From: a virus
Length of the DNA: 37,430 nucleotides
Strand: one strand, 5' to 3'
IMG/VR virus record: IMGVR_UViG_3300008261_000062
Location: 1 to 37,430 of that record
Part shown: positions 1-37,430 of the stretch, piece by piece
How the letters are laid out: each line of letters begins with the position of its first letter
Position numbering within the stretch: the stretch's first letter is position 1
The notes under the pieces: model-generated
Database searches by the model: none
Told to the model about the DNA's origin: nothing
Seen by the model: the letters and a program-made list of their open reading frames with translations, nothing else
Position numbers and translations under genes: made by a program

Positions 1-908
1 GCATTCCTGATAACAAGATCGTTGCTCTCGCGGGTGAACAGGCTACAGGCAAGACATTTTTCGCTATTAGCATGGTTTCGAAGTTCCTTGATGTGAATCC
101 TGAAGGACTTGTGCTGTATTTTGATTCTGAACAGGCTGTAACTAGCGAGATGTTCACAGATCGTGGCATTGATGCAAAGCGCATTGCAGTATTTCCTGTA
201 TCAACGGTTGAAGAATTCCGCCTACAGGCAATCCGAATCGTTGATCAGATTCTTGCAAAGCCTGAAAAGGAACGCAAGCCTGTGATGATGGTTCTTGATT
301 CGCTAGGAATGCTTTCAACTAGCAAGGAAATGGGAGACACGGCTGAAGGCAAGGAAGTTCGCGACATGACCCGTTCACAGGTCATCAAGTCAACTTTCCG
401 CGTTCTAACCCTCAAGTTGGGACAAGCCCGTATTCCAATGATTCTAACGAATCACACTTACGATGTTGTTGGTGCTTACATTCCAACAAAGGAAATGAGT
501 GGTGGAGCGGGTCTTAAGTATGCTGCATCGACAATTGTCTATCTGAGCAAGAAGAAGGACAAGGACGCGGCAAACGAGGTGATTGGTAACATCATCACCT
601 GTAAACTATACAAGAGTCGCTTGACAAAGGAAAACAAGACCGCAGAAGTTCAGTTGAATTATGAAACTGGTCTGAACAAGTATTACGGTCTTGTCGATCT
701 TGCCTTGCGGCATAACATCTTCAAGAAGAATTCAACAAAGATCGAACTGCCAAACGGCAAGACTGTCTTTGAGAAGCAAATCAACAACAATCCCGAGCAA
801 TACTTCACACCAGAAGTGTTGCAACTACTAGAAACAGCAGCAGAAAAGGAATACAAGTATGGAACAGGAAACGCAGAATCCGACGAGTCAGCAAATTCAG
901 GTGAGTGA
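1..908 (+). CDS. uvsX: UvsX/RecA-like recombinase, 5' end outside window
   Basis: The open frame runs in from the left edge; the first complete codon is at position 3. A Walker A motif (GEQATGKT) lies at about 36-60. It is followed by [11 protein letters not shown], a Walker B-like strand ([10 protein letters not shown]) and the RecA-type loop region with [12 protein letters not shown] and [11 protein letters not shown]. This order is that of T4 UvsX, the strand-exchange ATPase that drives recombination-dependent replication and repair on ssDNA. The last 50 bases overlap the next gene, and helicase and primase follow, which is a T4-like replication neighbourhood. The N-terminal part is missing only because of the window edge. 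An ATG at 72 is internal and is not the start. Confidence 0.93.
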
Positions 909-1263
909 AACCGAAGTAGTTCCTGATTACATCCTAGTTCCTCATGGAGAAAAGGATCTTGCGGTTCTTATTCTTGATGGAGAATGCAAGGGTGTGAAGT
1001 ATACCTACGGAGTCATCACCCCAAAGGATAATGAGAGTGCCGACAAGGCAGTTCTTGAATATCACTACGATGTGATTGAGAATCCAATGGACTGCACCAC
1101 AGAACAACTGCACAAGGTGACAGCAGTCATTCTAAACCAAATTGTCCTGAAGATGGTTGCAGAAGAGTCAGACTTGGGGTATACTGTGGAGAGAGAAGAA
1201 GGAGAAGAAATTGAGCCAATTGACGATGGAGAAGTTGATTCTACAGAATCTTCTGGTGAATGA
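859..1263 (+). CDS. conserved-looking small protein between uvsX and helicase
   Basis: A 134-residue acidic protein with no domain I recognise. It begins with a polar, Gln/Thr-rich segment ([12 protein letters not shown]). A compact middle with alternating hydrophobic residues follows ([20 protein letters not shown]), then a long acidic tail ([20 protein letters not shown]). It overlaps the uvsX 3' end by 50 bases and the helicase start by 38 bases, so it is almost certainly translated with them. The location suggests a replication or recombination accessory role, but that is inferred from neighbours only. Confidence 0.75.
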
Positions 1264-2638
1264 GAAGTTCACCCGAAAAGTCCTTCCATTCCTGAAGACT
1301 GAATATTTTCAGGACGAGACAGCAGGAAGTCTCTTCAGCACCATCTCTGAATTTGTGCAGAAATACAGCAACCTCCCCACAAGGGAGGCTGTTGTTATTT
1401 CGGTAAGTAATAATAAGAAACTTACTCAAACACAGTTTGACGAGATCAATGGTCTGATTGAAGAACTCTACAAAGATCCGAAGCCGCAAGATATGGATTG
1501 GCTTGTGGCGGAAACAGAGAAGCATTGCAAGGATCGTGCTGTTTACAATGCAATTCTTGAATCTATTCATATTATCGACGGCAAGAATAAAAACAAGACC
1601 ACCGATGCCCTTCCTTCGATATTATCGGATGCGCTAGCAGTTTCATTCGATACGAATGTTGGTCACGATTATTTCATAGATTCGGATGCTCGTTATGATT
1701 TCTATCATAGAACCGAGACAAAGGTTCCGTTCGATCTAGAGTTCTTCAATACGATTACGAACGGAGGAGTCACACCAAAAACCCTCAATGTTATCCTTGC
1801 AGGAACGGGTGTCGGTAAGTCTCTGTTCATGTGCCACCACGCGGCTAACTGTCTGCTCCAAAATCAAGATGTCCTCTACATTACATGCGAAATGTCAGAG
1901 GAGAGAATCGCTGAACGAATTGATGCGAATCTCCTTGATGTAACGATGAGCGATCTTCATCAGTTGCCAAAGGATGCTTATGATAAGATGATTCAGCGAG
2001 TAAAGGGAAACTGTGGTGGCAGACTCATCATCAAGGAATATCCCACCTCTTCGGCAAATGTGAATCACTTCCGTGCATTGCTTGAAGAGTTGAACATCAA
2101 AAGAAAGTTCAAGCCAACGGTCATTTTCATCGACTATCTGAACATCTGCTCATCTGCAAGAGTGAAGATGAGTGGTTCAGTCAATTCGTATATCTTTGTG
2201 AAGGCTATTGCAGAAGAGATCCGCAGTCTAGCCGTGGAATACAATGTTCCAATCTTCACAGCGACACAGACGAATCGCGAAGGCTTCAACAATACAGAGG
2301 TCGAACTTACAAATACTTCGGAATCATTCGGTCTTCCCGCTACATCAGATCTTATGTTTGCTCTGATCTCAACGGAAGAACTTGAGAAGGTGAATCAGAT
2401 AATGGTGAAGCAACTGAAAAACCGTTATCATGAGGCTTCTTCAAACAAGAAGTTTGTGGTTGGCATCAATCGTGCAAAGATGAAACTGATGGATGTTCCA
2501 AAGTCAGAGCAGCCAAATCTGTCTATGGCAAATCAGACGGATGTGGATGATGATGACGAGGAAACATTCGAACCAGTAGCCAAGGATTGGAAGAAGAAGT
2601 CTTGGAACTCTAACAAGAATTCAGATTGGAAATTCTGA
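1226..2638 (+). CDS. DnaB-family replicative helicase (T4 gp41-like)
   Basis: A 470-residue protein, close to the 475 of T4 gp41. Walker A GTGVGKS is at about residue 193, the Walker B-like strand VIFIDYLNICSS at about 300, and the sensor segment TATQTNREGF and the arginine-rich QLKNRYHE follow in DnaB order. The frame is open further upstream, to 1157. The ATG at 1226 gives [15 protein letters not shown], which matches the usual start of this family better. The product would be the hexameric 5'-3' helicase of the fork, pairing with the primase encoded next. The C-terminus is acidic, then lysine/asparagine-rich. Confidence 0.93.
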   Translation: MEKLILQNLLVNEKFTRKVLPFLKTEYFQDETAGSLFSTISEFVQKYSNLPTREAVVISVSNNKKLTQTQFDEINGLIEELYKDPKPQDMDWLVAETEKHCKDRAVYNAILESIHIIDGKNKNKTTDALPSILSDALAVSFDTNVGHDYFIDSDARYDFYHRTETKVPFDLEFFNTITNGGVTPKTLNVILAGTGVGKSLFMCHHAANCLLQNQDVLYITCEMSEERIAERIDANLLDVTMSDLHQLPKDAYDKMIQRVKGNCGGRLIIKEYPTSSANVNHFRALLEELNIKRKFKPTVIFIDYLNICSSARVKMSGSVNSYIFVKAIAEEIRSLAVEYNVPIFTATQTNREGFNNTEVELTNTSESFGLPATSDLMFALISTEELEKVNQIMVKQLKNRYHEASSNKKFVVGINRAKMKLMDVPKSEQPNLSMANQTDVDDDDEETFEPVAKDWKKKSWNSNKNSDWKF

Positions 2639-3657
2639 TGTCTCTGTTTGTAGATAAGAAGTTCATCAACATGATCTCTTCAAGGCTAGATCTCTTCTCA
2701 TGGAAGAAAGAGACTTTGGCTAACTTCCGTTGTCCTATATGCGGAGATTCAAAGAAAAACAAGCGAAAGACTCGCGGCTATTTCTTTGCAAAGGGAAATG
2801 ACATGTATTTCAGATGCCACAATTGTGGGGCATCGCATACGATGTTCAAGTTCCTAGAGATTGTCTGTCCTGCTCTTCTAAAAGAGTATGCTCTTGAGCG
2901 GTGGAAGGGTGGAGAAAACGGCAATTCCAACTACAAGAAGCCTGAATTTTCATTTGATGCTCCTAAATTCAAGCCAAATAACGAGTTACTACAGACCATA
3001 GATTGTGTCGAGGGTCTTCCATCAGATCATCTCTGTCGGCAATTTGTCGAGAAGAGAAAGATTCCCAACATTCATTATAAGAATCTTTACTTCACAAACA
3101 ACTTTGCAAAGTTCGCTCACAAGATTGACATCAATGTGAAGGCTCCTGAAGACAAGAGGCTTGTGATTCCAATCTTTGATTCGGATGAGCAGATGATTGG
3201 AGTTCAGGGACGAGCATTAGATCCACAGGCTGAAGTTCGTTACATAACAATCAAGGCTAACAAGCAAATTGAAAGACTTTGGTATGGTCTTGATAGAGTC
3301 CGTGATCAAAAACTTGTTTTCGTGGTTGAAGGTCCACTCGACTCGCTGTTTCTAGACAATGCCATTGCAATGGTTGGCATCTGTGATGGATCTAATCTGC
3401 CTGAAGAGTTGGCTGACAAGACTGTGATATTCGCCCTTGATAATGAGCCTAGAAATCCGCAAGTGATTGCACAGATGAAAAAAATCATCAGCAACGGAAA
3501 TAAGATAGTAATATGGGATGATGTTGACGGCAAGGATATCAATGATATGATACTTGCAGGAAAGACGAAGGGACAGTTGGTTTCCATTATGAATCGCTGT
3601 GCCGTAAGCGGACCAGAGGCTCTTCTAAAACTAAACTCTTGGAGAAAGATTGCTTGA
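2638..3657 (+). CDS. DNA primase (T4 gp61-like)
   Basis: A 339-residue protein. The N-terminal zinc ribbon has Cys32-x2-Cys35 and Cys60-x2-Cys63. The catalytic half is Toprim-like: FVVEGPLDSLF supplies the conserved Glu, FALDNE the Asp, and IWDDVDGKDINDMI the late acidic cluster. The ATG at 2638 shares its A with the helicase stop TGA, so translation is coupled. It would lay RNA primers for lagging-strand synthesis in a complex with the gp41-like helicase. An ATG 12 bases upstream is in frame but lacks this coupling. Confidence 0.92.
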   Translation: MSLFVDKKFINMISSRLDLFSWKKETLANFRCPICGDSKKNKRKTRGYFFAKGNDMYFRCHNCGASHTMFKFLEIVCPALLKEYALERWKGGENGNSNYKKPEFSFDAPKFKPNNELLQTIDCVEGLPSDHLCRQFVEKRKIPNIHYKNLYFTNNFAKFAHKIDINVKAPEDKRLVIPIFDSDEQMIGVQGRALDPQAEVRYITIKANKQIERLWYGLDRVRDQKLVFVVEGPLDSLFLDNAIAMVGICDGSNLPEELADKTVIFALDNEPRNPQVIAQMKKIISNGNKIVIWDDVDGKDINDMILAGKTKGQLVSIMNRCAVSGPEALLKLNSWRKIA

Positions 3658-3658
3658 T

Positions 3659-4360
3659 ATGAGTAACGATAAGATTGATGTTCTTGATCGCGGGTTTGTT
3701 CAGTATGTCGAGCATATGGGCAGCGATTTGACTGTCGTAAATGCAGCGCGAGTTTCATTCAACAAGGAGAGTGAATGGGAACATCCTGATTCTCATGTTC
3801 CTGCAAACATCCTTTCGGAAAAGGATGGCAAACTCATCTCTTATCTTGCAAAGCACCAACACTGGACACCTTTCGCACACCCGCAGATCACTCTGCGGAT
3901 AAAGGCTCCAATTTCAATCCGAACGCAACTTTTCAAGCACAAGGTTGGGTTTGTCGAGAATGAAATCTCTCGTCGGTATGTGAGTGAAAAACCAGATATT
4001 TACGAACCAACATGGCGTTCAAAGCCAAGTGGTGGAGCAAAGCAGGGTAGTGAAGATTTCATGCCTCATGATTCGGTTCATGAAGAACTTTGCTATCGTT
4101 ATCATCTTTGCATATCTGATGCGATGAATCTATATGAAAAGTTGATTAAGGAAGGCGTTGCTCCAGAACAGGCTAGATTTGTGCTGCCACAGGGAACCTA
4201 TACAGAATGGTGGTGGACAGGTAGCCTTGCAGCCTATGCCCGTGTCTATAAGCAGCGTTCTGATCCTCACGCTCAATGGGAAGTTCGTGAGTATGCCAAC
4301 GCAATCGGCAAGATTGTTCAGCCTCTTTTCCCCCACTCATGGGCCGCTCTTACTACATAA
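3659..4360 (+). CDS. thyX: flavin-dependent thymidylate synthase
   Basis: A 233-residue ThyX. It has the HWTPFAHPQITLRIKAPI segment and the signature region RTQLFKHKVGFVENEISRRY, a variant of the RHR-x7-S consensus in which K-H-K replaces the usual first triplet. Downstream are PEQARFVLPQGTYTEW and the closing helices. It makes dTMP from dUMP with methylene-folate and FAD. I chose the ATG at 3659 because GGAGAAAG lies at 3641-3648. An in-frame TTG at 3650 overlaps the primase stop. It sits with the ribonucleotide reductase downstream, as part of phage dNTP supply. Confidence 0.93.
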   Translation: MSNDKIDVLDRGFVQYVEHMGSDLTVVNAARVSFNKESEWEHPDSHVPANILSEKDGKLISYLAKHQHWTPFAHPQITLRIKAPISIRTQLFKHKVGFVENEISRRYVSEKPDIYEPTWRSKPSGGAKQGSEDFMPHDSVHEELCYRYHLCISDAMNLYEKLIKEGVAPEQARFVLPQGTYTEWWWTGSLAAYARVYKQRSDPHAQWEVREYANAIGKIVQPLFPHSWAALTT

Positions 4361-4375
4361 GGGAAGAGGAAAAAC

Positions 4376-4822
4376 ATGGCACAAGATCCATATCTAGAAT
4401 TCCCAAATTACGATCTTGAAGTAGTTCAAGGATCGGACTATAAGTATCATTTTATCTGGAAAGACGGAGACAAGGTTGCATATAATCTAGCGGGTGCTAC
4501 CGCAGAAATGCAGATCCGTAGATCATTTCTTTCTGAAAAATTGATCTTTTGGGTTCGTGGAAGCAATGCTACAGGTGGCGGATATACAAAGGAATTTTAC
4601 GCAACTGGTGGCGTAAGTGGATCGGCCAGCATTTTACTAAATGTTAACGCAAGTGGAGTAACAGGAACTACAGGTGGAATTTTGATTCAAATTAGCAATG
4701 AAATGACAAAGAATTTTCCTGTTAACTTCCATTTCTACGACATGGAAGTGACATTCCCTAATGGCACAAAAGATAAGCCAATTCGTGGGCGTGTCTCTGT
4801 TCCCTACGAAATAACCAAATAA
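4376..4822 (+). CDS. beta-rich phage protein, possibly virion-associated
   Basis: A 148-residue protein preceded by AGAGGAAA. Its N-terminal pattern (LEVVQGSDYKYHFIWKDG, then AGATAEMQIRRS) resembles the small beta-sandwich domain at the start of many phage accessory structural proteins. The end (KPIRGRVSVPYEITK) also looks like that family. The middle is Gly/Ser/Thr-rich. It lies between thyX and the reductase promoter, so the genomic setting is metabolic rather than structural. The structural reading is inference from pattern only. Confidence 0.7.
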   Translation: MAQDPYLEFPNYDLEVVQGSDYKYHFIWKDGDKVAYNLAGATAEMQIRRSFLSEKLIFWVRGSNATGGGYTKEFYATGGVSGSASILLNVNASGVTGTTGGILIQISNEMTKNFPVNFHFYDMEVTFPNGTKDKPIRGRVSVPYEITK

Positions 4823-4865
4823 TAACCTAATTTTGAATCTAGTTAGCGTAATTAGCCTAACTATG

Positions 4866-4874
4866 TGCTATAAT
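4866..4874 (+). promoter_or_regulatory. extended -10 promoter before reductase gene
   Basis: TGCTATAAT is a perfect extended -10 (TGnTATAAT). I see no good -35. It sits 30 bases upstream of the reductase ATG at 4904, with AAGGAG in between. Confidence 0.6.
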
Positions 4875-4903
4875 ATCGTATCGACTTAAGGAGTTTACAG
4901 TTA

Positions 4904-6835
4904 ATGATTTCTCTTCCTACTTACTATCAACAGTTCATTCATCTTTCTCGTTATTCTCGTTGGCTAGAAAAGGAGAATCGCAGAGAAACATGGGAAGAGA
5001 CTGTTGAGCGTTACTTCTCATTTTTTGATGACCATCTAGAACAAAATAATAACTTCAAGATTTCTGCTGATCTGCGGTCAGAATTAAAGAACGCAGTTTT
5101 GAATCTTGAAATCATGCCTTCTATGCGTTCTCTCATGACCGCAGGAGAAGCACTCAAACGAGACAACACCGCTGGTTATAACTGTTCTTATGTTGCAGTT
5201 AACCGTGTTCGTGCGTTCGATGAAATTCTCTACATATTGATGTGTGGAACTGGTGTTGGTTTTTCTGTGGAGCGACAGTATGTTGAAAAACTTCCTACAA
5301 TCGCTGAACAATTTACTAACTCGGACACGACGATCATTGTTCAGGATTCTAAGGCGGGTTGGGCGAAGGCTTTCAGGGAACTCGTCTCTCTTCTCATTGG
5401 AGGTCAAGTTCCCCGATGGGACTTGTCAAAGATTCGTCCTGCTGGAGCAAGACTTAAGACATTTGGAGGTCGCGCAAGCGGACCAAAGCCATTGGAGGAT
5501 CTGTTCAGATTCACCGTTGACACCTTTAAACGCGCAGCAGGACGGAAACTCACTTCCATTGAATGCCACGATATCGTCTGTAAGGTTGCGGAGATTGTCG
5601 TTGTCGGAGGAGTCAGACGCTCTGCTCTCATTTCACTTTCGAATCTCACAGATGAAAGAATGAGAGATGCAAAGACAGGTGCATGGTGGAATGACAACCC
5701 ACAACGCGCACTTGCAAACAACTCGGTAGCATATAAGGAAAAGCCTGAAATCGGCACATTCATGGACGAATGGGTTTCGCTCTACAAGTCAAAGAGTGGT
5801 GAGCGCGGAATCTTCAACCGTGATGCAGCAAAGAAGACTGTTGCAAAGTTGGGTGATCGCCGCGATCCGAACTATGAGTTTGGAACGAATCCATGTTCAG
5901 AAATCATTCTTCGTGATTGTGAATTCTGCAATCTCACAGAAGTGATTGTTCGAACTGATGATACTTTTGATTCGTTGAAGCGTAAAGTTAGACTAGCAAC
6001 AATCCTTGGAACATGGCAAGCATCGCTTACGCATTTCCCCTACCTCTCTTCGAATTGGGAGAAAAACTGCAAGGAAGAGGCACTTCTTGGAGTGTCACTT
6101 ACAGGCATCATGGATAACAAGATGATGCATGATAGAAATGATTTCTATCATGAATTACCAGAAATCTTGACTGCACTAAAGCAAGAAGCAATCAATACAA
6201 ACAAGGATTGGGCTAATAAGATTGGTATCAATCCAGCAGCCGCAATCACTTGTGTGAAGCCAAGCGGAACAGTTTCGCAATTGACCGATGCTGCTTCAGG
6301 TATTCACCCACGACATAGTGAATATTATATTCGCACTGTTCGTGCAGATCGCAAAGACCCACTATGTCAGATGATGATTGACATGGGCTTCCCCGCAGAG
6401 CCTTGTGTAATGAAGCCCGATCATACAATGGTTTTCTCATTCCCAATGAAGGCTGAAGGTTCTGTTACTCGTAATGATCTAACTGCAATTGAACATCTTG
6501 ATTTATGGCTTACATATCAGCGTTACTGGTGTGAACATAAGCCAAGTATTACAATTACTGTCCGCGAAAATGAGTGGATGGAAGTTGGCGCATTTGTATA
6601 CAAGCACTTCGATGAGATCAGTGGCATCTCGTTCCTTCCACACAGCGATCACTCGTATCAGCAAGCACCATATCAGGAATGCACCAAGATAGCATATACT
6701 GCTTTGGCTGTAGAAATGCCTAAAAATGTAGACTGGTCGCTTCTAGAAAAGTATGAAAAGACCGACACCACAGCAAGTTCGCAGACATTCGCTTGCACAG
6801 GAGATAAGTGTGAACTTGTAGATCTTACTAGTTGA
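4904..6835 (+). CDS. nrdJ: class II (adenosylcobalamin-dependent) ribonucleotide reductase
   Basis: A 643-residue monomeric class II reductase, about 100 residues shorter than the 739-residue Lactobacillus enzyme. The N-terminal redox Cys lies in AGYNCSYVAVN (about residue 93). The glycine-rich MCGTGVGFSVE follows. The thiyl/catalytic block is NPCSEIILRDCEFCN (about 329), and the C-terminal shuttle pair is CTGDKC. It reduces ribonucleotides without oxygen or iron but needs B12. AAGGAG precedes the ATG. Together with ThyX it supports phage DNA synthesis. The family call is firm; nucleoside di- versus triphosphate specificity is not visible. Confidence 0.92.
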   Translation: MISLPTYYQQFIHLSRYSRWLEKENRRETWEETVERYFSFFDDHLEQNNNFKISADLRSELKNAVLNLEIMPSMRSLMTAGEALKRDNTAGYNCSYVAVNRVRAFDEILYILMCGTGVGFSVERQYVEKLPTIAEQFTNSDTTIIVQDSKAGWAKAFRELVSLLIGGQVPRWDLSKIRPAGARLKTFGGRASGPKPLEDLFRFTVDTFKRAAGRKLTSIECHDIVCKVAEIVVVGGVRRSALISLSNLTDERMRDAKTGAWWNDNPQRALANNSVAYKEKPEIGTFMDEWVSLYKSKSGERGIFNRDAAKKTVAKLGDRRDPNYEFGTNPCSEIILRDCEFCNLTEVIVRTDDTFDSLKRKVRLATILGTWQASLTHFPYLSSNWEKNCKEEALLGVSLTGIMDNKMMHDRNDFYHELPEILTALKQEAINTNKDWANKIGINPAAAITCVKPSGTVSQLTDAASGIHPRHSEYYIRTVRADRKDPLCQMMIDMGFPAEPCVMKPDHTMVFSFPMKAEGSVTRNDLTAIEHLDLWLTYQRYWCEHKPSITITVRENEWMEVGAFVYKHFDEISGISFLPHSDHSYQQAPYQECTKIAYTALAVEMPKNVDWSLLEKYEKTDTTASSQTFACTGDKCELVDLTS

Positions 6836-6859
6836 CAGATAGAGTTCATGTGGTATAAT
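6832..6859 (+). promoter_or_regulatory. strong sigma70-type promoter
   Basis: TTGACA at 6832-6837, a 16-base spacer, then TATAAT at 6854-6859 with an upstream TG (TGGTATAAT). It overlaps the reductase stop codon and points at the PEP-CTERM gene starting at 6931. Confidence 0.85.
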
Positions 6860-6930
6860 AATGCTTCACAGATCTCCACAGACTACATTCAATGGTGAAT
6901 GATAAGGTGGGGACAAAACAGGAGAGTATA

Positions 6931-7602
6931 ATGATCAAGAATGGTATTGTTGGTTTGGTAGCAGCCGTGATGTGTGGCGCAGTCGCAAAGGCAGAGTTCG
7001 TGGTTGTGAACAACCCAGTAGCAGATACTGTTGGTTTCTACTCTGATGCATATAAGTCAAGTGGCTCATACGCTTATGCACAAAGTGGAGCGCAAGGTTT
7101 TGATCTTGAGGATTCATACACAACTTCTTCATTGAAGTGGTGGGGTTCATCCAACGGATTCAATGGTCAAGGTATTGGAAACATTACTGGATTCCAAGTT
7201 ATTGTGTGGAGTTCAGACTTTAGTTCGCCAGTTAGTTCAACCAATATCAACATCAGCAACATTTCTGTTGTTGATACAGGCGAATTCAACTTCTTTGGTC
7301 AACCAGTTTATGAATTCTATGTGCCATTTGTGACTCAACTTGCTGCTGGTTCATATTACATGAATATTGGTGCTTACCTCAATGACTCTGCTGGCGATCA
7401 GTTCGTGTGGTCGCAGGGTGAGAATGTTGAAGACTTCTGGTTCACCGATGAAAACGGGCAGTATAATTGGGGTGATTGGCGACCGCTTCCAACTACCCTC
7501 ATCGGCAACACAGCGGGTGGAGCATTTGTTCTCTCTGCTCCGACACCAGGAGCGATTGCTCTCCTTGGCATGGCTGGTCTGATCGGTCGCCGCCGTCGAT
7601 AA
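6931..7602 (+). CDS. exported PEP-CTERM-like protein 1
   Basis: A 223-residue protein. The first 22 residues form a signal peptide (MIKNGIVGLVAAVMCGAVAKA). The body is rich in Ser, Gly, Tyr and Asn with beta-type alternation and no recognised catalytic motif. It ends in PTPGAIALLGMAGLIGRRRR: a PxP start, a short hydrophobic span and an arginine cluster. This is a PEP-CTERM sorting tail, the substrate of exosortase. The start at 6931 follows AGGAGAG; the frame extends upstream to 6892 but lacks a signal peptide there. It has its own promoter and terminator. The phage would depend on a host exosortase. Role unknown; surface display in infected cells is inference. Confidence 0.85.
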   Translation: MIKNGIVGLVAAVMCGAVAKAEFVVVNNPVADTVGFYSDAYKSSGSYAYAQSGAQGFDLEDSYTTSSLKWWGSSNGFNGQGIGNITGFQVIVWSSDFSSPVSSTNINISNISVVDTGEFNFFGQPVYEFYVPFVTQLAAGSYYMNIGAYLNDSAGDQFVWSQGENVEDFWFTDENGQYNWGDWRPLPTTLIGNTAGGAFVLSAPTPGAIALLGMAGLIGRRRR

Positions 7603-7623
7603 ATATATACATATAATACCCCA

Positions 7624-7642
7624 CCTGAGATAGCATCTCAGG
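7624..7642 (+). terminator. hairpin preceding main terminator
   Basis: CCTGAGAT-AGC-ATCTCAGG is a perfect 8-bp stem. It has no T-tract of its own and lies 5 bases before the terminator hairpin at 7647. It may be a processing or stability element of the PEP-CTERM transcript. Confidence 0.5.
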
Positions 7643-7646
7643 TCCG

Positions 7647-7679
7647 ACAACCCCCAGAAATGGGGGTTGTTTCTTTTAT
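7647..7679 (+). terminator. rho-independent terminator
   Basis: The stem ACAACCCCCA / TGGGGGTTGT is perfect over 10 bp with a GAAA tetraloop, followed by TTTCTTTTAT. It ends the PEP-CTERM transcript. Confidence 0.9.
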
Positions 7680-7805
7680 ATTTGGGGTTTTATACCTATA
7701 GAAGTCTCATAATGTTGTGAAGTTGAGCCTATGGTTTTTTTGGAGAAATCTAAAAAAATCGGTATCGGGTGAAATTAATCACCCCAACAATTCGGGAGAA
7801 AAATT

Positions 7806-9581
7806 ATGAGAAATCTTTTGGCTCTATTTTTATCTTTTGTAATGACAAATACAGCATATGCTCAATATGATGCAAAAGAACTTGCTCGACTTCTAAATTC
7901 TTGGGGAACACCGAATACAACATATGATCTAGACGGAAATGGAACAGTTGGTCCCGAAGATATTGCAATTTTTCTCGGTCAAGATAATTATGCTGAAATA
8001 GGCGCAGGATTTACAGAGCCAACTCCCGAACCACCCGCCATCGGTATACCATCAGATTGGGCATTTGACGCAAAGGCAATAGCCCGTTGGACAACAGTTC
8101 CACGCAGCGAATACACAGGTCCATTTTCAGTTGGTGTTGTGGCATTTCATGTAAATGGAATCAACCGAGTTGACTTTTCTGTTAACGGTGGAGCATGGAA
8201 ATCTGTTTATGAACCAAAGTTGAATCCCGACAACAATGTCGAGGAGTATTTCGTCAAGATCGACCCACTTGATCACGCAGATGGAGTTATAGAAATCCGT
8301 GCGATTGCCTACCCAAACATCGGCATTCCGAGAGTTCTACAGGGAAACCTGACGAACAACGGACCAACCTATCCAAATCAGCAGCAGTATCTTCAGGGCA
8401 ATCACGGAATGCTTGTGGTTCTCAACGGATACGGCACACTTCCATATTTTGCAGTATACATTTCGCCAAACGGAAACGACACTACGGGTGACGGTAGCCA
8501 AGCAAATCCATTCAACAGTATGGGTCGTGCGCTTAAGCACTTCAAGACAAACTATGGCAAGGCAGATGGTGGCACTATCTACCTCATGGAAGGCGTGAAT
8601 CTTATATCTGTAGGTGCGTATAGCAACCACGGATGTCAGACATTTGAGAGATACCTGACTTTCCGTCCTGCACCTGGCTTGACAAGAGAGCAAGTCAAAC
8701 TCAACGGCAACCCTGCGGGTGGATTGAGAGTCAACTTCATCAAGGTGGAGGATGTGACTTTCTATACCGATCCTGCAAGACCAAATACTCAATTTAGAAA
8801 CGGAGCAAACTCTTCATCGTATTTCTGGGCAAACCGCTGCCATGCGATCTATGAGGCTTACAATCCCGATGGAACATGGGCAGATCCAGCAAACGGTGGT
8901 GGATTCGCACTTGGTAACGGAACAAGTGGTTCATTCACCGCTGTCCATGTGACCAACTGCTCGTCTTTCAATACCCGTGGAAATGTAAGATCGAATCAAA
9001 TGGTCATCAACTACAGATGCGACAGACCTGGCGATACACCATTCAGCGGAGCATTCCTCACGATCAATGCAGAGGCATATAATCCCATAAGAATCGGGAG
9101 CGATCACCTTGACGGGTGGCATTGGTTCGGCACAGAAGGTTCTCCAATCCGCAGGGAGAACCACATCATGCACAACATCTTCATGCGTAACTTCTGGGGT
9201 CAGGGAATGATGTATGAATACTTCTCGCCTGGAACCGAGCGTTTCGATGATGTTGCACTCGTAAACATCGACATAGAGCAGAATGTGGCTACCTCTGCGG
9301 GTGGATGGTGGGAGATGGATACGAACCACCTACTCATCAAGAATGTCACCCAATCAGATCAGAACTTGCGTTTCAAGCGTCCAGATCAGTTCACTGCCAA
9401 TCCAAGACTTCAACTCAAGAATGTCCTGATAGAGAACTATTGCGGCAGTCTTTCAGATTTTGGTGACACACAGCCTGTCGCTGGATCACCCAAATATCTC
9501 ATAGAACCAAATGTCAGAGTAGTAAACTGGACTAGTCCCTGCCCAGGCGAATGCAGAGACATACCTTGGCCTTGTAACTAA
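7806..9581 (+). CDS. secreted dockerin-like / right-handed beta-helix protein
   Basis: A 591-residue protein with signal peptide MRNLLALFLSFVMTNTAYA. Residues 23-60 form a dockerin-like repeat: LLNSWGTP, then DLDGNGTVGPEDIAIFLG, with the Ca-binding D-x-D-x-N-x-T order. Next comes a beta-sandwich-like part shared with the following gene (KAIARWTTVP, GVVAFHVNGINRVDFSVNGG). The rest begins YISPNGNDTTGDGSQANPF, the usual entry to pectate-lyase-type beta-helices. CGGGAGAAAAA precedes the ATG. GGGTGA/TCACCC (7767-7784) forms a leader hairpin. A likely role is binding or cutting a polysaccharide outside the cytoplasm. Catalytic residues are not identifiable. Confidence 0.85.
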   Translation: MRNLLALFLSFVMTNTAYAQYDAKELARLLNSWGTPNTTYDLDGNGTVGPEDIAIFLGQDNYAEIGAGFTEPTPEPPAIGIPSDWAFDAKAIARWTTVPRSEYTGPFSVGVVAFHVNGINRVDFSVNGGAWKSVYEPKLNPDNNVEEYFVKIDPLDHADGVIEIRAIAYPNIGIPRVLQGNLTNNGPTYPNQQQYLQGNHGMLVVLNGYGTLPYFAVYISPNGNDTTGDGSQANPFNSMGRALKHFKTNYGKADGGTIYLMEGVNLISVGAYSNHGCQTFERYLTFRPAPGLTREQVKLNGNPAGGLRVNFIKVEDVTFYTDPARPNTQFRNGANSSSYFWANRCHAIYEAYNPDGTWADPANGGGFALGNGTSGSFTAVHVTNCSSFNTRGNVRSNQMVINYRCDRPGDTPFSGAFLTINAEAYNPIRIGSDHLDGWHWFGTEGSPIRRENHIMHNIFMRNFWGQGMMYEYFSPGTERFDDVALVNIDIEQNVATSAGGWWEMDTNHLLIKNVTQSDQNLRFKRPDQFTANPRLQLKNVLIENYCGSLSDFGDTQPVAGSPKYLIEPNVRVVNWTSPCPGECRDIPWPCN

Positions 9582-9593
9582 AAAGGAGAAACG

Positions 9594-11354
9594 ATGAGAC
9601 TAATTTCAATAATAGCAGCACTCTTCTTTACTATGGTTGTTCACGCACAGAACCTTGTCTCAGGAACCGATCCCAACTTCACGATCAGCAGCGTGAAGCA
9701 GCAAGGGGATGAGTCCGACTACGGATACAGCAACATGGTGATTGCCCGTTGGGTGACACCGCAGTATCAGACGATCAACAAGCCCACCAAGGTCGGTCTT
9801 CTTGCATATCATTTCAGCGACATCAACCATGTTCAGTTCTATCTGAACGGTGGTCCTGTCACCAAAGTCTTCAACAAGTCTTGGAATGAGGGAATCTTCG
9901 GATACTGGATTGAGATTCCTCCTATTCCCGATTCACAATACAACCGTATTGTTGCGGTGGCTGTTCCTAATAGCGGAACTCCCCTAGTTCTACAGGGAGA
10001 TCCAAGATACAATCCAAACTTCCTGCCAAGTGGAACAGATGCCTATGGCAATCAGTTTGCACCGACAAGAATCAACGGGATTGAGAGCCTTCAGTTTGCA
10101 TCGGACTTCAGCGGAACCCTTCGCAAGGTCAATGTCTATGTTGACTCTGTGAATGGAAACAACAGCAACTCTGGTCTTGCTCCAAATCAGGCAAAGAAGA
10201 CCGTATTCGATGCAGTTCTTGCAGCAAGAGACTCAAACAATAATGTTGACGGCGCAATCGTCAACTTCATGTCAGGAGACTACATTTTCGGTGATGCCTA
10301 TTATGTCGGGAGCGTCTATCCAAGAAACTTCTACAGACCTGTAGTGTTCCAGCCATATGGAGATTCTGTTGTGAGAATCAAGGAGGGGGTTGGAACAGGC
10401 AAACTAACCCTAAACTCATACCACATCAAGAACATGAGCATATCACCAACTGCTCCAAATCTAACAAACGCAGGATTTGCTTATCTTCAAGTTGCGAGTG
10501 GTTCCGCTCCCGTGACATATCTTGGATCAACTCCACCAACAGACCCTGAGTATGGCTTTGCTGGAAAAATGCCATATTGCCTTGTTGAAGATTGCTTCAT
10601 GGACAATCTGGTGGAAACGAACACATCTTTCCTGTATTTCGTCGGATACAACGGTAGTTCTTCATATAGATCAAGAGTTGACTACATCGGATGTCATATG
10701 CAGAACTCTTGGAATGGATATACAAACGGACATCTTGTAAAGAACTGCTCGTCATACAACATTCACTCCGATATGTTCAGGGGTGGCGTATGCGTGGCAG
10801 GATTGAGATTCGAGCGTTTTGGAAAGTATGTCTCTACTGATGCACATCCAGATCTATTGCAGTGGTATCAGTCGCCTGGAAACACCATAATCTACAATGT
10901 CAAGTGCGACGATTCGATCATAGCAGAGACTTGTCCATCACAGGGAATATTCAACAATCCCTATGGTGGCGGGGTCGTGCTGAACACCGCAATCGACAGA
11001 CTTCAGTGGCAAGGTGTGTATGTTCGTCAGTTGAGCATTGGCTCTTCGCACAACATTCTCATTCGTAACAGCAATATAGGTGGCTCATGGACGGATGGTT
11101 GTAAAGTGATTCCACAGTTTGATACAGGAGAGAACTTCCTTATGCAAAGAACCACCAGAAATACTTTCAATACTTTGACAGGAATAATCTCGACTTTTGG
11201 CTCACCAGTCTATAGCCATCATGTAAGTGCATGGAATGCAGCAGGATCGCCAAGACGCGGAATATGGAATTACAATGGAACAAGATATGATTTTTCATAT
11301 CAAGATTTGTCTGAAATGATTGATGTAGAACCTCAAACAATATCACAAGACTGA
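9594..11354 (+). CDS. secreted beta-helix protein, paralogue of the upstream gene
   Basis: A 586-residue protein with signal peptide MRLISIIAALFFTMVVHA. It lacks the dockerin repeat but shares the next domain with its neighbour: MVIARWVTPQ matches KAIARWTTVP, and LLAYHFSDINHVQFYLNGG matches VVAFHVNGINRVDFSVNGG. Both continue with VLQG and a beta-helix entry (VYVDSVNGNNSNSGLAPNQ). AAAAGGAGAAACG precedes the start, 12 bases after the upstream stop, so the two are cotranscribed. A tandem duplication followed by divergence is the simplest reading. A role in acting on host surface glycans is inference. Confidence 0.84.
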   Translation: MRLISIIAALFFTMVVHAQNLVSGTDPNFTISSVKQQGDESDYGYSNMVIARWVTPQYQTINKPTKVGLLAYHFSDINHVQFYLNGGPVTKVFNKSWNEGIFGYWIEIPPIPDSQYNRIVAVAVPNSGTPLVLQGDPRYNPNFLPSGTDAYGNQFAPTRINGIESLQFASDFSGTLRKVNVYVDSVNGNNSNSGLAPNQAKKTVFDAVLAARDSNNNVDGAIVNFMSGDYIFGDAYYVGSVYPRNFYRPVVFQPYGDSVVRIKEGVGTGKLTLNSYHIKNMSISPTAPNLTNAGFAYLQVASGSAPVTYLGSTPPTDPEYGFAGKMPYCLVEDCFMDNLVETNTSFLYFVGYNGSSSYRSRVDYIGCHMQNSWNGYTNGHLVKNCSSYNIHSDMFRGGVCVAGLRFERFGKYVSTDAHPDLLQWYQSPGNTIIYNVKCDDSIIAETCPSQGIFNNPYGGGVVLNTAIDRLQWQGVYVRQLSIGSSHNILIRNSNIGGSWTDGCKVIPQFDTGENFLMQRTTRNTFNTLTGIISTFGSPVYSHHVSAWNAAGSPRRGIWNYNGTRYDFSYQDLSEMIDVEPQTISQD

Positions 11355-11374
11355 AATGAGGCTTCTATATCTTC

Positions 11375-11382
11375 CATAAATA
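11375..11382 (+). promoter_or_regulatory. T4-like late promoter box
   Basis: CATAAATA lies 15 bases before the RuvC-like ATG, with GGGAGG between them. It matches the NATAAATA late box known from T4 and its marine relatives. Confidence 0.6.
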
Positions 11383-11397
11383 ATATGGGAGGTATTG

Positions 11398-12009
11398 ATG
11401 GCTTTTATAGCAGGAATCGACTATTCGCTCTGTGGCCCTGCTATCTGTGTCTACGATACCGATGAGCCAAAGTTCAACTTCAAAAAGTGTTCTCTGTTCT
11501 ATCTAACAAACACAAAAAAATTAGCCACGACATTCTGTGCTAATATCCGTGGTGAAATATTTGAAGATTATAATCATGATTGTGAAAGATACGAATCCAT
11601 AGCAGATTGGGCAACTGATAAAGTTGTTGGCTGCTCGGAGATCCTACTTGAGGGTTACGCTTTTGCGGCAAAGGGAAAAGTCTTCCACATCGCTGAAAAT
11701 ACAGGAGTATTGAAGTATAAACTCTATCAGCGAGGAATTCCTGTAGGAACAATCCCACCAACCACAGTAAAGAAGATGGCTACTGGTAAGGGAAATGCTG
11801 ATAAAGAAATGATGCATGACTCATTCATGCTTGAAACAGGCATTGATTTGCGCGGAATAATGACACCATCAAAGAAAAGCATCGACAGTCCTGTATCGGA
11901 TCTTGTCGATGCTTATTATATCTGCAAGTCTCTCTATAGAACAATCAAGGGAGAACCTATTGTGAACACCAATGAAGTTGCAGACCGCGATGACGGTGAA
12001 GAGGATTAA
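11398..12009 (+). CDS. RuvC-like Holliday junction resolvase
   Basis: A 203-residue RNase H-fold nuclease. The acidic residues fall in GIDYSLCG (about 8), ILLEGYAF (about 80) and the C-terminal DSPVSDLVDAYYIC (about 165). The segment FHIAENTGVLKYKL, then IPPTTVKKMATGKGNADKEMM, follows RuvC order. GGGAGG (11387-11392) fits the ATG at 11398; an adjacent in-frame TTG at 11395 is less likely. It would resolve branched DNA from UvsX-driven recombination before packaging. Its acidic tail overlaps the converging spanin-like gene by 4 bases. Confidence 0.85.
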   Translation: MAFIAGIDYSLCGPAICVYDTDEPKFNFKKCSLFYLTNTKKLATTFCANIRGEIFEDYNHDCERYESIADWATDKVVGCSEILLEGYAFAAKGKVFHIAENTGVLKYKLYQRGIPVGTIPPTTVKKMATGKGNADKEMMHDSFMLETGIDLRGIMTPSKKSIDSPVSDLVDAYYICKSLYRTIKGEPIVNTNEVADRDDGEED

Positions 12010-12497
12010 TCCTTCTTCTTTATTTCCTTGCGAATCTGAACATAGTGCCAAGCAGCAATTCCTATTGCCAAGGCATAAAAAAGAACTGCATACCAATTTA
12101 TTACGGTTGTTCTGATTTCTGTTCCTTGTGAGAGCATTATATCGCTCTGTTCCTCAAGAACAAAAACCTGATCAGACTCTGTAATTAGTCTTGTATTTGG
12201 AGGAAGTTCTATTTCTGTATTCTTTGGAAGAACGATCTCTGTCAGTTCGGTCTTTTTTGGGCGATCAAAATCAACCTTTATATCTTCCATCAGATAGGCA
12301 GTAGTTCGCGCTTCTGCATCAGTTTTAACTTCGGTATCCTTTGGAGCAAACACGGGAGTGTCTTGAGATACCTTGACATAGGTGTCTTTTGTCAAGGTAT
12401 CTGGTTCCTGTTTCATAATATCAGGAACCTTGATGCTTGCACATCCGATAGAGAAAAAGCCTATGATTATAGTGAAAAGGAATAGTCTGTAGTTCAT
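12006..12497 (-). CDS. putative unimolecular spanin (lipoprotein with C-terminal TM)
   Basis: A 163-residue protein. The N-terminus is a lipoprotein signal (MNYRLFLFTIIIGFFSIGCAS) with lipobox SIGC and acceptor Cys19. The middle is polar and beta-prone (VLPKNTEIELPPNTRLITES). One C-terminal membrane segment (WYAVLFYALAIGIAAWHYV) is followed by a basic end RKEIKKKD. A lipobox plus C-terminal TM in one chain is the layout of u-spanins such as phage T1 gp11, which join and fuse inner and outer membranes at lysis. It overlaps the holin-like gene by 4 bases (ATGA). Confidence 0.72.
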   Translation of the reverse strand: MNYRLFLFTIIIGFFSIGCASIKVPDIMKQEPDTLTKDTYVKVSQDTPVFAPKDTEVKTDAEARTTAYLMEDIKVDFDRPKKTELTEIVLPKNTEIELPPNTRLITESDQVFVLEEQSDIMLSQGTEIRTTVINWYAVLFYALAIGIAAWHYVQIRKEIKKKD

Positions 12498-12931
12498 GTC
12501 TTGTTTCCTGCTGCGGCAGCACCGAAGTAGAATCCAACAATACTCAATAGAATCTGTCTATTTTCTTGAGTGAATAGGTATCCATTCACATTCTGAAACA
12601 CAGTATTTGTTGTTTCAGGTATTAGACCGAACAGTATTTCTGGATTCTTGTCAACAACCTCTACAACAGTTGGAATTCCGAAGAATGGTAGGATGAATGG
12701 AGCAAGTATAGTTCCGAATAGAATTGCAAGAACTATAACTTGTCTAACTCCCTTGCCCACATCAAGTGGAACTCGTTTTGACGCTTCGTTCTGATTCTTG
12801 TTAGTTCTTTCATTTGAAGTCATCAAGCGTTCAAACATCTCTTTTTCTGCTTGACGCTTTTCAGCCATGTGACGGAAGATAAAGCCCGTGGCACTACCTC
12901 CAATCAACGAGATTAATTCTGTTGGTATCAT
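12494..12931 (-). CDS. membrane protein, holin-like
   Basis: A 145-residue protein from the ATG at 12931, which has GGAG 9 bases upstream. The ORF extends to 12970 with a less likely start. The N-terminus is MIPTELISLIGGSATGF. A charged coiled stretch follows (EKRQAEKEMFERLM), then two clear membrane spans (VIVLAILFGTILAPFILPFF and LLSIVGFYFGAAAAG). The layout resembles small holin-like proteins of T4-like marine phages. Coupling to the u-spanin gene (ATGA overlap) supports a lysis role, but the holin call is inference. Confidence 0.65.
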   Translation of the reverse strand: MIPTELISLIGGSATGFIFRHMAEKRQAEKEMFERLMTSNERTNKNQNEASKRVPLDVGKGVRQVIVLAILFGTILAPFILPFFGIPTVVEVVDKNPEILFGLIPETTNTVFQNVNGYLFTQENRQILLSIVGFYFGAAAAGNKT

Positions 12932-12984
12932 ATTTTGGCTCTCCGTTACTACTTGGGATAATAGCATCATAAAAATACCCTAGT

Positions 12985-13359
12985 TTAGCGTCTTACAATT
13001 CCTTGACGCTTTCTCATTGAACGAGCGCGTTTTGCATTTGCTCTTGAACGCTTTGCCTTTGCTTTACGAGCAGAACGCTTCGCGATTCTTGACTTCTGTG
13101 CCTTCTCCTTGCCACTCATCTTCATGCAGCGTCTAGCAGCACCCTTGGTGACAAGTTTCATTCCTTTACCACAGACAAATTTAATCTTCTTCTTTCCACC
13201 ACGAACAACAATTGTTCTCTTTGCTCCCTCTGCAAGAGCCTGAAGAGCATACTCTGGAATCATCTGAAGAATTTCATCGGGAGTGTAGTCCGAAAGATCT
13301 CCTTCAAGGATATACGATAGATCTTGTAGGGTTGATTCAGCGAGGTTGACCTTTAGCAT
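12985..13359 (-). CDS. very basic protein, histone/protamine-like tail
   Basis: A 124-residue protein in two parts. The first 45 residues are acidic and helical (YILEGDLSDYTPDEILQMI). The rest is strongly basic: GGKKKIKFVCGKGMKL, then Lys/Arg/Ala repeats (KRSARKAKAKRSRANAKRAR) to the end. ILEG near residue 18 resembles an LxE-type protease site between the two parts, which would release the basic part. It overlaps the upstream gene by 23 bases. A DNA-binding internal head protein is the likeliest reading, by inference from charge and neighbours. Confidence 0.72.
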   Translation of the reverse strand: MLKVNLAESTLQDLSYILEGDLSDYTPDEILQMIPEYALQALAEGAKRTIVVRGGKKKIKFVCGKGMKLVTKGAARRCMKMSGKEKAQKSRIAKRSARKAKAKRSRANAKRARSMRKRQGIVRR

Positions 13360-13966
13360 TTTTCTTCCTTTTCTTGTTTACTAGAACAGGTTCTCCATCT
13401 GAAACCATAGCAAGACCAGGAGCAGAAGCGGTATTTGCCACCTCTTCTTGAGCCACAGATCTCTTCACAGCACTGAAGACAGCCTGATCGCCTGTAATGC
13501 GGTCAAGAAGATTCATGAGAAGAGTCATTACAATAGTCTTGTATTCTAGTGGATTGACTTTGTTTGGATTTTTGATTACACGAAGAGTCTTTGAAAGAAC
13601 GGAGCGATCAATAAGACCAGCCTTGGCGAGTTGAGTGAATTTTGCGTATTCATCTACCGACTCTTCCATGTCTTCTTTATCGCCCTTGACATAAGCAGAA
13701 ACTATCATGTTATAGACGCGAGGATCATCAACAACATTATCAATAAGATCCTGAAGTATGTTCATTACAAGTTGGCGAAGTTCCATGTTGGAAGTCTCGC
13801 TAAACTTTTCTGGATTCTTGAATACACGACGAGCCTTTGCTAGATTTTCAGGAGAAACCAATCCAAGACGGAGCAAGCGATCAAACTTTCTCTTCGGAGT
13901 TATAGCGGCTTCAGCAATCGCCTGACGGTAGGCAGACTCTTCTAGAATGCTCTTGAAATCTTTCAT
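13337..13966 (-). CDS. two-repeat protein with capsid-targeting-like N-terminus
   Basis: A 209-residue protein. Its start (MKDFKSILEE, then AIAEAA at about 16-21) resembles the T4 internal-protein targeting peptide MKTYQEFIAE. Two related helical repeats of about 75 residues follow. KFDRLLRLGLVSPENLAKAR...FKNPEKF matches KFTQLAKAGLIDRSVLSKTL...IKNPNKV, and both continue with LVMNILQDLID / IVMTLLMNLLD. The tail is basic (NKKRKKNAKGQPR). GAGGA precedes the ATG, which overlaps the upstream stop (ATGA). A packaged head protein is plausible; function unknown. Confidence 0.75.
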   Translation of the reverse strand: MKDFKSILEESAYRQAIAEAAITPKRKFDRLLRLGLVSPENLAKARRVFKNPEKFSETSNMELRQLVMNILQDLIDNVVDDPRVYNMIVSAYVKGDKEDMEESVDEYAKFTQLAKAGLIDRSVLSKTLRVIKNPNKVNPLEYKTIVMTLLMNLLDRITGDQAVFSAVKRSVAQEEVANTASAPGLAMVSDGEPVLVNKKRKKNAKGQPR

Positions 13967-14337
13967 ATGGTCCTCAATATTTTCGATAATTTTGCATCTA
14001 TCGGGATATCATCTAGATTTGCTTCTTGTATGGTTTCTGGCAATATCTCAAGAAAAGACATGAATGTTTTCAGATACATGTGAAGTTCTGGTTCTATCCT
14101 GAAGAATAACATTCTAGCCGCTGGTGTTTGAGAAAAAACATTCGATAATATTATCAGGTGATTTATTATCAGTCTTTCTCTCAGATTTCCATCCCTATCA
14201 TATCGCTTCAACAAGCGTTTCACATATCGAATACGGTTGAAATCTTCTTCAAACTCTTCAATGTTTTTACATTGAGGATTATCATAATTTCTCATCGCAT
14301 AATCAATGATGTTAGCATCATCTAGAACTTCAACCAT
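13963..14337 (-). CDS. hypothetical late protein
   Basis: A 124-residue, mostly helical protein with many charged residues (FEEDFNRIRYVKRLLKRYDRDG). I recognise no family. I prefer the ATG at 14337 (MVEVLDDANIID) because GGAG lies 11 bases upstream and a late promoter box (14359-14366) sits just before it. A GTG at 14355 would place the start at the transcript edge. It is the first gene of the run 13963, 13337, 12985. Confidence 0.68.
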   Translation of the reverse strand: MVEVLDDANIIDYAMRNYDNPQCKNIEEFEEDFNRIRYVKRLLKRYDRDGNLRERLIINHLIILSNVFSQTPAARMLFFRIEPELHMYLKTFMSFLEILPETIQEANLDDIPIDAKLSKILRTI

Positions 14338-14358
14338 GTTTTCACAATTCTCCACGAT

Positions 14359-14366
14359 TATTTATG
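14359..14366 (-). promoter_or_regulatory. T4-like late promoter box
   Basis: On the minus strand this reads CATAAATA followed by AT. It is 22 bases before the ATG at 14337 and overlaps the stop region of the adenylyltransferase-like gene. Confidence 0.6.
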
Positions 14367-14988
14367 GAAGATTGCGAATGATCTTTTCAAGCATCTCGGG
14401 TATCGAAAGAGCGTAGGATTCCTTTATTCCCAAGTTCTTTCTGATCATCTTGTATAGTTTCGTTCCTTGAACCCGTGAAATTCCCTTTGCAAGACCTGAA
14501 AGGAATCCCTCTAGGTTTCCTTCGACGGCGTAAGCGCGTAACTTGCTTGCGCTCATGCCCACAACGCCTTCGGCATCAGGATCTCGTTGTCCTGCCACTA
14601 TCACATCGAAATGGCTGAAGTTGTAAGCCTTCTTTGGATCTTCGTGACCAATGTAACGGCTGATGTTTGTCTTGTAGACTTTTCCACGGGCTTCATCAGC
14701 AACAATGTAGACTTCCTTATAGCCCTGATTTGAAAGGGTCATTGCTGCATAAAATGGATTGATTAGTTTTGGATCATCCGATACCTTGACCTGTGGAAAA
14801 GCCATCTTTAAAAACTTCACTTTGTCTTTGAAGGGAATAGGATTTGTTTTATTATCATGAGATGGTGAAGCAAATATGATAGCGTCTCCACCAATCTCTC
14901 GCGCCTTCTTCAAAACGGTGTCAACAACTAGTTGATGTCCTATCGTTGGTGGCTGAAATCTACCGAATGTGAATACGACTTTTTTCAT
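14362..14988 (-). CDS. HIGH-type nucleotidyltransferase (NMN adenylyltransferase-like)
   Basis: A 208-residue protein. The N-terminus MKKVVFTFGRFQPPTIGH holds the GRFQP and HIGH-like (TIGH) nucleotide-binding signature. GMSASKLRAYA at about residue 150 is the ISxSxxR-type second motif. This is the cytidylyl/NMN adenylyltransferase superfamily. T4-like phages often carry members for NAD salvage, so NMNAT activity is likely but not proven. The last 35 residues form a helical extension (SYALSIPEMLEKIIRNLP). GAGGAGAG precedes the start. Confidence 0.83.
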   Translation of the reverse strand: MKKVVFTFGRFQPPTIGHQLVVDTVLKKAREIGGDAIIFASPSHDNKTNPIPFKDKVKFLKMAFPQVKVSDDPKLINPFYAAMTLSNQGYKEVYIVADEARGKVYKTNISRYIGHEDPKKAYNFSHFDVIVAGQRDPDAEGVVGMSASKLRAYAVEGNLEGFLSGLAKGISRVQGTKLYKMIRKNLGIKESYALSIPEMLEKIIRNLP

Positions 14989-15005
14989 ATCTCTCCTCTA
15001 AAGAC

Positions 15006-15029
15006 AGAGGGGGTCGAAAGACCCCCTCT
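15006..15029 (-). terminator. strong hairpin terminator
   Basis: AGAGGGGGTC / GACCCCCTCT pair over 10 bp with a 4-base loop. It lies 3' of the 41-residue gene and 18 bases before the adenylyltransferase-like start. The T-tract is weak on both strands (GTCTTTA on minus). Confidence 0.7.
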
Positions 15030-15057
15030 TTGATCCCTCGCGTTTGGTGTAAGGCTC

Positions 15058-15069
15058 GGATCACCTCCT
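15058..15069 (-). other. 12-base perfect match to the 16S rRNA 3' tail complement
   Basis: The minus strand carries AGGAGGTGATCC, the full complement of the bacterial 16S 3' tail (GGATCACCTCCT). It lies in the 3' untranslated region of the 41-residue gene. No start codon follows at a usable distance, so it is not an ordinary ribosome binding site. Confidence 0.6.
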
Positions 15070-15082
15070 AATGGGCGAAGGA

Positions 15083-15208
15083 TCACTTATTCCAGGGAAA
15101 CTTCTTGGAAACCCAATCCCAAAGTGGCTTGCCGATGAAAGCACCAGCAGTAAAGACCACTAGAGTGTAAAAGACGGTTCCAAGAGTGCTAGAAAGAAAT
15201 AGTTCCAT
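15083..15208 (-). CDS. 41-residue single-span membrane protein
   Basis: The frame reads MELFLSSTLGTVFYTLVVFT, then a segment with AFIGKPLWDW and the basic end KKFPWNK. It has one membrane helix (about residues 4-26) and a charged C-terminus. AAGGAGAAAACAT precedes the ATG. A late promoter box at 15228-15235 and a hairpin at 15006-15029 bracket it, so it looks like a complete single-gene late unit. Function unknown; small membrane proteins of this shape in phages often act in lysis or inhibition. Confidence 0.75.
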   Translation of the reverse strand: MELFLSSTLGTVFYTLVVFTAGAFIGKPLWDWVSKKFPWNK

Positions 15209-15227
15209 TATGTTTTCTCCTTACCTG

Positions 15228-15235
15228 TATTTATG
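15228..15235 (-). promoter_or_regulatory. T4-like late promoter box
   Basis: CATAAATA on the minus strand. Its TAA is also the stop codon of the ligase-like gene. It lies 20 bases upstream of the 41-residue gene. Confidence 0.62.
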
Positions 15236-16460
15236 TCTTGCGGAATCTGGACGATAGTTGATTAATCGCTGAAAAGCCAGATCTATCAACGATTTTGTAG
15301 AAATTATCATTTTTTGGATCAATAACAACGAAGCCTTCTGAACTGAACGGAGACAGACCGCCGTCCTCGCCTCGCTGGAAGGTAGTCAAGCCCTTGTATC
15401 GCTCTAGAACCTTCAGGACGATCCGTTTAACGGGCTGCACGACCGCGTAGAGTCCAAGCACAGCGTCGATAGACTTCATGCCGTCAATCTCGTCAAGGGT
15501 CGCCTGAGCCTTCTGGCGGCGTTTCTCCTTGCCAGCCTCAGACTTTAACTTATCAATTTCCTTCTGCTCCTTGCCCTCAACAAAGGTCTTGAAGGCAGAT
15601 TTTGTCAATACCCCACCGCCACGGGTGTAGGCGGTGACAGCAAACGACTTGAGTAACGGAGCAAGAGAAGATTTTGCAATCTTGTTTATATCAGCGGCTT
15701 TGATAAATTTCACCGAAGCGAGAATCTGCTTGTGAGCATCCATGAAAGCCTTGTAATTTGGATCACAAGTATCAGGCTTCTGTATGTCGATTACAGGAGA
15801 GATGAGATAGAGAGTGTTTGTCTTTCTGATGTTCGGAACACTCTTTAAGATCTCGGCACGGAACGATCCACCGACTTGCTTGTAGTGGGTGTGGATTGCA
15901 AAACCCATGTTGTAAGTTGAGAAGCCCTTCATCTCGGCAGGGACGGCATAGACAACCGTATTTGGTTGGAATGTAATGTAGTCTCTGCCTCCAACCTTTA
16001 CACGCTCAAGCATCTTCTTTGTGAAGAGCATGTCTCCCTGATACACGCCATCAACTCCAATAGCCTTTAGTTCGTCAAAGGCTACCTTCAGGGTATGGGC
16101 TAGGTCTGGTTTGTCGCCAAACAACGAGTCGATCTCGGCGTGGCTCTTTGGAGCCTTACGAGCCTGTGAAAAGAATGACTTTGTGGAAACAAAGAATTTG
16201 TTGTCTAGAGGATCTAAACCAAAGACAATAGACGGTGCGCCGTCGATCTTCTCGGAATACTTTAGTTCCTCTCCCTTGCCACAACCTTCAAAGAAGTTCT
16301 TCTTGATTCGCTCTAGAATCTGTAGCATCTCTTTGATGCCTTCGTGACCCTTGTTAAACATAAGATCTTCGAAATGCTCCATGTGAAGGTTCAAGCCCTC
16401 ATTTGGTGCTGCTGATTCTTTTAAGGTAACAAATGCTCTGAAATCCAGAATGTTTGACAT
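15231..16460 (-). CDS. ATP-dependent ligase-like nucleotidyltransferase
   Basis: A 409-residue protein. YSEKIDGAPSIVFG at about residue 67 is the lysine nucleotidyl-transfer motif KxDG. FFVSTKSFF and GVYQGDMLFT follow. Near the C-terminus SEGFVVID and FYKIVDR correspond to motifs IV and V (EGxV and a Lys). These are the landmarks of the DNA/RNA ligase and capping superfamily. A Lys-rich insert lies at about residues 300-325. I prefer the ATG at 16460 (MSNILDFRAFVTLKE, a capsid-targeting-like start); the frame opens 3 codons earlier, inside the late box. The substrate (DNA, RNA or tRNA repair) cannot be read from sequence. Confidence 0.8.
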   Translation of the reverse strand: MSNILDFRAFVTLKESAAPNEGLNLHMEHFEDLMFNKGHEGIKEMLQILERIKKNFFEGCGKGEELKYSEKIDGAPSIVFGLDPLDNKFFVSTKSFFSQARKAPKSHAEIDSLFGDKPDLAHTLKVAFDELKAIGVDGVYQGDMLFTKKMLERVKVGGRDYITFQPNTVVYAVPAEMKGFSTYNMGFAIHTHYKQVGGSFRAEILKSVPNIRKTNTLYLISPVIDIQKPDTCDPNYKAFMDAHKQILASVKFIKAADINKIAKSSLAPLLKSFAVTAYTRGGGVLTKSAFKTFVEGKEQKEIDKLKSEAGKEKRRQKAQATLDEIDGMKSIDAVLGLYAVVQPVKRIVLKVLERYKGLTTFQRGEDGGLSPFSSEGFVVIDPKNDNFYKIVDRSGFSAINQLSSRFRKT

Positions 16461-16468
16461 GGTATACA

Positions 16469-16476
16469 TATTTATA
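16469..16476 (-). promoter_or_regulatory. T4-like late promoter box, perfect T4 form
   Basis: TATAAATA on the minus strand, 8 bases upstream of the ligase-like ATG at 16460. This implies a very short or absent leader. Confidence 0.6.
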
Positions 16477-16487
16477 TTGGAGGAATC

Positions 16488-16706
16488 ATGTATAAGACAG
16501 CAAGAATAGCAACTAGCGGTGTAACTTGTCAGGCACAGGCTTTAACCTTTGTTACTGGAGCAGGACCAAGTGCAACAACAGTAACGGCTTTTGATGGAAC
16601 TACATTTGCTTTTACCCCACCAGCGAGTAGTGTTTTCCATCTAGACATTGCAGTTCGTGGTCCAATCACTATTGGGACAAACACGACTGTGATTGCCAAA
16701 GGCTAA
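16488..16706 (+). CDS. small beta-type protein, opposite strand to neighbours
   Basis: A 72-residue protein rich in Ala, Thr and Val (ALTFVTGAGPSATTVTAFDG). It has no charged core, consistent with a small beta-sandwich or virion decoration protein. TTGGAGGAATC gives a good ribosome site. It diverges from the ligase-like gene and its 3' end overlaps the converging RecB-like gene by 38 bases. It is the only plus-strand gene I accept to the right of 12009. Function unknown. Confidence 0.65.
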   Translation: MYKTARIATSGVTCQAQALTFVTGAGPSATTVTAFDGTTFAFTPPASSVFHLDIAVRGPITIGTNTTVIAKG

Positions 16707-17364
16707 TCGCCTCGCGCAGTTTAGGAACCCAATCCTTTGGGTCTTCAATAAACTCCTGAACGATTCCCTCCTCGGTAGAGATCAAAATCACAATTTGCTT
16801 TACAGGTGTTCCTGTTCGCTCCTGCCACATTATCGCATAAGCAGTAGCCTGAAGAAAATAGTTTTCTATATCTTCAGGCTTCTTTGCTTTTGTGGAACCT
16901 TTGAAATCTACAATAGATAACTTTCCATCGTAGTCGGAGATGAGATCGACTCGTCCTGCCAACTCTAGGAGATCGCTCCAGAGGGGAGTCTCTTGAGCCA
17001 CCACATTGTCTATCCGTCTGTCGATGTAGGGGCGCATCTGCTCAAAGAGGTCTAGGACGGTCGCTGATAGGTTCTCGTCTACGAGTCCGTTAGAGTCTGT
17101 CGTGGTGGCATCCACGCCCTTGCCCTCCATATACCGCTCTACGAGGCTGTGCAGGGCTGTGCCACGGGCTGTCACCCGCTGCGACTCTTTTGGATTTTTC
17201 TTTCGCCACTCAGCGAAGAATTTGTTCTTTTCAAATCCTACTACTGTTGTAACGGAGGGATATCTTTTTCCATCGGGAGTAAGATAAAAACGCTTTCCGT
17301 TTTCCTCTACAGATTTTGCTTCATCAATCTTTTTAAGATTGTAAGTAAACTTTTTCATTTCCAT
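16669..17364 (-). CDS. RecB-family PD-(D/E)XK nuclease
   Basis: A 231-residue protein. RGTALHSLVERYM matches the conserved G-x-x-x-H helix. ELAGRVDLI and LSIVDFKGS give the G-R-V-D and D-F-K core, and FLQATAYAIMWQE is the motif with Gln and Tyr. These are the signatures of Cas4/RecB-type exonucleases. Possible roles are recombination end-processing or degradation of host DNA. The start is the ATG at 17364; an in-frame ATG two codons later is equally possible. Confidence 0.83.
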   Translation of the reverse strand: MEMKKFTYNLKKIDEAKSVEENGKRFYLTPDGKRYPSVTTVVGFEKNKFFAEWRKKNPKESQRVTARGTALHSLVERYMEGKGVDATTTDSNGLVDENLSATVLDLFEQMRPYIDRRIDNVVAQETPLWSDLLELAGRVDLISDYDGKLSIVDFKGSTKAKKPEDIENYFLQATAYAIMWQERTGTPVKQIVILISTEEGIVQEFIEDPKDWVPKLREAISLWQSQSCLSQ

Positions 17365-17380
17365 AACGAAAACTCATTTC

Positions 17381-17677
17381 TCAGACAACTTCTACAATCA
17401 CTTGGTTTACGCCCAACTTCTTCTTTGTCGCCTCAACTACTCTCTGTGTGGTTGTCTGTTCTTTCAGAGAAATGGTCTGTATTGTATTCATACCAGCGGC
17501 TTGAAGTTTACCTTTATAAATCTCGGCATCTCTCAGATTGTCGAAAACCGCGACATGGGCTTTTCGCGCTTCAGTCAGAGAGGCTACCGCATAACCAGAA
17601 ATCTTATCATTTGGTTTCATGGCAGACACTCCAGTATACCGTTCACTTAAAGTTTGTTCAAGGGTTATCTTATTCAT
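17381..17677 (-). CDS. hypothetical protein
   Basis: A 98-residue protein starting MNKITLEQTLSERYTG. SLTEARKAHVAVFDNLRDAE is followed by KGKLQAAGMNTIQTISLKE and ends KKKLGVNQVIVEVV, suggesting a small mixed alpha/beta fold. I do not recognise it. The frame opens at a TTG at 17707, but the ATG at 17677 is the natural start. It lies 17 bases upstream of the RecB-like gene and probably shares its transcript. Confidence 0.65.
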   Translation of the reverse strand: MNKITLEQTLSERYTGVSAMKPNDKISGYAVASLTEARKAHVAVFDNLRDAEIYKGKLQAAGMNTIQTISLKEQTTTQRVVEATKKKLGVNQVIVEVV

Positions 17678-17682
17678 ACCAT

Positions 17683-17904
17683 TTATGTAGGCATTTCGTG
17701 GCGACAAACAAACTCTAAATTATTAACGATCAAATGAAAACACACGCCCCCGTAGGGGCGTGTGCGGTAGCGAAATTCCGTGTCGGGGGCTATGACCTCC
17801 ACCAACGCGCGGTGAATAGCGTAATCACGCTTGCACCGTCCCCACGCCGACTCAGTGAGAAGAACGGGGGCGAACACTATTATGTATATCCAAAAAATTT
17901 TCAA
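17683..17904 (-). CDS. doubtful 73-residue ORF
   Basis: The frame starts with TTG at 17904 without a ribosome site; an internal GTG at 17877 is an alternative. It begins like a signal peptide (MKIFWIYIIVFAPVLLTESA). Its end, TEFRYRTRPYGGVCFHLI, has a plausible beta pattern. Against it, the perfect terminator-like hairpin 17741-17764 falls inside the frame, and the segment is much more GC-rich than its flanks, so the region may be a structured RNA instead. Confidence 0.3.
   Translation of the reverse strand: MKIFWIYIIVFAPVLLTESAWGRCKRDYAIHRALVEVIAPDTEFRYRTRPYGGVCFHLIVNNLEFVCRHEMPT
17741..17764 (-). terminator. perfect 10-bp hairpin, terminator-like on minus strand
   Basis: CACACGCCCC / GGGGCGTGTG with a 4-base loop. 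On the minus strand it is followed by TTTTCATTT. It would end transcripts from the deaminase gene and the GC-rich segment 17765-17880. Confidence 0.65.
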
Positions 17905-17911
17905 GATTTAT

Positions 17912-18313
17912 TTAAAAATTTTTTGAAGACCGATAAAAGTCTGAATTGTGAAAATTCATTTTCACAAAACCTTCATTTGTGGTGTAGTGGATTGTATCAA
18001 AGACCGTTAGACACCAGGGAAGGCACTTGTCACAGGGACGCGAGATACGCATCTCTCCGTGGGAATTGAAACGGCAGTTAAAGAGATGCAGATCCTCGCG
18101 AGGCTCACACTTGATCAAAGCATCAAGTTCAGAATGCATCTCTTCAAAGAGATACCCATACTTTCTAGCAAGCGGATGGGTCTTGAAGCGGTTAGTTCCG
18201 ACAGAAACAATTTTACCCTTGCAAACAATGATAGAAACATGCTTCTTGCTGCGATCTATCTTTTTACAGGTTTCTGCGGCAACTTTGAGTATTTTGTCGA
18301 GGTCGGCTCTCAT
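17912..18313 (-). CDS. cytidine/deoxycytidylate deaminase-like protein
   Basis: A 133-residue protein. EMHSELDAL supplies the His-x-Glu pair, and SRPCDKCLPWC the Pro-Cys-x2-Cys pair, giving the zinc site and proton donor of the CDA fold. The spacing of about 30 residues fits. The preceding strands (HVSIIVCKGKIVSVGTN) match the family's first beta strands. It may be a dCMP deaminase feeding dUMP to ThyX, or a nucleic-acid editing type; sequence alone does not decide. It lies just after tRNA-Arg in transcription order. Confidence 0.75.
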   Translation of the reverse strand: MRADLDKILKVAAETCKKIDRSKKHVSIIVCKGKIVSVGTNRFKTHPLARKYGYLFEEMHSELDALIKCEPREDLHLFNCRFNSHGEMRISRPCDKCLPWCLTVFDTIHYTTNEGFVKMNFHNSDFYRSSKNF

Positions 18314-18336
18314 ATTTCAGAATTTTCACAATCAAG

Positions 18337-18410
18337 CACACCTGGCTGGATTCGAACCAGCGACAAACGGATTAGAAATCCGTTACTCTATCCAACTGAG
18401 TTACAGGTGC
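18337..18410 (-). tRNA. tRNA-Arg(TCT)
   Basis: Full cloverleaf. Acceptor GCACCTG/CAGGTGT (G1-U72), D-stem ACTC/GAGT, anticodon loop TTTCTAA with anticodon TCT, T-arm GCTGG-TTCGAAT-CCAGC, discriminator G. CCA is not encoded. It reads AGA codons. Confidence 0.93.
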
Positions 18411-18419
18411 GTGTGTAGG

Positions 18420-18566
18420 TTAAGACTTCTTCGGCTTCTTCTTATTCGTAGGCTTCAACTTCTTGATCTTGCCCTTACCAAAGATCTTATTCCAATTCTC
18501 ATCCCACTTCTTCTGATCTACAGGGCGATATGAGTCACCCTTTCCTGCTCCGTGTTGTCCTTCCAT
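18420..18566 (-). CDS. small conserved-type phage protein
   Basis: A 48-residue protein, MEGQHGAGKGDSYRP, then KWDENWNKIFGKGK and a Lys-rich end (KKLKPTNKKKPKKS). TTGGAGGAAAT lies just before the ATG at 18566. The frame is open to 18659 but crosses a terminator. The glycine/lysine start with D-S-x-R-P and a K-W-D-E-N-W core recurs in small proteins of many phages, function unknown. It lies 9 bases upstream of tRNA-Arg and may be cotranscribed. Confidence 0.7.
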   Translation of the reverse strand: MEGQHGAGKGDSYRPVDQKKWDENWNKIFGKGKIKKLKPTNKKKPKKS

Positions 18567-18583
18567 ATTTCCTCCAAGCGAAA

Positions 18584-18609
18584 GGGGAGGGAGCCGAAGC
18601 CCCCTCCCC
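18584..18609 (-). terminator. rho-independent terminator with UUCG loop
   Basis: GGGGAGGGGGC-TTCG-GCTCCCTCCCC: 11 bp with one G-U, followed by TTTCG on the minus strand. It separates the HTH gene from the 48-residue gene. Confidence 0.85.
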
Positions 18610-18627
18610 ACGCACCCAAGCCACCGA

Positions 18628-18933
18628 TCAAAGGGTGTAGTTGATGTAGTTGTGGACATCCGCAGGGTCCACGGTCGGATTCACAAGCAGGACGCGCTTC
18701 ATGCTGTAGCGAGTGCTGCCGTTCTGAGTCTCCTCGGTCACGATCCGCCAGTTGCCACGGTTCTCAACGAGCGACTTGATCGAAGAGATCATCGCACGGA
18801 AGTTCTTGATACCGAAACGACTACGGGCTTCGGCAGCGGTAAGCGAGTTACCGTTGGCGAGGTAGTTGATCGCCTTGCGCTTCTTCGTAAGGCTTGCGGA
18901 CGAGGACGAACGATTCTTGGTGCTGGTAGCCAT
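18628..18933 (-). CDS. helix-turn-helix DNA-binding-like protein
   Basis: A 101-residue basic protein from the ATG at 18933 (AAGGAA upstream). After a Ser/Thr/Lys-rich start, AINYLANGNSLTAAEARSRF and GIKNFRAMISSIKSLVE form a winged-helix-like pattern, followed by a likely beta wing (WRIVTEETQNGSTRYSMKRV). It has its own strong promoter (19019-19047), a leader of about 80 bases and a terminator, so it is an independent, probably early, unit. A regulator is plausible; targets unknown. Confidence 0.72.
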   Translation of the reverse strand: MATSTKNRSSSSASLTKKRKAINYLANGNSLTAAEARSRFGIKNFRAMISSIKSLVENRGNWRIVTEETQNGSTRYSMKRVLLVNPTVDPADVHNYINYTL

Positions 18934-19018
18934 TCTGAAAAATTCCTTTGCTGATGAACACTTTGTATGAGTCTGTCGAGCCATCAGCAACTCGCAGCAC
19001 TCTCAACTAGATGACCAT

Positions 19019-19047
19019 AGTATACAGTTGAACTAGGTCTGTGTCAA
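19019..19047 (-). promoter_or_regulatory. sigma70-type promoter for HTH gene
   Basis: On the minus strand TTGACA (19047-19042), a 17-base spacer and TATACT (19024-19019), preceded by TG. Confidence 0.88.
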
Positions 19048-19066
19048 GTAGTTTATGCACTTTCCT

Positions 19067-19276
19067 CTAAAAATACTCGGAGTAGTCGCGCCCATAACGG
19101 TTGATTCTCTCGTTCGGAGACATCTGCTTGAGTTCTTCTACAGGATCTATGCCAAAAATTCTTTTTCTTGTATCGGGATGCAGATTGAACAGAGACAGAT
19201 CGAATTCCAATCTGTCATCTGTAGTTTTTTTATGGTTTGAATCGTTGTATAACCAACGATCACTAGAACTGCTCAT
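19067..19276 (-). CDS. small protein, paralogue A
   Basis: A 69-residue protein. Its C-terminal half (DPVEELKQMSPNERINRYGR, then DYSEYF) matches the preceding gene (NPVEDLRAMSIQERIDMYGR, then DYEEFL), so the two are tandem duplicates. The start overlaps the upstream stop (ATGA). The N-terminal half is Ser/Asp-rich and diverged. No known family; coupled translation suggests the pair works together. Confidence 0.7.
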   Translation of the reverse strand: MSSSSDRWLYNDSNHKKTTDDRLEFDLSLFNLHPDTRKRIFGIDPVEELKQMSPNERINRYGRDYSEYF

Positions 19277-19470
19277 TTTTGTGGATTTAGAAATTCTTCG
19301 TAGTCTCGACCATACATGTCAATTCTTTCTTGAATTGACATTGCACGAAGATCCTCTACAGGATTGTAACCAAGTTCAGAAATAATTTCTTCGGGCTTCA
19401 TATTAAAGAGATTTTCATCAAACTTACACTTGCCCTTGAACGAATTCATCCATGCTGTATAAAAACTCAC
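19273..19470 (-). CDS. small protein, paralogue B
   Basis: A 65-residue protein starting with GTG at 19470 (MSFYTAWMNSFKGKCKF), with GGAGG 8 bases upstream. The open frame begins at 19485, but that would place the start within the ribosome site. It shares the PVEDLRAMSIQERIDMYGRD block with the next gene. It starts just inside the stop region of the DUF3293-like gene, so it is cotranscribed from the 20018-20025 late promoter. Confidence 0.7.
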   Translation of the reverse strand: MSFYTAWMNSFKGKCKFDENLFNMKPEEIISELGYNPVEDLRAMSIQERIDMYGRDYEEFLNPQK

Positions 19471-19471
19471 T

Positions 19472-19999
19472 TTAGTTACCTCCACCTACAATGAATGGTC
19501 TGTTCTTGAGACGAGACTTGAAATCTCCCTTTTCAATTTCAGGTCCAGACTTCAGTCCTGCGCCACCGATACGCGCTCTCTTGCCCTTTGGAACCCAATC
19601 AGACTTGCCTGTGCCGTGGAACACGCTACCGTGCTTCTTGGAGACAGAGAGAACGGTGTCTTGTCCATGCTCTGAACCGTGCTTCTTGAGATCGGCAAGC
19701 ATCTTTGCATGATCAGATGAATGAACCATGAAAGACTTTTCCTTTACTTTCTTCTGACCGCCAGCCTGTGTCTCAATATACTCACCCTTCACAGGAACAG
19801 GAGCATAGCCGTGCGCTCGTAGACTGGCGCGTAGAGCCTTCGTGCGCTTGTTGTTCTCGGCAGGGCTTAATTCGCCACGGCTAGCCGATACGAAGCCAAC
19901 CATCTTGCCACCTTCAATATGACCGTGAAGGCGGGATAGCGACCTACGGGCTGCTTCTATGAGTGCTGCTTCTTCTCTGATCTGCTTAAAGTCTTTCAT
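19472..19999 (-). CDS. DUF3293-like protein with capsid-targeting-like N-terminus
   Basis: A 175-residue protein. It starts MKDFKQIREEAALIEAARR, close to the other targeting-like peptides in this window. The body contains GFVSASRGELSPAENNKRTK, LRASLRAHGYAPVPVKGEY, an ExSF strand (EKSFMVHS) and HGQDTVLSV. This order resembles DUF3293 proteins. The ATG at 19999 has GGAGA 8 bases upstream; an ATG at 20011 sits inside the leader. The function of the domain is unknown. The peptide suggests packaging into the head. Confidence 0.72.
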   Translation of the reverse strand: MKDFKQIREEAALIEAARRSLSRLHGHIEGGKMVGFVSASRGELSPAENNKRTKALRASLRAHGYAPVPVKGEYIETQAGGQKKVKEKSFMVHSSDHAKMLADLKKHGSEHGQDTVLSVSKKHGSVFHGTGKSDWVPKGKRARIGGAGLKSGPEIEKGDFKSRLKNRPFIVGGGN

Positions 20000-20017
20000 G
20001 CGATTCTCCATTTATCT

Positions 20018-20025
20018 TATTTATG
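20018..20025 (-). promoter_or_regulatory. T4-like late promoter box
   Basis: CATAAATA followed by AG on the minus strand, 19 bases before the ATG at 19999. It overlaps the end of the preceding gene. Confidence 0.62.
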
Positions 20026-20479
20026 GAAACAACTTACTTTTCTGTCCATAACCAATCTTGTTGGAACCGAATACTCGCATGAGTTCTGCTCCCGTCCAAA
20101 AACAAACTTTAATTTTTGGAAATTCTGTAATATCAGTGAAACAATAGTTTGTATGCGCGGCGTGAGCCTGAAATTCCTTAAGATCTACTTTTCTACCCAC
20201 ACCGATCATTCCTGATGGAGCGTAATTTGCTCCGCGTCTGGTGAACGCCTTTTGGTCTATCTTTTCTTCTGTTACTTTGTCAATAAAATCGAATCCTTTT
20301 CCATCCTTAAATACTAGGTTGGGAAACCATAATGGGATGTGTATTTCCAAAAATTTGGAGGCAACTCTGCCATCCATAAACAATTCTACCAGTTCTTCTT
20401 TTGGTATACTTCCAACTTGAAATGGAGTAAGGTTAAAATTGTAAGTTTTCTTATACTCAATATTTGTAATTGCTGCCAT
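20021..20479 (-). CDS. unknown protein, possible PD-(D/E)XK-like core
   Basis: A 152-residue protein. KFLEIHIPLWFPNLVFKDG is followed by FDFIDKVTEEKIDQKAFTRR and PSGMIGVGRKVDLKEFQAH, then KIKVCFWTGAELM. D-x-x-D and DQK could be the acidic and lysine residues of a restriction-like fold, but the match is weak. AAGGAGTAGAT precedes the ATG and a late box lies 22 bases upstream. The gene follows tRNA-Gln directly. Confidence 0.65.
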   Translation of the reverse strand: MAAITNIEYKKTYNFNLTPFQVGSIPKEELVELFMDGRVASKFLEIHIPLWFPNLVFKDGKGFDFIDKVTEEKIDQKAFTRRGANYAPSGMIGVGRKVDLKEFQAHAAHTNYCFTDITEFPKIKVCFWTGAELMRVFGSNKIGYGQKSKLFP

Positions 20480-20500
20480 ATCTACTCCTTGAGATATGGA

Positions 20501-20508
20501 TATTTATA
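20501..20508 (-). promoter_or_regulatory. T4-like late promoter box, perfect T4 form
   Basis: TATAAATA on the minus strand, starting two bases after the tRNA-Gln discriminator and 21 bases upstream of the ATG at 20479. Confidence 0.65.
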
Positions 20509-20509
20509 A

Positions 20510-20580
20510 CTGCCCGACTTGGATTCGAACCAAGACATGGAGGACCAAAATCTCCAGTGCTACCGTTACACCATCAGGCA
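20510..20580 (-). tRNA. tRNA-Gln(TTG)
   Basis: Acceptor TGCCTGA/TCGGGCA with the U1-A72 pair and G73 typical of tRNA-Gln. Anticodon loop TTTTGGT (anticodon TTG), closed by an A-C mismatch. T-arm CTTGG-TTCGAAT-CCAAG. No CCA encoded. Confidence 0.9.
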
Positions 20581-20584
20581 ATAA

Positions 20585-20794
20585 TCACAAAAGCCCATTT
20601 TCCTCATCGAAACGAGCAATCCTGTCCATCGCACAATTACTTAGTTCTTTTTGAGTCTCTTTGAGTTTCTTCTGAAGTTGCATAATCTCCCCATAAGCAT
20701 CACCGATCAAAAGAAGAACATCTTTGGGAAGATCCGTTCGCTTGGTGGCAACGCGAAGGCGGTAGTCGATATGGTCTTCGTCATCCTGCCACAT
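20585..20794 (-). CDS. small coiled-coil protein
   Basis: A 69-residue charged protein with a heptad-like stretch (GEIMQLQKKLKETQKELSN). The start ATG shares one base with the stop of the PEP-CTERM gene (TAATG). It ends 4 bases before tRNA-Gln. No family recognised. Confidence 0.65.
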   Translation of the reverse strand: MWQDDEDHIDYRLRVATKRTDLPKDVLLLIGDAYGEIMQLQKKLKETQKELSNCAMDRIARFDEENGLL

Positions 20795-21429
20795 TACTTA
20801 CGCCTTCTTTGCCTTCCGACCACGCCAGCAACCGCAAGCAGGGCAAGTGCCGATGGTGTGGGAACAACCTCGTAAGACAGATTGTCCACGATGACATGTG
20901 GAACATTGGCAAAGCCACTAATCTTCAGTGTGTCAATGGCGAGATCGTCAATCTCAACCCGTGTCCGCACCATTGCTTGGAGGGTGACGGTGTGAGTCCA
21001 GTTGACTAAACCGTCCTGATATCCCGTCAGCGTCAGGGTCATTGGAGTCCAAGCTGTGGTGATGTCAGCCCCAACGAATCGCCACGGATTCTCCCGACTG
21101 ATTCTGAATGCATTCTGCGCCCCCGCACCGTATGGGGTGAAAAGCGCACGATCACCGACGATGCCATCGTCGTAACCACCGAAATTCACACCATCGTTGA
21201 TGGCATAGTAGCCCCAGTATCCACTAAAGTTCTGCCATGTCTCGTCGTTTGCAGGAACGACAAGGTTGCTCACGAACTGAAATCCCTCGTAATTCCTGAT
21301 GGGACTTGCTCTCACGGTGTCGTTTAAATCGGAGATTGCGTCTGGTTCAGGCAAATCCTCAAAGGTGCAAGTCTGCACCTGTGCGTGTGCTGCCGTTGCG
21401 ATAAATGCTGTTGCGATTAGTGTCTTCAT
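20794..21429 (-). CDS. exported PEP-CTERM-like protein 2
   Basis: A 211-residue protein. Signal peptide MKTLIATAFIATAAHA; a beta-rich middle containing CTFEDLPEPDAIS and NFSGYWGYYAIND; and a C-terminal VPTPSALALLAVAGVVGRQRRRK sorting tail (PxP, hydrophobic span, basic cluster). FEDLP near the start recurs in planctomycete and other PEP-CTERM proteins. It is more GC-rich than its neighbours, consistent with host acquisition. The start overlaps the upstream stop (ATGA), so it is embedded in a phage operon. Confidence 0.85.
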   Translation of the reverse strand: MKTLIATAFIATAAHAQVQTCTFEDLPEPDAISDLNDTVRASPIRNYEGFQFVSNLVVPANDETWQNFSGYWGYYAINDGVNFGGYDDGIVGDRALFTPYGAGAQNAFRISRENPWRFVGADITTAWTPMTLTLTGYQDGLVNWTHTVTLQAMVRTRVEIDDLAIDTLKISGFANVPHVIVDNLSYEVVPTPSALALLAVAGVVGRQRRRK

Positions 21430-21755
21430 TGTGTGTTTTCCTCTTCGTTTGGCATGTTGTAATAACTTCGGTAGGGTTCGTGTGGAATGTTGTTTCGCTT
21501 GAGTGTTTCCTCAAGGTGCAAGATGTGCCACGACATACGCAGCACGAAGTCCCGTGTCTCTTCTTTTATCCACTTGTTCTTGATGTGCCATGCCGAATCC
21601 AAGATGGCATCCTGAATGCGTGGAGAGCAGTTTCGCTGATCGTGGCGTTCATAGATCATCTTGTCGATGATCTCAGGCTGACCAAATCCATTTAGGATCT
21701 TGAAGTATTCATCAAGGAATGGATCGTTGGTTACATTGTCGTTTTCGTTGCTCAC
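21426..21755 (-). CDS. hypothetical protein in GTGA-coupled operon
   Basis: A 109-residue helical, charged protein (DEYFKILNGFGQPEIIDKMI). It starts with GTG at 21755, overlapping the upstream TGA. The ending NEEENTQ overlaps the PEP-CTERM start. No family recognised. Confidence 0.68.
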   Translation of the reverse strand: MSNENDNVTNDPFLDEYFKILNGFGQPEIIDKMIYERHDQRNCSPRIQDAILDSAWHIKNKWIKEETRDFVLRMSWHILHLEETLKRNNIPHEPYRSYYNMPNEEENTQ

Positions 21756-22123
21756 TCGTCATCCTCTCCAAGTTCAAACTTCGGTGGGACTGCCTTGCCC
21801 TTGGAAACGACAACGCCGTTCACACGAAAGCAATATGGTTCCTTGTAGCAATCCCAGCCATAATGATCTGCAATCTGCTTCGGAGTCAATCGCACATAGC
21901 AGTCATCGTCGGGGTTGGTCATGTCGGTGGTTTCGCAGATTCTCCTACGAGCCTCATCCCGTTCCTTCGTGACACGCTCAAAATCATCCCACAACTCATG
22001 GTGTTCCTTGTGGAGATTCGTAAAGCACTCCTGATACTCCTCAAGTTGCATTTGAAGTGCGTGTCGCTCGTCGCAGCACTTCTCGTAGTGACCTTCAATA
22101 GTTGGTTCGTAGTTCTTGCTCAC
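21752..22123 (-). CDS. coiled-coil protein, paralogue of 22341-22616
   Basis: A 123-residue protein with a long coiled coil (HALQMQLEEYQECFTNLHKE), then TKERDEARRRICE and LTPKQIADHYGWDCYKE. The last two blocks match ERDEARRKFCE and TTPQWFAEEENWDCFKE in the gene at 22341, so the two are homologues. The GTG start at 22123 overlaps the upstream TGA, with GGAGG just before. Confidence 0.72.
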   Translation of the reverse strand: MSKNYEPTIEGHYEKCCDERHALQMQLEEYQECFTNLHKEHHELWDDFERVTKERDEARRRICETTDMTNPDDDCYVRLTPKQIADHYGWDCYKEPYCFRVNGVVVSKGKAVPPKFELGEDDE

Positions 22124-22344
22124 TTGCCGTCCTCCTCGTTAGGTGGCAGCACATCCATCACGACGAGATCATCAAGGTCAGTCCAAAAACAGGTGTCTGC
22201 GAGTTCGTTGCGGAACTTCCCCACCTTGCCGTTTGGGGAGATTTCAAGCAGCGTCCATTCGTTGCGTTGGATTCTTGTGATCCTGTCAGTCAGCAGTAGC
22301 CGCTTGCCTTTGAGTTTTTCCCATTCGCGCTCTTCGTCGCTCAC
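22120..22344 (-). CDS. small protein in GTGA-coupled operon
   Basis: A 74-residue protein from GTG at 22344, MSDEEREWEKLKGKRLLLTD, then beta-type segments (EWTLLEISPNGKVGKF, FWTDLDDLVVMDVLP). It looks like a small SH3-like barrel, unnamed. The start overlaps the previous stop (GTGA) with GGAGG 9 bases upstream. Confidence 0.7.
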   Translation of the reverse strand: MSDEEREWEKLKGKRLLLTDRITRIQRNEWTLLEISPNGKVGKFRNELADTCFWTDLDDLVVMDVLPPNEEDGK

Positions 22345-22616
22345 TTGCCGTCCTCCTTGAAGCAGTCCCAATTCTCTTCTTCAGCAAACCATTGAGGAGT
22401 AGTGAATTCCAAGCGAGAGTTATTCGACATCATTTCGCAAAACTTTCGCCGCGCTTCGTCGCGCTCGGCGCGCAGTTTCTTGTTCATTTCGCCAACAGGC
22501 TCACAAGCCATGCAGGAACCTTCGAATCCGTTTTTGAGGTCTTCGATATGAAGACGAAGAGCCTCGTTTTCTAGGATCAATTGCTGATTTCGCATTAGGA
22601 TGTCTTCATTTTCCAT
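22341..22616 (-). CDS. coiled-coil protein directly after a tRNA
   Basis: A 91-residue protein starting MENEDILMRNQQLILENEAL with a leucine-zipper-like helix, then Cys-x2-Cys (SCMACEPVG) and the ERDEARRKFCE block shared with the gene at 21752. The ATG at 22616 lies two bases after the 3' end of the tRNA at 22619-22691, and no ribosome site is visible. An ATG at 22595 is possible. Confidence 0.65.
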   Translation of the reverse strand: MENEDILMRNQQLILENEALRLHIEDLKNGFEGSCMACEPVGEMNKKLRAERDEARRKFCEMMSNNSRLEFTTPQWFAEEENWDCFKEDGK

Positions 22617-22618
22617 AA

Positions 22619-22691
22619 TAGCGCGAATCGGATTCGAACCGATACTTGGCGCATTTTGAATGCGCTGTCTCTGCCGTTGGACTACCGCGCC
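22619..22691 (-). tRNA. tRNA with anticodon CAA (Leu codon) but class I shape
   Basis: Acceptor GGCGCGG/TCGCGCT (G1-U72), anticodon stem GCGCA/TGCGC with loop TTCAAAA (anticodon CAA), variable loop CAAGT of only five bases, T-arm ATCGG-TTCGAAT-CCGAT, A73. CAA reads the leucine codon UUG, but leucine tRNAs normally have a long variable arm, so the identity is uncertain. Confidence 0.75.
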
Positions 22692-22697
22692 GACAAG

Positions 22698-22770
22698 TGG
22701 CTCCCGTGGGAGTCGAACCCACAACTGACGGATTAAAAGTCCGATACTCTACCAATTGAGTTAGAGAGCC
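22698..22770 (-). tRNA. tRNA-Lys(TTT)
   Basis: Acceptor GGCTCTC/GGGAGCC, D-arm ACTC-AATTGGTA-GAGT, anticodon loop CTTTTAA (TTT), T-arm GTGGG-TTCGACT-CCCAC, A73. It begins 5 bases after the RNase P-like RNA and 6 bases before the next tRNA. Confidence 0.94.
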
Positions 22771-22775
22771 ATTAA

Positions 22776-23022
22776 CTGAAGAGGAAGCCCCTCTGATGTT
22801 TGCTGAGTAGCATCACCCATATCGTGCTTGATATAAGTGACTTGTGTTCCTTCTGTGTCGGTGTGATAGAGGGAAGCCCCCTTCACTACAGAGTGATCAC
22901 AAACAGCAGAGGGACTTTCCTCCACGCTCCGCATCCGCAGAGCATTTGCTTGCTTACGGAGCAAGCCTTACCGCCACCTTAAATCATCCAAAAGCCGATG
23001 GAATCTTTTGGACTACTCTCAG
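22776..23022 (-). ncRNA. rnpB: candidate compact RNase P RNA
   Basis: The minus strand carries GAGGAAAGTCC (22922-22912), the RNase P CR-I sequence. AAGTCCCTCTG pairs over 11 bp with CAGAGGGGCTT (22795-22785), giving a P4-like helix that ends in the expected GGCTT. TGTTTG/CAAACA continues as P5. TGTGAT/ATCACA encloses two hairpins like P7-P8-P9. TCACTTATATC/GATATGGGTGA forms a further long hairpin. GCTCTGC-GGAT-GCGGAGC just upstream fits P3. CTGAGAG (23022-23016) can pair with CTCTTCAG (22783-22776) to close the molecule. tRNA-Lys follows after 5 bases. The specificity-domain consensus is not evident, and GAGGAA can also pair with TTCCTC, so a different structured RNA is possible. Confidence 0.58.
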
Positions 23023-23125
23023 ATAGACCGCTCAGAGTGCGGTTTATATAATATAACTGACAATATACTACATTGCATTCACCTACGAGTTAAATACTAT
23101 TCATTTTACACCTCGTTTGTTTCAA

Positions 23126-23395
23126 TTAACCATTAAGAATCTGGAAACTTGCATTGAACGAACTCACCGATTCAGGACGGAACGAGCGAAAAGCACCAGC
23201 CTCGACATCCCAAACAACAATGTTGTCGCCTGTTCGCGGTGGAGCATTCTCATTCAAAACCTGTTCACGCTTCGGCAAGTAAGTCTCATTCAGAGTGCAG
23301 CGCATCTTTCGCTGCGAACCATCCATCTTCGTAAAAACAACTTCACAAATTCCACGGTGAAGGTTCTCAACCATCTGTTCTCGCGTTTGAGTCAT
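23126..23395 (-). CDS. small SH3-barrel-type phage protein
   Basis: An 89-residue protein from the ATG at 23395 (AGGAGA upstream). VVFTKMDGSQRKMRCTL is followed by VVWDVEAGAFRSFRPESVSS. This arrangement, K-x-D-G-x-x-R-x-M-x-C-T-L then W-D-x-E...R-S-F-R, is common in a family of small beta-barrel phage proteins of unknown role. It has its own sigma70 promoter and lies upstream of the RNase P-like RNA. Confidence 0.75.
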   Translation of the reverse strand: MTQTREQMVENLHRGICEVVFTKMDGSQRKMRCTLNETYLPKREQVLNENAPPRTGDNIVVWDVEAGAFRSFRPESVSSFNASFQILNG

Positions 23396-23414
23396 TTGTT
23401 TCTCCTGTGTGTAG

Positions 23415-23443
23415 AGTATAGCGTTTATTGTCTGCGTTGTCAA
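23415..23443 (-). promoter_or_regulatory. sigma70-type promoter
   Basis: TTGACA (23443-23438), 17-base spacer, TATACT (23420-23415) on the minus strand. Leader of about 13 bases including AGGAGA before the ATG at 23395. Confidence 0.88.
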
Positions 23444-23448
23444 GTAGG

Positions 23449-23742
23449 TCAATCGTCTTTTTCTTTGACGCGATAACCAATCTTCCACAAGACATCTGCA
23501 ATCGTGCTAGCAGTCTCTAATACTGCCTCTTCTGCCAACTCGGGACGAACCGCATGAATCGTTTCGTGTATGAGTGTATCAAGAAGGTCTTTGTTTTTTG
23601 CGTTTCTGTTTACCCAAATTTCTGGATTTGAAACAGACGGATCGTCACACTCGCCCCATGAATTTCGGGACATTCGTGAAGAGTTTACGAGACGGACTCG
23701 CCACTCTTTACGGTTGATCTTCGTTCGTATCTGTTTCTCTTT
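23449..23742 (-). CDS. small HExxH metalloprotease-like protein
   Basis: About 97 residues; the start is uncertain (GTG at 23742 assumed, frame open to 23775). EIWVNRNAKNKDLLDTLIHE continues into the HETIH zinc-type motif, followed by a helix (EEAVLETASTIADVLW) and GYRVKEKDD. This short layout resembles SprT-like mini-proteases, but a third zinc ligand is not obvious. It overlaps the 3' end of the BPSL0761-like gene in a different frame, suggesting coupling. Confidence 0.65.
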   Translation of the reverse strand, partial: KEKQIRTKINRKEWRVRLVNSSRMSRNSWGECDDPSVSNPEIWVNRNAKNKDLLDTLIHETIHAVRPELAEEAVLETASTIADVLWKIGYRVKEKDD

Positions 23743-23920
23743 CACTTGGAACCTCGTCAAGCACAAAGATTTCACAGGGGAATGGATAATGTTTAAGGCA
23801 ACGAGATGCTGCCTTTCTTACTGCACTTGGAACTCGCGGAGTTTCCTTTGGATTTAAGAGAGTAAAAAGAAATTCGCGAGTGTTGAGTAGAGCGTTGATC
23901 TGTTCTTGCCTAGTGGACAT
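23708..23920 (-). CDS. BPSL0761-family-like protein
   Basis: A 70-residue protein from the ATG at 23920. STRQEQINALLNTREFLFTL is followed by NPKETPRVPSAVRKAASRCL and KHYPFPCEI. The order R-x-x-A-L-x-x-T-R-E-F-L...P...V-P...A-x-x-x-L-x-H-Y-P matches what I know of the BPSL0761 family, a small helical protein of unknown function in bacteria and prophages. Acidic tail. Confidence 0.72.
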   Translation of the reverse strand: MSTRQEQINALLNTREFLFTLLNPKETPRVPSAVRKAASRCLKHYPFPCEIFVLDEVPSERETDTNEDQP

Positions 23921-23921
23921 T

Positions 23922-24167
23922 TTACTTCCAATCTGGATAAACAAGCACACCGTTTCCACTAGTATCTAGAACTTCTACAGCGGCAACTCGCGGAATCTTT
24001 TCAATATCCGCAGCAATTTGCTGCGGAGTTTGGTAGTAATGACACTTCTTGATTTCAGATTCAATATCTGAATTATTGATGCTGTCGAGAGAATCTTCTG
24101 TGCGCCACACACGAACTGTGAAACGCTCAGTATTTCCCTTTGTCATTGATTCCAACTGTCTATTCAT
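23922..24167 (-). CDS. hypothetical protein after tRNA-Thr
   Basis: An 81-residue alpha/beta protein (RFTVRVWRTEDSLDSI, TPQQIAADIEKIPRVAAVEV). It starts at the ATG at 24167 with TTGGAGGTTGT, 10 bases after the tRNA-Thr 3' end, so tRNA and mRNA share a transcript. No family recognised. Confidence 0.68.
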   Translation of the reverse strand: MNRQLESMTKGNTERFTVRVWRTEDSLDSINNSDIESEIKKCHYYQTPQQIAADIEKIPRVAAVEVLDTSGNGVLVYPDWK

Positions 24168-24177
24168 ACAACCTCCA

Positions 24178-24249
24178 AGCCACCTGTGAGATTTGAACTC
24201 ACGACCCTCGCATTACAAATACGATGCACTGCCGCTGTGCTAAGGTGGC
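24178..24249 (-). tRNA. tRNA-Thr(TGT)
   Basis: Acceptor GCCACCT/AGGTGGC, D-arm GCAC/GTGC, anticodon stem CGTAT/ATACG with loop TTGTA and flanking T/A, anticodon TGT. T-arm GTGAG-TTCAAAT-CTCAC. U73. No CCA. Confidence 0.93.
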
Positions 24250-24256
24250 GAAACTT

Positions 24257-24679
24257 TTAGTCGATGTGCTTTTCAACCTTATCCCAATAGCCTTCAGTCT
24301 TGTCGGACTTGAAGCCGTTTGGTCCACCATTGTGAATCCTAGCCATGTCTTCATAGGTAGGCGTGGAACCAATCCGTCGAGCCGTAGCGTAGCGATTCAG
24401 ATACGCCACGACAACACGCTCTGCGTAAGCACGGTTCATGCAGTCCTTGTAAGATCCTCCAATCGAAGGATCAAACTCAACTGCATCTTCCCAATAGCAC
24501 TTGTGAATTTGGTATGGACCAATTGCCTTTCCACGATCTCCGATGAGATTCTTGCCATCAGAGGATTCAACCATACGGATTGCGTCGAGAAGCGGACGAA
24601 TCTCTGTTGCGGTGATCCGCTGCTTCTGTGCAGGAGGCGTGAGGGTGAGAACCGTTGAGATGAGAATAGTGGTGAACAT
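24257..24679 (-). CDS. exported i-type (destabilase-like) lysozyme, endolysin candidate
   Basis: A 140-residue protein from the ATG at 24679 with a signal peptide (MFTTILISTVLTLTPPAQ). RMVESSDGKNLIGDRGKAIG is followed by PYQIHKCYWEDA, then AERVVVAYLNRYA and EDMARIHNGGPNGFKSDKT. The GPYQI...W...Y...ARIHNGGPNG order is that of destabilase/i-type lysozymes, with catalytic Glu in VESSDG. It would cut peptidoglycan after Sec export. The ORF opens at 24691, but the promoter -10 (24692-24687) covers those codons, so the mRNA seems nearly leaderless. Placed between tRNA-Tyr and tRNA-Thr. Confidence 0.8.
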   Translation of the reverse strand: MFTTILISTVLTLTPPAQKQRITATEIRPLLDAIRMVESSDGKNLIGDRGKAIGPYQIHKCYWEDAVEFDPSIGGSYKDCMNRAYAERVVVAYLNRYATARRIGSTPTYEDMARIHNGGPNGFKSDKTEGYWDKVEKHID

Positions 24680-24686
24680 GTTGATC

Positions 24687-24715
24687 ATCATACACTATAT
24701 CGAACACTCTGTCAA
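24687..24715 (-). promoter_or_regulatory. sigma70-type promoter, nearly leaderless
   Basis: TTGACA (24715-24710), 17-base spacer, TATGAT (24692-24687). The ATG at 24679 begins 8 bases after the -10. Confidence 0.82.
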
Positions 24716-24735
24716 GGCTCTTAAGAAAATTTTAG

Positions 24736-24817
24736 TGGATCATGAAGGACTTGCACCTACGAAGTCTAAAGACAAGAGATTTACAGTCTCTCCCCGTTGC
24801 TGCTTGGGTAATGATCC
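24736..24817 (-). tRNA. tRNA-Tyr(GTA)
   Basis: Class II shape of 82 bases. Acceptor GGATCAT/ATGATCC, anticodon stem AGAGA/TCTCT with GTA anticodon, long variable arm (TGTCTTTAGACTTC), T-arm with loop TGCAAGT and one T-T mismatch in the stem. A73. Confidence 0.9.
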
Positions 24818-24820
24818 AGA

Positions 24821-24892
24821 CTGATCTGATTGGATTCGAACCAATAACCCTCGACTTAACAGGTCGATGCACTTCCGTTGTGCTACAGATCA
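24821..24892 (-). tRNA. tRNA-Asn(GTT)
   Basis: Acceptor TGATCTG/CAGATCA, D-stem GCAC/GTGC, anticodon loop CTGTTAA (GTT), T-arm ATTGG-TTCGAAT-CCAAT, G73. Separated from tRNA-Gly by one base. Confidence 0.93.
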
Positions 24893-24893
24893 A

Positions 24894-24965
24894 AGCGAAC
24901 GAAGGGATTCGAACCCTCGACCATCGGTTTGGAAAACCGAGACTCTACCGCTGAGTTACATTCGC
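24894..24965 (-). tRNA. tRNA-Gly(TCC)
   Basis: Acceptor GCGAATG/CGTTCGC, D-stem ACTC/GAGT, anticodon loop TTTCCAA (TCC), T-arm GAGGG-TTCGAAT-CCCTT, U73. First of the Gly-Asn-Tyr cluster in transcription order. Confidence 0.94.
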
Positions 24966-25056
24966 GTTTGAGCGTTATTTGCAGAATGCGCTCACCCTCT
25001 GCTGACACTAGGTAGTCAGACACCATCTGCCGCTTTTGGTGGGCAGCGACCTGAAG

Positions 25057-25380
25057 TTAGCGACCCTTGGTTGGGCAAGAGGCGCGAAGGTTGTCAACCT
25101 TCGTGTGAAGGCTGTCAACCTCACCGTCGAGGCGACGATTCACCTCGTCGTAATTGCGATCCATCATCGCATAGATGTCGCTGATGCGGTTGTCGCACTC
25201 GCTCTCCTTGCCCTTCGAATAGAAGTAGGCAGCAAGAGCCGCGAAGAACGCAATGAGGCAGTAGTTCGACTTCACAACCGCATTCACAGTCTCTGGAGAG
25301 AGGAAAGTGAACCAAGCAAAACCAGCGGCTGAAAGAGTCGCGACCGTGCTAAACACATTCTGACGATTCCAATACATCAT
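25057..25380 (-). CDS. membrane protein with C-terminal coiled coil
   Basis: A 107-residue protein from the ATG at 25380 (AAGGAG about 10 bases upstream). Two hydrophobic segments (VFSTVATLSAAGFAWFTFL and YCLIAFFAALAAYFY) are followed by a charged coiled coil with regular Asp/Arg/Leu spacing (RRLDGEVDSLHTKVDNLRAS). The frame runs on upstream through tRNA-Glu, which rules out the longer start. It resembles small phage inner-membrane proteins. Role unknown. Confidence 0.7.
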   Translation of the reverse strand: MMYWNRQNVFSTVATLSAAGFAWFTFLSPETVNAVVKSNYCLIAFFAALAAYFYSKGKESECDNRISDIYAMMDRNYDEVNRRLDGEVDSLHTKVDNLRASCPTKGR

Positions 25381-25475
25381 GTTACCATTTCTCCTTACAA
25401 TGTAGAAAACCTTACCACACTTGTTCTTGAAGGCGACAAGTTTACGATTGCCTTTCAGCGAACGAACTCGCTTAA

Positions 25476-25547
25476 TACCCCCGAGGGGAATCGAACCCCT
25501 GTCAAGAGAGTGAAAATCTCTGATCCTAGCCGCTAGACGACGAGGGC
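25476..25547 (-). tRNA. tRNA-Glu(TTC)
   Basis: Acceptor GCCCTCG/CGGGGGT (G1-U72), anticodon loop TTTTCAC (TTC), T-arm AGGGG-TTCGATT-CCCCT, A73. No CCA. Confidence 0.92.
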
Positions 25548-25592
25548 GTTTAATTTCTGAATCCATCTCAAGTAACATACACTCTCCTTCAA

Positions 25593-25667
25593 TACGCCAC
25601 CTTGGAATCGAACCAAGTCTTACCCGATTATAAATCGGGCTGAGATAACCAAGACCTCCCGTGGCGC
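25593..25667 (-). tRNA. tRNA-Ile(TAT)
   Basis: Acceptor GCGCCAC/GTGGCGT (G1-U72), anticodon stem CCCGA/TCGGG with loop TTTATAA (TAT), T-arm CTTGG-TTCGATT-CCAAG, A73. Position 8 is G rather than the usual U, and the D-arm is slightly irregular (GAG/CTC). It reads AUA directly without lysidine. Confidence 0.85.
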
Positions 25668-25674
25668 GTTACTC

Positions 25675-25926
25675 CTATAGTGTAGCAGGATTTGTAGGGA
25701 TGTCAAGGACCAACTTGCGAGAACTTACATGTCCGTTAAGATTCTTGTCAAGGTAGTTTGACTTTTGACGATCCTCGTCGTTTCCTAGACGATAGCCAAT
25801 CTTCACAATTCCGTGCTGTGCAAAAAAATCAGCATTTTGTTCCAAAACTTGGACAAACTGCTTTGCAACTTTGACAGAAGTCTCTTCGTCGGTTGAGATT
25901 GGGAAGTCGATGAACATTCTAAACAT
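25675..25926 (-). CDS. hypothetical protein upstream of tRNA-Ile
   Basis: An 83-residue protein, MFRMFIDFPISTDEETSVKV, then AKQFVQVLEQNADFFAQHG. A strand-helix-strand pattern; no family recognised. AGGAGAATTGAA precedes the ATG. It ends 7 bases before tRNA-Ile, so both share a transcript. Confidence 0.68.
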   Translation of the reverse strand: MFRMFIDFPISTDEETSVKVAKQFVQVLEQNADFFAQHGIVKIGYRLGNDEDRQKSNYLDKNLNGHVSSRKLVLDIPTNPATL

Positions 25927-25941
25927 TTCAATTCTCCTGAA

Positions 25942-26325
25942 TTATTCAGTCTTTCCGTCTTCTCCTTGTGGAGTCGGCGTATCATTGCTATTTCCAAGTG
26001 ACTTCTTCTTGGCTTTTCCAAGCCCAGATGGTTTTCTTTCCGAAGTTTTTGCTTTGGACATGACATCTGAGAGTTCTGTGAAAAGAGACTGTAGAAGATC
26101 TCTTGCTTCTAGGTCAAGAATGATGTTAACTGTTTCGGGTATGTAGATAGTGTGATCACCATCAAAAGTTGTCATTGCCAACTTCAACATCTCGGACGCG
26201 GTTTTTCCACGATAAAGAATGTTGTATTTGCTGGACTGAAAATCATTACCTTCAACCATGACTAAACCATAGTCACCTTCACCAAGGTAACAGATTGAAA
26301 TGTAGTTTCCCGATTCAGTAGCCAT
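25942..26325 (-). CDS. hypothetical protein
   Basis: A 127-residue protein. A beta-rich start (YISICYLGEGDYGLVMVEGN) leads into a helix with LKLAMTTFDGDHTIYIPET and LLQSLFTELSDVMSK, then a low-complexity basic/Pro tail (KAKTSERKPSGLGKAKKK). GAAAGGAGTCTC precedes the start. Not recognised. Confidence 0.68.
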   Translation of the reverse strand: MATESGNYISICYLGEGDYGLVMVEGNDFQSSKYNILYRGKTASEMLKLAMTTFDGDHTIYIPETVNIILDLEARDLLQSLFTELSDVMSKAKTSERKPSGLGKAKKKSLGNSNDTPTPQGEDGKTE

Positions 26326-26352
26326 GAGACTCCTTTCGGCTATTAGTATGTA

Positions 26353-26715
26353 TCACCGATTGGAACCCAACATGGCACTAGTAAGGATCTTTCCACGCTC
26401 ACGGACATAGACAAGCAGCCACGCATCGTAGAAATTCTTAAATCCAGATGCAATCACTTCACCTGTCTTGAAATCCTTGATAAGGTAAGATTCCACATCA
26501 TCAGACTCAACAAACCAATCTCCTCCTGTGGTTGCGTCGATAGTAGAGGAGAGTCGGTGAGCAATCTCTTGTCCGTCCTTTGAAAGGTGGTCATGAATCG
26601 ACTTTTGCTTCAGGTCTGTAGCCGTCCATGTGTCAATTCCCGTGATGCTATCCACGAATTCATCTCCACCAATGTCATATCGGTCGGAATCAGAGACATC
26701 TTCAAAATTATCCAT
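26353..26715 (-). CDS. hypothetical acidic protein
   Basis: A 120-residue protein from the ATG at 26715 (GAAGGAGAAATCA upstream). MDNFEDVSDSDRYDIGGDEF is very acidic; the later part (DWFVESDDVESYLIKDFKTG, FKNFYDAWLLVYVRERGK) looks like a small globular fold. It overlaps the uvdE 3' end by 8 bases, so it is translated in the same operon. Not recognised. Confidence 0.68.
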   Translation of the reverse strand: MDNFEDVSDSDRYDIGGDEFVDSITGIDTWTATDLKQKSIHDHLSKDGQEIAHRLSSTIDATTGGDWFVESDDVESYLIKDFKTGEVIASGFKNFYDAWLLVYVRERGKILTSAMLGSNR

Positions 26716-27643
26716 TGATTTCTCCTTCTTCGCAAAGATTTTCACGAACCTTGAGGTAAGCCTTGTCCTTTGCCTTTACCTCAAGCATCACATCATACGA
26801 CAGATTTGTGTTTAGACTTGGAATTGGACCTGTAACATAATCTGAATGTGCAGTAGGCATCTTGCCTTCCGCGCTTTCAGAGTAGTGAATCTTCGGAGGA
26901 TCTACAAATCCCTCCCAAGTTTCAAAAGCAATCCTTGCTGCTTCAGGCAGAGACTCATCAGAGCGAAATCGGTGATGATGCACATCAAGAACCAACTTCG
27001 TTCCTGTCTTTTCTGAAATGAGGCGACGAAGTTCGGTAATTGACCAACCTCCACCCTTGTCATCATTCTCAAGAGTGATTCGCTTCTTGAGTGAAGGATT
27101 CAATCGTTGAAAATTGTGAACAAAACGAGCAGCAGTCTTGATCTTTGAATCGTATGAGCCACCAACATGGATGTTAATGACAAACTCTTCTCCAAGACCA
27201 AGCATGTTGCCGATGTTGTCATGCATATCAAGACCAAGCAGCGTCTTCTTCACATTCTCCTCGTTTGGAGAGGCAAGAGTTGTGAATGGACCTGGATGGC
27301 ATGACAGCCTGATGTCGTGCAGTTTTGCAATCTCTCCTGTTTCACGAAGAACCTTGAGGATTTCAGCGGATTCATAGAGATCTTCCACCTTGTAGCCAAG
27401 TGTAGGATGATCCATGAATGGAAACAGACACGATGTGATGCGAAACATCTTCACACCGTGTTCTGTGTTCCACAACATGATACGCTTGAGATCCTTGCAG
27501 TTCTTCAATGCAAGTTCGCCAGCACGATTGAGACTGAAGCCATCCATTCGGCATGTGCGGTCACACATGACTCGTTCGGACTTCTTGAATCCCTCTGAAA
27601 TGCTTAGGTTTTGACAGGCGTAACCGATGCGTCTGATTGGCAT
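26708..27643 (-). CDS. uvsE: UV damage endonuclease (UvdE/UvsE family)
   Basis: A 311-residue TIM-barrel repair enzyme. RIGYACQNLSI, CRMDGFSLNRA, LWNTEHGVKMFRI, LSCHPGPF, KKRITLENDD, KLVLDVHHHRF and PPKIHYSES occur in order and supply the His, Glu and Asp metal ligands of the UVDE family. It nicks DNA 5' of pyrimidine dimers without a glycosylase. The ATG at 27643 is 7 bases after the promoter -10, so the mRNA looks leaderless. This is a repair gene useful to a phage in sunlit water. Confidence 0.9.
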   Translation of the reverse strand: MPIRRIGYACQNLSISEGFKKSERVMCDRTCRMDGFSLNRAGELALKNCKDLKRIMLWNTEHGVKMFRITSCLFPFMDHPTLGYKVEDLYESAEILKVLRETGEIAKLHDIRLSCHPGPFTTLASPNEENVKKTLLGLDMHDNIGNMLGLGEEFVINIHVGGSYDSKIKTAARFVHNFQRLNPSLKKRITLENDDKGGGWSITELRRLISEKTGTKLVLDVHHHRFRSDESLPEAARIAFETWEGFVDPPKIHYSESAEGKMPTAHSDYVTGPIPSLNTNLSYDVMLEVKAKDKAYLKVRENLCEEGEING

Positions 27644-27649
27644 GGCAAC

Positions 27650-27678
27650 ATCATAGCATGTATCTGAACGGCTGTCAA
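27650..27678 (-). promoter_or_regulatory. sigma70-type promoter, leaderless uvsE
   Basis: TTGACA (27678-27673), 17-base spacer, TATGAT (27655-27650). The A of the uvsE ATG is the seventh base after the -10. Confidence 0.85.
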
Positions 27679-27679
27679 G

Positions 27680-27922
27680 TCAACCGAGAGTATTAATCTT
27701 ATCGTAAAGATCAGTTAGTTCTTTACGCAAGCGTTCAATCTCGTTTCGTAGTTCTCTGACTTCGATATGAAGATTCTCTGCGCGTTCAATGAGAGAATTA
27801 ACTTCAACAAACTCTCGCTCAACTACAGGATCGGGCTTGGACTTTACGATTGGAATGTATTCCTTGATGATGTGTTCATCATCATCGTAGGCGGCGTATG
27901 AATCATGAATTGTTGCTGGCAT
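27680..27922 (-). CDS. small coiled-coil protein
   Basis: An 80-residue protein from the ATG at 27922 (TTGGAGATTTGGA upstream). MPATIHDSYAAYDDDEHIIK is followed by a regular leucine heptad (IEVRELRNEIERLRKELTD). The last part resembles the end of the protein at 37189 (ELYDD versus DLYDK). Not otherwise recognised. Confidence 0.68.
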   Translation of the reverse strand: MPATIHDSYAAYDDDEHIIKEYIPIVKSKPDPVVEREFVEVNSLIERAENLHIEVRELRNEIERLRKELTDLYDKINTLG

Positions 27923-28124
27923 TCCAAATCTCCAATTGACCCTTTGGAAGTGGACCATCGAAAATTCCGCTTTGATCTGCGGCTTCTACTGTTGAACGCA
28001 GAGTTTCATATCCAGCCACATCAGGCTTTTCGATATAACTCTTTGCTGCATTCGCTACCATCAGAAGAGGGAAAAAATTCTTTACGATTTCGTGATACTT
28101 CGCCTTGTAATCGGGTTCGCTCAT
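27903..28124 (-). CDS. hypothetical protein
   Basis: A 73-residue helical protein, MSEPDYKAKYHEIVKNFFPL, then ANAAKSYIEKPDVAGYETLR. The ATG at 28124 has GGAGG 6 bases upstream; an ATG at 28136 lies in front of the ribosome site. It has its own promoter and overlaps the next gene's start. Not recognised. Confidence 0.68.
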   Translation of the reverse strand: MSEPDYKAKYHEIVKNFFPLLMVANAAKSYIEKPDVAGYETLRSTVEAADQSGIFDGPLPKGQLEIWNASNNS

Positions 28125-28143
28125 AATGACCTCCATGTAGAGT

Positions 28144-28171
28144 ATTATAGGTTGAGTAAACGATGAATCAA
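28144..28171 (-). promoter_or_regulatory. sigma70-type promoter
   Basis: TTGATT (28171-28166), 16-base spacer, TATAAT (28149-28144) on the minus strand, followed by a short leader with GGAGG. Confidence 0.75.
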
Positions 28172-28186
28172 GTGATTCCTGAAAGA

Positions 28187-28212
28187 AACAGGGCGGAAAT
28201 TTCCGCCCTGTT
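28187..28212 (-). terminator. perfect 13-bp palindromic terminator
   Basis: AACAGGGCGGAAA / TTTCCGCCCTGTT is perfect, with TTCTTTC after it on minus and TGTTTTAAC on plus. It ends the 28216-29915 transcript just before the next promoter. Confidence 0.8.
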
Positions 28213-28215
28213 GTT

Positions 28216-28341
28216 TTAACTTTTTTGTTCCAAGTTTTTCTTACGATTCATATACTTTATAAAACACTCATGCTTTATTTGTCGTCGCGATTTCTTTCCT
28301 ATTCCACCGCGACCTTTACCACAGCCACCATTCTTTGCCAT
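28216..28341 (-). CDS. 41-residue basic Gly-rich protein
   Basis: MAKNGGCGKGRGGIGKKSRR, then QIKHECFIKYMNRKKN and a short polar end. Two Cys and many Lys/Arg. AAAGGAGAATACATT precedes the ATG, 14 bases after the stop of the 519-residue protein. Probably nucleic-acid binding and perhaps packaged with its neighbour, by charge only. Confidence 0.65.
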   Translation of the reverse strand: MAKNGGCGKGRGGIGKKSRRQIKHECFIKYMNRKKNLEQKS

Positions 28342-28355
28342 AATGTATTCTCCTT

Positions 28356-29915
28356 TTACTTGGTCTTCAGTTGTCCAGTTCTCTTGAGATAGTTATAGTG
28401 AGGACGCTTTTCTCTTGCTGCTGCTACAGGGTCTTCTGGTGTGCGGAAGGTTCCCTTTCTCATATTAGCATCGTATTCACGCATCTTTGCTTGAGATTCG
28501 CGTTTCTTCGCAATCTGTTCAGGAGACATCTTTGGCTTATTACCTTGCAAGCGATTTGCCATTGCAGGAACAACACCTGTGCCAGTATCTCTTGCAACTC
28601 CTCTATCGACATTCAGATTGCGGAATGATGCGATGGCTTTGCTGCGCTGATTCGCAAGGTTTCCTGCCTTCTTGGTGTATTTGCCGCTCTTGCCGATGAG
28701 ACTTCCACCACCCTTGACTGCCTCGGCAGATGCTCCACCCTTCATTGCCATTCTTGCGGCAACCTTGGCTTCTTGTTCTGCTGCTGCTCTTGCGAGTTTT
28801 GGATTCTTTGTCTTATATGCTGCACCCTTGAGGCGCATCAACTTCTTGTAACCAGCCTCGTCCAACTGCAACGATTCAGGAACAAGACCCTTTGCCTTCA
28901 TAGCAGAGTGCTTGAGTTTTGCTCTTCCAAGAACTGCTGGTGATGCTCCACCGAACTTCGTTCTGTCTCTATATAACTTCTTCTTAATTGAACGCTGCAT
29001 GAAGTCTGCAACTTTTCCTGTTATAGGCTTTCCTGAAACAAGGTGCTTGCGAATGATTCGCATACGCTTTGCGCTTACGCCTTCACCCAATTGTCCTTCA
29101 GCATCCTTCTTGTTCTGCATCCAGAACTCTGCTTCCTTCTTGTCACCCTTCTTCACTGCCTTGACGATCTCGCGCTTCGATCCCTTGATTGCTTTCTTGA
29201 GTTGACCTTTTGAGTGAACATAGGAGCCTTCAGCCAAAGCATCGGTTTCTGGATCGTATGAATCATATTGTGGACGAATTCCCTTTGCCTGTAGTTCACG
29301 ATGCTTTGCAAGTTCCTTCTCATTGAACTTGCCTATTGCCTTGTCAACGGCAGGAGATGTCTTTGTGTCCTTGTTGAAGAACTTTACAACTGTTCTCTTT
29401 GGTGCGCCACCCTTGCGAAGTTTACGGGCGACTCTACGACCCAACTCTGAATCATAGGCAGTATCTAATTTCTTAACAGTTTCTGGATTGTTGAAATTCT
29501 TTGCACTCATCTTTGCACGAAGGAGACGAGCCTTGCGCTTTGCACCCTCCTGCAATACGGCAACAAGACTGTCGAGATCTTCTTTTGTTACCATAGTCTT
29601 CGGCTTGATCTTCTTCATACCCATTGCCATGTGCTTACGGGCAACAGCCTTTGCAGCAAAATTGGCAATAGCAGAGCCTCTGCGCTCAAAGGCTCTCTTT
29701 CCTGCGGCAACCTTTGTTGCCTTTGCCTCTTTAGGGGTAGCACCGCCACGAAGAGCCTGACGAGTCTTCAATGAGGTTGCTCCGCTCTGAACAGCAGCAA
29801 CTCCAGAGAGTGATTTTTCTTTTTGATAATTTCCAGCCTTAGCCGCCTTTGCAGCCGCAGCCTGTAGTCTCATGGTTCTTGCCTGTCCGCGTGAACCTTC
29901 GTTGATATTGCTCAT
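28356..29915 (-). CDS. very basic 519-residue protein, candidate cleaved internal head protein
   Basis: Starts MSNINEGSRGQARTMRLQ, then Ala/Lys/Arg-rich stretches through most of its length, with almost no hydrophobic core. Sites of the T4 prohead-protease type ([LI]xE) recur: INE-GSRG (6), LQE-GAKRK (about 124), LAE-GSYVH, LGE-GVSAKR, LDE-AGYKK. Several cuts would give peptides of tens of residues to about 100 residues. EGSRGQARTMRL matches EGSRSPARTARL in the gene at 35270. AGGAGAT and a late promoter box precede it. A DNA-condensing or scaffold-core precursor is likely; this is inference. Confidence 0.75.
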   Translation of the reverse strand: MSNINEGSRGQARTMRLQAAAAKAAKAGNYQKEKSLSGVAAVQSGATSLKTRQALRGGATPKEAKATKVAAGKRAFERRGSAIANFAAKAVARKHMAMGMKKIKPKTMVTKEDLDSLVAVLQEGAKRKARLLRAKMSAKNFNNPETVKKLDTAYDSELGRRVARKLRKGGAPKRTVVKFFNKDTKTSPAVDKAIGKFNEKELAKHRELQAKGIRPQYDSYDPETDALAEGSYVHSKGQLKKAIKGSKREIVKAVKKGDKKEAEFWMQNKKDAEGQLGEGVSAKRMRIIRKHLVSGKPITGKVADFMQRSIKKKLYRDRTKFGGASPAVLGRAKLKHSAMKAKGLVPESLQLDEAGYKKLMRLKGAAYKTKNPKLARAAAEQEAKVAARMAMKGGASAEAVKGGGSLIGKSGKYTKKAGNLANQRSKAIASFRNLNVDRGVARDTGTGVVPAMANRLQGNKPKMSPEQIAKKRESQAKMREYDANMRKGTFRTPEDPVAAAREKRPHYNYLKRTGQLKTK

Positions 29916-29933
29916 ATAATCTCCTATTCTGAC

Positions 29934-29941
29934 TATTTATG
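29934..29941 (-). promoter_or_regulatory. T4-like late promoter box
   Basis: CATAAATA on the minus strand, 18 bases before the ATG of the 519-residue basic protein. Confidence 0.62.
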
Positions 29942-29949
29942 TAAAACTA

Positions 29950-31413
29950 TCACTCGCTTGCGGGTGGACTGACCGCGCTCTCCCCTGTAAGGTATAGGGG
30001 AGGGTTGTAAGCAGCCAAATATTGAATAAATTTACCGCTATCAGGGAAACGGTCTATGAACTGTGTTTGCCCTGATGGAATCTGTGACGCAGCGAAACGC
30101 TGTAGACGCGCATGGTCAATTATAAAGCCAAAACGAGTTCTGTCATCAGCCGAATTTGGGTCTTGTTCTTGATAGAAACGCTGAGTAAGACCGATGGCCG
30201 CAATTTCATGAATCAAACCCTGACCATATGCGTTTTGTATGCGGAATATTATTCGGTGTTCACCCACATCGCTAGGAAGATTTGTGCTTCTGGCAGTTTT
30301 CATAATTGTCGAATACTGATCAAACATCGGATATCGCGCAAAAGCCAATTGACTGTTCAGTCTGCGAGTCTTTGGTGCTGGTCCACCATGTAGGTTACTC
30401 CAGTTTATTGCTCGTAGATAATGAATTTTCCCTAATTCAGAGTTGTAGTGGTAATCTGGTGAAACTTGATCGTTGAAATATGAAGACTCGTCTTCACAAA
30501 GAACTCCAATGCCTCTTCCGACATATGGATTTGGATCTTGCACTTGAGTTGCTACACCACTTTCAGAATACACAACTCTTCTTGTTGGATGGGCTTCCAT
30601 GTAGATGTTTTCTGGACCAATCTGTTCCTCTAGCCATGTGTAGAATTCCCACCAACCCTCCTGTGCTTTTCTAGAGAGTTTGTAGAAAGGTATCAGTCTA
30701 CCAGGAATTGGTCCTGGAGTTACTGTGAGAGCATCTAAGCCAATACGCATTCCACAGTTTATGAATGGTTGAACGCTGTCCTTTAGACGCTGTAGTGCAG
30801 AATCGTAATCTTCGTTGAAAAGATTCGACCAACGATAAAACATACTATCACTAATTGAACCATTGTATGCAATTACTTTTATCGGATCGTTTGGATTAAA
30901 CCATTGCGTGATTTCATACCATTGCTGATCATTCAACTCTCCCTGTGTTCCTGTCGTTAATGCCTTCCAAACCTTTTCAAAGTCATTCGTAAGATGAGGC
31001 ATTGGATTGTTGAAAAAATATTGATCAGAGAATATATCTCCAAAACCATCTCGCGCACAGAGAAATGCATCAGGTTGATATGAGAGATGTTCTGGATGAG
31101 TTACTACCGAGGATGCTGAACCAACAACATTTTCAAGAACTGGTTTGCCGAATGGCATGTGAATGTGGAAATTTCTCTGCCCCCATTGATACCAACGCTT
31201 GAGGCTCCAGTCTGTGTTGTAGACAATTTCGGGGTTTCCGTTTACAAACTTGTGCCATGTAAACGATTCATTTTGCGCCGCCCAAGCAACAACGCGCTTG
31301 TTTACTACATTCGAAGGGCTATTGTAGGGATCGTAGCCTTGACTGTCGAATTGGTATGCAACCCAAAAGTTATTCTTGAATGCTTCCTGTGCTGCTCTGA
31401 TTCCAATAGCCAT
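29950..31413 (-). CDS. large protein of unknown function
   Basis: A 487-residue protein without signal peptide, rich in Trp, Tyr and Phe (KRWYQWGQRNFHIHMPFGKP, RKAQEGWWEFYTWLEEQIGP). INCGMRIGLDALTVTPG and ENIYMEAHPTRRVVYSE look like strand-loop elements of an alpha/beta barrel, possibly glycosidase-like, but no catalytic signature is clear. AGGGGAAC precedes the ATG, and a CCTAAATA variant late box (31441-31448) lies 27 bases upstream. It lies between the basic head-like gene and holin-like genes, so a virion or lysis role is possible. Confidence 0.72.
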   Translation of the reverse strand: MAIGIRAAQEAFKNNFWVAYQFDSQGYDPYNSPSNVVNKRVVAWAAQNESFTWHKFVNGNPEIVYNTDWSLKRWYQWGQRNFHIHMPFGKPVLENVVGSASSVVTHPEHLSYQPDAFLCARDGFGDIFSDQYFFNNPMPHLTNDFEKVWKALTTGTQGELNDQQWYEITQWFNPNDPIKVIAYNGSISDSMFYRWSNLFNEDYDSALQRLKDSVQPFINCGMRIGLDALTVTPGPIPGRLIPFYKLSRKAQEGWWEFYTWLEEQIGPENIYMEAHPTRRVVYSESGVATQVQDPNPYVGRGIGVLCEDESSYFNDQVSPDYHYNSELGKIHYLRAINWSNLHGGPAPKTRRLNSQLAFARYPMFDQYSTIMKTARSTNLPSDVGEHRIIFRIQNAYGQGLIHEIAAIGLTQRFYQEQDPNSADDRTRFGFIIDHARLQRFAASQIPSGQTQFIDRFPDSGKFIQYLAAYNPPLYLTGESAVSPPASE

Positions 31414-31432
31414 GTAGTTCCCCTAAAAGAGT

Positions 31433-31816
31433 TTACTTCTTATTTAGGGTTGGTTTTCTAGGCTTCTTCGCGATCTTCTTTGCAACAACTGGTCTTTCAG
31501 TCTTTTTTGCTATAATCTCATTTCTATAGGGAACCACGAATTCATAATAGTGAAATACCGCAGCCCATCCCATGAGAATGGCAAGACCAAAATTTAGAGT
31601 AACCTCGGTCCAATGTGGATTACTTAATGTCAAGGCATTGAGTAACGAGGCACAGGTTACAAAAGCCAAACCTACGCGCAACGGAAATGTTTTATACCAA
31701 GGAAACTGATTAATCTTGGAATTTGTTCTACCAAATACAAAGATAATGAATGCTGTGAAGCACAAAAAGAGAGCAATGTTGCTTGAAAAGTTTGTTACCA
31801 GTTTTAGAGTGTCCAT
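31433..31816 (-). CDS. three-span membrane protein, holin-like
   Basis: A 127-residue protein with membrane spans IALFLCFTAFIIFVF, LRVGLAFVTCASLLNALTL and VTLNFGLAILMGWAAVF, then a basic tail (KKTERPVVAKKIAKKPRKP). Size, three spans and a Lys-rich cytoplasmic tail suit a class I holin. Its start shares a base with the stop of the next membrane gene (TAATG). The lysozyme is elsewhere, so the holin role is inference. Confidence 0.7.
   Translation of the reverse strand: MDTLKLVTNFSSNIALFLCFTAFIIFVFGRTNSKINQFPWYKTFPLRVGLAFVTCASLLNALTLSNPHWTEVTLNFGLAILMGWAAVFHYYEFVVPYRNEIIAKKTERPVVAKKIAKKPRKPTLNKK
31441..31448 (-). promoter_or_regulatory. variant late promoter box
   Basis: CCTAAATA on the minus strand upstream of the 487-residue gene. 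It differs from the CATAAATA set in one position and is weaker evidence. Confidence 0.35.
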
Positions 31817-32199
31817 TACATAACCTTTGGCTTATTTGTCTTTGATCTCGTTTTCTTTTTAGGGGCATTTTTAGAAGCAACATTTGCTTCCTGCTTTGCC
31901 ATGTATTTTTCTATAATGAGTTCAAGACCTTTGAGGCCCATGAAGCCCATTACAAAAGCAACGGCATATTTACCGCCATTTCTTACTGACTCTGGCAGTA
32001 TACTCATCACAACAGGTGTGAGGTAATTTGCACAGGCAGTTCCCGCCAATATTGATGCAATTGTGGTGCTTAATTTTTGCGCTGAATTTTTAGAAACTAG
32101 CAGCAAAGCCCCGAAGAACCCCGATACGAGAAATCCAATGTCGATTCCGTATCTCATTAAAAAGGATTCAACTACATTCATGTCTGTCTGATTCTGCAT
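31816..32199 (-). CDS. three-span membrane protein, holin-like
   Basis: A 127-residue protein. GIDIGFLVSGFFGALLLVSK, TTIASILAGTACANYLTPVV and YAVAFVMGFMGLKGLELII are the hydrophobic segments, with a basic tail (KNAPKKKTRSKTNKPKVM). The pattern of GFxxSGFFGALL...GxxxANYLTPVV...GxxGMxGLELI is common in small phage holin-like proteins. Together with the preceding 127-residue gene it forms a pair that could be holin and partner. Confidence 0.72.
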   Translation of the reverse strand: MQNQTDMNVVESFLMRYGIDIGFLVSGFFGALLLVSKNSAQKLSTTIASILAGTACANYLTPVVMSILPESVRNGGKYAVAFVMGFMGLKGLELIIEKYMAKQEANVASKNAPKKKTRSKTNKPKVM

Positions 32200-32252
32200 T
32201 CCATTTCCTTTATTTTAAATGCTCAAACATAAAATAGAAGATGAATCAAACA

Positions 32253-32639
32253 CTACTCGTATCTAGATTTTCGTTTCATTCTACCAACAACTAACATTGC
32301 AAGCAAAAATAACGATGCTGGTGCTGGAATATTTATCGGATAGATCTGTCCTCTTGGAATATACGACATATCGTATAGACCAAAGTTTAGTTTATTTCTG
32401 TCATCATTAAATTCAAAAGATTTTGGGGTTAGTATTCTGTAAAAATCTTTTTTGATATAGACTGTTGAAGATGTATCATGTTTCATGATGTCGATTGCAA
32501 AATCTTTTGGTGTTTTTGTAATCCAACCAAAATCACCTTGCCATTTTCCGTCATAGAGCATCAGATCTTTTCGATCATTGCTGAAGATAAAACTTTCACT
32601 ATCAGGATTGAGAAAATGTCTGACTAGAATTGGTGTCAT
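32253..32639 (-). CDS. PEP-CTERM-like tail protein 3, no signal peptide
   Basis: A 128-residue protein. It starts MTPILVRHFLNPDSESFIFS with no N-terminal signal, has a beta-rich polar middle, and ends PAPASLFLLAMLVVGRMKRK plus a short tail. The PxP, hydrophobic span and basic cluster fit a PEP-CTERM sorting tail. Without a signal peptide it may instead be a tail-anchored membrane protein. It overlaps the 3' end of the Cys-rich gene by 38 bases; the ribosome site is poor. Confidence 0.65.
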   Translation of the reverse strand: MTPILVRHFLNPDSESFIFSNDRKDLMLYDGKWQGDFGWITKTPKDFAIDIMKHDTSSTVYIKKDFYRILTPKSFEFNDDRNKLNFGLYDMSYIPRGQIYPINIPAPASLFLLAMLVVGRMKRKSRYE

Positions 32640-32955
32640 TTATAGACACTTCTCTAGTCTCTCCTTTTTCTTCAGTCTCTAATACTGAGTTTGCTTTCTC
32701 CTGAACACTTTCAAATGCTGAAAGAGAATTCACAATCTCATCTGCAAGTTCCTTGCCAATCAATGTAATTGCAATGACAACAACTATAGTGAGGGCTAAT
32801 ACCTTTTTCTCAAGTTTGTTTATGAGAACGAAGGCTCCTTTTTTGTCCTCTTCACATTGCTTGCACTTTGCCTCTTTGCATTGTGCTAATTGTTTTTGAC
32901 ATTCTATACATGAGTCACAACAGCAACACTCTTGTATTTTTTGTTTTCTAGTCAT
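32602..32955 (-). CDS. cysteine-rich single-span membrane protein
   Basis: A 117-residue protein from the ATG at 32955 (AAGGGAAAAG upstream). MTRKQKIQECCCCDSCIECQ, then AQCKEAKCKQC, puts nine cysteines in about 25 residues. A membrane span follows (VLALTIVVVIAITLIG), then an acidic Ser/Thr/Gln-rich tail. The spacing C4-x2-C-x2-C suggests metal binding on one side of the membrane. No family recognised. A TTG at 32985 is a weaker start. Confidence 0.68.
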   Translation of the reverse strand: MTRKQKIQECCCCDSCIECQKQLAQCKEAKCKQCEEDKKGAFVLINKLEKKVLALTIVVVIAITLIGKELADEIVNSLSAFESVQEKANSVLETEEKGETREVSINDTNSSQTFSQS

Positions 32956-33020
32956 CTTTTCCCTTAAAACATAGGTGAATGACAACTATATGGACAATAC
33001 CCCATTATGTATGTAGAAAT

Positions 33021-33044
33021 AAAAAACCCACCATTACTGGTGGG
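33021..33044 (-). terminator. rho-independent terminator of the tmRNA operon
   Basis: On the minus strand CCCACCA-GTAA-TGGTGGG followed by TTTTTTATTT. It marks the 3' end of the tmRNA region. Confidence 0.92.
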
Positions 33045-33362
33045 GGTCAATTCAGTCGCGGGATGACCAATCCCCACTGCTCAAGCAGCCATCCGCATCT
33101 GTGCGGCGTTTGTGGTTGTCAACTTTGGCATTTTACAAGGGCTGTTGACTGCCTCTTGGACATCTCCCTGTTGCTCACACTCCCATGTCGATTCTGTTCG
33201 ACCCCGTAGTTAGTGATGCTGTGTGGGATTTGCACCCACTATTCCCGCTGTTACTCGGGCGTATATCTTGTCGAAACCGCGTGTTCATACCACGCCGCCA
33301 GCATCGAATGGAGTCGGGGGGATTCGCACCCCCGTGCATCAGGACAGTTTGCAAAGATCAAC
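33045..33362 (-). ncRNA. ssrA: circularly permuted (two-piece) tmRNA
   Basis: In transcription order the acceptor piece comes first: T-arm GGGGG-TGCGAAT-CCCCC then CGACTCC-A (33334-33309). The coding piece begins GGGGTCG at 33205; GGGGTCG and CGACTCC pair over seven positions. It continues AACAGAATCGACATGGG, like the GGATTCGACGGG tmRNA 5' region. PK1 is CAAGAGGC/GCCCTTG with GTCAAC/GTTGAC as the second stem, and CTTGTAAAATGCC between them as in known tmRNAs. The tag frame ends NAAQMRMAA-stop (stop at 33083-33081) inside hairpin CTGCT/AGCAG. The terminator is at 33044. CCA is not encoded. The product would rescue stalled ribosomes and tag proteins. Confidence 0.8.
33214..33305 (-). other. tRNA-shaped insert in the tmRNA intervening segment
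   Basis: GATGCTG/CAGCATC closes the element. Inside are GCGTG/CACGC, a variable-arm-like hairpin CCCG/CGGG, and a T-arm GTGGG-TGCAAAT-CCCAC. Position 8 is not U, an extra A follows the T-stem, and no acceptable anticodon loop with U33 is visible, so it is not a normal tRNA. It lies exactly between acceptor and coding pieces. Confidence 0.6.
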
Positions 33363-33371
33363 AATGTCAAT

Positions 33372-33749
33372 TTATGTAGTGGTTTTCCTGCGATTCATCT
33401 TGACCTTTTTCACATACACATGTCCACCTGTCTTTTCAGTCTCGGCAATTGCATTATCAATTGTAATTGCAAGAGCCTCGCGAGTTGCAATCACGGTGTG
33501 GTCATATGCACCACCGATTTGGTGAATTGCTACCTGATAGACTTCAACTGTATTGAATTCTTCTTTCGTCATTTGCTTTTGCTTTTCGTATTCCTCTAGA
33601 CGAGCATCAGCCTCTGCTGCAATTCGGTCTGTAAACTGCTTTGCAAATTGCTCTGCAACTTCAGAACCTATTTCATCACCAACAGGTTCGTTCCATTGAC
33701 AGCGCAGATCGTCGGTTGGATCGTATGCAGGATCGTATCCATCAGTCAT
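33372..33749 (-). CDS. hypothetical protein upstream of tmRNA
   Basis: A 125-residue protein from the ATG at 33749 with GGAGG 9 bases upstream. MTDGYDPAYDPTDDLRCQWN is followed by a long helix (KQFTDRIAAEADARLEEYEK) and a C-terminal alpha/beta part (AYDHTVIATREALAITIDNA) ending in a basic tail. Not recognised. Its stop lies about 10 bases before the tmRNA acceptor piece, so both probably share the 34182 promoter. Confidence 0.68.
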   Translation of the reverse strand: MTDGYDPAYDPTDDLRCQWNEPVGDEIGSEVAEQFAKQFTDRIAAEADARLEEYEKQKQMTKEEFNTVEVYQVAIHQIGGAYDHTVIATREALAITIDNAIAETEKTGGHVYVKKVKMNRRKTTT

Positions 33750-33750
33750 G

Positions 33751-34011
33751 TCACTCAACCTCCACGCGAATCTTGAAATGACCCTCCTTGCCATCCTCGA
33801 CCATGATTGACTTCAGAACGCCGAAGCCGTAATCCGATCCAATGCAAAAGAACGGTCCACCTTCAGGATCGAAATAGTCGATCTCGGTGTTCTCCTCGTT
33901 CATGCCTACACGCCAGTAGTGCGACTTGCCCTCAATCGTAAAAAGATTGTGTCCGTTGTCAACGACCGTGCGCTTATCACCGTAACGAGATTGTAGACTA
34001 GTCTTGCTCAC
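33751..34011 (-). CDS. hypothetical beta-rich protein
   Basis: An 86-residue protein. It starts with GTG at 34011 overlapping the upstream TGA (GTGA), MSKTSLQSRYGDKRTVVDNG, then SHYWRVGMNEENTEIDYFDP and FFCIGSDYGFGVLKSI. Beta-strand rich; not recognised. Confidence 0.68.
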   Translation of the reverse strand: MSKTSLQSRYGDKRTVVDNGHNLFTIEGKSHYWRVGMNEENTEIDYFDPEGGPFFCIGSDYGFGVLKSIMVEDGKEGHFKIRVEVE

Positions 34012-34175
34012 TTTGCATTCTCCTTAAGGGGACGATCTTCCCACTCACGAATGGCACGAATAGCGTCACGCAGCAGACGCTCTAATGATTCTGTTGTGTA
34101 TTCATGCAACTTTGCGCGAGGACTGCTTACCTCGCGACAGGCTCTCTCAAGTCTCACTAGCAGTTCTCGGTTCAT
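34008..34175 (-). CDS. small helical protein, leaderless
   Basis: A 55-residue protein, MNRELLVRLERACREVSSPR, then TESLERLLRDAIRAIREWED. The ATG at 34175 begins 7 bases after TATACT, leaving no room for a ribosome site. The open frame runs to 34217, across the promoter. It is the first gene of the tmRNA operon. Not recognised. Confidence 0.66.
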   Translation of the reverse strand: MNRELLVRLERACREVSSPRAKLHEYTTESLERLLRDAIRAIREWEDRPLKENAK

Positions 34176-34181
34176 GCCTAT

Positions 34182-34209
34182 AGTATAACAACCTCTGCGA
34201 GGATTGCAA
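34182..34209 (-). promoter_or_regulatory. sigma70-type promoter, leaderless start
   Basis: TTGCAA (34209-34204), 16-base spacer, TATACT (34187-34182) on the minus strand. It likely drives 34175 down to the tmRNA terminator. Confidence 0.75.
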
Positions 34210-34239
34210 GCGTTCATTGAGATTTTTACGATGTTTATC

Positions 34240-34779
34240 TTATCGACGCGCCCAACGCTCGGCAGTCTTTAGATCGCCAAGGTTTACATAGGAGCGGTTT
34301 TGGCTGTAGTCTGCGTTTGGTTCAATATCAATACCAACTACATCAACCTTTTTTCCCCAATACGGCAAGAGATCGGCAACGGCTCTCTTAAGATAAGGTA
34401 TTGATGATGAAGAGAGGTAGACTTTATTTTCGCTTGTTGCGGGTGAATTCACAATACGAACCCAACCCTTTTCATTTACAACACGCTCAAGCGGATAGAA
34501 TACATCGGCTACACCGCTTTTGATATTATCAAAGTATTTGCCAATCATACTCTCATCGGTAAAACCTGTCTCTTGCATGATGAGATCATTCACCTTACGC
34601 TTTGTAACACCAAACTTTGTAAGATTCGTTACTACAACCTGAATGTGGTAGCGGTTAGGATGAGAGACTGGTATGTAGAGCGATTTTGCAGGATTGAACC
34701 AACCTTTCGCCCATCCGAAAAACGGTCCCTCGTTTGCCTCGCCAATTCGTTCTGTAATGAATGCGAGAAAATTTTTCAT
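34240..34779 (-). CDS. late protein with capsid-targeting-like N-terminus
   Basis: A 179-residue protein. It starts MKNFLAFITERIGEANEGPF, close to T4 MKTYQEFIAE, with candidate cuts after ITE or IGE. The body (YIPVSHPNRYHIQVVVTNL, KYFDNIKSGVADVFYPLERV, YLSSSSIPYLKRAVADLLPY) is a mixed fold I do not recognise. The start overlaps the upstream stop (ATGA). Probably an internal head protein, inferred from the N-terminus and neighbours. Confidence 0.72.
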   Translation of the reverse strand: MKNFLAFITERIGEANEGPFFGWAKGWFNPAKSLYIPVSHPNRYHIQVVVTNLTKFGVTKRKVNDLIMQETGFTDESMIGKYFDNIKSGVADVFYPLERVVNEKGWVRIVNSPATSENKVYLSSSSIPYLKRAVADLLPYWGKKVDVVGIDIEPNADYSQNRSYVNLGDLKTAERWARR

Positions 34780-35081
34780 TTTTTCTTTCCGCTATATGCA
34801 CCGTCTAGTTCATCCATCTTGCGGAAACGCTCAAGCGCAGCCAACTCATGCGCCGTGAGAGCGCGACCACCGCTAGAGGCAACACTTGTAAAATGAGCGT
34901 AAGCCTCGCGCTCACGCTTGCCCATCTTGCGCTTTTCAGGCTTCTCGGCAGACTGCCCATCAGGGCTTGAGCCGCCACTCGCGCCGCTAGCGGTTGATGA
35001 TCCACCAGACTTTGGCGCACCGCCTTTGATCGTGACCTGAAACTCTTCTAGTAGATCTAGGATACGGTTGTGAATATTCAT
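34776..35081 (-). CDS. small basic protein with targeting-like N-terminus
   Basis: A 101-residue protein. MNIHNRILDLLEEFQVTIKG is followed by a Gly/Ser linker, then EKPEKRKMGKREREAYAHF and a helical LTAHELAALERFRKMDELDG with a KKK end. The first eight residues match the next two genes (MNIH-x-RIL). LLEE is a candidate cleavage site. The start overlaps the stop of the 60-residue gene. Confidence 0.7.
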   Translation of the reverse strand: MNIHNRILDLLEEFQVTIKGGAPKSGGSSTASGASGGSSPDGQSAEKPEKRKMGKREREAYAHFTSVASSGGRALTAHELAALERFRKMDELDGAYSGKKK

Positions 35082-35260
35082 AGTTTCATCCTGTATTGAC
35101 GCAACACCTTGGCATCGGCAGCAGCCGCTCGACGCGCAGCCGCCTCGTTTGGATAGGTTCCAAGCGGATGGTAGACTCCCTTGAATAGAAATTCAAGAGT
35201 CCAACCGCCACGACCCTCGCTTATTTTATAGTTTTGTCCACTTATTCTGAATTCAGTCAT
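35078..35260 (-). CDS. 60-residue AP2-like or integrase-arm-like small protein
   Basis: MTEFRISGQNYKISEGRGGW, then TLEFLFKGVYHPLGTYPNEA and AARRAAAADAKVLRQYRMKL. Three short strands followed by an Ala-rich basic helix is the shape of AP2-type and integrase arm DNA-binding domains. The match is structural impression only. GAGG precedes the ATG. Coupled to the next gene by ATGA. Confidence 0.65.
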   Translation of the reverse strand: MTEFRISGQNYKISEGRGGWTLEFLFKGVYHPLGTYPNEAAARRAAAADAKVLRQYRMKL

Positions 35261-35269
35261 TAGAGCCTC

Positions 35270-36187
35270 TTATGGTTTCGCCATGTGCTGCACAGCCCAC
35301 TTCTGCGTTGGACCAGTCACCTTCCACTTTGCCGAAGCCGCATCAGCGTAACGCTTCAGTTTCTTCTGAGTTCCGCGCGGTGCGCCGCCTGAACCAATGC
35401 CTTTTGCCGCCTTTGCAGCAGCAGCCTTTGCAGCACTAGCCTCGCGATACTTAAGAACCGCCTTTGGCACACGCGCTCCCTTGCGATAGGGAACCTCTCC
35501 CGCCTTGACCTCGCGACCCGCAACATCAACATCGTGCGGTAGACTCTTTACAGCCCAAGTTCTGCCGCCGTGAAGCCCTGCCTGAACTGATTCAGGTGGC
35601 AATCGTCGTGGATCAAGACCAGCCTTCATGCGCTCTCGGCGCAACTCGACAAACTGTCGATCCTGAACGCTTCGCGATGCGCCTGGTTTGCGGCTCAGGC
35701 TCAACCTAGCGGTTCGCGCCGGGCTTCGTGAGCCTTCTTTTACAGTCTGTCTAGTTACAGGAGGCTTCACAGGAGGAAACTGCTTCCACGGTTTTGTAAA
35801 AGGATTCACAATTGGCTTTGGCTTTTCGGTAGGCTTTACCGCTCTAGCCGCTGCACCAAGACGGCGCAGAGCCGCATGGTAGCGACCTTTTGCAGCCGAT
35901 GTGCTTTCGCCTACAACACCCGCTCCGTAGAGGCGACCTGTTCGACCCGCACGACTTGCTGCGCGTGAACGCATACCAATCTCGCGGTAGTAACGGCTAC
36001 GAGCCTGTGAACTGAGTGAATTCAGACGAGCCTGTAGTTTTCCGCTTCCGCTGAACGATCCACGAAACTCATAGGGATCAACGCCTGGCGGAAGTTTTGG
36101 CTTTGCTCTACCGCTACGACCACGATTAGGATCGCCAGCAGAGACGGCTTCGTCAACCAATTCTAAAATTCTCGCATGAATATTCAT
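35270..36187 (-). CDS. very basic protein with targeting-like N-terminus
   Basis: A 305-residue protein. MNIHARILELVDEAVSAGDP is followed by RGRSGRAKPKLPPGVDPYEF and long Arg/Ala-rich segments. QTVKEGSRSPARTARLSLSR, near residue 147, repeats the EGSRxxARTxRL block found at the start of the 519-residue protein, with a VKE-G cleavage-like junction. GGAGG precedes the ATG. GC-rich. A DNA-binding, cleaved internal head protein is the likely role, by inference. Confidence 0.73.
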   Translation of the reverse strand: MNIHARILELVDEAVSAGDPNRGRSGRAKPKLPPGVDPYEFRGSFSGSGKLQARLNSLSSQARSRYYREIGMRSRAASRAGRTGRLYGAGVVGESTSAAKGRYHAALRRLGAAARAVKPTEKPKPIVNPFTKPWKQFPPVKPPVTRQTVKEGSRSPARTARLSLSRKPGASRSVQDRQFVELRRERMKAGLDPRRLPPESVQAGLHGGRTWAVKSLPHDVDVAGREVKAGEVPYRKGARVPKAVLKYREASAAKAAAAKAAKGIGSGGAPRGTQKKLKRYADAASAKWKVTGPTQKWAVQHMAKP

Positions 36188-36206
36188 ATAATGCCTCCAG
36201 ATCCTT

Positions 36207-36214
36207 TATTTAGT
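36207..36214 (-). promoter_or_regulatory. variant late promoter box
   Basis: ACTAAATA followed by AA on the minus strand, 19 bases before the ATG at 36187 and touching the stop of the upstream gene. Confidence 0.4.
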
Positions 36215-36792
36215 TAAACACCAACCCAGCGACCATCGCGCTGTATCACGAAAGACCAGCCGTCCTTTCGCATAGGATCTTCGGTATAGGGATAGCGATC
36301 TACCCATTCTGCAATACGCACCACCGTTGGTCTGCTCACAGTAGTAATCACACCGTGCATCCGCTGTGAGCCAACCCTCATCAACTGCGTAGGCATCTGC
36401 GGTCGCCAGACACCACTCTTCCAAGGCTCGACCACTAGATCACGCAAACGCAAACGCACACCAGCCTCAATCTTAGGCAGACTACCCTGATCCGCTTCGC
36501 GCTTTACAGAGCCGATTGTTCCCCACACGCGCCAACCCTCAACCGTCTCAATCATTACTGAATATCCCCAATAGAAAGCCCCAGGTCCACGCACCCAATT
36601 CAATTTATTTAATTTGAATGTAGAACTAACGACCTTGCCATCAATATCATAAGAGAGCCACGCTGATATCGGCTTAGGACCAAACGGAGATCTAGGCGGT
36701 TTAGCCCACAGACCTCGTATAGGACCATACCAGCCTTCACCTGGTCCAGCCGAGGCTTCTAGAACAGAGCGTATTGATTCATTTATATTCAT
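36214..36792 (-). CDS. late protein with targeting-like N-terminus
   Basis: A 192-residue protein. MNINESIRSVLEASAGPGEG gives a candidate cut after VLE. The body is Trp/Gly-rich and beta-like (GWYGPIRGLWAKPPRSPFGP, KLNKLNWVRGPGAFYWGYSV, RKDGWSFVIQRDGRWVGV). No ribosome site is obvious before the ATG. No family recognised. First gene of the 36792-34240 run of targeting-like proteins. Confidence 0.7.
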   Translation of the reverse strand: MNINESIRSVLEASAGPGEGWYGPIRGLWAKPPRSPFGPKPISAWLSYDIDGKVVSSTFKLNKLNWVRGPGAFYWGYSVMIETVEGWRVWGTIGSVKREADQGSLPKIEAGVRLRLRDLVVEPWKSGVWRPQMPTQLMRVGSQRMHGVITTVSRPTVVRIAEWVDRYPYTEDPMRKDGWSFVIQRDGRWVGV

Positions 36793-36945
36793 AATGGTAT
36801 GTAGGGATAGTGCTATAGGCTCGTATAAAAGGAAGATTTATCTTTGAACCTAAAAATGGATTTTTATACCAAAAAAAATTTTTTATACGGGTTAAGTCAA
36901 TTATTTTGTGAAAAACAGTATATTACGAGTTTATATGAAGTTTAT

Positions 36946-36999
36946 GGGGGTTTAAACGGGGGAAAGGGGGTATGGGGGAAGATTGGGGGTAAATGGGGG
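36946..36999 (+). repeat. six GGGGG tracts, G-quadruplex-type array
   Basis: GGGGG occurs at 36946, 36958, 36966, 36974, 36985 and 36995, separated by 3-7 bases of A/T-rich sequence. Any four consecutive tracts satisfy the usual G-quadruplex pattern. Confidence 0.85.
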
Positions 37000-37113
37000 A
37001 GTATTACAAATCGCATAAACGCCGCATAGGTATGCCACTTTACCTAATAGGGACTGTTCACCCGCGTTTTTAGCCAAAAAACAGGGGTTTTCGCATTGTG
37101 AAAACAGAAAAAC

Positions 37114-37140
37114 ACAAAAACCCCCGAAAAACAGGGGTTT
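37114..37140 (-). terminator. terminator-like hairpin
   Basis: On the minus strand AAACCCC, a 9-base loop, GGGGTTT, then TTGTG. It lies 3' of the partial gene at the right edge. Confidence 0.55.
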
Positions 37141-37188
37141 CTGCGTGTTTGGCGGGTTCAAAGCCCGCTACTATGTGATTTTCGGGTT

Positions 37189-37430
37189 TTAGTCGCTACC
37201 CGCCCATGCGCCGCCCGTGCGAAAGCGGTCATCGTAGAGTTCGTCAATGGTGCGGGTGAGGCTTTCGACCTCATGCCGCAGATTGCGAATTTCAGTCGCC
37301 GCCTCAACGAGATCCTCATTGCTGAGATTGTGAAGCGGCGGCTTCAACATCAGGCGGTCGATGATATCTCGCTTCGTTCCGCCGTTCGCGGCGAGTTCAG
37401 GGTGCAGCATCTGAGAAGCGGTCTTGTTTG
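37189..37430 (-). CDS. coiled-coil protein, probably cut by the window edge
   Basis: The frame is open to the right edge. An ATG at 37410 gives 73 residues, but it has no ribosome site and no stop lies between it and the edge, so the start may be outside. KRDIIDRLMLKPPLHNLSNE is followed by a coiled coil (IRNLRHEVESLTRTIDELYD) and a Gly-rich end (RFRTGGAWAGSD). GC-rich. Not recognised; the coil resembles the protein at 27680. Confidence 0.6.
   Translation of the reverse strand, partial: NKTASQMLHPELAANGGTKRDIIDRLMLKPPLHNLSNEDLVEAATEIRNLRHEVESLTRTIDELYDDRFRTGGAWAGSD

Follow-up and report, generated by a model that had tools for sequence, protein, structure and literature searches.

What does the strongly basic protein encoded at 28356-29915 do for the phage that carries it? 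The surrounding virus record, 37,430 bases long, was analysed over its whole length and is referred to here as the window. Its content is T4-type: a class II ribonucleotide reductase and UvdE were recognised by Pfam/PHROG matches, and ORFs resembling UvsX, DnaB, primase and ThyX were named by reading their translations. A first-pass annotation had described a 519-residue chain rich in Lys, Arg and Ala and had proposed that it is a precursor, cut in the head at repeated LxE sites into DNA-binding peptides. The chain is as described, except that the ORF (28356-29915, hereafter W) is encoded by the minus strand; across this interval the plus strand is broken by stops.

A basic protein with five head-protease-type sites

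W contains 15.6% K, 8.1% R and 14.8% A and no Cys, with a computed pI of 10.6 and a net charge of +77. It had no match in Pfam, PHROG, NCBIfam or PADLOC, and tblastn returned zero matches among 50,697 phage records. The AlphaFold model is mostly helical and poor (mean pLDDT 59.9, pTM 0.21); PDB sequence matches of residues 199-244 to designed repeat proteins (best E 4e-4) were set aside as low-complexity helix. Upstream of the start codon stands CATAAATA (29934-29941, minus), which resembles the T4 late-promoter consensus. The ATAAATA motif has nine copies in the window; five of them precede an ORF start on their own strand by no more than 40 bp, and 2.7% of window strand positions fall in that zone.

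All five junctions named in the first-pass annotation are present (arrows mark predicted cuts): INE↓G after residue 6, LQE↓G after 123, LAE↓G after 229, LGE↓G after 278 and LDE↓A after 353. In 10,000 composition-preserving shuffles the mean number of such sites was 0.73 (P = 0.0008); a further site, VPE↓S at 347, fits a looser motif only. The sites divide W into a 6-aa leader, MSNINE (29898-29915), and five modules, all on the minus strand: s1 (29547-29897; residues 7-123, 117 aa, pI 11.2, ending LQE↓G), s2 (29229-29546; residues 124-229, 106 aa, with an RGGA core, ending LAE↓G), s3 or GSYVHSK (29082-29228; residues 230-278, 49 aa, ending LGE↓G), s4 or GVSAKRM (28857-29081; residues 279-353, 75 aa, ending LDE↓A) and s5 or AGYKKLM (28359-28856; residues 354-519, 166 aa, again with an RGGA core). 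The predicted products, s1 to s5, have masses of about 12.2, 12.0, 5.5, 8.3 and 18.0 kDa, pI values of 9.8-11.2 and net charges of +6 to +27. A weak RGGA core is common to s1, s2, s5 and ATRSKYLK-type modules of other proteins (hhalign scores up to 28, with 17.9 for s1/s2, against ~8-14 for column-shuffled comparisons). A single fold for all modules is unsupported, s3, s4 and the DPNRGR and GSLG modules being without this core by hhalign.

The block EGSRxxARTxRL was said to occur in W and in the protein at 35270, each time directly after such a junction. Both occurrences were found, as EGSRGQARTMRL in W and as EGSRSPARTARL from residue 151 onward in the second protein (35270-36187, minus, 305 aa; hereafter V); the preceding site is INE in W, as claimed, but VKE in V, which is not strictly [LI]xE. 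V is itself polyprotein-like and basic, with a 13-aa leader, MNIHARILELVDE, followed by a DPNRGR module, VKE and the EGSRSPARTARL module.

Junctions are conserved and coincide with the ends of homology

Whole-protein searches of IMG/VR gave W relatives at six loci, and searches with module and C-terminal alignments gave 5, 7 and 7 loci, many of them on contigs already found; for a conserved RuvC-like family of neighbouring genes, 80 of 423 loci were kept. In a list that we chose among the W relatives, 21 of 21 homologous places of the five junctions (2, 4, 3, 6 and 6 per junction) keep [LIMV]xE↓[GA], and one further homologue reads VSE↓AGYK. Conservation of the junctions was the check that the first-pass annotation had set for its own reading, and the junctions proved to be conserved: the pattern of L/I-x-E and a small residue after the cut is found at five sites in W, with counterparts at all of these homologous places.

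Because the segment comparison cut proteins at junctions beforehand, the end points of its segments are not independent evidence. Unsegmented BLAST is independent, and with it we scored points at which homology stopped while both proteins continued, counting those within 4 aa of [LIMVF]xE. Among 21 proteins hand-picked as W relatives (196 HSPs), homology started at LxE in 37 of 76 cases and ended there in 35 of 84, where circular shifts of the sites led to an expectation of 11.3 and 12.4; neither starts nor ends reached the observed value in any of 2000 shifts, a count that is no true probability, as related sequences are not independent. In the same 21 relatives, LxD, LxK, LxR, LxQ and LxS were not above chance at boundaries, and [not LIMVF]xE gave 29/76 starts (vs 22.3) and 28/84 ends (vs 25.3). 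The sites might, on another reading, be a meaningless by-product of a helical composition rich in Lys, Ala and Glu, and LxE is indeed short, with some 0.7-1.6 sites expected in W by chance; given the shuffle P value, the 21 conserved junctions, the 2000 shifts without a match and the other LxX motifs at chance level, we hold this to be very improbable, and the shuffles and shift controls led us to reject it.

The residue after the cut is less constrained than the W junctions indicate. In 87 basic ORFs, LxE↓[AGS] was found at 44/220 starts (vs 18.4) and 32/229 ends (vs 19.3), and LxE with another next residue was enriched as well, at 52/220 starts (vs 20.2) and 30/229 ends (vs 20.8); P1' must thus be looser than stated above. 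Over 728 non-redundant ORFs the enrichment was weak (39/716 vs 23.7; 34/773 vs 23.4); this set was thinned by similarity from 1369 and left out L002, L040-L044, L090 and L114, which repeat contigs already included. A strict A/G/S rule across phages was likewise dismissed by isolates. Modules of the [SN]KxTLxxYxxKA type are present in four copies in gp064 of Caulobacter phage Cr30, and also in gp159 of Prochlorococcus phage P-TIM68, in SWZG_00082 of Synechococcus phage S-SKS1 and in W relatives. The recurring module follows LxE↓I, V or L in Cr30, P-TIM68 and S-SKS1. After removal of duplicates, of matches starting past model position 6 and of matches with an extrapolated start in the first 4 residues, 12 copies were left, and all 12 are preceded by [LIM]xE plus one intervening residue, as are 4.6% of random positions.

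Modules are shuffled as units

On related contigs, W modules are found again in further ORFs, next to different neighbours. The 49-aa s3 module has four occurrences in three architectural contexts, bounded every time by xE↓: LAE↓...LGE↓GVSAKRM in W, LDE↓...LKE↓ATRSKYLK in the relative G001, and a tandem pair, LDE↓...MSE↓SIAE↓...MSE↓SITE↓GLLRR, in the relative G004. In G001 the ORF with the s2-s3 pair is followed by one with s4-s5, the two pairs being fused in W. At two loci, L075 and L052, the s4/s5 junction is the exact position of one whole additional module. On either side of it stands a copy of ESDQLDE or EAEQLDE, and the DNA of the two copies agrees at 20/21 and 21/21 bases; this near-identity suggests that the linker may serve as a recombination anchor. 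W is polyprotein-like in that distinct modules, with protease sites between them, evolve as units. At L082:9560-11224 (minus), two GGQKKLDLNKNKRLDSQDFAMLRAKKK modules stand in tandem; their DNA is nearly the same, this being a recent cargo-module duplication.

Protease, targeting leaders and head genes in a relative

T4 gp21 cleaves L/I-X-E, and internal proteins have targeting propeptides of 10-19 aa, according to the accessible part of PMC9026906. By eye, no protease gene was recognised among the ORFs of the 37-kb window fragment. Peptidase_S77, the gp21-type protease, was found in one of six relatives (G004; 130.9 bits, cut-off 27), to which this search was confined; the other five, which may be fragments, showed none. 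In G004 this gene adjoins gp22- and gp23-like ORFs (named by reading), and the capsid protein has LRE↓A close to its N-terminus.

A 20-aa capsid-targeting sequence (CTS) probe had no tblastn match in phages, and T4's own ip genes were therefore read instead; ipII and ipIII start MKTYQEFIAE↓A. Cargo ORFs of G004 and G001 start MKTYEQFIAE↓A, MKTYREFIVE↓A, MKSFNRFIAE↓A and MKSFNQFISE↓S, the first and last of these occurring in G004. The gene cluster in which W homologues are found also has CTS-tagged ORFs and encodes a cytidyltransferase-like enzyme. One G004 ORF of 719 aa (L005:6420-8579) combines an IEE↓A leader, a cytidyltransferase-like part (phrog_395) and VKE↓G, followed by two stretches that look by eye like acetyltransferases and have no database match; it is possibly an enzyme-bearing cargo polyprotein.

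Across the 143 ORFs examined in G004 (156,618 bases), [LIMVF]xE↓[AGS] occurred 38 times in the internal-protein cluster (26-41 kb, 19 ORFs) against 15.4 expected, and 16 times in four head genes against 7.8; the remaining 120 ORFs showed no enrichment (123 vs 127.9). In other T4-like contigs (65 of the 80 loci after thinning), 83 basic ORFs had 245 sites against 114.6, and 264 other ORFs had 318 against 292.3. The motif therefore tracks cargo and head genes and not the whole genome.

These counts bear on whether W is cut at all. An uncleaved multidomain protein, in which LxE is merely the linker where recombination swaps domains, would account for the near-identical DNA of the module-flanking linkers, since recombination alone could give the boundary pattern, and cleavage of W is itself our deduction. 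We nonetheless consider it unlikely: the linker motif is the known specificity of gp21, it is enriched in the cargo and head genes of G004 and not in its other 120 ORFs, and in single-module cargo of the same phages it stands directly after T4-type leaders.

We judge a role for W in the prohead core (scaffold), as for T4 gp22, gp67 and gp68, to be similarly improbable; W would then be cut at many LxE sites, its fragments would exit the head and its modules would be disposable. Each of the T4 core proteins is cleaved at several points, and most of the resulting fragments are lost from the head (PMC9026906, in the text available), so that several gp21 sites per chain are a shared trait, and the gp22-like ORF of G004 has 7 sites where 2.83 are expected. 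That ORF, however, is acidic and a separate gene beside the protease and capsid genes, whereas W is strongly basic, lies elsewhere, has a modular architecture that is not conserved, and has homologues in the company of the CTS-tagged ORFs and the cytidyltransferase-like enzyme.

Other candidate cargo in the window

A predicted SAM-lyase-family protein (19472-20011, minus; PF23780, E 1.5e-15) is CTS-tagged, with a leader ending LIE↓AARRSLSRL, and is a probable companion internal protein. Related loci are G004 10668-11213 (L028), whose leader is MKSYREFVTE↓A, L139:502-1017, L140:469-1098 and L141:511-1116; in the relatives from G004, P-TIM68, Campylobacter phage CP220 and Alishewanella phage Slicko01, too, [LIFV]xE directly precedes the conserved mature start, which suggests an anti-restriction enzyme that would be packaged in the head and then ejected. 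Blocking of type IV restriction is a known function of T4 internal proteins (PMC3012670; PMC12373910, both in part). Three further ORFs, all minus, are possible internal proteins by their leaders only: 36214-36792 (MNINE↓SIRSVLE↓A), 34240-34779 (T4-CTS-like MKNFLAFITE) and 13337-13966 (MKDFKSILEESAYRQAIAE↓A).

A series of small unannotated minus-strand ORFs follows the SAM-lyase gene (20794-24700). One ORF at 24257-24691 (minus) has a destabilase-type (i-type lysozyme) domain (PF05497, E 5.6e-14) and a signal-peptide-like start. The ORFs at 6892-7602 (plus), 20794-21429 (minus) and 7806-9581 (plus) encode proteins that look secreted, with PEP-CTERM-like tails (PTPGAIALLGMAGLIGRRRR) and a stretch resembling dockerin; the NCBIfam match for such proteins was below cut-off (NF038120, E 0.0024), and the search of genome contigs gave no relative of the protein at 6892. 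Tails and dockerin-like stretches of this kind are features of Planctomycetes; any such host would be a guess.

Discussion

The modular architecture of W and the conservation of its junctions are real. With the LxE of head-maturation enzymes standing between its blocks, W is probably cut in the head into small DNA-associated cargo proteins, and we favour, with reasonable though not high confidence, a cargo polyprotein that would yield five basic pieces on cutting in the prohead, for which cleavage, packaging and ejection are what we infer. The parts of this reading differ in strength: cleavage at LxE is likely, whereas location in the head and ejection are plausible. The precursor proposed in the first-pass annotation thus gains support from the conserved junctions and the homology boundaries at LxE, and also from the gp21-type protease of G004, the T4-type leaders and the LxE-rich head proteins; the cleavage, head packaging and DNA binding that it entails stay at the level of prediction. 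DNA binding of the pieces is predicted from their charge and because lysines of T4 internal proteins contact DNA (PMC3012670, accessible part).

In a T4-like phage, W would presumably be made late and would then enter the prohead core, where a gp21-type prohead protease could cut it after L/I-x-E into the 6-aa leader and five basic pieces of ~49 to 166 aa. The pieces may stay with the packaged DNA, would probably be ejected along with it, and might neutralise its charge, counter host defences, or both. The modules would be evolutionary cassettes, gained, lost, duplicated and moved among precursors at protease sites.

The T4 internal proteins IPI, IPII, IPIII and Alt are capsid-targeted, processed by gp21 and ejected, and each has a gene and a targeting leader to itself. 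W and its surroundings are like them in the L/I-x-E sites, the basic composition, the CTS-tagged neighbours and the gp21-type protease of a W relative; they differ in that each of the T4 proteins is a single mature protein behind a single leader, whereas W has five modules, internal sites and a very short leader. A targeting sequence of 10-19 residues was not found in W, its 6-aa MSNINE being unlike MKTYQEFIAE, and an upstream extension could add at most 7 codons (519 aa within a 526-codon open frame); leaders of suitable length are those of V and of the SAM-lyase ORF in the window. As W lacks this defining feature, we describe it as working like the T4 internal proteins and do not class it with them. 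The leader is the weak point of the best reading: the start of W looks unlike the T4 targeting sequence and does not account for entry into the prohead.

Other systems share some traits with W. The T4 core proteins gp22, gp67 and gp68 differ from it in forming an assembly core, with most fragments leaving the head (PMC9026906, text available); an acidic gp22-like scaffold gene between the protease and capsid genes is not what W is, being basic and situated elsewhere. Phages phiKZ and SPN3US, of another phage group, have a diverged gp21-like protease and several cuts per chain, as in SPN3US gp53, but in their head and inner-body proteins it is a long propeptide that is broken down by these cuts, a single mature protein being left, and the accessible part of the source reports no shuffled modules in their head proteins (PMC10052503). 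Polyvalent proteins, known from phages and conjugative elements, also carry several injected domains per chain and have been compared to polyproteins; their release is done by embedded peptidase domains (PMC5512222, in part), whereas the sites of W fit a separate prohead protease, and no effector or embedded peptidase domain was recognised in W with Pfam, PHROG, NCBIfam or PADLOC. In the open-access literature, to the extent of its accessible text, we found no description of T4-like phages whose cargo polyproteins are shuffled and bounded by LxE. On the best reading, what is new relative to the internal-protein theme of T4 is that several cargo modules share one precursor and are swapped at protease sites.

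Whether this extends to a general cassette system appears to us evenly balanced: T4-like phages (uncultured, Caulobacter and cyanophages) may carry cargo polyproteins of several modules, with prohead-protease sites as the module borders and recombination at near-identical linkers as the means of module exchange. A single precursor would then bring into the head a variable set of proteins that condense DNA or counter defences. The prohead protease appears to act as a polyprotein processor, the protease site being at the same time the border of exchangeable cargo modules. Splitting at LxE is a simple rule by which many unannotated cargo proteins of T4-like phages may be found and dissected, including those of isolates that can be tested by mass spectrometry, and the predicted SAM-lyase-family cargo points to ejected anti-restriction functions beyond the enteric T-even phages.
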